Assembly (NCBI GenBank): GCA_964059195.1
Contig: CAXKWD010000007.1
Location: 57,909,163 to 57,973,162 of the forward strand
Direction of reading: 5' to 3'
Origin: Ectobius pallidus
Lineage: Eukaryota > Arthropoda > Insecta > Blattodea > Ectobiidae
DNA: 64,000 bases
Below are positions 1 to 64,000 of the stretch, piece after piece. The notes under the pieces are model-generated. The model was not told the origin of the DNA. It saw nothing but the letters and a program-made list of their open reading frames with translations, and searched no databases. Made by a program: the position numbers and the translations under genes. Position 1 is the first letter of the stretch, and each line of letters begins with the position of its first letter.

Positions 1-730
1 CAGCAACATTACAGTACCAGTATATTCCATGCTAGATTATTTACATACCAAGCCTAACCCGAAACAGTAAAATACCACCATATCTTAACAATAACAAATC
101 ACAGATCCGCAGATCCAGAGATATTACATTCCATGCCAGGCCACCCAAACAAACCTTAAAACACAGCCAGCACAACCTGTAATACTACATGTAAATTAAA
201 GTTTGACCAATTTATTTTGCAGGAAATTTTATGCTCTTTCGAATGGTGATAGACAAATGTTTGCGAGGAGTTGATATCTAGGAGATTTTTCCGATAAACT
301 GAAAAAAGTGCGAAAATTTTGAGGTTTTTGCTCACAGAAAGTTGTTCCTAGGGCTTTCGAGGTCAAAAACTTAGATTTACACTACTCTTACTATACCAAA
401 TAATATAAGAAAGAAAAATCTTTTACCCTAATTAATGCAAGGTGGATTGTATCTATATACTGGACTAATAAGGGAATAATAAGTAATACAGTCCTTTCTC
501 ATTCATTCCAGTCCAGTCCAGTCCAGTCATTTCTATTATTTTCATTACATCTGAAGTTAGAAACCTGGAAATTAATATTGATGTATGGGTTCTTAATAGT
601 GTTTGTCATGTGGAAGAGTTGGTATATGTTTTAGTAACACTATTATGGCTGAAAATGTTGTTTAATATGAGCTTGTAGATTTGTTTATTATCCTTAGCAA
701 CATGACTGTGACTTAAGATATTCAGTGTTA
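1..730. other. AT-rich DNA without a recognisable gene
   Basis: No ORF with coding character and no terminal repeats were seen. A short run of CCAGT units lies near 508-530. The segment ends where a Helitron-like terminus begins. Confidence 0.5.
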
Positions 731-960
731 TCTATATTAATAAAAATGAATTTACAAAAGGGTTGTTGCCGCATCACTTGAGAACGGCTCGACTGATTTG
801 GCTGATTTTTTTTTGTTGTGATCGTAATTGTCTGGAGAAGGTTTGTATGAAAGAAAATTTTTGGAAAATCCACGGGAAAAGTCGGAAATGTGATGAAATG
901 AGGCAAAGTTAGACAAAGTTAGAGAGTTCTGCTGTCAATTGTTTACATAAAAAAAAAGAT
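731..960 (+). repeat. Helitron-type 5' terminus fragment
   Basis: The segment starts TCTATATTAATAAAAATGAA directly after an A, the form of many insect Helitron 5' ends (TC..., inserted between A and T). It then carries a degenerate version of the 'no-effect amino-acid change' type sequence seen in such ends (CTCGACTGATTTGGCTGAT). No hairpin plus CTAG 3' terminus was found nearby, so this is a truncated copy. The same first 15 bases start the complete Helitron at 49380. Confidence 0.4.
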
Positions 961-1407
961 TAAAAAAATTGAAGTGTGACAAAAGAAGTGTGACATTCAC
1001 AGTTTGAGAGTTCCACTTTCACATGTTTTCATAACAAAAACAAAAGTGAGTCTTGCAACCAAACCAAATCAAAAGTGTGTTATCCATTCATTTTGAGAAT
1101 GCAAGTCCGTGTAAACAAATGCACGTGATTTGAATCCCACCACACATCATGCTACAAGACAATATAGTGCGGTATTAGATTTTATTTTTATAACAGTAAA
1201 AGCTCATCAAATGTGACGAAAATTTTTAAGATAACAATATCAACTTATTGCAAATGTTTCAATGTATTGCGAAACGTGGCATTCGTGATATAACCCTCCA
1301 GTTTGCGAGAGTCATTGTTGTGAATAATGTAAACATACAAATTTCAGTGAACAGCAAAACGTGATGTTTTTAATTTATAACCCAGTCTGTGAGAAGCATT
1401 AAACATA

Positions 1408-1608
1408 ATGACTGAAATTCAACCAGGCCCAAGTGGCATAATTAAAAATAAGAGGTAAATCTTTGCGAAGTGGACAGAAGGAAATTATATTGAATGTGTT
1501 TAATGGGTTTAAAAAAATATATATCCAGCACTTGCAATTGAGGACGTTGTAAAATTGACATCTGAATTCACCGGTATATGTACCAGAAGTATCTGGAAAG
1601 TGCGTAGT
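1408..1608 (+). pseudogene. N-terminal scrap of IS630/Tc1-mariner-type transposase
   Basis: An ATG at 1408 opens a short frame. With two frame changes the segment encodes a helix-turn-helix-like N-terminus (LRSGQKEIILNVFNGF, then AIEDVVKLTSEFTGICTRS) of the kind found at the start of IS630/Tc1-related insect transposases. A TAA and a frameshift break it, and the sequence switches at about 1605 to the R2-like LINE. The family call is from pattern memory and is moderate. The rest of the transposon is not seen immediately beyond the LINE. Confidence 0.45.
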
Positions 1609-3012
1609 GAATACAGAGACTCTGGATTGCAAAGATTTTCAGAAATAGGACTTACCATCAATCCTGAAAAATCGACATGCATTAATGTTGTTAATGGAGA
1701 TATAGTAGCAAAAAATTTAAGCATTACGCATGACTGTACCATCCAGTCTCTTAATAAAGGCGAAGAAATCAGTTACCTAGGGACAACATTCAGAAATATC
1801 CAAACATTCAACCCTAGTATTATTATTAAAAAGCTGAATTTCAAGCTAGAGAAATTGGTATCATCACCATTACTGCAATGCGATCAAAAAATATCAATAC
1901 TGAATGTGTCCATTACTCCTAGTTTGATATACCCTTTCCAGACATCAAAAGTAGAAGATGTTTCATTGAAATTTCTTCATGATGTCGACAAATTACTAAG
2001 AAGTGCCACTAAAGAAATCCTACAACTGCCATCTGACACACCTGATTCAATGTTGTACAGCGCACCTAAGGTGAAAGGATTGGGACTTTTCCGTGCTACA
2101 TGGGAGATAAGATTGCAGCATATTAACTCCTGCAGAACTTTATTTCTTGCCAACAATCCGTACATTTCATCATTACGGAATCTCACTGAAGAAAGCAAGA
2201 TCAGTACCACGAAACTCAACGTTGCAGTTAATAACGACGTTTTGGATGTCCGGAGTAACACCATCTCCGCACGGAAAGTCAGACAGCAATTACGGCAAAT
2301 AGAATTTAAAAAGTGGACAGAATTGCCAACAAAAGGGAAGGGTGTCGAGTTATATGATGAATATACCCCAGCCAATAGTTGGATAAAAAATCATAAGGGC
2401 CTTTCTGTAAACGAATGGCGAGAGGCCTTGAAGATGACAGCAAACGTCTCTGCAGTGCGATCAATACCAGGCAGATCTTTGGACAATAACCTCTGTCGGC
2501 GATGCCGTAGAGAGACTGAAACATTGGCACATGTCCTGGGATCCTGCCCGTATGGTGAGCTACTGAGAAACGCCAGGCATCATCAGATCCGAACTGAAAT
2601 TGCAGACCTCCTACGTGAGAAAGGTTTCAAAGTCTTCGAGGAGGTCCATGGTGTGGCCACAAATGGAAGCCACCGCCGTATTGACATGCTTGTATACGCT
2701 GAAGATTCGTTAGAGGGATACATTCTTGACCCGACTATAAGATTTGAAAAACACAGAGGTCAACCAGAAGAGGTCAATAAAGAGAAACAACTAATATATG
2801 AACCTACAATTCCATACTACCTGGAAAAGTACCACCTGAAAGAAATAAAAATATACGGCATGTTAATGGGAGCTCGAGGCACAATTCCACATCATGTAGT
2901 TAACATCTGGAAACAATTTCAACTAGACGTGCAGAAGCTGAAGGATTTAGTTCTTCTTGCTTTGAGGGGATCACTGCGTATTTATAGGCATCATTGTTAT
3001 AATTTGACATAA
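1555..3012 (+). CDS. 5'-truncated R2-superfamily LINE: RT thumb, CCHC, RLE endonuclease
   Basis: A 485-codon frame. The first ~18 residues belong to the upstream transposase scrap. From about residue 19 it matches the end of an R2-type reverse transcriptase (GLTINPEKS motif), then a thumb-like region. A CCHC zinc motif follows (CRRCRRETETLAHVLGSC, about residues 320-337), then a restriction-like endonuclease region with RRIDML and ILDPTI around residues 370-395. The C-terminus carries ALRGSLRIY, like the VMRGSLG segment of R2 proteins. The RT catalytic core and N-terminal zinc fingers are absent, so the copy is dead on arrival by 5' truncation. The remaining frame is uninterrupted, which suggests a fairly recent insertion. 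R4/Dong or NeSL relatives are alternatives. Confidence 0.75.
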   Translation: MTSEFTGICTRSIWKVRSEYRDSGLQRFSEIGLTINPEKSTCINVVNGDIVAKNLSITHDCTIQSLNKGEEISYLGTTFRNIQTFNPSIIIKKLNFKLEKLVSSPLLQCDQKISILNVSITPSLIYPFQTSKVEDVSLKFLHDVDKLLRSATKEILQLPSDTPDSMLYSAPKVKGLGLFRATWEIRLQHINSCRTLFLANNPYISSLRNLTEESKISTTKLNVAVNNDVLDVRSNTISARKVRQQLRQIEFKKWTELPTKGKGVELYDEYTPANSWIKNHKGLSVNEWREALKMTANVSAVRSIPGRSLDNNLCRRCRRETETLAHVLGSCPYGELLRNARHHQIRTEIADLLREKGFKVFEEVHGVATNGSHRRIDMLVYAEDSLEGYILDPTIRFEKHRGQPEEVNKEKQLIYEPTIPYYLEKYHLKEIKIYGMLMGARGTIPHHVVNIWKQFQLDVQKLKDLVLLALRGSLRIYRHHCYNLT

Positions 3013-3400
3013 TGTTTTATAATTCTATAGATTTCTGCTATATATGTTAATGCTTTATGTTTAACAATTCATTTATAGATAAGATTACGTTGTATATTAT
3101 ACTTTGTCACTAGGCAGCCTACAGTGGTAGGAAGTGTTGAAAATAAATAATAATCAGAATTAATAATCTAAACTAGGAGGTGCTCATTTAGAATTACCTA
3201 AATTCAGAAATCTGCATACCGCACTCCAAGTACTCTTGTGGTGAATAAAAAGCTTTTAATTTGAACCACTTTTTAACTTTCCAATTGAAGGATTTTAGTG
3301 GGAGTTCATTATCTCAGAAGGAAGTTTGTTGAAGAGTTTTAGTTGTTGGTAAGTATGACTTGTATTAGTTATTACTCTTACTTAGCCAAAGTTATATTAT
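3013..3400. other. LINE 3' UTR and AT-rich flank
   Basis: AT-rich sequence with an AAATAAATAATAATC run near 3142-3156 that may be the LINE 3' end. No gene was seen. The flank ends with TTAT, the left target-site copy of the next element. Confidence 0.4.
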
Positions 3401-3636
3401 TGAGGTAATTAATACAATAAGAAATACTTCTAAAGTTGTATAATTACATTTATTCGTGTTCTTTCGCTATACACAAACTACCGCGATTATTTCCGCCGTA
3501 TCTTTATTTGCAACAATCTCAAGAGAGAAAAAAACAAAAGATGGAAAACAGAACACAGAGGGTTGAGTTCTATTATACATGTCTGTTTCCTTTGGGAGTA
3601 ACCTGAATGTTATGTTACACTACACAATACACTACA
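3401..3636 (-). repeat. 3' LTR (minus orientation) of the CsRn1-like element
   Basis: 236 bp, nearly identical to the right LTR once the 226-bp insert there is ignored. Read on the minus strand it starts TGTAGTGTAT and ends TACCTCA. A polypurine tract (AGGGGGGAGTG, minus strand) abuts it at 3637-3650. Confidence 0.85.
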
Positions 3637-4030
3637 CACTCCCCCCTAGTGACAGCAATGGTGTCCAAGAAATGTGCAGGGAAGTGGATCTTGCATCCAG
3701 ATCTGGTGAAATGTCCAGTCACATCAGTATGAGTTTCTTGTTGAGGGTTAGTAACAGTATGGGGAACTTCTTCCAATAGAAAAGCTGGTTTCAGACGGTC
3801 CACTGAGATTCGCTTTATTAACCCCCCGATATTGATGTCAAAGAACTTATCAGTTCGACTCTTTACTGGGTAGGGGCCATCGTATGCAGGCTAGAGTGAG
3901 GATAATGGAGATCCATGGTGTATGAAAACATGAGAGCAGTCGGTGAGATGTTTGGACACAAAAACAGGTCTTTTGCCATGGGTTGATGTCTGACTTGGTT
4001 TAAGTTCTCTTATTGTCTCCTGGAGATGTC

Positions 4031-4304
4031 TCACAAGTCAGACTGTGTTACGGTAGGCTGGTCGGTGAACAGTTCTCTTGGAAGGCGGAGTGATGTGCCA
4101 TAGACCAGTTCGGCGGCTGAGTGAACTAAGTCTTCTTTTACTACAGATTGCATGCCCAATAAAACTAGAGGTAATGAGTCTACCCACAACGAGGATTGTA
4201 ATAGATGGCATTTGAGTGCTGCTTTCATGGTGTGGTGTTGGCGTTCAATTAGACCATTACTTTGTGGATGGTATGCAGTTGTCCTGGTGCTCTGAAAACC
4301 TAGG
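4031..4304 (-). pseudogene. Integrase C-terminal part of the CsRn1-like element
   Basis: Minus-strand coding for the end of the integrase core and beyond (WVDSLPLVLLGMQ, HSAAELVYGTSLRLP), standard for Ty3/gypsy integrases. It is separated from the rest of the integrase by the pogo insertion, whose left end lies at 4307. Continuation of the same protein is found at 6599-7100. Confidence 0.8.
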
Positions 4305-4306
4305 TA

Positions 4307-6596
4307 CAGTAAAATACCAGTATAACGAACATCAGTATAATGAAATTTTCAGTATAGCGAAATTATGAATAGGTCCCTTCCATTTTGCCTATTTAATATG
4401 TGTTAAAACATTTCACTTTAACGAATTTAGAACTTCCAGTATAACGAATTAAAATTTTGCTTGTTTTCTTATTTATAACATTAATTTTCCAATGTATAAT
4501 TGAAATTAATTTGTTTCATAATGCAAATATTTTTATTTTTACGAAATTTTATTATTTAGACAAATTATGGTCGCCATTTTCCACACATGTACTGTATGGG
4601 ATTGGTCCAGCCCAACAGTAAGCTTTGTGCGTCATCCAATGTAAGAAGTCACACTATTGGCTGAGTAGTGGCGCCAATGCTAAATTCCTCCAATGGAGGT
4701 TACGATTTCATGTTCGTTCGCATCGCATCACATCACGCCGCTCACGCATGGGACATTCATTGCTGCTTTGTCTTTCACATCTGAACAGTGTTTAGCTCGC
4801 CATTATGGATAAAAAGAAGCAGCAGCAGTTTTCTTTAAGTGTGAAAAAGGAAATACTTCTGGAAGTGGAGAAAGGAGGCAGAAAAGGAGAGATAGCTAAA
4901 AAATATGGACTCAGCGCTTCAACACTTTCGACGTTTTTAAAACAAAAAAGTAAAATTCAACACAACATCGATGCCGATGCCCTAGGCCCACAACGGAAGA
5001 AGATGAGGACAGCAGACTTCACTGATTGTGGACAAAGCCGTTTATACGTGGTTTGTTGAGATGCGGGGTAAAAACATCCCCATAAATGGCCCACTATTAT
5101 GTGAGCGAGCACGATCTTTTGCACGTTCGCTTGGATTCGGTGAATTCAAAGGCAGTACTGGATGGCTCCATAGATTCCGAGAAAGGTACGGTATTTCACA
5201 CAAAGTCATAAGTGGTGAAGGTAACGCTGCTCCAAAGAAAGTTGCATCTACATGGCTGCTGGAGACATTAACAGCATCCTTAAAAGAATATTTGCCTGCG
5301 GACATCTATAATGCAGATGAAACCGCATTATTCTATAAGTTGATGCCGAACAAAACTCTTGAATTCAAGGGAAAAAAGTGCTTTGGCGGCAAAAGCTCAA
5401 AAGAACGCATCACCGCTCTCTTATGCACTAACTCCACAGGGACGGACAAAATAAAGCTTCTCATAATTGGGAAGTTTGCAAAGCCAAGATGCTTCAAGGG
5501 AGTGCAGCATCTGCCCTGTGAATACAGGCACAACACCACGGCATGGATGACATCCGTAATATTTGAAGAGTGGTTCTTGGGCCTGGAACGTCGGATGAAA
5601 GCTGAAAAGAGGAGAATTCTTGTCATCATAGATAACTGCTCCTCGCATAATTGCGAGCCTCGCCATTTGGAGCATGTGAAAGTTTTGTTCTTGCCTCCAA
5701 ATACAACCTCAATTCTGCAGCTGCTGGATCAGGGGATAATTCATGCAGTGAAGCGGCATTACCGAGCTCGTGTGGTCCGGCGAATGCTGTGTAATATTGC
5801 CTCAGGGAGAGACATTAATGTGAACATACTGGAGGCAATGCAGATGTTCAGTGCCGCATGGAGATTGCTTCAAGAAGAAACGATTGCCAACTGCTTTAGA
5901 AAAGCTGGAGTGGTTTGTGCAGAGGACATCGCTGAAAGTGAAGTGTTGGACGACCCAGAATCAGAGGAGAACTGGAAGCGCTTGTGTGAAAAGTTGGATG
6001 TGCCAGCAAGCGTCAATCTGACTGACTACATCAATGTGGACTCTGATGTAATAGTTCAAAAAGAAATCACTGAGGAAGAAATCGTAGCAGACATTTTGAA
6101 TGATAGAAGTCCTTGTGAAGATGAGGTGGAAGAGGAAGATGTGCCCCAAAGTGACGAACAGTGTTTGACTCTTGTGCAGGCAACAAACATGGCATGGAGC
6201 CTTCAAGATTTTCTCCTATCACGAAGCGATGTGCCAGAATCTGTTTTAATTCCTGTGCAGTGGTTGGGGACTATCTTGAACGGTCTTTTGTGACTGGGAG
6301 TGTTCAGAAGAATATCACAGACTTTTTCAAAAAATGAAGTCTAGGACATTGTCACTATGCTCCGAAATCTTATTGATTTGCTTTGGATCAGGAATGTAAG
6401 CATGTAAATTGACATTGTTGTTCCAATAGCTGTAAAAAGTAGAAAAAATTTGCAAGAATAAAAAATAAACAAAAACCCTATAGACCTAGTTTTTTTGTAA
6501 AAAAAAAATTGGTTTAAGCCGACCCTGATTTCAGTATCACAAAATTTCACTAAATTTTTTAGGTCCCCTAAATTTTGTTATACTGGTATTTTACTG
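4307..6596 (+). mobile_element. pogo/Tigger-type DNA transposon, complete ends
   Basis: Terminal inverted repeats begin CAGTAAAATACCAGTATAAC at 4307 and are repeated inverted at the right end (6596). The element is flanked by TA on both sides (4305-4306, 6597-6598), the expected target duplication. Length is 2290 bp, normal for Tigger-like elements. Subterminal copies of CAGTATAACGAA-like motifs lie at about 4316-4460. It sits in the integrase gene of the CsRn1-like element. Confidence 0.92.
4805..6293 (+). pseudogene. pogo/Tigger transposase, one frameshift
   Basis: The first frame (4805-5059) gives a CENP-B-type N-terminal helix-turn-helix (KKEILLEVEKGGRKGEIAKK). The second frame (from about 5028 to 6293) gives the CENP-B DNA-binding half (GWLHRFRERYGIS) and the DDE domain. 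Catalytic aspartates appear in NADETALF (codon 5316), IIDNCSSH (5631) and LLDQG (5727), with 31 residues between the last two. A single frame change near 5025-5050 separates the frames, and the remaining 400 codons are open. The acidic C-terminal tail is typical of the family. The enzyme would cut and paste DNA at TA sites. Confidence 0.9.
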
Positions 6597-6598
6597 TA

Positions 6599-7100
6599 TT
6601 TGCTTAGCAATTTGAACAATTGGCTTTCAAATTGTCGACCTTGGTCGGTAGTTATTCTTACAGGAATAACTACAACAGAGTCAGCTGTTTGGTTTACTAT
6701 TGGTATAGCTTCCATCCATCTAGAGTATCTGTCTATAGCAGTGAGGAGATACCTGAATCCTTGGCATACAGGTAAAGGTCCAACAATGTTGACATTTATG
6801 TGTTTAAATCTGTCGTTGGGAACTAGGGATTGGAGATCAGGTGTGTCGATGAAATTTTTATCTTTGGCAGTCGATACAAACTCGTGTCCATTGTTGGCAG
6901 TCTTTCTTCATATTGGGCCAGATAAATCGTTCAGTGATCATTTTGGTTGTTGCTCTGATTCCTGGGTGAGAAAGGCAATGAACAAATGAAAAGGCAGCTT
7001 GGCGAAAGTTGTATGGAAAATACGGGTGTATATGCTTTGTTGATATGTCACAGTATAATTGCTTTCTACTATCCGGCAAGCTGAGTTTTACTATTTTCAT
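6599..7100 (-). pseudogene. Integrase zinc finger and core, CsRn1-like element
   Basis: Minus strand. The 6858-7100 part encodes the HHCC integrase zinc finger (HCLSHPGIRATTKMI ... CIDCQR). 6599-6857 encodes the catalytic core up to the point of pogo insertion. Frames change between the parts, so the gene is broken independently of the insertion. Confidence 0.75.
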
Positions 7101-7165
7101 TCCTGGAATCTGTTGCAGTGATTCAAGGTCTTCATCCGTTTGTACATCTGCCAGCTGATCATAAT

Positions 7166-7889
7166 TTAGAGGTGAAGGACGTGGCCAGCAACATATTTTA
7201 TTGTTGTCGTGAACTGTGCAATAGACTGTCTGGGTGATGCCTTATCCAAGTCCTGTTGAAAAGCATACACCAAGGGTTTATGGTCTGTGAAAATTACAAA
7301 AGACTGGTCTTCTAGAAGATGCTTGAAATGTTTAATGGTGCTATATATTGCTAATAGCTCACGATCATAAGCACTGTATCTGGACTGTGCTTTAGTGAGA
7401 GTTAGCGAGAAGAAACTGAGAGGTCGGGCTGCACTGTCAGTATCCTGTTGAAGAACTCCTCCTATCGCGACTTCCGACGCATCTGTTACCAAGGAGAGTG
7501 GAGCACCGGGAATAGGATGTACCAGGGCCGCTGCACTGCAGAGGGCTTCCTTCATTGGAGCAAAAGAGGATTGTGCTTCTTCGTTCCATTCCAGCAGTTT
7601 TGTGCTATTCTTCTTGTGCCCGCTGAGTAATTTTGAGAGGTGCTGTTGCAGCTTGGCGCATTCTGGGATAAATCTGAGGAAGAAATTTACCATTCCCAAG
7701 AATCGGCGTAATCCAGTGGCTGACTGTGGCTCTGGAAAATTCTTAATGGCACTAACTTTCTCAGGTGGAGGCTTCAAACCTTGAAGGCTGATGTCGTACC
7801 CTAAGAATTTGATCCGCTGCACACCAAAAATGCATTTGGCAACATTGATGCATAAGCTGTATTCATTTAGTCGTTCACAGAGGATGGGG
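7166..7889 (-). pseudogene. RT thumb and RNase H of the CsRn1-like element
   Basis: Minus-strand frame of about 240 codons: RT thumb (FLGYDISLQG), tether (GLRRFLGMVNFFLRF) and RNase H (LVTDASEVAIGGVL, DRELLAIYSTIKHF, IFTDHKPLVYA). It is cut at 7890 by the errantivirus LTR. The same reading frame resumes at 18958 if one 4-base target copy is ignored, which confirms nesting. Confidence 0.85.
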
Positions 7890-8385
7890 TGTGATGTCAC
7901 GGGACATCTTCAGGAGTAGTATCACATGTAATTTTATCGATTTTATTGGTTTATTATTTTATATTGATTTTTATTTTTATTTGCTTTTATTAATTGTAGT
8001 ATGAAATGGTGAAGGTAATCTTTTTAGAGATAATCACCCAGTCTGTTGGAGAGAGGAAGTTGCATCCTGTATGTGACAGGAAGATAAGAGCAAGTCATAC
8101 GCTGTGTGTGCTAATTAAATATTATAAAAATTGTATTCCTTGTATAATCGCCCACACACATCCTACAATGTAGCAAGTTCATTGGAATCAAGTGTGATTT
8201 AATTAGTTTTATGTATGTCAACACTCATTAATTTTTGTACTAATTGACAATGTATAACAGAGGGTCAGACTGGCTAACATTTAATTTCCAATTAAAATTC
8301 TTTTGCTATGACGATTCTAAGAAATTGTCGCTTGTGATGACCCCGATCACATCCGCTATCCTTGTAGGCCGGATGTACAGATTAG

Positions 8386-8393
8386 TATATAAA
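8386..8393 (+). promoter_or_regulatory. LTR TATA box
   Basis: TATATAAA followed by CCCCTCC. Transcription would start about 30 bases on, near the CTCAGAGTACG at 8417. The identical site in the 3' LTR is at 18431-18438. Confidence 0.65.
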
Positions 8394-8562
8394 CCCCTCC
8401 TGAGATCATATGATAACTCAGAGTACGATTGAGAGCTAGCATCAGATACAGATAGTACTGGCCCCGGCGGGAGGAAGCAGCAGAGATATCTCCCCGGGAC
8501 AGAGAGAACGTCTGTACCTACCCTCAGCCAAGAGATGGACAGATTGCTTTTCTATTGTATTT

Positions 8563-8568
8563 GTAAGT
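8563..8568 (+). promoter_or_regulatory. Candidate sense 5' splice site in the LTR transcript
   Basis: GTAAGT followed by AG, downstream of the predicted start site. It could be the donor for spliced sense RNAs, with acceptors at 9730 (long pyrimidine run, TTTAACAG) or 15464 (GTGTTACAG, just before env). This is inference from consensus only. Confidence 0.35.
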
Positions 8569-8795
8569 AGATAACTGTTAGCTCAGTCTGAACTGCCCTC
8601 GCGAGTAGCTATAATAAATATTATACTCATTATAATATAGAAAGAATATAGTTGCTTTGTAAGAGTTTTAGCTTTAAAGAATATTAACAGTTTGTACGAG
8701 TAGAACTAACTCAAGCAATGATTTCAGAAGAAATCTGTTTTATTTGTCTTTTAATCATTTTTATTTTAAACGTGTGTTATTTTATGTTTATAGTT

Positions 8796-8801
8796 AATAA
8801 A
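8796..8801 (+). terminator. LTR polyadenylation signal
   Basis: AATAAA in the 3' half of the LTR, followed by TATTGTACTTGTGATAACG. It is repeated at 18841-18846 in the 3' LTR, where it would end the genomic RNA. Confidence 0.55.
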
Positions 8802-8912
8802 TATTGTACTTGTGATAACGGGGAATATTAATCTACATACCCGATCATTCCTAGAAGTTAAGGCAATCAGGGGCGCTCGGCTAATTTCCTGTCCCTTTCC
8901 TCAGGCATGACA

Positions 8913-8930
8913 ACTGGTGGCAGCGTTTTA
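8913..8930 (+). other. Primer binding site region
   Basis: Directly after the LTR's terminal CA comes ACTGGTGGCAGCGTTTTA. TGG at the start fits pairing with a tRNA CCA end. The tRNA species was not identified. Confidence 0.5.
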
Positions 8931-9181
8931 GGGATTAATTTTTAGTTAAAACTATCGTTAATCTCCACGAACCTAAGCTTAGAAGAGTACAGAAGATAAA
9001 ATATTTTGTAGCCTACTGTAGTAACACGTTGTTGAGGATATTGAATAGGCGTAGTTAATAATAATATTTCGTAGCCTACGTTGTGATTTTTAGTGAACAA
9101 GAGTAATATAAAGTGATAGTATAGTATAATGTGATAAAATAATTATAGGTGCTCCCAGAATAATAGAAATAAAGAATTTTT

Positions 9182-9643
9182 ATGGCGTTGTGTTGTTGGA
9201 AACGTCGAGATCCCTGTGATAAAGAGTTTACACTTCTCTTAGTGAGAGTACTTACTGTGTCGAATACGTTAGCCTTGCAGGGATCCACTAAGTATGCCAA
9301 GGAATTAGTGGAAAGATTTTTCAAGAAATATACAGATATAGATATATCTAGGATACAGGAGCACGAACATAAATTTAGAGGACTTTTAGCTGAGTCTAGG
9401 TTAGATATTGCTTTCGAGGGTCGTCCTAAACACTTTAAAGTTCCCATCCAGAAGATTTATAAATACAAACACGGAGAAGGTTTGGCTGTAATTTTTTAAT
9501 TAAAAGTGAGAATTGTAATTAGATATATACCACCCACACATGATTATGACACTTTGGAGATAGAGAGGACAGACTATCTGCCTATGTATAGTACTGCTAA
9601 TTCTAGGAGTGAGGATATGAGGGTTTCATTTTTACATCAGTAA
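9182..9643 (+). CDS. Leader ORF upstream of gag, unknown function, one in-frame TAA
   Basis: ATG at 9182 opens 105 codons to a TAA at 9497. The same frame then stays open for 47 more codons to the TAA at 9641. Both parts look protein-like: charged and helical (YAKELVERFFKKYTDIDISR), then polar (YIPPTHDYDTLEIERTDYL). The most economical reading is a gene of about 153 codons carrying one nonsense change, or stop readthrough. I recognise no family. It lies in the errantivirus leader, before gag, where such elements normally have no gene. The final stop overlaps a sense AATAAA. A chance ORF cannot be excluded. Confidence 0.5.
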
Positions 9644-9720
9644 ATAAAGCGACCACAGTTTCGGTTAATTTTATTTGTTTATTTTGTTACATAGATGTGT
9701 GTTTTTTTTTCTGTTTTATT
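9641..9720. terminator. Convergent polyadenylation signals
   Basis: A sense AATAAA lies at 9643-9648, overlapping the stop of the leader ORF. Antisense AATAAA (TTTATT on the plus strand) lies at 9715-9720, 9678-9683 and 9670-9675, starting 3 bases after the stop of the antisense exon. The block therefore looks like a shared end for a sense leader transcript and an antisense transcript. Confidence 0.5.
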
Positions 9721-9723
9721 TTT

Positions 9724-9993
9724 TTAACAGCGGTAGGGCCCGCACCGAACCGCCCGCTCATTTTCCACGGTGACCCGCCGCATCCCTTCGGCGGACAGCA
9801 CCCGGAAGGAGAAAGCCTCCTCCGGGACGCAATCCGCCTGAAGGAAGGGCCAGTGAGGGAGCCTCCGCCAGGGCACGTGGGGCAGGGAGATCACCACCGG
9901 GTAGGTGACCTCCTCCACCCGTCGACACCGGCGGCAGACGCGGCGCCGTACCACCTCTAGGTACGTGGTTCTGTCACCCAGAGTTGGCATCAA
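9724..9993 (-). CDS. Antisense gene, exon 2: Cys/Arg-rich protein, unknown
   Basis: Minus strand. A consensus acceptor (TTTCTTGACTTTTTCAG, AG at 9995-9994) precedes an 89-codon open frame ending TAA at 9726-9724. Features: TYLEVVRRRVCRRCRRVEE with a C-x2-C, further Cys near the end, Arg/Val-rich throughout. The plus-strand block 9731-9960 is about 70% GC by hand count, against clearly AT-rich neighbours. Third codon positions in this frame are almost all G or C, which supports minus-strand coding. The frame joins exon 1 (17546-17779) in phase 0. No known family recognised. An alternative sense reading (9697-9960) has no ATG in the block and a weaker third-position bias. Confidence 0.6.
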   Translation of the reverse strand: MMPTLGDRTTYLEVVRRRVCRRCRRVEEVTYPVVISLPHVPWRRLPHWPFLQADCVPEEAFSFRVLSAEGMRRVTVENERAVRCGPYRC

Positions 9994-10016
9994 CTGAAAA
10001 AGTCAAGAAATTAAAG
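9994..10016 (-). promoter_or_regulatory. Antisense 3' splice site
   Basis: Read on the minus strand: CTTTAATTTCTTGACTTTTTCAG, a pyrimidine-rich tract ending in CAG, with TTTAAT and TTGAC as possible branch points. It lies only 17 bases from the sense gag ATG at 10034. Confidence 0.6.
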
Positions 10017-10033
10017 TACATTAGATAAGTGTT

Positions 10034-11017
10034 ATGGCGCAAGCACAAGAAACTAGGGTGAAGGATCTGGCTGTGGCTGGATGGATACAAGGATGGGATC
10101 CTAAATGCGGTAGACCGGTTGCGAATTTTTTGAGAAATATAGAGACTGCAGCCGAGTTGGGTAATTTAACTGATAAAGATAAAGTGCGATTAGTTATTAT
10201 GAAGGTGTTAGGAGCTGCTCAGACATTTGTTGATACACACCCCGAATTGCAAACAGAAAATACGTTCACGAGGTTAAAAGAGATATTTAAGGAACGATTT
10301 AAAGAGCAGCACACTGATTTTTTTTATTACTCGCAGTTGCAGGCAGCGACACAGGGAAGGGATGAGTCGATTGCAGACTTTGCTGACCGTCTGCGTCGTT
10401 TAAGTAGGCAAACTATTAGAACAGTCGATGATGAGACTGAACAAAGAGCAATTAATGAAGAAGCCGAGAAGAGGTTACTAGCTAGTTTTATTAACGGGTT
10501 AAAAGGGAACCCTGGGTTGCAAGTAAAGTATCAGATGCCCGAGACAATAGATAAAGCGATAAAGATAGCCACCATGGCAGCCCAGGCAGAAACAGAGGTA
10601 GATAAAACGCGCAGTCAGGCTCACGCGCAAGTATTTAGTAATGAAAGTCGAGGCGTACAGTCGCAAAACAAAGGTGGTGGTCCTAGGTCAGCGGGACGAG
10701 GACATTGGGGCAACAATAACAATAATAATAATAGACAAGGTTATAGGAATAACTGGAGTGAAAGAAACGCTAGTGGCAGTAATGCACAGCAAAGATGGCT
10801 TTCACGTGATCCTGGTCCCAAAGGATCGAGTCCCGCGCCAGGAGCGCGAGGGGGTAACGACGGTTACCGGAGCGCGAGTAGTCGTAGGGGTTACCAATGT
10901 TATAACTGTCGGGAGATGGGGCATATAGCTCAATATTGTAAGAAAAGGAGAGAGGGGCGCCAAGGTTTAAACGGGGTAGGGGGGACCAAAACAACCCCGT
11001 CGGTCTTCCCGAAGTAG
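10034..11017 (+). CDS. gag: Gag of the errantivirus-like element
   Basis: 327 codons, intact. The N-terminal half is a retrotransposon Gag capsid-like region (GWIQGWDPKCGRPVANFLR; FADRLRRLSRQ). After a Gly/Asn-rich stretch with a poly-Asn run (about residues 224-231) there is a CCHC zinc knuckle at about residues 289-302 (CYNCREMGHIAQYC). The protein packages the RNA genome in virus-like particles. It ends TAG at 11015; the protease lies in another frame, so a ribosomal frameshift is expected. The ATG at 10034 lies just beyond the antisense splice acceptor. Confidence 0.9.
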   Translation: MAQAQETRVKDLAVAGWIQGWDPKCGRPVANFLRNIETAAELGNLTDKDKVRLVIMKVLGAAQTFVDTHPELQTENTFTRLKEIFKERFKEQHTDFFYYSQLQAATQGRDESIADFADRLRRLSRQTIRTVDDETEQRAINEEAEKRLLASFINGLKGNPGLQVKYQMPETIDKAIKIATMAAQAETEVDKTRSQAHAQVFSNESRGVQSQNKGGGPRSAGRGHWGNNNNNNNRQGYRNNWSERNASGSNAQQRWLSRDPGPKGSSPAPGARGGNDGYRSASSRRGYQCYNCREMGHIAQYCKKRREGRQGLNGVGGTKTTPSVFPK

Positions 11018-12306
11018 AGCCGAAACACGAAGTCGTGCCAGCAGCGATTAGTCCGGCGACGGGACTGCTGCTAGAAGTAGATATAGAGGGAACGTAGCGT
11101 AAGCTGTTAGCGGATACCGGAACCGCTGTGTCATTGTTAAAACCGACAGTAAGTTCTGCACGACTTGAAGAAAATAGTATAACGGCTAGGGGTATAACTG
11201 GAACAGATTTAGAGCTGGACGGTGTACAGAAAGTCACGCTTTATATTAACAAGAGGTCCTATGAACATGAATTTTTAGTGAGTGACTTGAGTTCCCCTGG
11301 AGACGGGATACTGGGTGACGACTTCCTACGAAGGGTTGGAGCGCAACTAGACTTGCAAACTAACTGCCTCTTGGTGGGAGGCCAGCAAATTCCTCTGATA
11401 TGTAGCTCGCTGGGTGCTGTCTCGCCTGTCGACGAGCGAGATGGAATGGGCTGTAGGGAACCCTCTGCTCAGGGATTGATCACCCCGCTTCAGGCATTGG
11501 ACCCTACAGATGGCCGCACTGAGCCCGAGGAACCTGGTCTGGATAACTTTCCAGGTTGGTTTGCATCGGTCATCCTAACGGAAATGGTTGCATGCTCTCC
11601 ATTTGTTGGGACGATAGTCCGTGCTAGGGTTGTTGGGCGCAACATCCCTGCAGATTCCCCTTGTGCAGTGTTCGAACCGGTAGGAGCCCTACTACCAGGT
11701 TTATATTCACCGCGCGCTATTGTGAAATTGTGTAAGGATCCTTTTGGTATCCCGGGGAATTGCTCCCTGTCGACAGAAAGTCCCCAATGAGTTCCCCCAG
11801 AGCCTCGTGAAATTCCGGAGGACGAATGGCATCCCAGTACTCAGTCTTCCAGTGGGCGGTGGTCCGCGTCCGGAACAGAAAAGTTAATGGGCGAGACGAT
11901 CGCACAAAGGTGTTCTTGTGGGACACAAGCGGTTCAGCCTCTCAACCCCGTAGGAGAGAGCTCGAACCAAGGACGCCTTGGGAAGGATCATGCGCAGTTC
12001 CTTGGCAAACAGAAATTTTGCGCAGAGAGTAAACTAGAAAATCTGTCCCAGCAGGAGTATGTGAAGTTAAATAAGATGTATACAATTCCAGTTAGTATAG
12101 TGAATCTCTCAGAGGAAGAGATTGTACTGAATAAAGGCACTAGATTAAGAGAAATTGAGGCAATCTCCGAGGAAGGTTTCGTAAATGGTATCTTGCAAGT
12201 AGACGATACAGAGTTATCTGAGGAAGAGGAAAATGCCTCTGAACAATTTAATGATTACCTAGTAGAGAAATTAAGCCATTTGGGCCAGGAAGACAATGAA
12301 ATCTAG
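11017..12306 (+). pseudogene. pro: Protease and protease-RT linker
   Basis: Frame 1. The aspartic protease active site ADTGTA lies at 11110-11127, with the flap/ILGDDFL region near 11305-11330. The frame then continues through a linker that ends in a beta-rich segment (VSIVNLSEEEIVLNKGTRL) usual before gypsy RT. In-frame stops interrupt it: TAG at 11095, just before the active site, and TGA at 11788. At 12304 the frame meets TAG, and the RT frame takes over from about 12303. The protease would normally mature Gag and Pol. Confidence 0.75.
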
Positions 12307-15300
12307 CCGGAGTATTAAGTAAATATCAGCACTTATTTTATAAAGAAGGCAGTATGGAAATAGGCTGCACAAGTAAGATAAAACATGAGATAGATACAGG
12401 TGATGCAAAACCATTTAGAAAAAGGCCGTACAGAGTTCCACATGCACTAAAGCCGATAATGGAAGAGCAAGTAAGAGATATGCTGAAAAAGGGTATCATA
12501 TCCGAGAGTAATTCGCCTTACAATAGTCCCATTTTAATGGTACCTAAAAAGTCACGTGATGGCAAACCAAAATGGCGCCTGTGTGTCGACTTGAGGACCC
12601 TGAACGCTCAGACGAAGATAGATGCGTACCAGATTCCAAATATCACTGATATTTTAGATTCGTTAGGCCAGAGTAAGGTATTTTCAGTTTTAGATATGGC
12701 CAGTGGGTATCTGCAGATAGAGATAGCAGAAAAAGACCGAGAAAAGACCGCTTTCAGCACCGAAAGTGGGCATTTTCATTTCAATAAACTCTGTTTTGGT
12801 TTATGTAACGCCCCTGCAACGTATTCCCGTTGCATGGACTCTATTCTTATGGGTTTGAAGGAAATAGACGTTCTTGCGTACCTTGATGATTTTATTTTAT
12901 TTACGCCAGATATACGCTCGCATGCTCAGAAACTGGAGCAAGTATTCCAAAGATTGGAAGGAGCTAACTTCAAGATTCAACCGGAAAAATGCCAGTTTGC
13001 TGTGGATCAAGTAGAATACTTGGGACACATTGTTACTAGTGATGGGTTAAAACCAGACCCTAATAAAGTTAAAGCAATGAGAGAATATCCAGTACCTACT
13101 AGTGTTAAGGACATACGATCTTTTGTAGGGTTGGCTTCGTACTATCGGAGGCATGTCCCTAATTTTGCGGAAATAGCACGTCCGTTAACTGCTTTAACGC
13201 GTAAAAACACAGCTTTTGTGTGGGGAGTCGCTCAGCAAGAGGCGTTCGAGACGCTGAAGGAAATACTCAGCACCGAACCTCTGTTAGCGTACCCAGACTT
13301 CTCTAAAGTCTTTATTGTGACCAGTGACGCGTCGAAGACGGCCATTGGATCTGTGTTGTCACAGGAATATGATGGGCACGAGAGGCCTATAGCCTATTGC
13401 TCGAGGCAACTCAATAAAGCCGAAATTAATTATAGTGTGACAGAGGAGGAGCTGGCAGCAGTTATTTTTGCAACTAAACAGTTTAGATGTTACATATATG
13501 GGCATCCGTTTATTTTAGTAACTGACCATGCAGCTTTGAGGTGGATGTTGAATTTAAAAGACCCCAGTTCGAGGCTGGTTAGATGGAGTTTACGTTTAGC
13601 AGAATTCGATTTCACTGTTGTGCATCGCGCAGGCCGGAAATTGACCCAAGCTGACGCCTTGAGCCGTCACGTAGCGATGACGTTTTGTGAGAAAAATTTG
13701 AGTACAGAAGCTATATTGCAAGCCCAGAAAAGCGATGAGTTTTGTATGGAATACCAAAGGAAAAAGAAAAGGTATCCAGATTTCAGAGTGAATAACGAAG
13801 GTTTATTGTTTAAACAAAGCAAACCGAGTATATCGGGTTACGCAATAGTTGTTCCGAAAGAATTGGTTCCAGTAATATTACAATATTATCACGATACACC
13901 TTTCGCTGGACACCAAGGTGTTCATAGAACAGTAGCACGTATTTCACGGAAATACTGGTGGAATACGTTACGAAAGGATGTAGAAGAGTTTATCAGTACA
14001 TGTGATAAGTGTGCGAGAAGAAAATCAGGAACCGCGGGAATCGTGCCTTTAGCAGAACCGCCGCAGGCATCGGAATTCCTAGAGATTTTATCTACAGATT
14101 TCGTAGGAGTATTACCTTCTACAGAGTTGGGAAATCGTTATGTGTTAACGTTTGTAGATCATTTCACACGATATTGTTTTGCAATACCAGTCCCGAGCCA
14201 AAGTGCAGAAATAGTAGCTAAAGAGTTTGTGTCGAAAATAGTGTTAGAATTTGGCTCGCCGAAAGCGTAGATCTCTGATCAAGGCCCACAGTTTTTATCG
14301 AGATTATTTCAAGAAGTGTGTAAGCTACTGAAAGTAACAAAGTTACAAACAACTGCGTATCACCCGCAGAGTAATGGAATTTGTGAGAGGTTTCACAAAA
14401 CATTGGCCGATATGGTCTCGCATTTCGTATCTAAAGACGCGAGACGATGGGACTAGTACGTACCGTATGCGGTAATGGCATACCGGAGTACACCACATTC
14501 AGTGACGGGATATAGTCCGCACTACTTAGTGTTTGGTAGAGAGTTAAGGCTATCAATGGAAGACGACTGTAGAATGTCGAAAGAGGAACCCAACGATTAT
14601 CAGATGCACATAAAAGTGCTGGCCGAGAGATTGAAAACGGCATATGAATCAGTGCAAGCAGCCAATAAGAGAGGTCAGGAAACCTCCAAGAAGTACTACG
14701 ATAGAGGTAAAAGGATGAGAGAATTTCAAATAAGCGAGTATGTGTACCTCTATAATCCTATAGCGAAGAAAGGGCCGACTAGGAAATTTGCTTATAGTTG
14801 GCAAGGACCTTTTAAAATTGTAGATCGGACCTCAGATGTAACATATAGATTAGAAAAAGATGATGGAAGTACAGTAGTAGTGCATGTAAACCGGCTAAAA
14901 GAGTGCAAAGTGCCTATAACGACGGAAAAGTATCCGTTGGTAAAGAAAGGTAGTATTAGGGCTACCGAGAGAACCGAGAGAAACCATTTAAAGCTAGATA
15001 CCATTGTGGAAGAACCCGAAGAAAATGAAATGGCGGAATGTTCGAAGCCATTCAGATGTAGTGAGTCAGAGGACATAGGTGATGTACAAGATACATCGAA
15101 CGAATCATTAAGTTTACCTGAGTCAGGAGATGAGTGGTTACCACCTACTCGACCGAGAGCTGGTACATCACCCGAAGTAGTAACTGACAGATATGAATTA
15201 CGCTCGAGAGTGAGAGCGGAAGAGGTTAGTGAAAATAGAAATAATGTCCATGGAGACAATGTAAATAGTAGTAATGTGCATGGAGGCAATGTAAATAGAA

Positions 15301-15413
15301 ATAATGTACGTAGAGATAATGTAAATGTAGATGTAGAAATACGAAGAGGTAGAAATAATGTAGAATTCCCCCAGCGTAGATATGAGTTACGTTCACGTAC
15401 TAGATCAGAATAA
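12303..15413 (+). pseudogene. pol: Pol: reverse transcriptase, RNase H, integrase
   Basis: Frame 0 is open from about 12303 to 14267. RT motifs include LCVDLRTLNAQT and the catalytic YLDD at 12879-12890. RNase H shows VTSDASKTAIGSV, TEEELAAV and VTDHAALRW. The integrase has an HHCC finger (HQGVHRTVARIS ... CDKCARR) and core aspartates in STDFVG and SDQGPQF, with the E region near SNGICERFH. TAG stops occur in frame at 14268 and 14454. The C-terminal part (14475-15413) has a GPF/Y-like module (WQGPFKIVDR), then a tail of Asn-Val repeats between two YELRSR motifs. Apart from the stops the protein is well preserved. Confidence 0.9.
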
Positions 15414-15439
15414 AGTAAAATTTAGGAGTAAGAAATGCT

Positions 15440-17447
15440 TACTCGTTCTTCGTATGTGTTACAGGTTTATTGGTGACGAGACACGCCACGCAAGCAGACG
15501 AAGTAAAACTGGATAAGGGGATGGTGTTTGTGAAAGACAGAGACATTTTATTAACAGGCGATAAGTGGACCGTAATAATGGATATACATTTAAATGATTA
15601 CGAGAGGTTAATCGAAGGTGTAAATACTGCTATAGATGAGTTAAGAATAGGATTTAAGAATTTTGTGCATTTCACAAGAGATGAAGCGGATAGTAGCATT
15701 TATTTAGGAGAGTTAAATAGATTACAGAATTTAACCAAAGAAATGGAAGTTGATATTGCAGCTTTTAAAGCGTTGATTCCACAGAATATACGAAAAGCCA
15801 GTAGAGGAAAAAGAGGATTAATAGATGGAGTAGGTTATACGTTGAGCTATTTGTTTGGTACACTCGATCAAAAAGACCTCGGAAGGATAAATCAAGTAGT
15901 AACAGATTTAAAGGGATTCGCTACTAATATGGTTCACACAACCGAAAAGCAAGTAACGTATATTAAACAGTTAGATAAAAGAGTTAGTCAAAATTCTATA
16001 TTGATAGTAAAAATGGCTAAAGATTTAGATAATTTAATACGGAGTTCGATAAAGTCCGAAGCAGACAAGCAGAGAAGATATATGAAGTTTGCAACGCAAA
16101 TAAAGAAATAGAAGTTACTATTTACATATGAAAGCACAGTTAATGCAGTTGCAGGAGAGTTTAGATATGACTTCCATAGGTAAATTGTCTACAACGTTGA
16201 TACCTCCGCATAATTTTACGAAGATATTAAGTGAGATTTCTTTGAATCTACCGGAAAGTACAAGTATGTTAGCCACGCCTACGCCTGAGTCAACATATTT
16301 ATACTACCAGTTAGCAGAAGTGCATGCTGCTGCCTTTCCCGATACGATTAGACTTTTTATTGAAATACCTCTTAAAGGAAATGATAGATATTTTGAAGTT
16401 TTTCATGCGCATTCTTTGCCTTATTTTGAAGCAGGATTAAATCAGTTTATATCGATAAATGTTCCGAGATTTACTTACTTGGCAGTTTCCGAGAGCCGAC
16501 AGTTATTTACAATCTTAACTGAGAATGATTTGAATTTATGTAAAGAAACTATGTTTACAATCTGCCCAGCTGATTATGTATTATATGATGAAAGGTCAGA
16601 CAATTGTTTAATAAATTTGTATTTGGGAAGAACAGACCGAGTTCAGAAAACCTGTCAAAGAATAATAGAGAGTCCGCAGTTCGCACCTAGGTGGATAAGA
16701 TCTAAGAAAAGTGACTACTGGATTTATAGTCTAAGTGCACCCCTTACAGTAACTAAGAAATGTCAGACGGGGACCCCGCCGGTGGCCAATACTGTCACAG
16801 AGACCCTGTCGCTGAACGGCACAGGCCTGTTTAACAATACTTTTAATTGTTTCATTTACGGGGACACTTTTCAATTACTTCCACATTCTATGGGTCGAAC
16901 TGTGTACGAACTAAGAACGACAGCAATAGTGATTCCTAAAATAGACACTGTTTTCACACCAAGGGAATTAGAAATGTTCCAGATTAACTGGGAACAGCGA
17001 ACCATGGACGCCAGCATCGAAGCCGCGACCAACATGGACCTCGCTGGAACACGGCCAAGAATTGACTTGAGCCAGTTACATCGATCCCTGGACCGACTGC
17101 AACACGAACCAGAGCTAACAGATCACCAGACTCTTTCAGTGTCAATAGCTGCTATTTTAGTAGCCTTGGTAATAATCACTGTGTTAATTTATGTGTTTAA
17201 GAACAGGTTGACGAAACTGATACGGAAATATAAATTACGGCAGAGGAAAGAAGAAAAAGAAGAATCACTAGAGATAGCAAACCGCACTCGACGAGGAAAA
17301 CCACGCACTTCAGTTCCTGTATTAGAGGCCATGGAATTAATCAGTAAGGAAGTGCAAGAGGAAGTGTCGGTGGAAAGAGCACCTTCTTTCCATGTAACGC
17401 CTATAGAAGAGTCTAATCGGGAAGCAGTGATGTATGCAAAGCACTAG
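15440..17447 (+). pseudogene. env: Env glycoprotein of errantivirus type, broken
   Basis: Two frames (15470-16111 and 16128-17447) with a frame change at about 16111-16128. A hydrophobic stretch just upstream of 15490 looks like a signal peptide, but no in-frame ATG precedes it; a nearby ATG at 15435 is in another frame. A splice acceptor (GTGTTACAG, 15456-15464) precedes the gene, consistent with env expression from spliced RNA. A furin-type site RGKR (15803-15814) is followed by a GLIDGVG fusion-peptide-like sequence, as in gypsy Env and baculovirus F proteins. A membrane anchor lies near 17140-17205, with a basic cytoplasmic tail. The product would be an envelope fusion protein; this copy is disrupted. 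Confidence 0.88.
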
Positions 17448-17539
17448 GAAGGAAATCTAGAATTTTATGTAAACATTTGTAACATTTATTTTATTGTATG
17501 TATAATGAATTTTAATGTGCATATAGGTCAAGTCTACTA

Positions 17540-17545
17540 ACTTAC
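17540..17545 (-). promoter_or_regulatory. Antisense 5' splice site
   Basis: Minus strand reads CTAGAG|GTAAGT: a full consensus donor directly after an in-frame GAG codon (phase 0). It lies 93 bases beyond the env stop, so the antisense intron begins just outside the sense genes. Confidence 0.6.
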
Positions 17546-17866
17546 CTCTAGATGTAAGAAGGGCCTGAAAGGGTGGTCCGGCTCGTGCGAAGGCCCCGCT
17601 TCAGGTGGCTGTCCCAGTGGACCCTCTGCGACCCCGTGAAGTACAGGTGGGGGAGACTGCACGAGTGGCGGAGGCGTCGAGACGTCAGGCACCCCCGGCG
17701 ACGCCGTAGGGACTACAGGCGACCCCGGTGGGCTCACAGTGTCGTCGTCGTAAATATTATACACAGGACGCTGAGCCATGACGGATAGTAGACGTACAGA
17801 AGAATGTGCGAATAAGTGCGATCCGCTCTCTAATATACTGGGTATGAGAAAGTTATTACAGAGCAT
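17546..17866 (-). CDS. Antisense gene, exon 1: proline-rich, unknown
   Basis: Minus strand. The GC-rich part begins at an ATG at 17779 (MAQRPVYNIYDDDTV) and gives 78 codons to the splice donor. An in-frame upstream ATG at 17866 would add 29 residues, but that stretch has ordinary AT-rich composition, so 17779 is preferred. The product is Pro/Gly/Val-rich with an acidic DDD near the start, and looks disordered. Plus-strand bases 17551-17750 are about 67% GC by hand count. Joined to exon 2 it predicts 167 residues (196 from the upstream ATG). It would be transcribed from or near the 3' LTR. No homolog recognised. If unspliced, the frame stops two codons after the donor. Confidence 0.55.
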
Positions 17867-17925
17867 TTCCGTGCTGGACGAAAGGCCTAAAACGATCTTC
17901 TTCCAGAAGACGTTTTACTTTAGTG

Positions 17926-17934
17926 CCAAGGGAG
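17926..17934 (+). other. Polypurine tract
   Basis: AAGGGAG immediately precedes the 3' LTR (TGTGATG at 17935), the expected plus-strand primer position. Confidence 0.7.
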
Positions 17935-18957
17935 TGTGATGTCACGGGACATCTTCAGGAGTAGTATCACATGTAATTTTATCGATTTTATTGGTTTATT
18001 ATTTTATATTGATTTTTATTTTTATTTGCTTTTATTAATTGTAGTATGAAATGGTGAAGGTAATCTTTTTAGATATAATCACCCAGTCTGTTGGAGAGAG
18101 GAAGTTGCATCCTGTATGTGACAGGAAGATAAGAGCAAGTCATACGCTGTGTGTGCTAATTAAATATTATAAAAATTGTATTCCTTGTATAATCGCCCAC
18201 ACACATCCTACAATGTAGCAAGTTCATTGGAATCAAGTGTGATTTAATTAGTTTTATGTATGTCAACACTCATTAATTTTTGTACTAATTGACAATGTAT
18301 AACAGAGGGTCAGACTGGCTAACATTTAATTTCCAATTAAAATTCTTTTGCTATGACGATTCTAAGAAATTGTCGCTTGTGATGACCCCGATCACATCCG
18401 CTATCCTTGTAGGCCGGATGTACAGATTAGTATATAAACCCCTCCTGAGATCATATGATAACTCAGAGTACGATTGAGAGCTAGCATCAGATACAGATAG
18501 TACTGGCCCCGGCGGGAGGAAGCAGCAGAGATATCACCCCGGGACAGAGAGAACGTCTGTACCTACCCTCAGCCAAGAGATGGACAGATTGCTTTTCTAT
18601 TGTATTTGTAAGTAGATAACTGTTAGCTCAGTCTGAACTGCCCTCGCGAGTAGCTATAATAAATATTATACTCATTATAATATAGAAAGAATATAGTTGC
18701 TTTGTAAGAGTTTTAGCTTTAAAGAATATTAACAGTTTGTACGAGTAGAACTAACTCAAGCAATGATTTCAGAAGAAATCTGTTTTATTTGTCTATTAAT
18801 CATTTTTATTTTAAACGTGTGTTATTTTATGTTTATAGTTAATAAATATTGTACTTGTGATAACGGGGAATATTAATCTACATACCCGATCATTCCTAGA
18901 GGTTAAGGCAATCAGGGGCGCTCGGCTAATTTCCTGTCCCTTTCCTCAGGCATGACA
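17935..18957 (+). repeat. 3' LTR of the errantivirus-like element
   Basis: 1023 bp, same length as the 5' LTR. Visible differences: GATATAA for GAGATAA, ATATCACC for ATATCTCC, GTCTATT for GTCTTTT, and AGAGGTT for AGAAGTT. The last base is followed by GCGG and the resumed RT gene of the outer element. Confidence 0.95.
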
Positions 18958-19455
18958 GCGGATATGCTGAAGGTGTACTTTATCATCTGGAGAAGCAACC
19001 AGGATGTCGTCTAGGTAACAAAAGACAAAATCTCACCCTTTGAGTTCCATATCCATAAATCTTTGAAAGGTCTGTTGCTGCGTTTCTTAGTCCGAAAGGC
19101 ATGAATGGAAATTCAAATAGTCCAAAAGGTGTTGTGATAGCCGTCTTTGGTATGTCCGCTTCGTGCACAGGTACGCACATACAAGGTCAATGGATGAAAA
19201 GATGGAAGCTCCATGCAGGATGTGGTTGCAGTCGGTTAAGAAAGGTATAGGGTATCTGTAGGGTACTGTGATATGATTGAGTTTCCTATAATCCCCGCAA
19301 GGCCTCCAATCACCAGATTTCTTCTGGGTTAAATGTAGGGGACTAGCCCAACAACTTTTAGAAGGTCTACATAACCCTTGCTGGAGCATGAAGTCAAATT
19401 CCTTACGAGCTGCTTTGAGTTTTTCGGCCGAGAGTCTTCTGGTTTTGGCAAACAC
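18958..19455 (-). pseudogene. RT fingers and palm of the CsRn1-like element
   Basis: Minus strand: KKSGDWRPCGDYRKLNHITV and MPFGLRNAA motifs, with the catalytic segment decayed by frameshifts near 18990-19100. It continues across the errantivirus into 7889-7166. Confidence 0.85.
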
Positions 19456-19470
19456 TGATGGGCCTTTTGT

Positions 19471-20051
19471 TTAGATGAAGTGTTCAATGTGGTGGCTAGC
19501 GATTTTTGTGTTTACAATGTTAGGTCGCAGAATGTCAGGAAATTCATTTATAATCCGCTGATAGCGACTGATTTCCTTTATCTGGACCTGAAGTTTGTAG
19601 TTGTGAGAAGAGGTACCATATACGGTCAAGTGTGTGTTCCCGTCTATCAAGCGATGTTGAGAAGTGTCGACGAGTAAATTGAAATGTGACAGGAAATCGA
19701 CTCCTATAATAGGTTTACCTACTTCTGCGATTATGAATGGCCAATTGAATGCGCGATGTAAACCATGATGTTCGATGTCATGAGTCATTGACCATACGTC
19801 TGGATCCTAGTACCATTCGCTGTAAAAAGTTCAAGTTTATTTGGTGACTTCTTTTCACTATGTGTTGGTGGCACTACAGAGACATCTGCACCGGTATCAA
19901 TTAAGAACTGGGTTGCTGTCCCTTTGTTGCTAATAAATAGGTGACTCAGCTCTAACCCCTGGCTCCCTATCGCCTTGGAGAGTTGGGGAACTAGTTTTCC
20001 GGTCCATTGTGAGGTGTAGCTCGGAAGGACATGCTGCATGGCTGTAGACAT
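19471..20051 (-). pseudogene. Protease region of the CsRn1-like element
   Basis: Minus strand. The aspartic protease motif FLIDTGADVSVVPP is in the 19785-20051 frame. The second half (PIIGVDFLSHFNLLVD, RLIDG) lies in an overlapping frame 19471-19788. A frameshift between them marks decay. Confidence 0.85.
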
Positions 20052-20831
20052 CTGTATGCCTCCTCGGCAAATTTAGTGTGGTAGTAACATTTCCCTACCT
20101 TTGTTGACTGTCCTGTTTCTGCATTCCTGTCTCTGGATCTGGACCTAGACTTCAGTCTGCCCTGACGGCGGCGGTCAGTGAAAACATACTTACTCAACTC
20201 TGCAAACTTGAAGTGAGAGCTCAGACACTTGCTTCCTCAATTCATCTATTGAGTTGTTCATTGGTTGTGTAACAGCAATAGGAGCAACATGGTATGAGCT
20301 TGTGGGTTTTAGCTCCCAAATCTAGTCATGGCCGACAGTTTTGTCAGATCGTCACTACTCACTGACAGGATAGCATGCATTTCCCTCGGTAGTCACTGTA
20401 ACCATAAAGTTTTAAGAAAATTCTCGCTTACCTTGTCTGAGGATAAATTTCTCATAAGTAATTGCAACTGTTTACGATCCCCGAGTTCCAAGTCTGTCAA
20501 TAGTTGCTGTGTTCGTTGCATTTTACTATCTGCAAATGTTGAAATAAGACGATTTTTGAATGAATCATATTTACCGGAAGACGTTCATGAGAATATCGGC
20601 CACTTGCGTCAGAATTTCTGAATCGATTGAACTCACAACAGTGTCATATTTAGTTTGGTCCTGGATGATCTTCGAATTACGGAACTGTGCTTCGAGTTGA
20701 ATGAACCATATCCTCGGATCAGGCTTCCAAAACAGCGGAACTTTGATAGAAACACGGGTCACTACGGACTCTTGGTTTTCATGAGCCGTTCCAGCTGTAG
20801 TCTGTTGTACTTCTTCCATCGGGGTCACCAC
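20052..20831 (-). pseudogene. Gag of the CsRn1-like element
   Basis: Minus strand. The frame 20571-20831 starts next to the primer site and gives KVPLFWKPDPRIWFIQLEAQ, the usual start of this Gag type. The remainder to 20052 is broken into several frames, ending in a basic, Arg/Ser-rich region. Confidence 0.75.
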
Positions 20832-21305
20832 TGAGGTAATTAATACAATAAAAATACTTCTAAAGTTCTATAATTACATTTATTTGTGTTCTTTTGCTAT
20901 ACACAAACTACCGCGATTATTTCCGCCGTATCTTTATTTGCAACAATCTCAAGAGAGAAAAAAACAAAAGAAGGAAAACAGAACACAGAGGGGTGAGTTC
21001 TATTATGTTGTTGTTGTTGTTGGCTAATGCTGAATTTCTGACAATGAAATCATTAATTCTCTAGCTCTCCAGTATTTTTCACTTAAAGATGTCGAGTTGG
21101 TAAGGGCTGGGCATTGTGGAAGGTGATCTTGGTCCATTTCATCTTGGAGGTCGCATAGGGGGCATAGTGGTGAGGGGAGTAACCCAATTTTGTTGAGGTG
21201 TTTAGCAAGGCAGTCGTAACCTGACCAGTTAATGAGTTCTATTATACATGTCTGTTTCCTTTGGGAGTAACCTGAATGTTATGTTTCACTACACCATACA
21301 CTACA
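20832..21305 (-). repeat. 5' LTR (minus orientation) of the CsRn1-like element, with insert
   Basis: Matches the left LTR except for a 226-bp insertion with its 13-bp target duplication. The adjoining bases 20817-20831 give the tRNA-Trp-complementary primer site on the minus strand. Confidence 0.85.
21007..21232 (-). mobile_element. 5'-truncated LINE 3' end in an LTR
   Basis: The insert is flanked by TGAGTTCTATTAT on both sides (20994-21006 and 21233-21245). Read minus, it encodes the end of a LINE ORF2 (YDCLAKHLNKIGLLPSP ... CPLCDLQDEMDQDHLPQCPA, a C-terminal CCHC) and ends in a (CAA)n tail. This is a jockey/LOA-like dead-on-arrival copy. Confidence 0.75.
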
Positions 21306-21683
21306 TTATCTTCATTAGCAGCAGCTAAATCCAGAGTCATCAATTTATACCACAGTAATACTGTATTTCTCTAAAGAAAGAGTGTATTAAGCAATGTGTT
21401 TTCTGTAAGTTCTGCCAAGTTTAATGCATGAAAAAATTCTGCACTATTACACTATTCAGTAAATTCTGCTACTGGTAGTGTAATAATTTCTACACTGATA
21501 AAAGATCCGCCTCTACTGGGCTGCTTGCATACTTCCCACGTACAGAACACCATCATGCACACAAACGAGGAACACTTCCATGAGCAGGCAGGCCTCCATC
21601 CACTGGTAATGTATATTAATCATAATTAGGTTTAAGTGATTTGCATTAACTATAACTTAATGTGTAATAACTTAATTGCTCAC

Positions 21684-21846
21684 CTCAATTGCATGTGACA
21701 TTGAGCTCGCCATTTCATACTCTACATTAAACGACAATGTTACTTGTACACCATTATCTATATCTTCCTGAGTAATTTCTCCATACTTCAGTACAAGAAG
21801 TGGAGGATAAATAAGACCTTCATCACTCTCATCTTGCACTCTCACC
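21684..21846 (-). CDS. Internal exon of a probable host gene, meckelin/TMEM67-like
   Basis: Minus strand. An acceptor (CTGTGTTTGTGCTTACAG, ending at 21847) and a donor (GAG|GTGAGC at 21683) bound a 163-base exon whose open frame includes LIYPPLLVLKYGEI and VQVTLSFNVEYEM. The pattern YPPL...YG.I...V.VSF.V.YEM resembles the segment of meckelin (TMEM67/MKS3, a ciliary transition-zone membrane protein) just before its transmembrane part. That match is from memory and not tested. The length (163, not a multiple of three) and flanking introns suit an internal exon. No other exon of this gene was found in the window, so its introns would be longer than 20 kb on the downstream side, where the transposon nest sits. 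Confidence 0.5.
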
Positions 21847-22042
21847 CTGTAAGCACAAACACAGAAAAGGATAAGCAATATAAGTTATGTCAGTATTTAT
21901 CAAGCATTTTTAAGTGAGGATCACTTTTTATTAGCTCTGCAGGTCACCTTACTCTAACTCTCTTCAAAATAATTTGTGTGTGTATTGAGTTACATACCTC
22001 AATTTAATGCAACCTCAAATTACCAGTTATACCTTTTATGTA

Positions 22043-22084
<42 letters not shown>

Positions 22085-22559
22085 ATAATAAATAAAAAAT
22101 AATAATAATAATAATAAAAACTCAAGTAAGTTATTACAGTAAAGAAAATTAAGCATTTTCTAAGTCTGACTTCACACCAAGAATTTAAAATTCAGCTTTT
22201 TGAAGAGTTTTATTTTTGTGAGCTGTTGTTTATGCTAAACTAAAAACATTGACTATTCTATTGGTATTGGCATAAAATAGAATAAAGTATTTCTACTGTA
22301 CTTTCCAATTCCGTTTTATATGAGATATTCAATTCCAAATAGCTGACCATCAGATACATCTCCTTCAGAATGAGAAGAATCTGAAGAATCTCAGGCAATA
22401 TCTCTCAGAGTTATAATTAATCTGTCCACTTCTCACGCCCTATATTTCTTATCCAGTAACTTTTTTTAGTAACAGGTCACACAGTCACACTCAAGGCCCT
22501 AAACTTACTTACTCTCTTTCCCCCAAAACACTATATTTTTGTTCACACAATGATTTTAC
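21847..22559. other. Probable intron; poly(A) and AAT microsatellite
   Basis: Contains a 35-base A run (22048-22082) followed by an AAT repeat (about 22101-22117). No coding sequence was recognised on either strand. Confidence 0.5.
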
Positions 22560-22912
22560 ATCCTCAATTTTCAAGGTGACATTCTTTGTGGTAAGCCATT
22601 GTTTTTACTTGTGCCCAAATCATTTCAATTGGGTTCAAATCAGGGAGGAAGGTGAAGAGCAGTAAGTTCGTATGATGAAAGAATGTGGTCATTAATGCAC
22701 TTTTGTGAACAAAGATTGTAAATTTGAATTAAGTTCTATACCTGTAGTTTATACATACCTTCAGTAAACCAGTTTATCATTTCTACCTTTTGGCAGTTGG
22801 AATTGGATGTTCGCTCCAAGAGAATGTTATGGTATAGCATGTTGTCAATGATGATGACAGAGGTGGGTTGTAAATTATAAATGATTCTTTCTGGTAATGA
22901 AAAGGTTGTCAC
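22560..22912 (-). pseudogene. C-terminal DDE transposase remnant (IS630/Tc1-mariner superfamily)
   Basis: Minus strand, frames broken. SVIIIDNMLYHNI (near 22850) is the second catalytic Asp motif, and LPDLNPIEMIWAQVKT (near 22625-22670) is the conserved motif around the third acidic residue. This is the same broad transposase type as the N-terminal scrap at 1408. A solo LTR inserted at its upstream side at 22919. Confidence 0.6.
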
Positions 22913-22918
22913 AGTGAG

Positions 22919-24133
22919 TGTTACGTCTTATGATACCTACTTGCTAATGCTATGTTATAAATTTAACTTATAGATGGCTTTGATTTAATTTCATTTGTTC
23001 TCTTAAAAACCTCATAGTTTTACTTATTTACTGTATGTCTTGACAATTATTGTCATTAATCTCAAACTCAAAATGCCTTCATTTATTTCTAAATACCTTC
23101 CTATTTAAACATTTCTTTGTTTATTTTTATTTTATCTTGAGATATATACTTTAGTATAGTGTTTTATCATGAATTGATCATAATTAATTCAATATTTTGA
23201 TCGAGCTATTTTGGGTTGGCGGATATCTGATTATTTTAACCTTCTATTGCTTTAATTATACACTTTTTCAAAATGGATAACTTCATCATCACGTTCCATG
23301 CACTTTTTCCAAGAGCCAGGAGCTCTTTTTCAACTCATTAAGAATTTCCAGCAATTCAGAATATTGCTATTTTCGGGCGAAAGGCTTTTTCTTCATTTTC
23401 ATCACATATTCAGTGATTCAATGACCATGAAGACTGCATGTAACTTATATTAAGGACCACAAGGAGTTCTTTTCCGAAGATAATAAATCTTCATCAGTCT
23501 TTAAGACATTCATACTAGTCAAGGTGAAGATCCTTCATTTTGTGAGTAATTATTCGTGAATTACATATCAAAGGTACATTCACAGCATATTTGGACCAAG
23601 GATTAGTTGGTTTAGTGAGATTTTCGCAGTCTCAAAGAGGATTTAATGTAATTGTGATTGATAATAAATTAGACATTAATCAATCAGCAAGTAAAGTGTG
23701 TAAATCACTTAACTCATTGTAAATGCTCGTTTCTGAGCTTCATATAAACATTCGAATTTCATCATTGGCACGAATAATTAATGTGCAATAATCTAGCTAG
23801 TGAGAAGTAACTAACCCGCATCTGTTTGCTATAATTAATATAGCTTGTCCTCCGATTATGCACTGTTCCAATACATTTACATGTGTATTTAATTAGATTC
23901 AAGTACATCAAGATTTACGACGAACATTTCTTCAAGCACATATTATGTTATTCAAGTAACATCACTCCGACTGTAATTTCTGTGTATTTATAAGGTATTT
24001 ATTCTTTTTCTTGTTGAAAATGCAATAAAGTTGTGTTTGCAAACCATCCAATCATTTCTCGAAACTGTTATCGCCGGGACGATACTTTGAATTCTACGGT
24101 CCGCTCCAGAGGCCGGGTGCCCTGGCAATTACA
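22919..24133. repeat. Solo LTR, 1215 bp, with 5-bp target duplication
   Basis: The segment starts TGTTACGTCTTATG and ends GGCAATTACA, with GTGAG directly before (22914-22918) and after (24134-24138). Near the right end there is ATTTATAAGG and, about 30 bases on, an AATAAA (near 24024), consistent with LTR promoter and poly(A) signals. No internal retroelement genes are present, as expected after LTR-LTR recombination. Family unknown. Confidence 0.65.
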
Positions 24134-24138
24134 GTGAG

Positions 24139-25388
24139 GAAGTACAAACCACAAAGTATATAAAAGTGTATTCAACACAGTCACAAGAAGGAAACAACAA
24201 AACACTACAGAGGTTTGCCAAACTTATTTCAGTAGTAGGAGGGGATGATGCCACACAGACAACAGGATGGAAGTGAGTCTCTGTGTTGGGAGGGGGATAG
24301 AGGTGTTTGTTTTCTGCACTGATTTACCAACCAGAGGTTTGCTGGAATTAAGGAGGAGGAGTCATTTTTAATGGTTGCTACAGGAAATGCTACATTTTCT
24401 GAGCTGTAGTATATTATGCAATGAGCTTATAATGGCATTTATAAACATCCTCAGTTTCAAATTTTTTTTTTGTACATCCTTCTTAAAAGTAAAGCATTAG
24501 GCTTATGGAATTTATTCCACCTTAAAAATACAGCACTCCTGGTGGTGAATTTATGAAACTTTGATGAAGTATAGCCTATTAAGAATTTGGTAAACACTAA
24601 AAATCTGAAATATATGGTATGTTTTTGTTTGGCACTGCAAAGATCTTGTAACATTGCAAAAATGGAGTCCACAGAACTATATAAGTTTTCAGTGGTGATA
24701 CAAAACACTTAGTGAAGTCGCCCTGTGCCCGTGATTCAACTGCTACAGAAAGAAGATGCATCTGTGCATGTGCATGATGGTTTTGAATTTTTTGTCTGTT
24801 AAGCCAGATAAAAGAGAAGAAGGGTAGTGAGGCAAGAAAGTCAATAAGTGGTCGCCGAGTGGAGCAGTAGGCTCCCCCGCAAGGGGATGCCCTTGCATAA
24901 AAAGAGAAGAGGTAGGAGTAGTGAGGAGAGAAAGTTGATAAGTGGTCGTCGAGTGGAGTGGCAGGCTCTGCCGCAAGGGGTTGTCCTTGCATAAAAAGCG
25001 GTCTAGAAGAGGTCATCATGAAGAGCAGGTGTACTCTGCAAGGGGATGCCCAAGGCACCAGAAGAGTCTATAATGGAAGTAAAAGTCTTAGAAGAAGTCG
25101 TCATCGCATATGGGCGAGAGTTGGTAGCCATATGGTATAGCAGTTCGGAGACAGTTTAGTTGCTATGAATCTTGGTTGGAGCTAAAATTTACATCATCCT
25201 GGACAATAGACACAAAGAAGACTATTAATATGGAGGTAGAACACCAGCCGGATCATCTATATTGGTACTAATACATCGTAAAGCATTTATGGACACCCAT
25301 GGTACTCAGTAAGCGCAACAGAACAGCATTTGGCGAGGAAGAGGAGGTAGTATAGAGTAAGAGTGGGAAGTCACTATCCTGCAAGGAA
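24139..25388. repeat. Unclassified sequence with a diverged ~92-bp tandem duplication
   Basis: No gene recognised. Units at about 24809-24898 and 24899-24990 share AAGTGGTCGCCGAGTGGAG and GCAAGGGG..GCCCTTGCAT. A partial third copy (TGCAAGGGGATGCCC) lies near 25038. The long minus-strand frames here come from the repeats and do not resemble proteins. Confidence 0.5.
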
Positions 25389-25390
25389 TA

Positions 25391-26382
25391 AAGGGTGCGG
25401 CAAAACATCCTCCCTATTTTAAATTTCAAATAAAAAACACATGGATCGAAATAAAGAATCTGTTTTAATATTAATGGTATCTACACAGTGGGAGTTTAGG
25501 GTTTTCAGTATAATACATTAGTATTAGTGTCAATAGACCTTAATCCTGTCTCCGTGCTCTTATAGCCAGATTCACCATATCAGTTGTGTCAACGTGATTA
25601 TGAAAATCGTGTGAGGTCATGTGCAAACATCCTTGAAGCTGTACCAGAAGATGCTGTGGTCCTTTTTAGCAATGATCACATTTTCACTTATCTGGATGTG
25701 TTAATAAACAAAATTTCCGTTATTGGAGTGGACAGAACCCTCGTGAACTTCATGAAAAACCTCTGCATAGCGACCGTGTTACTGTATGGTGCGCAGTTGG
25801 ATGAGTCGGGATAATTGGTCTTTACTTTTTTGAAGAGGATGGTGCTACTGTGACAGTAATCTCTGAAAGATACACTCACATGATCAACACTTTTAAAACC
25901 AAGACTCAATGCACTGCTGACTGAACAGGTATGGTTTCAGAAGGATGGAGCCATCGCTCACACAGCTCGGATTTCTCTCCAAGTGCTGAGACAGATGTTT
26001 CCCGGGCGCTTAATTTCTTTACATGGCGACATATCCTGGCAAGCCCGATCACCAGACCTTACACCCTGCGATTATTTTCTGTGAGGATATCTTAAGGGTG
26101 AGGTGTTTAAACATCGGCCGAGGACTTTGCCAGCTCTAAGAAATGCAATATTGGAAGAGATTGGTCTTATGCCTCAAGAAATGTTGGTTAGAACGATGGA
26201 GAATTTCCGAAGTCGCATTCAACAATGCATTGATAGTGAAGGACCCCACTTGAGTGACTCATTGTTCAAAACATGAAACTTCCCACTGTGTAGAATCATT
26301 CATGTTAATACAGCTTCTTTATTTTGATCCATGTGTTTTTTATTTGAACTTTAAAATAGGGAGGATGTTTTGCCGCACCCTG
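25391..26382 (+). mobile_element. Tc1/mariner-type transposon with decayed transposase
   Basis: Inverted repeats of about 33 bp (AGGGTGCGGCAAAACATCCT...) at both ends, flanked by TA (25389-25390, 26383-26384). The plus strand between about 25584 and 26275 encodes pieces of a DDE transposase: RVRSCANILEAVPEDAVVLF, then QDGAIAHTARISL, ARSPDLTPCDYF and a C-terminal R..CI motif. Frameshifts and stops separate them. Length 992 bp. Confidence 0.85.
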
Positions 26383-26384
26383 TA

Positions 26385-27110
26385 CAATGGACAGTTCACC
26401 ACGATAAGTACAAAATAACGAGCATGTAACACCACAAGTATAAGAAATTATTGTTTGTGATAGAGATGTACAATCACTCAGATTTTGGGTCCAAATTAAT
26501 AAGAATATCTTGAAAAAGTAATGATTACCAGTATTAAGTACTTGTTTAAAGTCTTTTAAAGTAAAAGTATTAAGGATATTTTGAAATAAGAAGGTGGCTA
26601 GGTTAGAGGATGAGAAGCTAGAATAAGATAAGAGAGTAGGCCTATCAATCAGTATAGAGAAAGTTCAGAAAGTTCAGATTTGATAAGTGTAAAATGAAAC
26701 CATGGTTGGTTTAAAAAGGAATTTGGAATTTAACCTAAAGTATAAATAGCAGAAAGATTAGATGAAAAGATAAAGTTGGTTGAGAGTAACATAGAAGTTG
26801 AGAATTGGAATGTTAACCATTATAGCCAGGTTATGAAGGAAATTTTAAGAATAAATGTTGGAATTTATAAAATTAAAGTAGTTAAATAGAAAGAAAGCTT
26901 GGTGAAAGAAATAGTTAACTTGAGCAGGTTAAAAGTTGTAAGAATTGAAGAAATCAGAATCTAAGTATTGAAGCAAGGAAGTTATAAAGGCAAAATTATA
27001 AATATTATAAATGGTTTGGAACTTAACTCAGTGAAGTGAATCAATGAGTTGATTAACACACTTGGACTTCACTTACCAATCATTTGGTAGGATGCGTTTC
27101 ACAGGCCATT
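26385..27110. other. AT-rich DNA, nothing recognised
   Basis: Purine-rich on the plus strand (GAAAG, AAGTTA, GGAAAT words), without ORFs or terminal repeats. Confidence 0.5.
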
Positions 27111-27114
27111 CGCC

Positions 27115-27500
27115 TGTATCATCAACTACATGTCAACTGGGGGATCTTCGATGCTCGGAGGTTCTCCCTGTTTCCCTGGTGTCAGTTTAATGTACTTAGC
27201 TATTAGGTAGTCTTCTTTCGGAATATCAAAATTCATGAGTCTGTTTTCGAATTTTTTCATATAAATCCTTTCCCAGATCCAGAGTTCTTTAGGTGTTCTT
27301 ACAGACTTTAATAATAAAATTGTGCATCCCTATTAATTTCATGCTTCTCCTCCCAGTGATGTGCAGCTACCACCGATTTTTCTATTTGTTGTAGTCTAAT
27401 GTTCCTAAAATGTTCATTCAGCTTGATATCTATATTCCATCTGGTCTACCCTTGTTGAACTCCATACAGCCTATTTTGTATATTCCAGGTTTCACTTTCT
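27115..27500 (-). pseudogene. GIY-YIG endonuclease fragment of a Penelope-like element
   Basis: Minus strand. KPGIYKIGC near 27480 is the GIY half of the nuclease. It is followed by LNEHFRNIRLQQIEKSVVA, resembling the H..dIr....S..a.H segment after YIG in Penelope-like elements. Frameshifts are present. The N-terminal boundary at about 27500 is abrupt. Confidence 0.5.
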
Positions 27501-28200
27501 CGCATATACGTAGTATAGAGAAAGTATTGTGATCGTGACAAAAAATCGAAGTCGAGATAACACCGAGAAAGCATGTTTTACGATGCCAAGAAACTGAAAA
27601 AAGTATTTTTGGAATGACGTTTGTCCGTCTGTCTGTCCGTCTGTCCGGTTGTCTGTGGACAAGCATAGCGAATAAACGGTCCAATGTATTTAGTTCATTT
27701 TTTGAATAAAGGACTTTTTCGAAATTTTATCGAACCGCCCAGAATTTGGGTTTTATAACTGAAATATTAAGAGGACCTTTCATGAAAACTTTTTAAAAAG
27801 TTTGATTTTTTAAAAATTGGCTCTAACGATTTTAATAAAAATTTAAAATGGGAAACTCTTATATATGACTAATGAAATGGCTATATCCGTTTCTCTGCAA
27901 AAATGACTTAGGGAGTGCTTTAGTCGTATTCATTTTCAATTTTTCTAGATTATCTCCATTACAGTAGGCGATACATGAAAACCTACCACAGTAAAGTTGT
28001 AGAGAAAATTAAAGAGAACATTTTTTGTTAAATATACTTCTTTATAAAATTAATAGGTACCAAGATAAAAACGAAATAACATGACTCAAATGCGAATTTC
28101 AGAAAACACACTTTAATTAAAATATTAATATTCTTTTGTTGCCCATAGTAACAAGAATACTATAATCTAGATATTGTTGTGACATATAGTCAGTTCACCA
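27501..28200. repeat. Unclassified repeat with TCTG/TCCG microsatellite
   Basis: GTCCGTCTGTCTGTCCGTCTG-type repeats at about 27620-27656, next to a segment reading TATAGAGAAAGTATTGTGATCGTGA, which looks like a dispersed insect repeat. No genes. Confidence 0.4.
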
Positions 28201-28214
28201 CAGTCGTAAGAACA

Positions 28215-28310
28215 CACCAAAATCAGTTAGAACGAGGTGGTGTAGGGTAATACAGAAAAGGTCCTGGGTTCAAATCAAACCTCGTGGCCATCCAAATTTA
28301 CCAGTAGGCT
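28215..28310 (+). repeat. tRNA-derived SINE remnant
   Basis: A B-box-like GGTTCAAATC at about 28268 lies about 45 bases after an A-box-like GGTGGTGTAGG. The body is short and degenerate. Confidence 0.35.
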
Positions 28311-28369
28311 TTTTGTAATAACTCATTAGTGCAACATTTGCTTCTATTGTTCAGCTATATCTCAATGTA

Positions 28370-29125
28370 CGAGGGTTGGTCAATAAGTAAGGTCTCCGAC
28401 ACTCTAGCCCAAGCTGGCAACGTCGGACGAGAGAATTAGCGCCACTGCCGTGTCCCGTTATCTCCCCTCTTTCAAATGAGCCATTGCTGCAGCCTCTGAA
28501 CCTTTTAGTATCCTAACTACAGCTGTTTGAAATGGATCTCCCGATTTCCGTTCCCGCCAAGTGGAGCCTCCGCGAAGTCATACGGTTTCTTACTGCAAAA
28601 AAAGTTTTGCCGATTGAAATTCACAGAACATCCTGTATGGAACGTTTAGAAATGTCAAGAAGCAATAAACAAAGTTTACGAGTAGTGACGCGTCGATCTT
28701 GTCACACCAATGCATCAACTTTTGCCAGCATCTCATCTGTGACGGCTGTTGTTGGTCTCCACTTCGCTCTTCATCTTGAATATTTGTCCGGCCCTGTTTA
28801 AACTCACGAACCCATTTACGCACATTGTTCTGTCTATACATCCCTCTCCATAAACTTTGCAAAGCGTTCTGTGAATTTCAATCGGCGGAACTATTTTTGT
28901 AGTAAGAAACCGTATGACTTCGCGGAGGCCGCACTTGGTGGGAACGCAAATCGGGAGATCCATTTCAAACAGCTGTAGTTAGGATACTAAAAGGTTCAGA
29001 GGCTGCAGCAATGGCTCGTTTGAAAGAGGGGAGATAACGGGACACGGCAGTGGTGCCAATTCTCTCGTCCGACGTTGCCAGCTTGGGCTAGAGTGTTGGA
29101 GACCTTACTTATTGACCAACCCTCG
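28370..29125 (-). mobile_element. Fold-back mariner-like element with ~270-bp inverted repeats
   Basis: Starts CGAGGGTTGGTCAATAAG after TA (28368-28369) and ends with its inverse before TA (29126-29127). The arms match for roughly 270 bases each (28370-28640 and 28855-29125). Between and within them, minus-strand coding for a mariner transposase N-terminus is visible (NNVRKWVREFKQGRTNIQDEERSG). The catalytic domain is missing, so it is non-autonomous. Confidence 0.85.
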
Positions 29126-29174
29126 TATTTTGCATTTTTGCCTTTGAGATTGAGGAAACCATGCAAACCCCAAG

Positions 29175-29246
29175 TTATTATTGTTCTTATTGTTATTGTT
29201 GTTATTGTTATTATTATTATTATTATTATTATCATTATTATTATTT
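29175..29246 (+). repeat. ATT/GTT microsatellite
   Basis: An uninterrupted-looking TTATTATTG...TTATTATTATT run. Nothing else was recognised between 29130 and 29560. Confidence 0.8.
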
Positions 29247-29739
29247 CATGGTAAAAGCATTGAATATAAAGACTGACCCAGATGCTTTCCGTTCTAGATA
29301 CTTATTAATTTTCTGAAAACGTAATAAATAAAATTTAATTGTCCCTATAATTTACTTTTTTCTATGCTAGCCTTTAACACATATATTCGAGAAAGTTTAT
29401 GCAACATATTTTTGCACCATTTATTTTTTCTGAGATATGTGATTTTTATGCTTATTAATTATAATGTTCTTTATGCTGTATTTGTTGTGATTGGCCAAAA
29501 TCCCATATTCATTGAAAATCTTCTGGAACTTGTGGTTTAATCCTGGGCGGTAATTAAATTTCCTGTATTTTTATTTATACAAAGAAAAGTATATCGCCTC
29601 CCCGTGGTGCACCCTGGATAATGCTAAATGATCTACAAACTAGCCCTTGATTTTGCCTCTCAATGGAATTCAATCTGGAGGTAAAAATGTCCCCCAATCG
29701 GATCTCCAGGTGGGGTCAACTATGAGAAGCATCAACACT

Positions 29740-31605
29740 ATCATTAATAATACCAATACTGACGAACTCAAAATACTCCAATTGAACTCAGAAGGACTAT
29801 AGAGGGGAAAAAAAAAAAAGAAAAAAAACAGAACTAGCCACCATTCTTGATGAAAAGACCATTGATATCTTGACATCTTCAGCAAATATTATTGCCGAAA
29901 ATATAAAAAATATTACTCCTTTAAAAATTATCAAATGCAATATCTACCAAAATCTAGACAAATAGCTAGTGGTATACTCATAGGACTAAAAAATGACCTA
30001 ATCAATAAGTTCACTGTGATAAGAACCATGGATGAGAACAATATAAATGGAAGTAGTAAAAATAGAAGTCTGGAAAGCAAACAATCATATCAAAGTGTAT
30101 GGAATATACAATCCACTGCTGAATGTACCAGACATGTATGTGCTAGAAATCTCAAATAAGACAGTAATAAAGGATATAATATTGAGTTGGGTCTAGCACG
30201 TATACTTCACTTTTTGTAGCTTCACTGTGTAAACTTCCAATATATATATATACAGGGTGTCCGGGAAAGACCTGACAAAAAAGAAATAATTATATATCTG
30301 AAACCATTGCATTTATTGACGTGATGTTTTCATGGTTACAAAGAGAAACACGATGAGTTTTAATAAGCCTCTATGTGAGCACCATTTGTGGCCCGATACT
30401 CAATTTCGTGCCACACACGCGAAAGCATCTCCGGTGTGACTAGTGCTATTGCATCGTAGATTCGGCCATGCAAATCTGCATTATCGGCCACAGGTGTGCG
30501 ATACACTTTGTCTTTCACAAAACCCCAGAGAAAGAAATCCAGTTGGGTCATGTCAGGTGACCTTGGTGGCCATGGTGTAGGTCCTTTTCTCCCATGGACT
30601 GTGGATTTTGGAATTTTCAGTTGTCTTGCCGCCTCACGGATGGATTTCCTCGGGCTTCTTACAAAAGCAGCCCTTTTCCCTTTCAATGCCATTGTTGTTT
30701 ATGCGCGATTTCTTTGCTTTTCCCTGCTGTGACTCAACATTACCTATCTCCAGAAATTGCTTGTGCCAATGAAGGATGCTGTTTCGGGCGGGAGGATTTC
30801 GGCCTTTGTCTGTTTGGAAACGACGTTGTAGCCTACGCACAATTTGCATTCCCTGTTCTCAGAATAAGACTGACTACATACGCTGCACAGAACAAGCTTT
30901 TTCTTGTTTTCCTCATGCAACTACAATGTGCATGCTCATACGCATTACGGGATGCTAAAAAACAAAACTTTTTGAGTTTCTCTTTCTATCTGTGAAAATA
31001 CTGAGGTAGTAACTGTAATAGTTTCTGTCATATATTTATTTATTTTTCGTCAGGTCTTTCCCGGACACGGTGTATATGAATTAAGACAGTAATAGTTGGT
31101 GATTTTAATGCACGTTTCAAAGGAATTGGATATAGTGATCAAAATAAAACTGGGAAGGCAATGGAAGACTACATTGCATCAAACAATATTGTTCTAATCT
31201 ACAACTCTGATGACACACCCACATACTTACACTACAATGGCAGTACCACGAATCCCGACTTAAGCCTTACCTCTCCAGACCTAGCGAAGTCCATTGAAAA
31301 ATGCATCCTTGAGGATCCGAGAAGTGGACACAGAATAATAATAAACACTATAAAACTTCAAACTAAGGCTGAGACAAATACTAATTCAATGGCCAGGTAC
31401 AGTTGGAATTTCAAAAAAGCAAAATGGGATTCGTACAAAGAACAATTAGAAAGAGAATTAAGCTTTTCCAATTTCAAACCTGAATCAAGAATGCCAGATG
31501 AAAACAATAGAAGATTCTGTGGATTATTATTATTAGAAGCAGCGAAGAAACATATACCTAAAGGTGCATGCTTAAGATACAAACCTTTTTGGAAGAAATG
31601 AAGCT
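29740..31605 (+). pseudogene. LINE endonuclease domain (split by mariner)
   Basis: The start motif KILQLNSEGL lies near 29770. The domain continues to about 30190 and resumes after the mariner with VIVGDFNAR (31090) and GSTTNPDLSLTSPDL (31230-31280), ending near SGHR (31325). The 31161-31601 frame covers the C-terminal part. An A-rich run near 29808-29830 shifts the frame. Confidence 0.7.
30253..31072 (-). mobile_element. mariner-type transposon, internally deleted
   Basis: Inverted ends CAGGGTGTCCGGGAAAGACC... / ...GGTCTTTCCCGGACACGGTG, flanked by TA at 30251-30252 and 31073-31074. Minus-strand transposase pieces: helix-turn-helix (KSIREAARQLKIPKSTV) fused after a deletion to PPRSPDMTQLDFFLWGFVKD, and a C-terminal RATNGAHIEAY. 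A TA microsatellite marks the insertion point. Confidence 0.9.
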
Positions 31606-31949
31606 AGAAAGGAAGCAGATAAGTCTAAAGACCCGAAAAATGTAATTGCATGGAGAAAAAAATCTGCACTACTAAAGAAATAAATAAATAAATAATAACA
31701 AATCACAGGCCTTCTCAAAATTTCTACAAAACCTGGACAATCAAAACAGCAGTACAAAAGTACGTAAATTCGTTTCAAATTTAGGAAACAAGAAAGACAC
31801 TAGAAAACGAGAACCTATTCTACAAAATGGTAAACTAATATGTAATGATAAAAGTATAGCTGAATCTTACAATACACATTTAACTAACTTGCAACCAATC
31901 CCCAAGCATTTAAGAAAACAAGAAAGACAAACCGTATTAAAGCAAACAT

Positions 31950-34030
31950 GAACACTTGGAAGCTCCAAGATGAACACATTTTAAATACAAATTTCACAAT
32001 GCAAGAGCTTCGCCAAGCCATAAACTCACTTAAATGCAGTAAATCTCCAGGACCAAATACAATCATGGCAGAGTTTTTAAAAACCCTAGGAACACAAGCC
32101 CTCAAAACACCTTGTACATATTCAACCAATCATAGAATTCATATATATCATCTGAATGGAAGAAAGCGTCTGTAATTCCAATATTAAAGCCGAAGAAACC
32201 AGCAAGTGACCTGTCAAGCTAGCATCCAATCTCATTAACCAGTATAATGTCTAAAACAATGGAACGAATGGTGAATAACTAATTCAACTTCTTTCTGGGA
32301 CATAATAACATAATATGTCCAGAACAAGCTGGATTCCACAAAAACCACTCCACAAAACAACAAATTCAACATTTAACCCAAAATATCAAAGATGCTACGG
32401 ATAGAAAACATACAACACTAGCTGTATTCGTGGACTTCAAGGGAGCATATGATGCAGTCTGGAGAGCTAAACTAATAGAGAAACTATACTTAGAGGTGTT
32501 AGTTTTTGTTGATTAGCGATAAAACGAAATATGTATTCTGATGTCAAGATTATATTATCTTGATATATTAAGATGTTAGGTACCTTTTGCGGGAAAATGT
32601 AAGCCGCGAAATAACGCGAATTTCGTAAATAAAATCACAAACGCCATAATCCGCAAAATAAAACCTATTTTTGGCATTTTTTTTTTCATTTCCCCCTATA
32701 AACCTGTACAGTTATCACATGATTCACGCACAATGCGCGGGACAAAAATAACAGTTTAGTTATTTTAAAACTGTTTCGCAAAATAACTGCTCCACGCCAA
32801 CCAACTTCAGAGGTAGTCACTGCTTCTGCCCCTGGAACTGTTATTTTGTAACTGCTTCATGCAGCAATCACAGTTTCATTACAGCTGTTTTCTGCAGAAT
32901 TAACTGTTTTTGTGTTGTTTTTGTAATTGCTTCCCGACCTGCATATTGTCTGGGTCCTCATGGGAGTATTTCTTGTAACTTTGTAACTGCTTCATGCAGC
33001 AATCACTTTTTTTGTAGCTGCTTCTTCTGGCCATGTCTTAGCAAAGAGATAGAAAAATAACACCATGGTGGCAAAACAGTTTCTTCCGCCGCAACAGAAT
33101 AACAGGTAGCAGGTTATTTTGAGAATGTTTCGTTTGAGAAGCGGTAACAGTTGAAACAGTTTCACAAAAAGAACAGTTTTTTCCACCACTACATGTGTAT
33201 ATCGTCCTGTTCCATTGTGGTAGCCAACAGCCTTTTTAATTAACTGTAGTTATTTTGTCCGTTTACCTTTTTGAATAAGTAGCACACATTTTCTTGTTCT
33301 GTTGAACACATGTCATCTTATTTATTTATTATTATTATTATATTTATTATAATAATAACAATAATAACAATAATAATAGTCCTAGCAATAACAATAATAT
33401 AATAATAACAAAAATAATCATATGTGCATGATGTGCTACGTCTTTGGTGTTTTTAAAAATAAAAACACAAAACACCACCTTTTGGATTTTAAAACAACAA
33501 ATCTTACAACAAATAAAAACATTTTCAAACACCTCTAACTATACTATATTGGAATTAAAGGTAAAATGCTCAGATGGCTCTACGTTTTTACCAATCAACA
33601 ATACTGCTCTACAAGAATTAACACTACATCTTCTAAATACAAACAACAAAAGCGTGGACTCCCACAAGGATCTGTACTAATTGTAAGTCCTGTATTGTTC
33701 AATATCATGATTAACGATTTACCACCTTCACTGAGGAAAATACATGGAATAAAAACAGCCCTTTATGCTGTTGATCTAGTGATGTGGATATCTCTTCCAC
33801 GAAACAAGGAGAAACAACTTTCTAATACCATGAACAAGGCATCAGATATTCTTTCAAAATGGTCCCAAGAAAATTGCATGCCAATTAACAGGGAAAAAAC
33901 ATTCTATCAAGTTTTCACAATTGCACATAAAACTAATAATATAAATATCAAAATTGACGACAAACAGATCAATCGGAGCCAGGAACCTAAATATTTGGGA
34001 ATAACACTCGATCAAAAACTAACATAGAAA
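31950..34030 (+). pseudogene. LINE reverse transcriptase (split by hAT MITE)
   Basis: ELRQAINSLKCSKSPGPN (near 32000) begins the RT; AVFVDFKGAYDAV (near 32425) is the first catalytic block. After the MITE come GLPQGSVL (33655) and the active-site box, which reads YAVD instead of YADD (33763), so catalysis is lost even without the frameshifts. EPKYLGITLDQKLT ends this part. Confidence 0.8.
32491..33537. mobile_element. Non-autonomous hAT element
   Basis: Ends TAGAGGTGTT ... AACACCTCTA with an 8-base duplication ACTATACT on both sides (32483-32490, 33538-33545), diagnostic of hAT insertion. Removing the element and one copy restores the LINE frame in register. The inside is AT-rich with scattered repeats of GTAACTGCTTCATGCAGCAA and an ATT/AAT microsatellite at about 33325-33415. 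No transposase. Confidence 0.88.
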
Positions 34031-34173
34031 GTACAGCAAGAAGAACAAGAAATCAATTAAACATTCTTAAGAGACTGGCTGATAAACAATGGGGTTCATC
34101 TCTCTCTGTACTAAACTCAACCTATAAGACATATATAAAACCTATTCTTCTCTACGGTAGTGAGGCCCTAATA

Positions 34174-35373
34174 ATGACAAATACTACAACTCTAGAACTT
34201 GCACAAAACCAAGCTCTAAGACTGATAACTGGTGGTGTAAAGAGAACACCAATTCCAGCATTACAAATAGCAACAGGGAACATCCCTATTAAAAAAGAAA
34301 TAGAAAGACTTGCTCTCATACGACATGAAAAGTTTATCAGAATACCGTCTCTCACCTTTTGGACAAACTATGGGCATCATCCTAGACAACAGAAAACCCA
34401 GAAAGGATTTCAGCAATATGTAAATGACTTAAAACCAAAATACCTTCCAATAATAACACCAGAAGCAATACCGACACCAGTTTTATCTCTTCAGCAACCT
34501 AATATCCTACTGCAACTAGATCTAACAGAAAAACTAAAGAAATCTGAAAATATTCAAGAAGTATTGAAACATCTAACAGTAGAAACAATAAATAAATTCT
34601 ACCCCTCAGAAAATTGGCTTCATATATTTACTGATGGTTCAAAATTTGGAAAAGAAGGCACTGTTGGAATAGGAATACACAGCAAGCTATTCAATTTTTA
34701 CCAAACACTAGGCAAATTTCGTTCAAATTTTGATGGAGAAATAGAAGCAATAAGAGTGGCTTTGGAACAACTACATCCGAGACTGAACAGTTTTCAAAAT
34801 GCAGTTCTCCTGTGTGACTCTCAAGCAGCATTACAAGCTATAGCTGAACATCAAACCACCAATTCCAGTGTAATTGCCATCAGAAAACTAATCTATGAAA
34901 TACAAAATGAAGGAAAACAAATAAAACTACAATGGATCCCCTCACACTGTGGAGTGAGTGGAAATGAAGCAGCTGATTACTTACAAAAGAAAGGAACACA
35001 AATTCTTGAAAGACCCAACCACAAAATGCTGTTCCTCTCAGCCAAGCAACACATAAATAGAAAAGTAAAGGAAGAAATGTTTGAAAAGTACACAAAAGCG
35101 AGTGAAAACAAGAAATGGAGCTGTCTACTCACAACAAAACAAATCATCCCAAACCAACCACGCAGAGAAACAGTTGCATCATTTCGTATCTTCACTGGTC
35201 ACGACCTCCTGGCTGAACACCTCTACAAGATCTCCATAATGACATCACCAGTACGTGTGTTGTGCAAAGATAATGACAATATCATGAACTGGGACCATAT
35301 TTTGAAATGTAGTGTTTTGAAAGACTTCCAATATACAACAGCAGGTGAACTCTATTGGGAAGTACGAAGATGA
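34174..35373 (+). CDS. LINE C-terminal frame with RNase H
   Basis: 399 open codons. The first third is the RT-RNase H connector (NQALRLITGGVKRTP). RNase H follows from about residue 145: IFTDGSKFGKEG, GEIEAIRVAL, LLCDSQAAL and SGNEAAD carry the catalytic acidic residues. The C-terminus has a CxxxxxH/C-type segment (MNWDHILKC). The frame is open, but upstream domains are broken. Confidence 0.8.
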   Translation: MTNTTTLELAQNQALRLITGGVKRTPIPALQIATGNIPIKKEIERLALIRHEKFIRIPSLTFWTNYGHHPRQQKTQKGFQQYVNDLKPKYLPIITPEAIPTPVLSLQQPNILLQLDLTEKLKKSENIQEVLKHLTVETINKFYPSENWLHIFTDGSKFGKEGTVGIGIHSKLFNFYQTLGKFRSNFDGEIEAIRVALEQLHPRLNSFQNAVLLCDSQAALQAIAEHQTTNSSVIAIRKLIYEIQNEGKQIKLQWIPSHCGVSGNEAADYLQKKGTQILERPNHKMLFLSAKQHINRKVKEEMFEKYTKASENKKWSCLLTTKQIIPNQPRRETVASFRIFTGHDLLAEHLYKISIMTSPVRVLCKDNDNIMNWDHILKCSVLKDFQYTTAGELYWEVRR

Positions 35374-35404
35374 ATGGCTTTATGTCAAGTGTCTGGGCAA
35401 TAAA

Positions 35405-35640
35405 TTAAATAAATAAATAGATAAATTTATCCTTCTGGTTCTGTAATGTAGTGATACTTTTAAGCTGTTGTTTATGGAATTTACTGATTAATTTATCTAC
35501 TAAACTTTTGCTATATCCATTCTTCCTTGCTGTGTTTACATTGTGATTGTATTGTTTTTGAAGTGAAACTTCTTTAGCTGCGGTAGGGGTAAATCGAGAG
35601 CTTGTGTAATGCTCAAAAATCATCACAAAATTAGTGTAAC
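35405..35640 (-). pseudogene. Penelope-like element linker fragment
   Basis: Minus strand, 73 codons: KNGYSKSLVDKLISKFHKQ resembles the segment between RT and GIY-YIG in Penelope-like proteins (NGY...id.lI.k). The LINE tail at 35430 interrupts it. It may belong to the same element as 38040-38480. Confidence 0.4.
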
Positions 35641-35820
35641 GTTCAAAATCGTCACGAAATTAATGAGGTGTGACGGAACGCACAGCACAGAAAACAATCA
35701 ACTCAATGATTAGGAGTAATCAGCTGCTATACGATTTAAAGGACAAAATAAAATACTCAAAGGGGAAACTAACAATAGAAGGTGATGGAAAGGAAATAGT
35801 TTGAGGACCTGCAAATGGGA

Positions 35821-35848
35821 ATAATAGTAGTAGTAGGTAGTAGTAGTA

Positions 35849-35893
<45 letters not shown>
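35821..35893 (+). repeat. TAG/TAA microsatellite
   Basis: AATAGTAGTAGTAGGTAGTAGTAGTAG passes into a long AAT run. Confidence 0.85.
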
Positions 35894-35896
<3 letters not shown>

Positions 35897-35984
35897 TCAG
35901 GTAAACTGATGTAACAAAGTGCAAGTATGTTTTTGTTTAATCAGTTATGATTGCAGTTATGATATGCAGAATACAAAAAAAAGT

Positions 35985-36080
35985 CAAACTGGCCGGTTTC
36001 GGGATTGAACCATGGTACTACAGAATGTGAGGCCAAGACGTTACCATCTCGGCCACCTGGGTGAGTTTAACGGTCTAGTT
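35985..36080 (-). repeat. tRNA-derived SINE head
   Basis: Minus strand: A-box GTGGCCGAGATGG and B-box GGTTCAATCCC, spaced about 40 bases apart as in a tRNA. No intact tRNA cloverleaf is evident, so it is a SINE rather than a tRNA gene. Confidence 0.55.
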
Positions 36081-36227
36081 GGATAAGCGCATGTAAAGCA
36101 ATAGTGTTATTTGTCATAGCTAACTGTATTTTAATTGCCAAAGCCTTATAAGATCACAGTAAAACAATAGGCTATGTTGTCATAACTGATGTGCATTTCA
36201 TAAATTCTTTCGAATACGTATATTACC

Positions 36228-37010
36228 ATAAAATAGGCACTAAATTAAGCATTACTCTGAAACAGGTTAACCGATTTTATCCAATATCAATAGACGTCTT
36301 CCCATGGACATTATAAATGTGTATACCAAGTGTCATACAAATCCGGTAAAGCGTATTTCAGTTACTACATCTTTAAAATAGACACTAAATTGAATTTTAC
36401 TCCGGTACCGGTCTACCGATTTGGTCCAATGTCAGTAGACGACTTCTCATGTACATTATAAATAGGTATACAAAGTTTCAGGAAAATCCAATAAAGCATA
36501 TCTGAGTTATCGCGACTTCTTATATATTAACATAAAAGGCACTAAATTGGGCATTAATCCGGTACTGGCCAACCGATTTGGACGTATATCAATAGACGTC
36601 TTCCTATGGACATTATAAATACGTATACGAAGTTTCATAAAAATCCGATAAAGTGTATTTGAATTACTGCGCCTTTAAAATAGATACTAAATTGGGTTTT
36701 ACTCCGGTACCGGTCAACAGATTAGGTTCAAATTCAATAAGGTACTTTTCATGGGCGTCATAAATGCGTATACCAAGTTTCATGGAAATCGGATACAGCG
36801 TATTTGAGCGATGGCGCCTTTCTAATATAATCTATTAAAATATTACTAAATTGGGCATTACTCCGGTACCGGTGAACCGATTTCGTTCAATATCAATAGG
36901 GTTCTTCCCATGGACAATATAAATGTGTTTTCCAAGTTTCATGAGATATGTTGCGTACAGACAGACAGACGGACAGACAGACGGACGGACAGACAGACAG
37001 ACAGACATTT
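36228..37010 (+). repeat. Tandem array of ~150-bp units ending in a CAGA microsatellite
   Basis: About five units start near 36230, 36374, 36532, 36676 and 36842. Shared core: CACTAAATTGGGCATTACTC, CGGTACCGGT, AACCGATTT, TCAATAGACGTCTTCCCATG, ACATTATAAATGCGTATACC, AAGTTTCAT. Units differ by many substitutions. The array ends in (CAGA/CGGA)n at 36956-37010. Confidence 0.85.
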
Positions 37011-37144
37011 ATTCGTCCCCCACACAATCTCATAAAGTACCATACTGGCACTTAATAATACTTACTTGCTCAATGGCAATAGACAAATCCTAAGCAAGCT
37101 AAAGGAATATTATCTATTTTATAGAACCCGGAGGTACATTACCG

Positions 37145-37990
37145 CGCTTAAAAAATAAATTTAAAAAAATTAAAAAATCAAAGAACAAAAATTTTAAAAA
37201 TCCAAAATTCCAAAATAAAAAAGTTCAAAGATCCAAAATTAAAACGTCCAAAAATCCAAAATTTAAAAAATAAAAGATCCAAAATTTAAAAATCCAAATA
37301 TCCAAAATTTAAAAAATATAAAAATTCAAATTCAAAAATCCAAAATTTAAAAAATAAAAAATCCAAAATTAAATAATCCAAAATCTAAAATAAAAAATAA
37401 AAAAATTAAAAATAAAAAAATAAAAAATTCAAAATTTAAAAATCGAAAAATCGAAAATACATAATTAAAAATCAAAAAAATAAAAATTCAATGAATCAAA
37501 ATTTAAAAAATCCAAAATTACAAAATTTAGGAATTCAAAGATCCAAAATTTAAAAATCCAAAATTTAAAAAATTAAAAAATAAAAAATTGAACAATCTAA
37601 AAATCCAAAATTAAAGATAATCTAAAATTAAAAAATCCAAAAAATAAAAATCCAAAGATCCAAAATTTCAAAAATCTAAAATTAAACAAACAATCCAAAA
37701 TTAAAGATAATCTAAAATTAAAAAATCCAAAAAATAAAAATCCAAAATTTAAAAAATCTAAAATTAAACAAACAAAAATTCCAAAATTAAAAAATTCAAA
37801 GACCTAAAATTTAAAAAATCCAAAAGTACAAAATTTAACTTAAAAGGTAAAAAATCCAAAATTAAAAAATCAATTATCCAGAATTTAAAAAAAAATTTAA
37901 AAACCCAAAAATTCAAAATGTCCAAAAACATAATATTAAAAAGTCCAATAATCCAAAATTTAAAAAATACAATAATCAAAGATAAAAAAA
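37145..37990 (+). repeat. Degenerate AAATCC/AAATTT low-complexity tract, G-depleted
   Basis: About 850 bases made of words like AAAATCCAAAATTTAAAAAAT. G is nearly absent on this strand. The minus-strand 104-codon frame through it is a by-product (Phe/Leu/Ile only). It lies between two Penelope-like fragments. Confidence 0.85.
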
Positions 37991-38039
37991 CAAAAAAACA
38001 AGTTTCACTTCTGTTGCGTGGTGTTCCACGCTCACTTTT

Positions 38040-38480
38040 GTTATACTCTTCCTCTTTAAGTGGTACCTTTACTTTCAATACGTTAAACTGTTAAGTATCA
38101 CATGCTTGTGTGGCCTAGGCTTGTGTCCATCTGCTTTAATGTAGTTGTACATGTGTGTCTTTTCTAAAGATCCCCAATCCAATATTTTCTCCTGTCCTGG
38201 TGAGTTTAAGATCCTAGAAATTTAGTACATTCTTGTCTTCTATTTATAAAATGAATTGAATCTCTGCTTGCTGTAAGTTCAATAATTTTAATGAGTCTTG
38301 AATGTGTTTTTCTTTTATCACAGCGAAGGTATCACCTAACCCATTTCCTGAATATGTGTGGGAATGCATTGGTCATGTGCGTTTTGAAGTGTCCCATAAA
38401 GACATTTGCTAAAAACGGTGACAATGGGCTTCCCATGACTATCCCTGCCATTTGTTGAAAAAATTTGTCATTAAAACTGA
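38040..38480 (-). pseudogene. Penelope-like element reverse transcriptase fragment
   Basis: Minus strand, frames broken. FFQQMAGIVMGSPLSPFLAN is the conserved PLE RT block, and pieces of the following palm (IFRK...) and HFINRRQE regions can be followed to about 38060. It is adjacent to the low-complexity tract that cuts it. Confidence 0.65.
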
Positions 38481-38576
38481 AGTAATTTTATTAATAAAAT
38501 ATAAAGGCTATATTTGGGCCCGAGAGCCTGTGTTGTAGGAAAAAGAATGTTATAATGAAACAAAAAGCAGGGCTGT

Positions 38577-38745
38577 AGAGCCTGTTGTAAAAGTTAAGGC
38601 CATAGAGCCGGCTGTAAAAGTTGAGGCTGGAGAGCCTGTTGTAAAAGTTGAGGCCTTAGAGCCAGTTGTAAAAGTTGAGGTCAGAGAGCCTGTTGTAATA
38701 GTTGAGGCTGTACAGGCTGTTGTAAACACTGGGGCCGGAGAGCCT
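38577..38745 (+). repeat. 30-bp minisatellite, open in one frame
   Basis: About 5.6 units of GAGCCTGTTGTAAAAGTTGA plus about 10 variable bases. One plus frame reads through all units as EPVVKVEA-type decapeptides. Degenerate GGAGC-GTAAGCTC motifs continue to about 38860. Confidence 0.8.
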
Positions 38746-38899
38746 GGTAATGTATATTGGGAGCAGTAAGCTCTATGTTATATTTGAGGCCATAGAGTTG
38801 ATCTTGGGAGCGGTAAGCTCAGTGAGGTAAAGCCACTTAGGTTTGGGATCATGAAGCTCTGTGTTTAATGGTGTGAATATGGCTCCGTATCCATATGTA

Positions 38900-39299
38900 T
38901 GTAGGTTTTAAAGAAGGAGAAAATGCCTATCTTTATGTGCGTACCCAGCACCTTAGCCGTGTGGGGGTGAGATTGCTAGAAAGTGTTAACATCTTCTACG
39001 TTATCATCTGTATTAGCTATAAAAATAAAAATAAAAATAAAAATGTTTCATTATAGGAATGTTGAACGGGATTGGTTCAAGGAATAAAGTCATTTTACTA
39101 ACCATTAAAAAGTAAAATGAAGATATAGAGGGAAAAGTTTGAATAATAACTGAGTTGGTTAAAAAAAAAAGGTGGATATATATGTTTAAAGAAAAGATAG
39201 AAGAATTGCAAGAAAAGGATTTTGAAAGTGATTTAATGATAGACCTATGGAAATTCTAGACAAGGGGGAGACTGAATTTAAGAGGAGTAAAACAGATTG
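38900..39299. other. AT-rich DNA with an AAAAT run
   Basis: (AAAAT)n at about 39020-39044. No genes recognised. Confidence 0.5.
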
Positions 39300-39307
39300 G
39301 CTAGTAG

Positions 39308-39584
39308 CAGAGGCGTAATGAGGGGGGGCGTTTTGGGGGTTGAACCCCCCCCCCAATTGACTGAAAAAAGGAAAATTGTACAATTTTTTTAAGTCTGCTT
39401 ATAAATTACTTAATATGAGTATAAAGTGTGGGAAGCTTAAAACTCGTTATTATGCATAGTAATTTTTAAAATTTTCTGCGAGAGGACCCCGAACCCCCCT
39501 CTCCCTGGGGGTATTCCATACCCCCCCCCCCAGACCCCCCGGATGTTATAACCCCCCCATATGGTCAGCCTGGTTATGCCTATG
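39308..39584. mobile_element. hAT-type MITE with G/C homopolymer runs
   Basis: Ends CAGAGGCGTAAT and (inverse) CATAGGCATAAC, with 8-base copies GCTAGTAG on both sides (39300-39307, 39585-39592). Contains several runs of 5-13 G or C, giving G-quadruplex potential on both strands. 277 bp, non-coding. Confidence 0.75.
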
Positions 39585-39599
39585 GCTAGTAGAGACGCA

Positions 39600-40222
39600 A
39601 GGAAAATGTATTAATCTGATGTAGTGGAGTAGGGTGATTTAGCTGAAGCTATAAAGTTGACACTGTAGTAGTGGAGTAGGCTGACTGGGCCAAAGCTATT
39701 AATTGTAAGAGTAAAAAGGAACGACCAGTAGAGTCATGAAGGAAAATTTGAAATTTGATAGAGTGGTGGTGGAGTATGCTGTTTGGGCCGAAACTACAAA
39801 GAATTTGTGAGGAGTTAATGAAAGTCGCTTGGTAGTTAGGGTCCACAAGCACTTCAGGCTGCAAGGAATCGAAATTTTCTTTATTTTTGCAGTCATTATG
39901 ATTTTCCCAGTTCTGGAAGGGTGTAGGGAAGGAATTTTCTCAGCTCAGTGGTTCACCATCCAGGCTCACACCAGGTCATGAACCTAAATTTCATTTTCTG
40001 TCTTCAGGACATCTATCCTATTGTTCTATAATACAGTTCTTCTTCAGGGAAAAGACATACAGTGGAATTAATTGAACTATAGTTACAGGGGATAGGGAAA
40101 GATAGGAGGAAGAAAAATTAATGAGGAAAATGCTGATAGATAAAAACCTTTTCCTCCCAAGCCTTGTGATCATATAAGAGTTAAAGACAGTTATTCATCC
40201 TTTTATGTACATCAGTATCAGT
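39600..40222. repeat. Degenerate tandem motif and unclassified DNA
   Basis: Three related segments read GTAGTGGAGTAGG..GA..(T/G)(G/A)GC..AAGCTAT, near 39618, 39668 and 39765. Otherwise nothing was recognised. Confidence 0.4.
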
Positions 40223-40230
40223 ATCATAAT

Positions 40231-41075
40231 TAGGGACCGGATTCTTAGGTTTTTACCTATTTTTTTCCTTACTTCCAAAACAAAAAGCGCTCATACACTT
40301 TTTCGAATCATGTCCATAGGATTCACCCACATTAATTCTATGGCACCTAAAAATACCTAAATGGGGTATAAAAACCTAAATATACCTAAACGGGATAAAA
40401 AAACCTAAATATACCTAAACGGGATATAAAACCTAAAATATTTAATTTATGCTACATTTTTGTCCTTTTTGTTTGTCTGTTGAGAAATCGATATTTTGCG
40501 GAGAGACAATAATTTTTGTCGGATTGAAATTAATACCACCAGCATTTCGTTCAACCCAATGTCGTCTAGGATGGACAGTATCAAGAGAGGAAGTATAAGA
40601 GTACCGGCGTATTCCTTTTAAAATATTTCAGTGTCCACTTGGGAGCCTGCCGCAATTGCTTCGAAGAAATCCACACCTATGACGTCATGTGTGGTTGAAA
40701 GGACATTTTCTGCCTTCAAATGTATTCTAAGAGATAACAGGAAGAACTTCACAGTTGAGAATCTTGAAAGATATTTAGTGATATAGGCCTACTGTAACCA
40801 GGAAATGTGAGGCAATCTTATTTTCACTGCTTCTTTTGATTGTTTATGCTTTCTTTCTTCAATTGTATAATATTGTCCTAAAGCAAGTTTACACAAATAT
40901 AAGTCAATTTTGTTAAGTTAAACTTTACAAGTATTATGTATTGAATCCTATGAAGTACATTCAAATTCATTAAACCGATTATTCTACCCGAAAACGATAC
41001 TTTGGACAAAAAAACTATTTCATCTAATGGAAAACCTAAAACAGGGTTTTTAAAAACCTAAAAATTCGGTCCCTA
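40231..41075 (+). mobile_element. hAT transposon, deleted, retaining transposase C-terminus
   Basis: Inverted ends TAGGGACCG...TTTTTA and the inverse, with 8-base copies ATCATAAT on both sides (40223-40230, 41076-41083). Plus-strand 40680-40790 encodes the hAT dimerisation end (CVVERTFSAFKCILRDNRKN, then TVENLERYL). The ends contain repeats of AAACCTAAATATACCTAAA. 845 bp. Confidence 0.85.
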
Positions 41076-41326
41076 ATCATAATATCATAGTATCAAAATT
41101 TGATATGCTAATACAAAATCATATAAAATTATAATGAGAGAAGGTTATATCAGCAAACAATAAAATAATAAAACAATTGGAGAATTAGATATATGAGTAA
41201 TAAATACCATTGTTGTAGAATGGAAGGATACCAAACAAAATGTGTGGTATAATTTATGTCAAAGCCTTATTGTGAATACAGGAAACTAGGCACAGAGATT
41301 TCTGTGTCAAGTGTTTGCAATAGGGC

Positions 41327-41880
41327 CTACATTATAAATTCTACCAGAGTGTAGAAACTGTTCCCTTTTAAGAACCTTTTTAGTTTCTTTTTGAGCAGTG
41401 CTGCAGTTGTTGCAGCTTCGATTTCTTGCCGTAACACACTGTAGTATGTAGATCCAGCAATTTTTTTTTTCTTTCCTCCCAAATTGACTTCTATATGATT
41501 GTATATGGAAGTCATCTTGTTTTCTGGTGTAACATGAATGTATTTTTTTTTTAAGTCTCTAGGTGATTGTTCTGCGAGATTACGTAGTATAGATACATTC
41601 CAAATAGGGTTAAAATCTTTATTCATTCTTGTGTCCGACTTTAGCGTTGTGTAACAAATAGTTGAATAAAAACACTTTCTTAAACGCACTTTATTTTACC
41701 TTAGTAAACTTCTCCAGAAGTTTACTAAGGTAAAATAAAGTGTGTTTAAGAAAGTGTTTTTATTCAACTAAAATCTTTAGTTTAGCAAAAGCTTCCCTGC
41801 ATGAGTCTCTTGGTCAATTTTGAGATTATTCTAATTGCTCTTTTCTGTAGCATGAGAAGGGTGTGAGTGGAACCATGCTG
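41327..41880 (-). pseudogene. LINE C-terminal region (CR1/jockey-like), with a local inversion
   Basis: Minus strand. MLQKRAIRIISKLTKRL (near 41830) and, beyond a perfect-looking palindrome, DFNPIWNVSILRNLAEQSPR ... KLKRFLKGNSFYTLVEFI at the end. It may be the left-hand continuation of the minus-strand LINE at 48119-53330, separated by the plus-strand LINE inserted between. Confidence 0.6.
41661..41768. repeat. Inverted repeat, 53-base arms, 2-base centre
   Basis: Arms 41661-41713 and 41716-41768 are complementary except for one base (CGCACT versus AGTGTG side). The left arm is LINE sequence, so the right arm is an inverted local copy. Confidence 0.9.
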
Positions 41881-41940
41881 AGTGATGCTGTAGGTAGAAT
41901 CTCTTTTAGTTGTAATAGAAATAGTAATTGAGTTTGAAAC

Positions 41941-43065
41941 ATGTGTTATCAAAACAACATAGATCCCTTGAATTTATTGTCAAGATCATTACGAAAAACA
42001 AATCTCAATTTTACATGGGACTTAATTCGTGATGAAAACGTTATAAAAAAGGCAATAAATAAGTTATCCAACTCGAAGGCAGAAGACTTTGACAGCCTCT
42101 CAAACTTTGTGATTAAGTCTATTTCAAAAGAACTTTATACATTCTTACTAACAGAATATTAAATCAAGGAATCTTTCCTGACTGTTTAAAAATAACAATA
42201 ACTAGGCCAATTTATAAAAAAAGGGGACAGACGAGATCCAAATAATTATCGTCCAATTTCCATTATTCTGATACTGTCAAAGTTAGTTAAAATTTATTTA
42301 GGCTACATACTCCATTATATTCCTTTTTTTGAAAATAATAATTTGATCAGTGATGCACAATATGGATTTAGATCCAAATTGTCAACAGTAAAAGCAGTCT
42401 AAGCCAATATATCTGAAATCCATAATGGTTTTGAAAGTAAGATATATTCTAGTGCAACCCTACTGGATTTGAGTAAAGCTTTTGATTCCATCTCACAGGA
42501 AATATATATATATATAATAAAAATAAAATAATAAATAAAGAATTTTAAAAAATAAAAAAAGTTGGACTACAATGGAGTTGATAGGAAGACACTTAATTTA
42601 ATATTATCTTATCTAAGTAATAGAATGCAAATGGTAAAAGTTAATAATGAAGCCTCAGATTTCCTACGAATTAAAAAAGGTGTGCCCCAAGATTCCATAC
42701 TAGGACCTTTTCTATTCACGGTTTATATTAACGATCTACCAGCATATCTTCCTCGTAGGACAATATTATATGCAAATGATACTACTATTCTTAACACTCA
42801 CAGATTCTTAGATGTTATAAAACAAAAAGATGCTTCTATGCTAGAAAAATCTGCTCTCTGGTTAGAGGCAAATCTGTTAAAACTGAATTCAAATAAAACC
42901 GAAAATATTATTTTTAACCTTAATATTATAAATGAAGAAAATAAATATGTGAAACTACTTGGAATATACATAGACCAAAAACTGATCTGGACAAAGCATA
43001 TTGAAACTCTACGTAAAAAGCTGGCTCGAGTTACTTTTTTGCTTAAGGGTTTATGTACGTGAATT
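41941..43065 (+). pseudogene. Reverse transcriptase of the plus-strand LINE
   Basis: DPNNYRPISIILILSKL, AQYGFRSKLSTVKAV, ATLLDLSKAFDSI, GVPQDSILGPFLFTVYINDL, LYANDTTIL (active site YAND instead of YADD) and KLLGIYIDQKL in order. A ~75-base AT-rich interruption at 42500-42560 and stops break the frame. Confidence 0.8.
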
Positions 43066-43251
43066 ATTTTTAAATTTATGTTTCTTTTCAAATAATCTGT
43101 CATAATGGTCCAGATTTCCACTGATTAATATATTTACACAAAATTAAAGAAAAATTGTTTAAAGTGGATATTTATTTGTAATTAACACACAACGTTTCGG
43201 TCAAAACATAAGACCTTCTTCAGGTGACTGTTTACAAGAAGAGAAAAACTC

Positions 43252-44128
43252 TCAATTGTCCGTGTCATAAGAAACACTTCCGTTGTAAGTGGAATGCGCA
43301 CAATTAGAAAGGGACAAAAAATTGGTATTATGAAAATGCTTATTAATCCAATCCACAGGTATTTCATACGGGGACTCTTCTATAACATCCACATGGGGAA
43401 GAGGAAAGTGTATAACATGTGTATTCTTTTTTGTTCTCTTAATGATCCCCAACCACTCATCACCCAAGTCACCGTCAAATCGGTTCAAAACGAAATCTTT
43501 ATTACATCCGATATTCCAAGCTTCGCACACTTTTCTCTTAATAACATCGTCCTCAACCTTTAAGATCTTCAAAGCACCCATACGGTGATTATTCTCGATC
43601 AAATGTTGGCTAAGACCAGTAGACGTTTTCCTACTTCTAATATCTCTCTCGTGCTCACGAAGTCTGATTTTAAAGGATCTACCTGTTTCACCAATATAAA
43701 ACTTATTACATTCCAAGCATGAGATTGAATATACCCCTGGATATTCCATTTGGTCCTTATTTCTGCCGAACCTTTTATATTCGGAAAAAATCTTGTGAAT
43801 GGTTCTATTGGTTTTGTAGGCAGGAACCAAATCGAACTTACGAAAAACCTTCTCGTAACGTTCGCTCATGGCTGGGTGGTAGGTCATACCCACATACTTG
43901 GTATTAGGATCCTTAATCTCACCATCTCTATTCATAAAATGTTTTTCAGCCTCCTTCCATATCATATCCATTCTTCTTTCATCAAAACCATTAATCCTGG
44001 CTAAACGAAAAATCTCCCTTTTTTCAGAATATAAATCATTGTAGTTGTTACATAACTTTAAGGCTCTAATGGCGAAGTTACGCCAAACGTTGTGTTTAAT
44101 CCTATGGTGGTGTGCGGATTTCTTATGA
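43252..44128 (-). pseudogene. Inverted second copy of the PLE C-terminus with GIY-YIG
   Basis: Minus strand, open from the arm edge to 43252. Same protein as the last ~290 residues of the plus copy, with only a few replacements (for example H/D, Q/R, E/D). It lacks the RT, so it is not an independent gene. Confidence 0.85.
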
Positions 44129-45659
44129 TTTCATGTACTGTCATCCGGCGTATGGTTTAGCAAAACTGTTGGTTGAAAGATTAATGGGTATACAAAAAAG
44201 AACGAAATGGTCAATCGGCAACTCTTTTGAAGCAAGAGAAATTTTAGATAATGTTGTATACAACAAAGATCTTCGTATGTTCAGTTTGGACGTCGTTTCT
44301 TTGTATCCTAGTGTCCCCAGAGCCCAAGCAGGAGAATATCTCTTTAGATGGCTTATTGAGTTGGGGGTGGATAGTATTGTTGCTAATGAGTACCTTAGGT
44401 GGTTTAATGTTTGTACTGATTACAACATTTTTCAGTTTAATGGTATTATCTATAAACAAAACGAAGGCTTGGACATGGGGAACCCCGTGTCTGGTATTGT
44501 TTCGGACATTTTTCTTTTCTTCATGGAGAGATCCATTATTAGCAAATATGTGGACAGCATTGCTGTATATATTCGCTATGTTGATGATATCTTGGTTATT
44601 TCTAGGAGTGATATTTCTGGACAGCTTTTGGAGGATTTTAATGGTTTTAACAGCAGAATGAAGTTTACTATTGAAAAATCCGAGAATAATACTCTAAATT
44701 TCCTGGACTTAAGAATTGTCCTAGAATATCCGAGGATTAAATTGGGCATTTATAGGAAAAATAATAAAGGTGAATTATATATTCATAAGAAATCCGCACA
44801 CCACCATAGGATTAAACACAACGTTTGGCGTAACTTCGCCATTAGAGCCTTAAAGTTATGTAACAACTACAATGATTTATATTCTGAAAAAAGGGAGATT
44901 TTTCGTTTAGCCAGGATTAATGGTTTTGATGAAAGAAGAATGGATATGATATGGAAGGAGGCTGAAAAACATTTTATGAATAGAGATGGTGAGATTAAGG
45001 ATCCTAATACCAAGTATGTGGGTATGACCTACCACCCAGCCATGAGCGAACGTTACGAGAAGGTTTTTCGTAAGTTCGATTTGGTTCCTGCCTACAAAAC
45101 CAATAGAACCATTGACAAGATTTTTTCCGAATATAAAAGGTTCGGCAGAAATAAGGACCGAATGGAATATCCAGGGGTATATTCAATCTCATGCTTGGAT
45201 TGTAATAAGTTTTATATTGGTGAAACAGGTAGATCCTTTAAAATCAGACTTCGTGAGCACGAGAGAGATATTAGAAGTAGGAAAACGTCTACTGGTCTTA
45301 GCCAACATTTGATCGAGAATAATCACCGTATGGGTGCTTTGAAGATCTTAAAGGTTGAGGACGATGTTATTAAGAGAAAAGTGTGCGAAGCTTGGAATAT
45401 CGGATGTAATAAAGATTTCGTTTTGAACCGATTTGACGGTGACTTGGGTGATGAGTGGTTGGGGATCATTAAGAGAACAAAAAAGAATACACATGTTATA
45501 CACTTTCCTCTTCCCCATGTGGATGTTATAGAAGAGTCCCCGTATGAAATACCTGTGGATTGGATTAATAAGCATTTTCGTAATACCAATTTTTTGTCCC
45601 TTTCTAATTGTGCGCATTCCACTTACAACGGAAGTGTTTCTTATGACACGGACAATTGA
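44112..45659 (+). CDS. Penelope-like RT + GIY-YIG protein, 5'-truncated but open
   Basis: 515 codons. RT blocks: WSIGNSFEAREILD, SLDVVSLYPSVPRA, GLDMGNPVSGIVSD and the catalytic YVDD (about residue 157). TIEKSENNTLNFLDLRI and KKSAHHHRIKHNVWRNFAIRA-type segments (residues ~195-255) are typical. GIY-YIG nuclease: PGVYSISCLDCNKFYIGETGR (split here as GVYSISC and FYIGETGR), about residues 355-376. The first RT motifs are missing and the first few codons come from the inverted arm. An intact frame through 500 codons suggests recent activity of the family. It would copy its own RNA at nicked DNA ends. Confidence 0.88.
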   Translation: MRISYDFMYCHPAYGLAKLLVERLMGIQKRTKWSIGNSFEAREILDNVVYNKDLRMFSLDVVSLYPSVPRAQAGEYLFRWLIELGVDSIVANEYLRWFNVCTDYNIFQFNGIIYKQNEGLDMGNPVSGIVSDIFLFFMERSIISKYVDSIAVYIRYVDDILVISRSDISGQLLEDFNGFNSRMKFTIEKSENNTLNFLDLRIVLEYPRIKLGIYRKNNKGELYIHKKSAHHHRIKHNVWRNFAIRALKLCNNYNDLYSEKREIFRLARINGFDERRMDMIWKEAEKHFMNRDGEIKDPNTKYVGMTYHPAMSERYEKVFRKFDLVPAYKTNRTIDKIFSEYKRFGRNKDRMEYPGVYSISCLDCNKFYIGETGRSFKIRLREHERDIRSRKTSTGLSQHLIENNHRMGALKILKVEDDVIKRKVCEAWNIGCNKDFVLNRFDGDLGDEWLGIIKRTKKNTHVIHFPLPHVDVIEESPYEIPVDWINKHFRNTNFLSLSNCAHSTYNGSVSYDTDN

Positions 45660-45687
45660 GAGTTTTTCTCTTCTTGTAAACAGTCAC

Positions 45688-45717
45688 CTGAAGAAGGTCT
45701 TATGTTTTGACCGAAAC
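45688..45717 (+). ncRNA. Hammerhead-ribozyme-like motif in the PLE 3' end
   Basis: CTGAAGA (45688-45694), a 4-bp stem GGTC/GACC (45696-45699, 45709-45712), then GAAAC (45713-45717). This is the CUGANGA...GAAAC core known from hammerhead ribozymes, which occur in Penelope-like elements. There is one extra A before the stem. An inverted copy is at 43194-43223. Confidence 0.4.
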
Positions 45718-45778
45718 GTTGTGTGTTAATTACAAATAAATATCCACTTTAAACAATTTTTCTTTAATTTTGTGTAAA

Positions 45779-46485
45779 TTATGTTTCTTTGTTTATAGCA
45801 TTAAAAAATTGTACTGAATTTTCTGCATCCATTGATATATAGTTTATATAGGTTTAGAAATTATTTTTGCCATTTAAATGGACATTTAAATATGTTTACA
45901 CACTCTGAGCCAAGCCCTTAGAAAGGTCAGATGAGAAATTCACTATTAACTTAAAATTGAATTTCCCGGTAACTCTTATTTTACACACATATTTTTAGGT
46001 AGCTCCACAACCATTAGAGATAGAAGGCTGAATTTTTTACACTAATTTTACATGCATATATGCATAAAGTAGACTACAATGATGCCCATAGGTATAAAAT
46101 TAAAGAAAATGTGTCATGAAATATTGATCAAATTTCAAGATATTTTATATGCGATATATGAAAATTAATTGCATTAAAAATAATAACTTTAGCTGTATAA
46201 AAGTAGTCTACTTTGTAGAAAAATATGTTCATTATATGCATTAAAGAAATAAAAAGTGTCAGAGAAACCAGAAAAATGTTATGCCTATAGGAAGTGATAA
46301 GTGCATCTGAATTAATTTTTTTCATGCTCCTATAAAAAATGTAATTTAAAATTAACTTGGTCAATTTTTTATACTTTTATCTGCTAGTCAGTAGCGGATC
46401 GTGGCTCAAAACGAAAGTGTGCTGCAAATACTATTTCATACAGCAAACTTAAAATATTTTTTAAAATTATTAGTAGGCCTATCTA
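45779..46485. other. AT-rich DNA, nothing recognised
   Basis: No coding sequence. A CAGTAGCGGATCGTGGC stretch at about 46390 looks like a hAT-type end without a partner. Confidence 0.4.
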
Positions 46486-46757
46486 AACTGCTCGTCTCTT
46501 AATCCATCTCTGGGAACTCTCACGCGATTTTCTCTGCCCTAATTATTTTTTTGCTAATTTCTCTCGTCTCGTCGAACGTTGTGTGAGTTGTGTGACGAGA
46601 GAAAATAGCAAAAATTAAAATAAAAATTAATAATAATAACAATAATAATAATAATGATGATGATAATAATAATATTAATAAATAATAATAATAATAATTA
46701 GGGCAGGGAAAATCGCGTGAGATTTCCCCGAAATGGAATAAGAGATGAGAAAATAGT
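46486..46757. mobile_element. Fold-back MITE with AAT core
   Basis: Imperfect inverted repeats of ~45-60 bases (TCTCACGCGATTTTCTCTGC and its inverse at about 46695-46722). A second nested pair (TTTGCTAATTTCTCTCGTC / GACGAGAGAAAATAGCAAAA) flanks an ACGTTGTGTGAG centre, and an AAT microsatellite follows at about 46620-46700. Confidence 0.6.
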
Positions 46758-47212
46758 ATTTTTAATGATCGAGGTAGAGGAAGTCGCTTAGTGTTCCCAG
46801 TGCGACAGAATACTTAATCGGGGTTGTGGAATCCGGGTTTTTCTGAATTTAACACATTCGAATTTGGCGGTGAAGATGAAAAGCATTGCTTACTCGCTAC
46901 ATCACGGTCCCCTACCGTCAAATGGTGGAAGATTTTCTCACATAACTAACAGCGCGCCCGCCGGTGAGACGTGAACCTCCCTCAGAATCCCACTCTGGGC
47001 TGCCCGCTGCCGCAGCACAGTTTTCAGGTTAAAACTCCCATATACGCCATGCAGTCAAGGTCGAGCATGGTGTCACACCCTATGAACGCTGCGCTGTTCG
47101 CAAAATGCATTCGCGAGGCGGAAAAGATAATATGAAATTCTCGCGTGGACACGCCAAGTTCAAAATCTACGCAAAAGAAATTTTTTTTTATCATTTTGTG
47201 GTACATATACCC
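46758..47212. other. Moderately GC-rich unclassified segment
   Basis: 46900-47110 is richer in G+C than its surroundings (GCGCGCCCGCCGG, GCCCGCTGCCGCAGC). No ORF with coding character was seen; possibly an old repeat. Confidence 0.35.
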
Positions 47213-47739
47213 TTAATAGACTCAGAGACAATGTCAGTGAAAACTTAATGCTATTTTCATACTTTGCCTTCTTTCATTCCCATTTGATATATGGCATTCT
47301 GCTGTGAGGAAATGCAACTAATACCACACTAGTATTTAAGTGGCAGAAAAGAGCACTAAGATGCATTTTGGGATTAAACCCAACAGAGTCATGTAGAGAG
47401 CATTTTGCTAACCTGAATACAATGACTGTGTCAGGACTATATATTTTTAATTGTATAGTGTACATAAAGGAAAACCTCTCAGCATTCTCCCATAGGACAT
47501 CTGTTCATTCATACGACACTAGAAACAGTTACATGATTGATCTTCCCTATTCCAGACTATCCAAAACACATAATAGTCATCTTTATTTAAGCCTGCAACT
47601 ATTTAATAAACTCCCTAAGAGCTCACACTTAGTGACATTGAACAAATTTAAAACTGTTCTAGAATACTGGATTAAGGGTAAAGCATTTTATTCACTTGAA
47701 GAGTTTAACAACTGTCATATGTCCAATTTATTATTCTGA
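47213..47739 (+). pseudogene. C-terminal part of the plus-strand LINE
   Basis: FAFFHSHLIYGILL, WQKRALRCILGLNPTESCR, and a C-terminus SLQLFNKLPKSSHLVTLNKF ... KGKAFYSLEEF. It continues the RT at 41941-43065. Stops are few. 47740-48118 is 3' UTR and tail. Confidence 0.75.
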
Positions 47740-48118
47740 CTGGTATTATTACCTATAGAATAGCTCAATTTGTATCTGTATACCTTCTTAAATTCTCTTT
47801 TAAGGTCTTTCACTATTGCATTACTCTGATGCAATTGTGTGATAGAAATATAACCATGTAGTAGAATCTTAGTGTTCCAGTTAATGTATGTTATTTTTAA
47901 GTTGTGTATGGACAGGTAATCCAAAGAATTGTGCGCGTTAAAGCAATTTATAGCAGATGGTATGATGCTGTCCACTACAATTCCCTCTATGACTGTTCTT
48001 ATACGAAGACACATAATTGTAAATAATTTTAAGTGTATTGTAAATATAAAACAATGACGAAGCCAATTGTACTATGTATTAAACAGTAAATAAAGATTCT
48101 TATCTTAACTTAATTTAT

Positions 48119-48275
48119 CTTATCTATGTGATGAGACCAGTTTAGATTCTCGTCCAAGGTGATCCCTAGGAAATTGGTTGATTGTTTATTGTTAATAATT
48201 TGGTCTTTGTATGATATAATAACATTGGGTTTAATAGTCGAGTGATTCTGTAAAGTAAAATGTAGTGTTGCGTGC
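48119..48275 (-). pseudogene. LINE fragment (post-RT), minus strand
   Basis: Minus strand: STNFLGITLDENLNWSHHI. It fits between the RT at 51930-52900 and the C-terminal piece at 41880, so it probably belongs to one minus-strand LINE opened by later insertions. Confidence 0.6.
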
Positions 48276-48299
48276 ATAGCTTTTCTACGCTATTTGGAA

Positions 48300-49057
48300 C
48301 TTTATATTCAATTATATGCACTCACGAATACACACACGAACTGCTATTTTCATATTATATTGTATTTTTGTATTAGAAATTTATTTAATTGGTTTAAATT
48401 TATATTCCCGCTGGTATGCGATATTAGTAAAATCTTTTCCAAGTAGATTGCAAGTACAGTTGCCTGGTTCGTATTTCTCCTTCGTGTGCATGTGCAACCC
48501 CCTCCTCTCGCCACTTCACGGCAGAGTCTCTGGGTCACGTAGCATGCAGCCTTTGTCTTTCTTCTCGAGTTGGTTGCGAGAGTTCTTCTGAGTGATTGCA
48601 TACTGCTGTGTTGTCTGCGTGATGTTCTGGAAATCCAGGTAAGCGGGGTACTTATTCCTCATGTAATACATATATTCATATAAGTTCTTTCTTTTTTATT
48701 ATTTTTGTTCTTATTGAGTTTAACATTTAAAATGTAGTGTCTACCTGCTTACCTGGCTTTCTTGTAAAGCCATTATTCAGGCCGTATATTCTAAATTTTT
48801 GTTGTATCACGCAGATAACAAGTATGAATGAGCGTATGCATGGATGAGTGAATGACGCTGACTCCCTTTTCTTCTCTAGTTTCTTCCTTCCTTTCTGCCC
48901 ATCAGGCATTCTGCTTTTTCAAAATTAAATTCTTTGCCTATACAAATTAACGATCATGATCATTTTTCTAGAAAGAGGCAGACATCTTGTTACATGACAT
49001 ATGCAATCGATAAGTTCTAGTAGTTTCGTCCTCATGCATAATTAAGAATTAACTATA
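48300..49057 (+). other. Unclassified; possible promoter-proximal exon end
   Basis: 48470-48625 is less AT-rich and ends with ATGTTCTGGAAATCCAG|GTAAGC, a good splice-donor consensus after a short open stretch. No protein similarity and no matching acceptor were identified, so this is only a weak hint of a host first exon. Confidence 0.2.
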
Positions 49058-49069
49058 TTAAAGAAATGT

Positions 49070-49251
49070 CGCCGTGGGTGAGTCGGTAGCGCGCCTGCCT
49101 TCCACTCTGGCGGCCCGGGTTCGATTCCCGGCCGGGTCGGGGATTTTACAGTAGTGAAAAATCCCTTTCCCAGGTTCAGGACTGGGTGTTTGTCAGTAGG
49201 TTAAGTCTTAGGTTACGATAATGCACATTGTGCGCGATTGCTTAATTTAAT
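49070..49251 (+). mobile_element. tRNA-derived SINE with exact target duplication
   Basis: Head with A-box-like GTGGGTGAGTCGGTAGCGCG and B-box GGGTTCGATTCCCGG, then a ~100-base body. Flanked by TTAAAGAAATGT on both sides (49058-49069, 49252-49263), so the ends are certain. 182 bp. Confidence 0.85.
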
Positions 49252-49379
49252 TTAAAGAAATGTAAATTACCTAACAGGAATTACTACTTATTATATTATG
49301 TAACTGTCAAACATATAGATTTTTTGGAGTGAAGAAAGATTAGATCTATTTATACAGAATACCTTCATATTTAACAGCA

Positions 49380-49807
49380 TCTATATTAATAAAAGGAAGA
49401 GTCTGTCTTCCTCCGTCCCTGTCTGTCTTCCTCTGTCTGTCTGTCTGTCTGTCTGTCCGCGATGCCCAGCGAAATCTACTGAACGCAGAGATCTGAAATT
49501 TTAAACATAGATGGACTAAGGGGTCGGAAAGTGCACCTCGAAGCCGGAATTTTAATTTTAGCTTTCCTTCGTGAGTTATGAGTGAAAAACGGGCAGAAAA
49601 TATGCATTTTTTGCGTTTTCGAAGCATCAGTTTTCAGTAATATATTTCAATGTCAAATCAATTACAGTTGGCTTTGGCTATTTTTGTCATACCTTGGAAA
49701 TGAAACTTTCGCGATCGCTTGAATGTTGTAGCTCACGCTGGTCAATTCATTTGTTTATAATGTCAAGGCACGCAGGCATATGAAATTTTTAACCTACACC
49801 GAAGAGG

Positions 49808-49849
<42 letters not shown>

Positions 49850-50727
49850 AGAGGGATAATCAATATAGGCCTAAATATGGTCAAACGTTCGATTTGGACG
49901 AAACTCACTATACAGGGGTTTTCTGGGCCAAGGACCTCGAATCTGAGGTCGCTTTTACCAGGCGACGCTATCTAATCGTGGTATGTAATTCACGTGATTT
50001 AGGTGTTAATAAATATATTGATTTAACTATTATGCTCTTAATTTTTAATTTTTGTAATCTTTATCGCGGGCGATCGCTTGATTTTGTGAGTCCATCCTGG
50101 ACGATTTATTTGTTTAGAATATCAAGGCCCGCAGACGTATGAAATTTTCAACCTACACAGAAGAGGGATATTCAATATAGGCCTAACTATGTTCAAACAT
50201 TGTTCGACTTGGACGAAACTCACTATGCAGGGGTTTTCTGGGCCAGAGAACTCGAATCTGAGGTCGCTTTTACCAGGCGACGCTATCTAATCGTGGTATG
50301 TAGCCCACGTGATTTAGGTGTTAATAAATATAATGATTTAACTATTATGCTCTTAATGTTTAATTTTTAAAATAATTATCGCGGGCGATCACATGATTTT
50401 GTGAGTCCATCCTGGACAATCATTTGTTTAGAATGACAAGGCCCGCAGACATAACTTATGTCAACCTACACAGAAGAGGGATAATCAATATAGGCCTAAA
50501 TATGGTCAAACATTTTCGATTTGGACGAAACTCACTATACAGGGGTTTTCTGAGCCAAGAAATTCGAATCAGGGGTCGCTTTTTATTAGGCGACGCTATC
50601 TAATCGTGGTATGTAGTCCACGTGATTTAGATTTTAATAAATATAATGATTTAACTATTATGCTCTTGATTTTTAATTTTTTATTTTTGAAATAATTATT
50701 GTGGGCGAAGCCGCAGGCACATGCTAG
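49380..50727 (+). mobile_element. Non-autonomous Helitron with internal tandem repeats
   Basis: 5' end TCTATATTAATAAAAG directly after A. 3' end: a hairpin (TGTGG, loop GCGAAG, CCGCA; 50700-50715), then CTAG at 50724-50727 followed by T. These are the Helitron hallmarks. Inside: a CTGT microsatellite (about 49430-49465), a TTA microsatellite (49808-49848) and three tandem units of about 315-359 bp starting near 49711, 50070 and 50385. No Rep/helicase. 1348 bp. Confidence 0.85.
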
Positions 50728-50862
50728 TTATCTATAATTCAGAAATTTGCTTTTGTGTGTCTGCTCTCTCAACCATTATCATGTTTTACAATTTTGTAAT
50801 AAATCTGATTACTTAGATTTTCTCTTTTCTTGAATTAATAATTGGGCTATCATAATCCAGCT

Positions 50863-51883
50863 CCAATTAGAGACAGAGGGCAATACTTTTAAACTGGAAA
50901 GAGGAGTAAGGCAAGGAGACCCCATATCCCCTAGTCTGTTTATCAGCACACTAGAAGATATCTTCCAGAGAATGAAATTGAAAGGTGGAATCAAAATTGA
51001 TGGAAAACCACTCCGAGAACTGAGGTTTGCAGATGATATCATCCTATTTGCATCTTCAGCAGAAGAACTAAGACGGAACATCCATGAACTATCCCACAAG
51101 AGCAAGGAAGCAGGACTGGAACTGAACCCTCACAAAACAAAACTAATGACAAACAGTACCGAAAAAATTATCAAGGTTAACAACGAAGAACTACAATATG
51201 TCAATGAATACATTTACCTTGGCCAAATTATGTCATTCGGAAACGCCACCCGCAAAGAAGTTCAGAGACGCATCTCTACAGCATGGTCCAAATTCTGGAG
51301 TTTGAAATTTATTCTCACAAGTAAGGCCTATAACATCAGATTAAAGAAAGACATATTGGACACTTGCATCTTACCCATCCTTCTGTACGGAGCCCAAACC
51401 TGGGCCCTGACAGTTAAAGAAAGGAAAATGTTAGAAACATGCCAGAGGAAAATGGAGAGAAAAATCCTAGATGTTAAACTCCAAGACAGAATCCGCAACG
51501 AAGACTTAAGGGCAATGACAAACATCAAAGACATAACAACATCGGCCATATCTCTGAAAAGAAAGTGGGCAGGTCACGTCATGAGGATGGATCACAACAG
51601 ATGGACGCATATAACAACAGCTTGGGACCCACGAATCGGCCACAGAACAGTAGGACGACAGAAGAGAAGATGGGCAGAAGACCTAAAGCTTCACCTTGGG
51701 ACAAACTGGACTACGAAGGCCAAAGATCGAAGGGAATGGAGGCGACTGACAGAAGCAACATAAGAGGAATGAGGACCTTTCCCGCAGTGGCTAAGCGGGA
51801 CTGCCGAAACAGCCACCTTGCCAGTCAAGAGGCCCTTGCCCTTTAGGGATGAAACGGGCTAATTCTAATTCTAATTCTAATTC
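50863..51883 (+). mobile_element. 5'-truncated RTE-type LINE
   Basis: Flanked by TAATCCAGCT on both sides (50853-50862, 51884-51893). It ends in a TAATTC repeat, as RTE-type elements do. It encodes the RT from VRQGDPISP on. Confidence 0.85.
50866..51763 (+). CDS. RTE-type reverse transcriptase, C-terminal half
   Basis: Open from the truncation point through the first ATG (50972) to 51763. Motifs: GVRQGDPISPSLF, the active-site RFADDIILFA (about 51023), EYIYLGQIM, LPILLYGAQTW, and the C-terminal WAGHVMRM ... VGRQKRRWAEDL. The endonuclease and first RT blocks are missing, so it is not functional although open. Confidence 0.85.
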
Positions 51884-51929
51884 TAATCCAGCTACTTCCA
51901 TTCCTAATTGAATGTGGTGTTATCCGACC

Positions 51930-53330
51930 CTATCCTATTGCACTTGTATCCAATATACATACATTCGCCAACTGGAGCTACTACCCAGAAGGGTTTGAGT
52001 GTGGGGCATCCCCCCCATATCTATAAGTGCGGGGCATACACCCACCAGTAGGTAGTTAGTTTTGTTTATGTTAGGCGTTAGATTGTGTTCATTGTAGTAT
52101 CGTTCTAAGTGGTCAATCACTGTTTTTTATTTTGTACTTAGGGCTGGTGGATCTTTTGCTGAAACAAGAAAAGTAGTGTCATTGGCATAGAGGATGGAGT
52201 TTACCTCCAACTTTGATAAGGTAATTTCTAAATTGTTAATATACAACAAGAATAGGAATGGCCCAATCACTGAGCCTTGAGGTACACCATATTTTACTGT
52301 CTGAAAAGTAGAGGTATACTGAGTTTTACAGCCATACGCATCTGTATTATTAATTTGAGTGCATTACTCCCTGTTTATTAAATAAGTTTTAAGCCACTCA
52401 TTGGCAATATCCCGAACCTCATATCCTCACAGCGTCTCTAATAATAAATCATGCTGAACACAAAAGCTTTTGTGAGATCTAAGAATACTCCAATAACTGT
52501 ATCCCAATTATTTATTAGGTCTATAATTTTGTTTTTGCTGTTATATGGCATCTTCGGTGGATTTTGCTTTTTGAAATCCAAATTGACTTTGAGTAATAAT
52601 CTTGTGTTTATTGCTAAAGTTAATTAATGTCTTTAGATAAATTTTTTCAAGTATTTTTGAGAGTGGGGAGATAATCGTTATGGGCCTATAGTTTGTCATT
52701 GCAGTTTTATCCCCTTTATTGTATATGGAATTATCTTTCTTTTTTTAAAGCTATTTGGAAAAGTTCCAACTATAAATGAGTAACTGATAATGTGTACAAG
52801 TGGATGAAAGATGAAATTATTACAAATTTTCAGAATTTAATTCGACATTCCATCAATTCTACACAATTTAGATGAGTTTAATTCTTTGATTGTTCTTTCT
52901 ACTTCTGTATTATCAGTGGGCCAGAGAACCATGGAGTTAGGTATGCTATTTTTGATGTTATATGTGTTACTGTTTCTGTTTGCATGCATTCATTCATTCA
53001 TGGTACTTCTGCCTTACGGCAGGTCTACACTCCCATGTAAAATTCCATTTTCCAGCTCCTTCTATGCATATGAGGGTCAATACTGATGAAGTTTGTGAAG
53101 TATGTATTGAACATTTCAGCTATTTTTTTGGGATCTGTAATATCCTGGCCATCCATGCTTAGTGTTATGTACTCTGTGGCCTCTTCTTTTTTCTAGTTTT
53201 ATTTATGAGTGCCCATGAAGCTTTGGAGACATTTTTTGTGGCATTAATTTGTTTTGCATTATGTGTTACCTTTGCTACCTTGATAACGTTGTGATAAATC
53301 TTTTTCTAGTTATGGAAACATTGTTGTGGC
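51930..53330 (-). pseudogene. LINE reverse transcriptase (jockey/CR1-like), minus strand
   Basis: Minus strand order: IAEMFNTYFTNFISID (53100), ELNSSKLCRIDGMSN (52830), VIGVFLDLTKAFVF (52480), GVPQGSVIGPFLFLLYINNL (52240-52300), LYANDTTFLVS (52180) and NLTPNINKTNYLLVG (52050). Frameshifts and a small insertion near 52985-53085 break it. It is probably the main part of the element whose later pieces are at 48119-48275 and 41327-41880. Confidence 0.75.
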
Positions 53331-53813
53331 AAGCTACAAATTGCAGTTCTCTTGACCAACAATTGAGTACAGCCTACTTACACATAGTGCAATCTAAGCA
53401 TTCTATTGGTAGAAGTAGGAATCTAAATATGTACAAAGAGAGGTCAGACAGCAGCCCTGCCTGTGGCCACGCCACTCAGGCCTTTGGGCCCCGAGAGAAG
53501 ATTGAAGAGGTTACATCATCATCTACCCTTCCCATGTGTGTGCTAGTAGCTCTGGGTACAACTTATAAAAGGTATGAAACATATCTATATTATTAATATG
53601 TCAGTCAATAAATTACAAGTATTATCGATATGTGAAATGAGAGCCATCGTAAATTATGTGAATAATATATTCTTAAACATGATTCTAACTTGCAGAACAT
53701 GAATATATTCTACATGTAATTGTTGTTAATAAAGTTAATATTATGTCTTCAATATAGTTCTTATACCAAACTAAAAGGTATCACTTTAACAAATAAATAA
53801 ATAAATATATCAC
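53331..53813. other. No recognised gene
   Basis: A 115-codon plus-strand frame overlaps this part (53249-53596), but its start is minus-strand LINE sequence and it has no recognisable motif. Confidence 0.4.
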
Positions 53814-53925
53814 CATAACAAATGTTGGAGGCTTACACCACTCCGCATAACAAATGTTGGAGGCTTACACCACTCCGCCATAACAAATTGTGGAGGCACC
53901 ATCATAACAAATGGTAGAGGTGCGG
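53814..53925 (+). repeat. ~33-bp minisatellite
   Basis: CATAACAAATGTTGGAGGCT-TACACCACTCCG occurs twice in full, then in two shorter, diverged copies (ATAACAAATTGTGGAGGCACC, ATAACAAATGGTAGAGGTGC). Confidence 0.85.
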
Positions 53926-54470
53926 GATGTTTCCATATCATGTGCCTCAGAATGCCAAGTTTGCCTACCTAAACGAAACCCCCCAAATAAAATTGAGAAT
54001 AGGCCTTTATTTTAGGAAATTTGTAGTGGCTGAATTATGAATTACATATTATAATGGAATTAAGATCAGTTTTTCTGCTACTGTAAATATAGTACCACTA
54101 TTAACCTTCACACAGTAGTTAAAAAGCTTGCTCATCACTAGGACCCTGATTTATTGGTGAAATAAAATGGCCGATTTCGGTGTTAACTTCCTTCTATTTC
54201 GGTGAGTATTTCGTGAAATAAATTACGTATACTACATTGGGAACATTGCGCAAAGAGAAACTTTGGTTCTTTATTTACATGAACTAACACCCCCCCCCCC
54301 CCATTTCCATATTCTTCTGCCCTTGTATGAACTGAAGTAACTTTCGATTTAGGAATGATTAGAGTTAATGTTCAAATATAATAACAAGAAATATTATCGT
54401 AATTTCTACTAAACACCACCAGATAGCCATTTGCTAACAGAAGTGCCAACCATACTACTGTGGATAAAAG
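53926..54470. other. AT-rich DNA with a 13-base C run
   Basis: C run at 54290-54302. No genes recognised. Confidence 0.5.
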
Positions 54471-54474
54471 GCGA

Positions 54475-54840
54475 AATCTGTTGAATACAAGTGACAAACA
54501 TTCTACATTGATATAGGGGACGAATGGCTGGATGTAATGAGGAGACTGAAAAGGAAAGTTCCAGTGTTAAAAATTCCCCAGCCACCAGCAGAATGCATAG
54601 AGGAAGGAATGTTTGACATTCCAAAGAACTGGAAAGAAAGACATTTGAGAAACAGTGTTTTTATTGATGGTTACCATGACGAAACTCAATCTTCAAGTCA
54701 CCTGAGGAAGACTCCAGGGGAGAGTTGAAACGTTGTGTAGTGATTTTAACTTTTATCCACTGACTTGAAATATATTTTTAAACACTTCTTTTTATTGGAT
54801 TTGTATCAGTGGAAATTTGGGACCGATATGGATCTTTCAT
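54475..54840 (+). mobile_element. Penelope-like element 3' end
   Basis: A short C-terminal frame (54537-54728) leads into CACCTGAGGAAGACTCCAGG, then GTTGAAACGTTGTGTAGTG (54700-54742), the same 3' signature as the fold-back PLE. ATCAGTGGAAATTTGGGACC (about 54803) also matches the flank of that element. The CTGAGGA...GAAAC pair is again hammerhead-like, with a weaker stem (CTCC/GGAG). Confidence 0.6.
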
Positions 54841-55780
54841 TGCATTCTACACTCTTCTGCTGTAATCGATCATAGGCATCGCTAACTTGGCAAAGACATA
54901 GCAGGAAAGGAGTGTACTCAACAGTACAAACCAGGTCACAGACAATCTTTGCATAAATTCTGCAATCGTTGTAATCGATCACAAATATTGATATATCAGT
55001 AAATCTTCAACAGCCACAGAAACAGCAGAAAAAAAAAGCATGCTGCTAAGAAATAAAAAATACAGTACACCAAAACACAATATTGTGATCCAAAACACAA
55101 TATTGTGATTTTAAGGCACATTTTCATGCTAATTTCTCACTTTGCAGACAGAAGGGGCATATTTCGCGCTTATAGACACATTTCGTGGAATCGAGTAAAT
55201 TTCGCGATATTTCATGGATTCAATTTGGTTCATATTGGTATTTTAAGCATATAAAAGCTAAATATAGCTAAGGGAGATTGTTTTATAAAATTTCGCGCTT
55301 ATCGTTGTTACCAAAAAATACGGCCCCTACTCATCACACATGCTTACATAACAGCTATCACTGTAATAATAGCTTACTTGCTGAATAAACAAAAATCTAT
55401 AAATCATTGTCTTCCAAGTGAAGTTCGTTTTAAGAATATCACCTATATGACAAAATAAATATTTAAAATGTCAGGGACAGGAAATGATTTTATTCCACAT
55501 TTATAAAAACGGGAAAGAATTACATACATTTTATTATGAAGTATTAAAAGGAATAAATGTTGTCTTGTTATTGGTATTATTTGTCTTATTACGGCATTAT
55601 TATTCGTCATTAAATTAATATCGGTAAATTAAATACATTTATAAATTGTTTGGAATTTTGAATCAATAATAAATTGATAAATGCGTTCAACAAGAGTTTG
55701 GCAGGTAAATAAATTAAAAGATTTGTTGGGGCATATTTCTATACGTACATTAATAATGCAGCGAAATTGAACTTCAGTAT
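54841..55780. other. AT-rich DNA, short duplications only
   Basis: CCAAAACACAATATTGTGAT is tandemly duplicated at about 55070-55110. Possible MITE-like ends AGAAGGGGCATATTTCG (55149) and AATACGGCCCCTAC (55317-55330) were not resolved. Confidence 0.4.
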
Positions 55781-55858
55781 AGTATATAGTATATGGTATA
55801 TAGTATATATATGTAGTATATAGTATATAGTATATAGTAGTATATAGTATGTCTATAT
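55778..55858 (+). repeat. TATAG microsatellite
   Basis: AGTATATAGTATATGGTATATAG-type repeat of about 80 bases, immediately before the LINE. Confidence 0.85.
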
Positions 55859-55864
55859 ATTCAA

Positions 55865-57480
55865 TCTTTGTTTCTTAGATGGTGTTTTTCCAAATGCTCT
55901 TAAAACTGCTGTGATAATACCTATACACAAATCCGGAAAAAAAAATGTACTAAACAATTACAGACCAATATCATTACTTCCGGCCTTTTCTAAGTCACTA
56001 GAGAAATGCATAAAAGTTAGACTACTGAACTATTTACAAAAACATGAAATTATATCTAAAAATCAATCTGGTTTCCAGAGCAATATATCTACTGACGACG
56101 CCTTTATTAGCGTTACAGGTAGTATTATTAACGAATTAGATAAAGGTAATAATTGTTTAGGAATTTTCTTGGACGTACGCAAAGCTTTTGATACTGTTAT
56201 TCACTCGATTCTGTTAGATAAACTACATAAGATAGGAATTAGAGGAACAGTACACAAATTATTTGAATCATATCTGAGCAATAGATGTATAATGACAAAA
56301 GTTGACAGTTATATAAGTGAAATATCAAATATCAATATAGGCGTGCCACAAGGAACGATTTTAGGACCAATTTTATACTTAATATATGTAAATGACTTGC
56401 TAAATTTAAATCTTGATGTAATAAACGACTCCATATTTTCATATGCGGACGACACTGTAGTTATTTTTACTGGTCATTCATGGGAGGAAACATATAAATA
56501 CGCTAACACAGGCATGGTAATTGTAAAAAAGTGGTTTGATTCTAACCGTCTCTCACTAAACGTAGATAAATCAACATTGGTTCCTTTCTCATTAACAACT
56601 ATTGGTCAGATAAAACGGAAGAATTGTACATCAACATTGGTTCCTTTCTCATTAACAACTATTGGTCAGATAAAACGGAAGAATTGTACAAATTCAAATT
56701 TAATAATACACAATTGTAATTTTGATGTAACAAATTGTTCATGCTCCCCACTGAAGGAGGCTGCCGTTGTGAAATATTTGGGTATTTTTATAGATCAACA
56801 TCTTAAATGGTCTCCTATGTTAATTACATCTGTAATAGACTACGCAGAACAATTTACAAATTTGTCATTTTACGTCACTGTATGCCCATTACTGTTCTTC
56901 GTTCAGTTTATCTAGCCCTGTTCCAGTCCATTATGCAATATGGCATTCTCGCCTGGGGAAGATTAGCGAAAACTACTCTTGAACCACTTTGCCTTTTACA
57001 AAAAAGAATAATAAAAATCTGTCTAAGAAAACACATTGATTACCCAACTAATCTAATATTTTCGGAATTTAATGTTTTTAAGTTTGACCAACTCTACAAA
57101 TTTTCTTTATTAAAATATTTTCACAAACATCGTGCAAAATACACATCCGGTGATCATGCATACAGCACTAGAAGAAATAATAATCTACTTCTATCAGAAC
57201 CCAAATGTCTCACATCGGCAGGATTAAACCATAGCATTAATTTTGGTCCCCGCTTCTATAACTCTATGATCAGTAGATACCCCGATCTCGCAGTTTACCC
57301 CAATTTTAAATTTAATAAGTATGTAAAACATTTTTTATAATTTTATTAGCTTCAAGTCATTTATTTTTATTATTATTTATTGTATGTATTTGTGTTTAAT
57401 ATTTTTTGTCTCCTTTTTATAAATTTGTCTTTTTTTTTCTAGCTCTGTTTTACATGTAATTTAAATAAATAAAAATGTCA
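55865..57480 (+). mobile_element. 5'-truncated CR1/jockey-like LINE
   Basis: RT through C-terminus on the plus strand, ending in an AAATAAATAAAAATGTCAAATGTC tail region. No target duplication was confirmed. The 5' end lies just beyond the TATAG microsatellite. Confidence 0.8.
55911..57340 (+). pseudogene. LINE reverse transcriptase, one frameshift and a 60-bp duplication
   Basis: Frame 1 (to 56915): NNYRPISLLPAFSKSLEKCI, SGFQSNISTDDAF, IFLDVRKAFDTV, GVPQGTILGPILYLIYVNDL, and the intact active site YADDTVVIF (about 56440). An exact 60-base tandem copy (about 56569-56688) duplicates 20 residues just before VVKYLGIFIDQHLKW. Near 56815 the frame changes to 56807-57340: LFQSIMQYGILAWGRL, LLQKRIIKICLRK and a C-terminus FNKYVKHFL. 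Otherwise well preserved. Confidence 0.85.
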
Positions 57481-57483
57481 AAT

Positions 57484-57566
57484 GTCAAAGATAAATGACA
57501 AAGAAGAAGAAACAAAAAAGAGAAAAAAAGAAGAAGAAAAAAAAGAAAAAAAGGAAAAAAAAAAGT
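57484..57566 (+). repeat. Purine (GA/AAG) tract
   Basis: About 75 nearly uninterrupted purines (AAGAAGAAGAAAC, AAAAGAGAAAAAAAG...). It may extend the LINE tail. Confidence 0.8.
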
Positions 57567-57571
57567 ATATG

Positions 57572-57655
57572 TCCTGGTGGTCGTGCAAGCTAAGCCACTA
57601 GGCCACGGAACTGAATTTCATAAGTTTGAATCCCACCTTTTCCATATAGAAAGAT
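57572..57655 (+). repeat. tRNA-derived SINE head, degenerate
   Basis: GGTGGTCGTGCAAGCTAAGC and, about 40 bases on, GTTTGAATCCCACC look like decayed A and B boxes. Confidence 0.4.
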
Positions 57656-57681
57656 TTTCATTATTTAATTATACTTTTCGA

Positions 57682-57985
57682 CCGCCGGCATGGTCTTGTG
57701 GTTAGCATCGCTGGCTACGGATCCGTCGGACCGAGTTCTATCCCCGGTACCTCCTCGGATTTTTCTGAGGTGGGAGGTCTGGTAGGGGTGCACTCAGCCT
57801 CGTGATTCAAACTGAGGAGCTACTTGATAGAGAAGTAGCGGCTCCCATCATGGAAACCTCCATTAACGACCGTGGGTGTCGGCATGCTGACCACATGCCC
57901 CCCAATCCTGCCATCTGCCTATAGGTAGATGACGCAGCGGTCGGGTGGTAGGCCTTGTCCCTTCGGGGATGTTGCGCCTTGGAGT
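57682..57985 (+). repeat. tRNA-derived SINE, ~300 bp
   Basis: CCGGCATGGTCTTGTGGTTA and GAGTTCTATCCCCGGTACC form a tRNA-like head. The body is GC-rich (GTGGGTGTCGGCATGCTGAC, CATGCCCCCCAATCCTGCC) and ends near TCGGGGATGTTGCGCC. It abuts the truncated LTR of the next element. Confidence 0.55.
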
Positions 57986-58207
57986 TACTTTCCAGTAATT
58001 TCTAGTCTATTCTGTTAATTCACTATTTCTATGATGAGTACTCTACTCTTATTCCTGAGTTGTTAGTATAAATACCCCTGTATGTGCAACTAGAAAGGCA
58101 GTATTGTACCAGAGATTGGACTGTATGCTTCAGTTGATAAAAACTTAGATACATAACCATCAGTGTTATCTTCTATCTACGCAACATTAGTGGTGGAGGC
58201 GCCGGGT

Positions 58208-59397
58208 ATGGAGAAATGCACATATTGTTCCAAAACCCTGGTCACGGAAGATGGTATAGTCTGCTCTGTCTGTACCAAGAATCTACACTTCGTGTGTGCT
58301 GGATTTTCGGAGGTGAATTTCCGTAAGATGTCCAAGGAAAATAAAGCTAAATGCAAATGTGGACAATGTCGAAAGCCGCAGACCCAGATGGGGAGCAATC
58401 CAGCAAGGCCACCAGCGTCCTCGACGCCAACGGTGACTCCAGCTGCTGCAACAATGATACAACAAGTTAGGATGCCCCCAATGTTTACTAGTATGCCCTC
58501 GGAGGACGTGGAGAAGTGGCTGAAGGAATATGACCGAGCTGCAAAGTACAATTGCTGGGATGACATGATGTGTCTTGCATATGTGTTATTTTTTTCTGGT
58601 AGGTACTGTGGAGAAGTGGTTCGAAAATAATGAGGGTCTATTCACATCTTGGGGAGATTTGACCACTGCCCTGCGAAACTACTTTGGGCGCTGCAGTCAC
58701 ATCGTCATGCCGAGGAAGAATTGAAATGCAGAGCCCAAAACCCCGGCGAACCAACGCAAGCATATATTCAGGAAGTTCTTGCTCTTTGCCAAAGGGTGAA
58801 ACCCCACATGCCAGAAGCAGAAGTAGTCGTTCATGTTATGAAGGGTGTGGCGGAGGACTTGTATAAAGCTCTACTGACCCAGGATATATCTTCTGCAGCA
58901 GACTTTATGGAATGGTGTCGCCACATCGAAATGAATCAGAAGAGGATCAGGCGAGCAAAATTTGAACGCTTGCTGAATGTTACTGCTGTCGCTTCAATAA
59001 ACTGAGTCAGATTTCACAGCCCCCATACGTCACGTTGTACAGGAGGAAATAAGAAAATATGTCACCCCAGCCGGAAGAGGGAGATCGTCAAACATTGATC
59101 AATATTGTGCGACAAGAGTTGCTGAGGTTACTGTCACCAGTGCCTAGAGGGGCTCCAGTATCAACTCATGATGTGCCCGCCTATGACATTCCACTGGTCA
59201 ATTCCAGTGTTGCTACCCTGCAAGCAAGCTATCGAATGAGACCACCTCTCATTTATACCCTGAGATGGAAGACTGACGTCTGGAGGACGGAAGATAATAG
59301 ACATGTGTGTTTCCGCTGTGGCCGTCTGGGACATGTAGTCTGCTACTGCCGAAAACGACAGCAAGTGTTCAATGATTACCATGACGCAAGAGAGTAA
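58208..59397 (+). pseudogene. gag: Gag with N-terminal PHD-like zinc finger and zinc knuckle
   Basis: ATG at 58208. Residues 4-54 place C4, C7, C19, C22, H27, C30, C51 and C54 in the C4HC3 order of PHD fingers. After an Ala/Pro/Thr linker the Gag core follows (MPSEDVEKWLKEYDRAAK). It crosses a frameshift near 58600 into 58649-59005 (EPTQAYIQEVLALCQRV, EWCRHIEMNQ). Another frame, 59059-59397, carries the knuckle CFRCGRLGHVVCYC. A PHD-like module at the Gag N-terminus is unusual for Ty3/gypsy; it could read chromatin marks, but that is inference. Confidence 0.7.
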
Positions 59398-59640
59398 TCT
59401 CGGGATAGATTCCAAGGAACCTCTGAGGATTATAGCCGCTCTGCTGGAAGGAGTGTCACAAGAGAGCAACGAGATAGCTTCCAGGGAATCTCTGAGAATT
59501 ATAGCCGCTCTGCTAGACGGAGTTACTCTCCGGCAAGTAGTCAAAGTCGCTCGCCATCATGGCGTGGCTGAACACCATCACCCCACCCACGAAGTAGTCG
59601 CTATCCTAACCGCCGCACTGAGGTAAACTAAGCCGTGCGG
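59395..59640 (+). repeat. Imperfect 66-bp tandem repeat encoding Arg/Ser-rich protein
   Basis: Two copies of GATT(C)CAAGGAACCTCTGAGG...TATAGCCGCTCTGCT at about 59402-59460 and 59468-59526. One frame gives YSRSAGRS / YSRSARRS, then SPASSQSRSPS. Confidence 0.65.
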
Positions 59641-59719
59641 TCTCTGATGGGGGTAAGGTCGCACCTGACGAAAATCCTCCTGGGACGACTTCGACGAGGA
59701 TGACGGGGAATTATGTTGA

Positions 59720-60240
59720 TGTGACTATAGACGATCGTCCCATTTGAGCTCTGGTCGATTCAGGAGCGTCCTTTTCAGTAATTTCGAACGTCTATTGCCA
59801 CAAGCTGAAGAAGACCATATTTAAAGGCAGTGCACACTACACTCTAAAGGTCGTTAACGGGCAGTACGCTCAGCCTGTTGGTGAGTGTATTCTTAGGCTA
59901 ACTATCAACACACTAACACAACCCTTCAGATTTGTTGTTCTTCATGAATGCAGCCATGACATCATCCTGGGATGGGACTTTCTGGAAGCTTCCCGAGCGG
60001 TGATAGACTGTGGCCGATTGGAGATGAAGATAGACGAAGCAGACAAAATTATGGAACCTGAAGGTCAGGGATGCCTATTTGTTCTAGAGGACTGTCTAGT
60101 TCCACCCTTATCCATGAAAAGAATTACAGTTGCCACGACGGACTTGCATCGCTGTAATGATGTCTTGTTTCACAGTAACAAGTCCCTCATGTTATATAAG
60201 AACATAGTGGTTCCATCATCTGTAATGTCACTCTGCTAAG
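59720..60240 (+). pseudogene. Aspartic protease of the gypsy element
   Basis: ALVDSGASFSVIS (about 59750-59790) is the active site with DSG. HDIILGWDFLEAS follows. A TGA interrupts just before the active site (DDRPI*). The remaining frame continues to 60239. Confidence 0.75.
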
Positions 60241-60285
60241 GAACAGGAGAGCTCTGGGTCGTCAATAGATGCCCTCTGCCTCAAC

Positions 60286-61815
60286 TTGTTCCGGAAAATG
60301 TGTATCGGAACAATTGAGACCCTGGAAGAGAGTCACTTAACGGCGGTACAGGAAACATTAGACTTTGGACCGAAAGTTAAGGAAGACATAGATGTGACAA
60401 TGCTACAGCTAATGTCAGCAAAGAACTTAACTGATGAACAACAAGCCAAATTATTTTCTGTTCTTCGTAAGTTTACTGATGCCTTCGAATTTCGCAACAA
60501 GCAAACTAAAAGTCACCTCAAAGTGCATCACTGCATCAACACAGGTGATCATTCACCCGTGACCCAGAGATCATATGGTGTCACTGACGGAACGACGGAT
60601 TATACAGAAAGAAGTGGACGAGATGATTCAGAGACATTGTCCAGCCATCGAAAAGCCCATGGTCATCTCCAGTTGTTTTAGTGCGGAAGAAAGATGGAAC
60701 TTGGAGGTTCTTTGTTGATTATTGCAAACTGAACAATATTACCATTCTTGGTATATCCAGACGTATTTCCGTTGCCACGTATTGATGATAGTCTGAATTG
60801 TCTGAGGGGAGCCAATTATTTTTCGACTATGGACACGTATAGTGGCTACTGGCAGATCGAAGTCAACGAAGTCGATTGGGAAAAGACAGCTTTCGTCCCT
60901 CCTGATGGGCTCTATGAGTTTAAGTACATGAGATTTGGACTTTGTAATGCACCGGCTACATTCGAATGCATGATGGACAATCTACTGCGAAATTTTAAAT
61001 GATCCATATGTCTTTGCTACCTAGTATTTTGAGGAACATCTTCAGCATCTTGCCACCATATTGCAGTGTATCCAAGAAGCTGGTTTGCGTCTTAATCCGA
61101 AGAAATGTCTATTCGCCGCTTCCGATATTAAGGTTTTGGGTCATGTCATAAATAGATATGGGATCAATCCTGACCCTGAGAAGATATGAGCCATCGTAGA
61201 TTTTTCAACACCGAAGAACATCAAAGACATCAAAAGTTTTCTAGGACTCTGCTCGTACTATCGACGGTTCATCAAAGACTTTTGTCTCAAAGCTAACCCA
61301 CTTCAAGAACTTCTTAAGGGAGAGGTCGTATTTTTGTGGGAAATAGAGCAAAAGAGGTATTTCAAAGCACTGAAAAAGGTTCTTACTGTAGAACCTGTGT
61401 TGGGGCTTTACGATGAAGGGGCCAACATGTTGCTACACACCGATGCCAGCAGCTATGGAATTGGAGCGGTATTGGTCCAAATACAGGCTGGGGAAGAAAG
61501 AGTTATTGCATATGCTTCCAGAGTGCTCTCCAGGGTGGAAAAAAACTACTCGACGACGGGAAAAGAATGCCTCTCCGCTGTGTGGTCTATTACCAAATTT
61601 CGGCAATACCTCTTTGGGAAACCATTCACCATTGTCACTGACCATCATTCTCTTTGCTGGTTAATGAACCTGAAGGACCCCTCAGGACGTCTTGCGAGAT
61701 GGGCACTTCGGTTGCAAGAGTATGAAGTTGCCATTATCTACAAAAGCAGGTGTAAGCACGTGGATGCCGATTGCTTGCTGAAGTTATTTCTCTGTGTCAA
61801 GTCAATCACCAAATG
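60286..61815 (+). pseudogene. RT and RNase H of the gypsy element, catalytic box lost
   Basis: Pre-RT 60286-60681. [43 protein letters not shown]; where YLDD should follow (about 61000-61025) the sequence is shortened and shifted. Then LNPKKCLFAASDIKVLGHV and SFLGLCSYYRRFIKDF. RNase H frame 61334-61816: LHTDASSYGIGAVL, TGKECLSAVWSI, IVTDHHSLCWLM. Stops and frameshifts throughout. Confidence 0.85.
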
Positions 61816-62290
61816 ACAATGGCATATCATCCGTAAACGAATGGACTCACTGAACATTTCAATAAGACCCTGGTTGACCTGTTATCCATGTATGTCGATG
61901 TGGAACAAAACAACTGGGACATAGTGCTCCCACTTGTCACATTCGCCTACAATACAGCGAGACAGGAGACAACAGGGTTTACACCTTTCTTCTTGTTGCA
62001 TGGACGTGAAGCAGAGACGACAATGGATACGTTGTTTCCATTTCTCTCCGATGATGTCAAGGACGATTACGTGGGTCATCTTGTAAGCAGAGCCGAGGAA
62101 GCCTGACAGCTTGCACGTATTCGGACGTTGCGCTCTCAAGATCGGCAACGAGAACGGTATGACGCCAGTCAACGACCAGTATTCTACCAACCCGGAGACT
62201 TGGTTTGGGTTTTTATCACTCTACAAAAGGTAGGCCTCTCCGAGAAACTGCTAAAATGATACTTCGGTCCCTATGGAGTTCGTTGTTGCC
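61816..62290 (+). pseudogene. Integrase C-terminal remnant after internal deletion
   Basis: Directly after RNase H the sequence jumps to the end of the integrase core (TMAYHP, NGLTEHFNKTLVDLL). DIVLPLVTFAYNTARQ, FFLLHGREA and a C-terminal QPGDLVWVF follow. The zinc finger and first two catalytic acids are missing. Confidence 0.75.
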
Positions 62291-62349
62291 TTTCTGATGT
62301 GTGTACTGTGCTTTACCTTGAAAACTGCAATAATTCACGCGCACAGTAC

Positions 62350-63192
62350 ATTATAACATTTTTGTAAACATTCGGCGAGCCAAATTAATTAAGGTTAAGT
62401 TTGTTTACTAGTTGACTTGAAATAGAAATTTTGTATCATGTCACTATGACGTCATCAGTAGTTTTTGTTTAATGGCGCTGTTGCCCGATCACATGATGGG
62501 AGTAGGGATTACGAAAGTTTTCCTGATAGCTACAAAATTTCCGTATTGGCACTCTTGATTCTTCTACTGTCGTCTCATCTCCTCTTCGCCTCCGTCTGCG
62601 TGTTTGCTTCTTCGTGTGATTCATGTTGAATGTAGTTACGCTGTCTTCATGTAGCGACTGTCCTGCTGGCCATTGTAAGTAGTTGATGTGATATATAATA
62701 CATCTATATTATATTTTTCTGGATATCCATTACGTATAATTGCCAGTAGAGACTTGTTGTATCATGAATCCAGCGTAACAGGAGTATATCTTGCGTGAGT
62801 GTTAATTCTTTTCTATTTTTCTTTTCTTCTTCCTTTCTCTTCTATAAACAAGCTTAATAATGAAAGGCACTACGTAAACTGCAGGGCACTATAAATTAAT
62901 CATTTGTAAATATCTTATATATAATATTACTGTACATAGATCTTTGTTAAAATTAAAATTGTTGATGGAAACCTATTCTTTAATTTATGCTGGCCCTTTT
63001 ATTCCTTAGCACGTTGTTCCACTAATTATTCACAATGATTTTCTTAATTGGCTTAATTATAGCACCAATATTCTCAACGGTGTTATGGCCAAGTACGTTA
63101 CGTGTTTGGTGGTGATATGGTATTTAGAATCTATTGTGTATTTCACTGCTACCTCTTAGAAAGGATCCTAGCCATATACCCAAAACGTAGCA
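62350..63192 (+). repeat. Probable 5' LTR of a further retroelement
   Basis: The segment precedes a primer-site-like ATTGGTAGCAGAAGC (63193-63207) and ends CCAAAACGTAGCA at 63192. The left boundary is not determined. No similarity to the LTRs elsewhere in the window. Confidence 0.4.
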
Positions 63193-63639
63193 ATTGGTAG
63201 CAGAAGCTTCACATTCTATTTACGATTTTTCGTGTGGCAGCGGCCATACAAGGTTTCCATTTCACTTTATTGCTATTCTGCTTTTGAGATTTTCTTGCTT
63301 TCGCCATCTGTGACGTTTTTCTGTGCCATTTTTCATTGCCCTATTCAGGATTATTACTAATTCAGAATTACGTCTTTGTTTTTCATATCTGCGTGTATGC
63401 ATTTGCCTGTGACCTTCATTCACACGCGTGCTGCGGGAGACATTGACCTTCAGAGCTATTTGTGTCTACGTGCCTTTCCTTCCATGCAACAACGGACTAA
63501 GTATCAATTGCGGGGGGAGATTCTCTCCAATTTAGGGAATCTTTACCTGAAGTTCATACAATTAGCTTTTTCTAATATCAGCATATTGTTCTGCACACTG
63601 TATTTCATTGCTAATATTATTTTTCTTTTTGCATATATT
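63193..63639 (+). other. Retroelement leader, no gene
   Basis: Primer-site-like sequence at the start, a GGGGGGAGA run at about 63513, and pyrimidine-rich DNA to the next ATG. Confidence 0.35.
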
Positions 63640-64000
63640 ATGGCTCGTGAGACGGTTTCGTTCGATCTTCTTAACCATGAAGAATTGGTCTACGAGGCTA
63701 CTGTTAGAGGGTTGCCGGAAGCCAGTAATCTTCCTGTGGTTGCTCTTCTTACCAAAGTAAGGGAATTATCTGAGCAAGATAATACAGCCAGCCAATATGT
63801 CATTCCTTCGGTACAAGCTTCTACATTTCAACGCTTGCTGGACCAAGTATCATTCCAAGTTAAGGAAGCTACTTCAGAACTTCAGCTCACTTACAACGAC
63901 AGTAAATATAACAGGTATTTCACCAAAATTAATCATTATATTAACCGTACGAAGGACTATATAAGTGCTTTTAAAGAATCTAGGCCCATTGAAATTTTTC
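63640..64000 (+). CDS. Gag-like ORF, N-terminal part, runs off the window
   Basis: ATG at 63640 opens 120 codons without a stop to the window end. The start (SFDLLNHEELVYEATVRGLP, then VVALLTKVRELSEQ) follows the pattern L..EL.YE...RG......V..LR..L seen at the start of some insect Ty3/gypsy Gags. A long polar helical part follows. The upstream primer-site-like sequence supports a retroelement. It could also be another TE protein. Confidence 0.5.
   Translation, partial: MARETVSFDLLNHEELVYEATVRGLPEASNLPVVALLTKVRELSEQDNTASQYVIPSVQASTFQRLLDQVSFQVKEATSELQLTYNDSKYNRYFTKINHYINRTKDYISAFKESRPIEIF

Follow-up and report, generated by a model that had tools for sequence, protein, structure and literature searches.

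A candidate spliced antisense gene with a predicted intron spanning gag, pol and env in an animal Ty3/gypsy provirus

Introduction

Antisense protein genes are already known from a few retroviruses and from plant gypsy elements. Among the retroviral examples is HBZ of HTLV-1, whose defining feature is a bZIP domain. According to passages of the sources cited, hbz begins within R and U5 of the 3' LTR (PMC10186651), both spliced and unspliced hbz RNAs exist (PMC10186651, PMC8622228), and retroviral antisense ORFs in general are summed up as features of the 3' region of the genome (PMC8622228). In plants, the antisense ORFs called aORF-3R (maize Grande gene23, rice RIRE2 and Silene Retand) lie between pol and the 3' LTR, and gene23 is driven by a promoter of its own and its product is nuclear; the excerpts of the articles concerned describe no element-spanning intron (PMC7264820, PMC11963269). 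For insect Ty3/gypsy elements with an F-type env, excerpts of the literature mention no antisense protein gene (PMC12992720, PMC13172572). Here we analyse an element of the last kind that appears to carry one.

Results

The window, by which we mean the whole 64-kb stretch of DNA that was analysed, contains an env-bearing Ty3/gypsy provirus (Table 1). Its LTRs are 99.5% identical over 1028 aligned nt, and the flanks, GGGG at the 5' LTR versus GCGG after the 3' LTR, agree at three of the four bases of a possible target-site duplication. The gag zinc knuckle scores slightly under the Pfam cut-off. The pol gene matches Pfam Integrase_p58_C (E 6.1e-11), and its damage in this copy consists of an in-frame stop at 11790, a frame change near 12300 and a break between 14270 and 14457. 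The reverse transcriptase (RT) was recognised through homologues, the best being 58% identical over the whole 638 aa; scans for DNA loci of pol relatives found none, although protein relatives exist. A frame change near 16104-16128 divides env, the first frame of which matches Baculo_F with an E of 4e-4, below the cut-off. With paired TG..CA LTRs, Ty3-type gag, RT and integrase, and a baculovirus-F-like env, the element is of errantivirus type, by which we claim no genus.

A second accessory gene, on the sense strand, precedes gag. Its stop in the window copy is at 9497-9499, and the same frame runs 47 codons further to a TAA at 9641-9643. At the position of this stop, five of 34 copies share it and two are out of register; a conserved readthrough site was considered here and dropped, since 27 of the 34 have a sense codon. 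CTTTATTTACTG, the reverse complement of the AATAAA of this gene with its flanks, occurs in 9 of 10 aligned rows, the window included.

Table 1. Features of the provirus and of the candidate antisense gene in the window copy
Feature	Position	Strand	Remarks
5' LTR	7890..8912	+	TG...CA ends, 1023 bp
Second accessory gene, sense ORF between 5' LTR and gag	9182..9499	+	conserved in other copies
AATAAA of sense leader gene	9643..9648	+	convergent with antisense poly(A) signal
AATAAA of antisense gene	9715..9720	-	3 nt past stop
Antisense exon 2	9724..9993	-	89 codons + TAA; conserved family A2
Predicted intron	9994..17545	-	7552 nt, holds gag, pol and env in opposite sense
CTAAT branch-point-like site	10020..10024	-	upstream of acceptor
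gag	10034..11017	+	Pfam Retrotrans_gag E 4.4e-8
pol	11098..15413	+	broken in window copy
env, baculovirus-F type	15419..17447	+	Pfam Baculo_F E 1e-16 (second frame)
Splice donor GTAAGT (GAG/GTAAGT)	17540..17545	-	context CTAGAG/GTAAGT, GT starts 17545
Antisense exon 1	17546..17779	-	78 codons; homologues in other copies
TATA-like site TATATTA	17831..17837	-	58 nt before ATG 17779, outside LTR
3' LTR	17935..18957	+	pairs with 5' LTR

The preliminary description of this locus had read the minus strand as a spliced gene from a series of signals (an ATG, 78 codons, a donor, a 7552-nt gap, an acceptor, 89 codons, a TAA and an AATAAA), and all of them were found in place. The gag ATG and the env stop, as had also been claimed, lie just inside the edges of the predicted intron, by 40 nt and 98 nt, respectively. 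Upstream, the exon 1 frame stays open as far as another ATG at 17866, and its donor is the only AG/GTRAGT on the minus strand of 9724-17935. The acceptor, TTTCTTGACTTTTTCAG, ends at 9994, and exon 2 follows in phase 0 with exon 1 as far as the TAA at 9726-9724. The predicted products differ in character, that of exon 1 being acidic and Pro-rich (pI 4.6, 26% Pro) and that of exon 2 basic and Arg/Cys-rich (pI 9.6, 16 Arg, 5 Cys). The best-placed TATA-like site, at 17837, lies outside the LTR and is conserved, CCCAGTATATTAG being identical in 11 of 12 aligned rows (window included; the region is lost in L063); there are other TATA-like sites within the LTR. Of all 240-nt tiles in the 64 kb, those of exons 1 and 2 have the highest GC content.

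In a two-exon scan at full stringency (perfect donor, pyrimidine-rich acceptor, at least 60+60 codons and a poly(A) signal at most 40 nt from the stop), the antisense gene was the only candidate on both strands and none of 100 locally shuffled windows gave one, in keeping with the low chance that the preliminary description had given to all these signals aligning in phase. Allowing one donor mismatch added a single candidate (2264-1399, minus strand), and lifting the poly(A) demand as well gave six in all, three of which are other partners for exon 1. The codon-position bias was matched by 4 of 4000 shuffles for exon 1 and 17 of 4000 for exon 2. The evidence that we regard as decisive, judging from the sequence, is conservation in other copies.

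Further copies of the antisense gene are present in the same 2.1-Gb genome, where those on small contigs (C16, C66, C125, C356 and C372) may duplicate others, and copy counts do not equal independent events. All 37 copies examined have the exon-2 acceptor. It had been proposed that stops and frameshifts without constraint in other copies would speak against the gene; the outcome was the opposite, exon 2 being intact in 30 of the 37 (11/17 of the first set and 19/20 of the further set) and dN/dS being well below 1 in both exons. The seven damaged copies comprise two frameshifts, four early stops and one in-frame deletion. In 14 of 17 copies a CTAAY precedes the acceptor (L008, L010 and L021 lack it), and A[AT]TAAA is found at most 110 nt from the stop in 28 of the 31 other copies parsed with at least 80 codons, part of which is expected by chance because the region is AT-rich. 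Exon-2 dN/dS is 0.06-0.35 in 38 of 39 computable pairs (55 pairs in all), and among the 11 intact copies compared the antisense frame is the only one that is stop-free throughout.

Exon 1 runs from an ATG to an in-phase donor in 17 parsed copies, with lengths of 60, 67, 78 or 80 codons; the donor is changed in L054. Its dN/dS is 0.11-0.34 in 20 of 21 pairs among seven representatives, and all 52 exon-1 matches listed genome-wide lack an internal stop. At the 28 fetched loci where exon 1 was expected, it is missing from 10 and partial in two. The exact donor pattern has 39 matches in the genome (reversed control, 0) and the exact acceptor 46. A same-strand acceptor lies within 20 kb of 34 of these donors, the other five having no listed acceptor, and the spacing is 7488-7588 nt in 31 of the 34 pairs. 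The frame and the splice signals are conserved and dN/dS is low; the antisense gene is therefore very likely real, old and protein-coding.

The antisense exons are highly diverged alleles inside elements that are otherwise ~95% identical, a likeness that covers the leader, the start of gag, the end of env and much of the LTR. Synonymous sites of these alleles are near saturation, and the change is confined to the two exons and short UTRs. At least one element is recombinant (L061/L027), with exon 1 of one class within flanks of another; L063, considered as exon 1 of the L023 element, has the opposite orientation and was therefore left out of the mosaic argument. Because the exon-2 alleles fall into three or more classes that exceed a synonymous divergence of 1, all of them constrained, recent capture of a passenger gene seems most unlikely. 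The gene may have arisen by capture in the remote past.

When exon 1 and exon 2 were compared with 5.8 billion proteins, no homologue was found outside the genome, and none was found for exon 2 in IMG/VR (singly and as a family), GTDB contigs, phage records or PDB. Searches of Pfam and PHROGs found no known domain in the antisense products: a Pfam match to Med16_C (E 0.1, 3/12 members) was below the cut-off and judged to be chance, a bZIP domain had no Pfam match above chance, and a TRP28 domain, as in the Retand type, was not found by Pfam. The exact 20-letter pattern of the exon junction, which a spliced retrocopy would contain, had no match genome-wide, nor did the reversed control. For exon 2 alone, structure prediction gave no reliable fold (pLDDT 47). 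Four cysteines are conserved in the exon-2 family, and these might form the core of a zinc fold.

Discussion

We suggest that this provirus has a real accessory gene on its antisense strand, with gag-pol-env as the intron, and that the gene is transcribed and spliced as proposed, and on the sequence evidence we put the probability of this at about 0.88. We infer that RNA polymerase II would most likely start at a putative TATA promoter located between the 3' LTR and exon 1, and that transcription would proceed leftward through env, pol and gag to polyadenylation in the 5' leader. Splicing would then take out ~7.55 kb, the whole complement of gag-pol-env, which would leave the RNA with hardly any complementarity to the genomic one. 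The product would be a protein of ~167 residues, with an acidic Pro-rich N-terminal part from exon 1 and a basic Arg/Cys-rich C-terminal part from exon 2. The intron would survive reverse transcription of the sense genome because the gene is antisense.

It could be argued that the GC-rich blocks are non-genic, either chance open frames or structured sense RNA (for packaging, or an IRES) whose minus strand is open by accident. Open frames are indeed common at this GC, an open frame alone not being significant (556 of 4000 shuffles are open for exon 1 and 398 of 4000 for exon 2), and folding of the exon 2 sense RNA is somewhat stronger than that of shuffled sequences (z -2.83). However, the sense RNA of exon 1 folds no better than shuffles (z 0.36), which leads us to reject a structured sense RNA as the origin of both blocks, and such accidents would leave unexplained the codon constraint in the antisense frame, the in-frame length changes and the phase-0 splice sites in diverged copies. 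The substitution pattern argues strongly against non-genic blocks, which we find scarcely credible. The strong structure of the antisense RNA of exon 2 (z -4.84), together with the non-coding antisense RNAs of Drosophila micropia on record in an excerpt of PMC7264820, might instead point to a product that works as RNA, be it a decoy, dsRNA or piRNA precursor, with the protein incidental. Yet both exons are under strong constraint at the protein level, and nearly all complementarity would be lost on splicing, so that a functional RNA of this kind is very improbable.

Another possibility is that the two coding exons belong to separate genes, or that they have other splice partners and are not linked to each other across gag-pol-env; if the poly(A) demand is dropped, the intron offers exon 1 three further acceptors that are open in the matching phase. 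However, without splicing, exon 1 would meet a stop two codons beyond the donor in the window and five codons beyond it in most other aligned copies. The first Met of exon 2, at residue 10 in the young family, stands at residue 45 or later in several copies (L023, L024, L025, L027 and L028), and exon 2 therefore needs an upstream exon. Donor and acceptor phases also agree in the parsed copies, with distances clustering at 7.5-7.6 kb, and we accordingly judge from the sequence that separate genes or other partners are very unlikely.

As to the role of the gene, the most likely one, which we advance tentatively and by analogy, may be that of a small nuclear protein regulating either the RNA of the element itself or host silencing. 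It is a possible but more doubtful extension that the gene serves as the swappable identity module of the element. The protein might then control copy number or exclude superinfection among subfamilies that share the genome, or take part in an arms race against host silencing; new alleles would be favoured while rare, and recombination would move little besides the exons. Phage immunity regions show a comparable pattern, with similar flanks and a diverged module. Recombination that moves the exons might perhaps be templated by the mature spliced antisense mRNA.

If the gene is what it seems, animal Ty3/gypsy elements can accommodate a regulatory gene with an intron by placing it on the strand that never undergoes packaging, and the case would be one of a spliced antisense gene that has the entire sense coding region as its intron and is kept by selection in many copies. 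Arthropod endogenous retroviruses would thereby gain a candidate regulator, alongside the other conserved gene, the sense one ahead of gag, and the diverged alleles make conflict between elements, or between element and host, directly testable.

Among described systems, the insect env-F Ty3/gypsy endogenous retroviruses (ZAM, gypsy and their kin) share with this provirus the LTRs, the Ty3-type gag, RT and integrase, and the baculovirus-F-like env. The plant aORF-3R, in the excerpts available, share an antisense accessory ORF in a Ty3/gypsy element, whereas their position is matched by exon 1 only, exon 2 lying between the 5' LTR and gag. HTLV-1 HBZ and the other deltaretroviral antisense genes, as portrayed in passages of the sources cited above, are likewise accessory genes on the minus strand of a provirus, read from its 3' end, and a conserved minus-strand coding sequence was found here as well. 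However, retroviral antisense ORFs are placed in the 3' region and hbz starts in the 3' LTR, while in this provirus exon 2 is a part of the 5' leader, the predicted intron takes in all of gag-pol-env and the best promoter candidate is outside the LTR. The parallel with HBZ that had been drawn at the outset thus fails for descent and position, given the place of exon 2 and the products without bZIP or other domain, and it holds for the logic of a predicted spliced antisense accessory gene. The view that we favour is that of a putative nuclear accessory regulator, which would resemble HBZ in logic and not in descent.

Structure of the predicted antisense gene and its provirus

We propose that the env-bearing Ty3/gypsy provirus in the window carries a conserved antisense protein gene whose predicted intron would span gag-pol-env, a reading to which we assign a probability of roughly 0.88 from sequence. 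Every part of the layout given in the preliminary description, from the ATG at 17779 through the donor, the intron and the in-phase second exon to the TAA and AATAAA, was located.

Features of the provirus and of its predicted antisense gene
Feature	Position	Strand	Description
5' LTR	7890-8912	+	1023 bp, TG start, CA end
Sense leader ORF	9182-9499	+	105 codons, stop 9497-9499 in window copy
gag	10034-11017	+	Pfam Retrotrans_gag
pol	between gag and env	+	Pfam Integrase_p58_C
env	to 17447	+	baculovirus-F-like, Pfam Baculo_F
3' LTR	17935-18957	+	1023 bp, TG start, CA end
TATA-like site	17837	-	
Antisense exon 1	17779-17546	-	78 codons, ends CTAGAG/GTAAGT
Antisense intron, predicted		-	7552 nt, between CTAGAG/GTAAGT donor and TTTCTTGACTTTTTCAG acceptor
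CTAAT branch-like site	ends 26 nt before exon 2	-	
Antisense exon 2	9993-9724	-	89 codons, preceded by TTTCTTGACTTTTTCAG, phase same as exon 1, TAA end
AATAAA of antisense gene	three bases past exon-2 TAA	-	

It had also been argued that such an alignment of signals is improbable, and the search of the window agrees. At full stringency, meaning a perfect AG/GTRAGT donor, an acceptor rich in pyrimidines, no fewer than 60 open codons either side of the gap and a poly(A) signal no more than 40 nt from the stop, exons 1 and 2 form the only two-exon pair on either strand of the whole window, and no pair arose in 100 locally shuffled windows. A second candidate (2264-1399, minus strand) appears once one donor mismatch is tolerated, and six in total once the poly(A) demand is also dropped. 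The exon-1 donor is the sole AG/GTRAGT on the minus strand of 9724-17935. Among 240-nt tiles of the 64 kb, the two exons rank first and second in GC (0.679 and 0.637; next 0.571). Open frames alone are not rare at exon GC (556/4000 and 398/4000 shuffles open); the observed codon-position bias was reached by 4 of 4000 shuffles for exon 1 and 17 of 4000 for exon 2.

The two LTRs share 99.5% identity, and the provirus is bordered by GGGG on the 5' side and GCGG on the 3' side; judging by its flanks, we read the provirus as inserted into an older gypsy-like pol frame on the minus strand. Its sense genes are disrupted in the window copy by a stop at 11790, frame changes at ~12300 and ~16104-16128, and a break at 14270-14457. 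The closest pol relative among the matches listed from a large protein set has 58% identity across the whole query, and partial relatives reach 65% among 120 matches listed. Pfam gave no match to pol 11791-12306 (+), and the protease-RT stretch at 11250-11999 (+) has a GC of 0.52-0.57, above the remaining pol. The start of env lacks an ATG (15419-15470, +), and TTCGTATGTGTTACAG, ending at ~15464 (+), resembles an acceptor site that would serve a spliced env RNA; spliced env is a known feature of the insect env-bearing gypsy group, according to an excerpt of PMC12992720. Elsewhere, at 43252-45659, a frame that ends in a GIY-YIG-like region occurs in two similar copies on opposite strands; one of them includes a stretch resembling reverse transcriptase, and by eye they appear Penelope-like.

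Between the 5' LTR and gag, the frame of the sense leader gene resumes past its stop for 47 codons, to a TAA overlapping the AATAAA at 9643. This poly(A) signal and that of the antisense gene converge at a distance of ~70 bp. The leader gene was matched in 34 of 35 element loci searched, with 92-97% amino acid identity over the portion present in 30 of the 34 (lower in L006, L007, L008 and L021) and a sense codon at the window's stop position in 27. Its changes by codon position number 35, 5 and 61 in the ORF and 31, 7 and 35 in the tail, all counted against the window and hence non-independent. No relatives were found in Pfam, PHROGs or viral contigs.

Conservation of both exons across the genome

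Comparing other copies by dN/dS, which had been suggested as a check, revealed constraint on both exons. In the 2.12-Gb assembly containing the window, the query 9600-10000 yielded at least 43 matches at 67-100% identity. All 17 copies of a first set (the window, L002-L008, L010 and L021-L028) have the acceptor, and 14 have an upstream CTAAY (absent from L008, L010 and L021). Eleven of the 17 retain an undamaged exon 2; the others carry a frameshift (L005, L006) or an early stop (L007, L008, L022, L026). All 20 further copies (L029-L048) also have the acceptor, and 19 encode one identical intact 92-residue exon-2 protein, L047 having an in-frame internal deletion. Together with most of L049-L060, these 20 make up a young, nearly identical subfamily. 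Over 86 codons of the 11 intact first copies, variable columns fall at 59 first, 46 second and 83 third positions, and only the antisense frame, out of six, is stop-free in all 11; choosing intact copies excludes stops by design and leaves amino acid changes unaffected. Of 55 exon-2 pairs, 16 are synonymously saturated, and dN/dS is 0.06-0.35 in 38 of the 39 computable ones; the remaining pair, which differs at three sites, gives 0.66. The exon-2 protein set reaches down to 40% identity. A more diverged exon-2 relative, with ~50% amino acid identity to the window, lies at L010:153-425 (+), near other copies on contig C12.

Exon 1 was found at the expected distance in 18 of 28 loci fetched (16 full, L012 and L063 partial) and in none of the other 10. 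In the 16 full copies and the window it is open from ATG to donor in phase 0, with lengths of 60, 67, 78 or 80 codons, so that length changes are multiples of three; the donor of L054 reads GTACGT. Across seven representatives, dN/dS is 0.11-0.34 in 20 of 21 pairs (0.11-0.27 where dS >1), the outlying pair, L020/L062, having a dS of 0 and a dN of 0.023. None of the 52 genome matches listed for the exon-1 protein has internal stops. Exact searches of the genome, in which some small contigs may duplicate copies found elsewhere in the assembly, returned 39 donors and 46 acceptors, and none for the reversed control patterns. For 34 of these donors a same-strand acceptor lies within 20 kb; the spacing is 7488-7588 nt in 31 cases, 7897 nt in one and ~14 kb in two, the window's acceptor, one base off the search pattern, having been entered by hand; the other five have no partner among the acceptors listed.

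Genealogy of the exons and their flanks

In 40-nt bins, six copies (L023, L024, L025, L027, L028 and L031) match the window at 0.90-1.00 over the leader (9304-9623) and at only 0.50-0.68 over 9744-9983; from 10024 onward all but L023, which has no alignment to the window's gag from 10064 onward, return to 0.90-1.00. At the other end, L019, L020, L062 and L049 match at 0.78-1.00 in env (17106-17505), 0.42-0.80 over 17546-17825 and 0.77-1.00 in LTR bins to 18265. Over the stretches compared with the window (17106-18305 for L009, L019, L020, L049, L061 and L062; 9304-10303 for L023, L024, L025, L027, L028 and L031), class-to-class divergence falls mainly within the antisense exons and their short UTRs. 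Synonymous divergence from the window in L025, L024, L028 and L023 is 1.24, 1.22, 1.16 and 1.29 for exon 2, against 0.05, 0.08, 0.07 and 0.12 for the leader gene; within the window's own allele class the difference is slight or nil, at 0.28 vs 0.06 (L003) and 0.09 vs 0.09 (L002). With exons diverged and flanks alike, exon genealogy therefore differs from flank genealogy in the diverged classes.

A local mutation hot spot is a less probable account of the exon divergence. One element, which comprises L061 and, 7575 nt away on the same strand, the exon 2 of L027, was scored at sites that distinguish allele classes A (L009) and B (L049): sites of class A and class B number 70 and 5 in exon 1, 0 and 19 in U3, and 4 and 11 in the env end with the intron start. 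These counts make the element a recombinant, the only one analysed. That the antisense gene is a swappable identity module seems to us possible, though less likely than not.

Discussion

Splicing of exon 1 to exon 2 is our best reading of these data. Left unspliced, the exon-1 frame closes two codons beyond the donor in the window, and five codons beyond it in most of the other copies compared. In L023, L024, L025, L027 and L028 exon 2 has no Met before residue 45, and in the young family its first Met is residue 10; the conserved exon-2 protein would therefore require an in-phase upstream exon, for which exon 1 is the only candidate at full stringency. The exact spliced-junction pattern had no match in the genome, so no mRNA retrocopy supports splicing. 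An intron on the sense strand would not persist because packaged RNA would lose it, while an antisense intron is invisible to reverse transcription.

The exon-1 product is acidic and proline-rich (pI 4.6, 26% Pro), with a conserved core D[DE]DT.SPP.SP.VPTAS and the end PDHP[FYH]RPF. The exon-2 product is basic in the window (pI 9.6, 16 Arg, 5 Cys), and C20, C55, R43, R44, W48 and P49 are invariant in A2, the 12-member exon-2 family alignment, C23 and C84 nearly so. Searches of Pfam, PHROGs and PDB revealed no known domain, and a single-sequence structure model was unreliable. This pairing of an acidic Pro-rich arm with a basic domain containing Cys would fit a small nuclear regulator; we tentatively suggest, at somewhat less than even odds, that the protein might regulate the element or host silencing in the nucleus. 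The antisense-strand RNA of exon 2 (9724-9993) is predicted to fold much more stably than its shuffled versions (z -4.84, compared with -2.83 for the sense strand).

Among the literature matches listed, in the excerpts they offer, no antisense protein gene is described in an arthropod env-bearing gypsy element. Retroviral antisense ORFs are summarised, in an excerpt of PMC8622228, as small and located in the 3' region. HBZ, which occurs both spliced and unspliced, has its start within the 3' LTR (PMC10186651, in part), whereas the best-placed TATA-like site of the window gene lies outside the LTR, others falling inside it. In plants, the antisense gene23 of Grande has a promoter of its own and its product is nuclear (PMC7264820, in part), and antisense ORFs lie between pol and the 3' LTR (parts of PMC7264820 and PMC11963269), whereas exon 2 of the window gene lies before gag.
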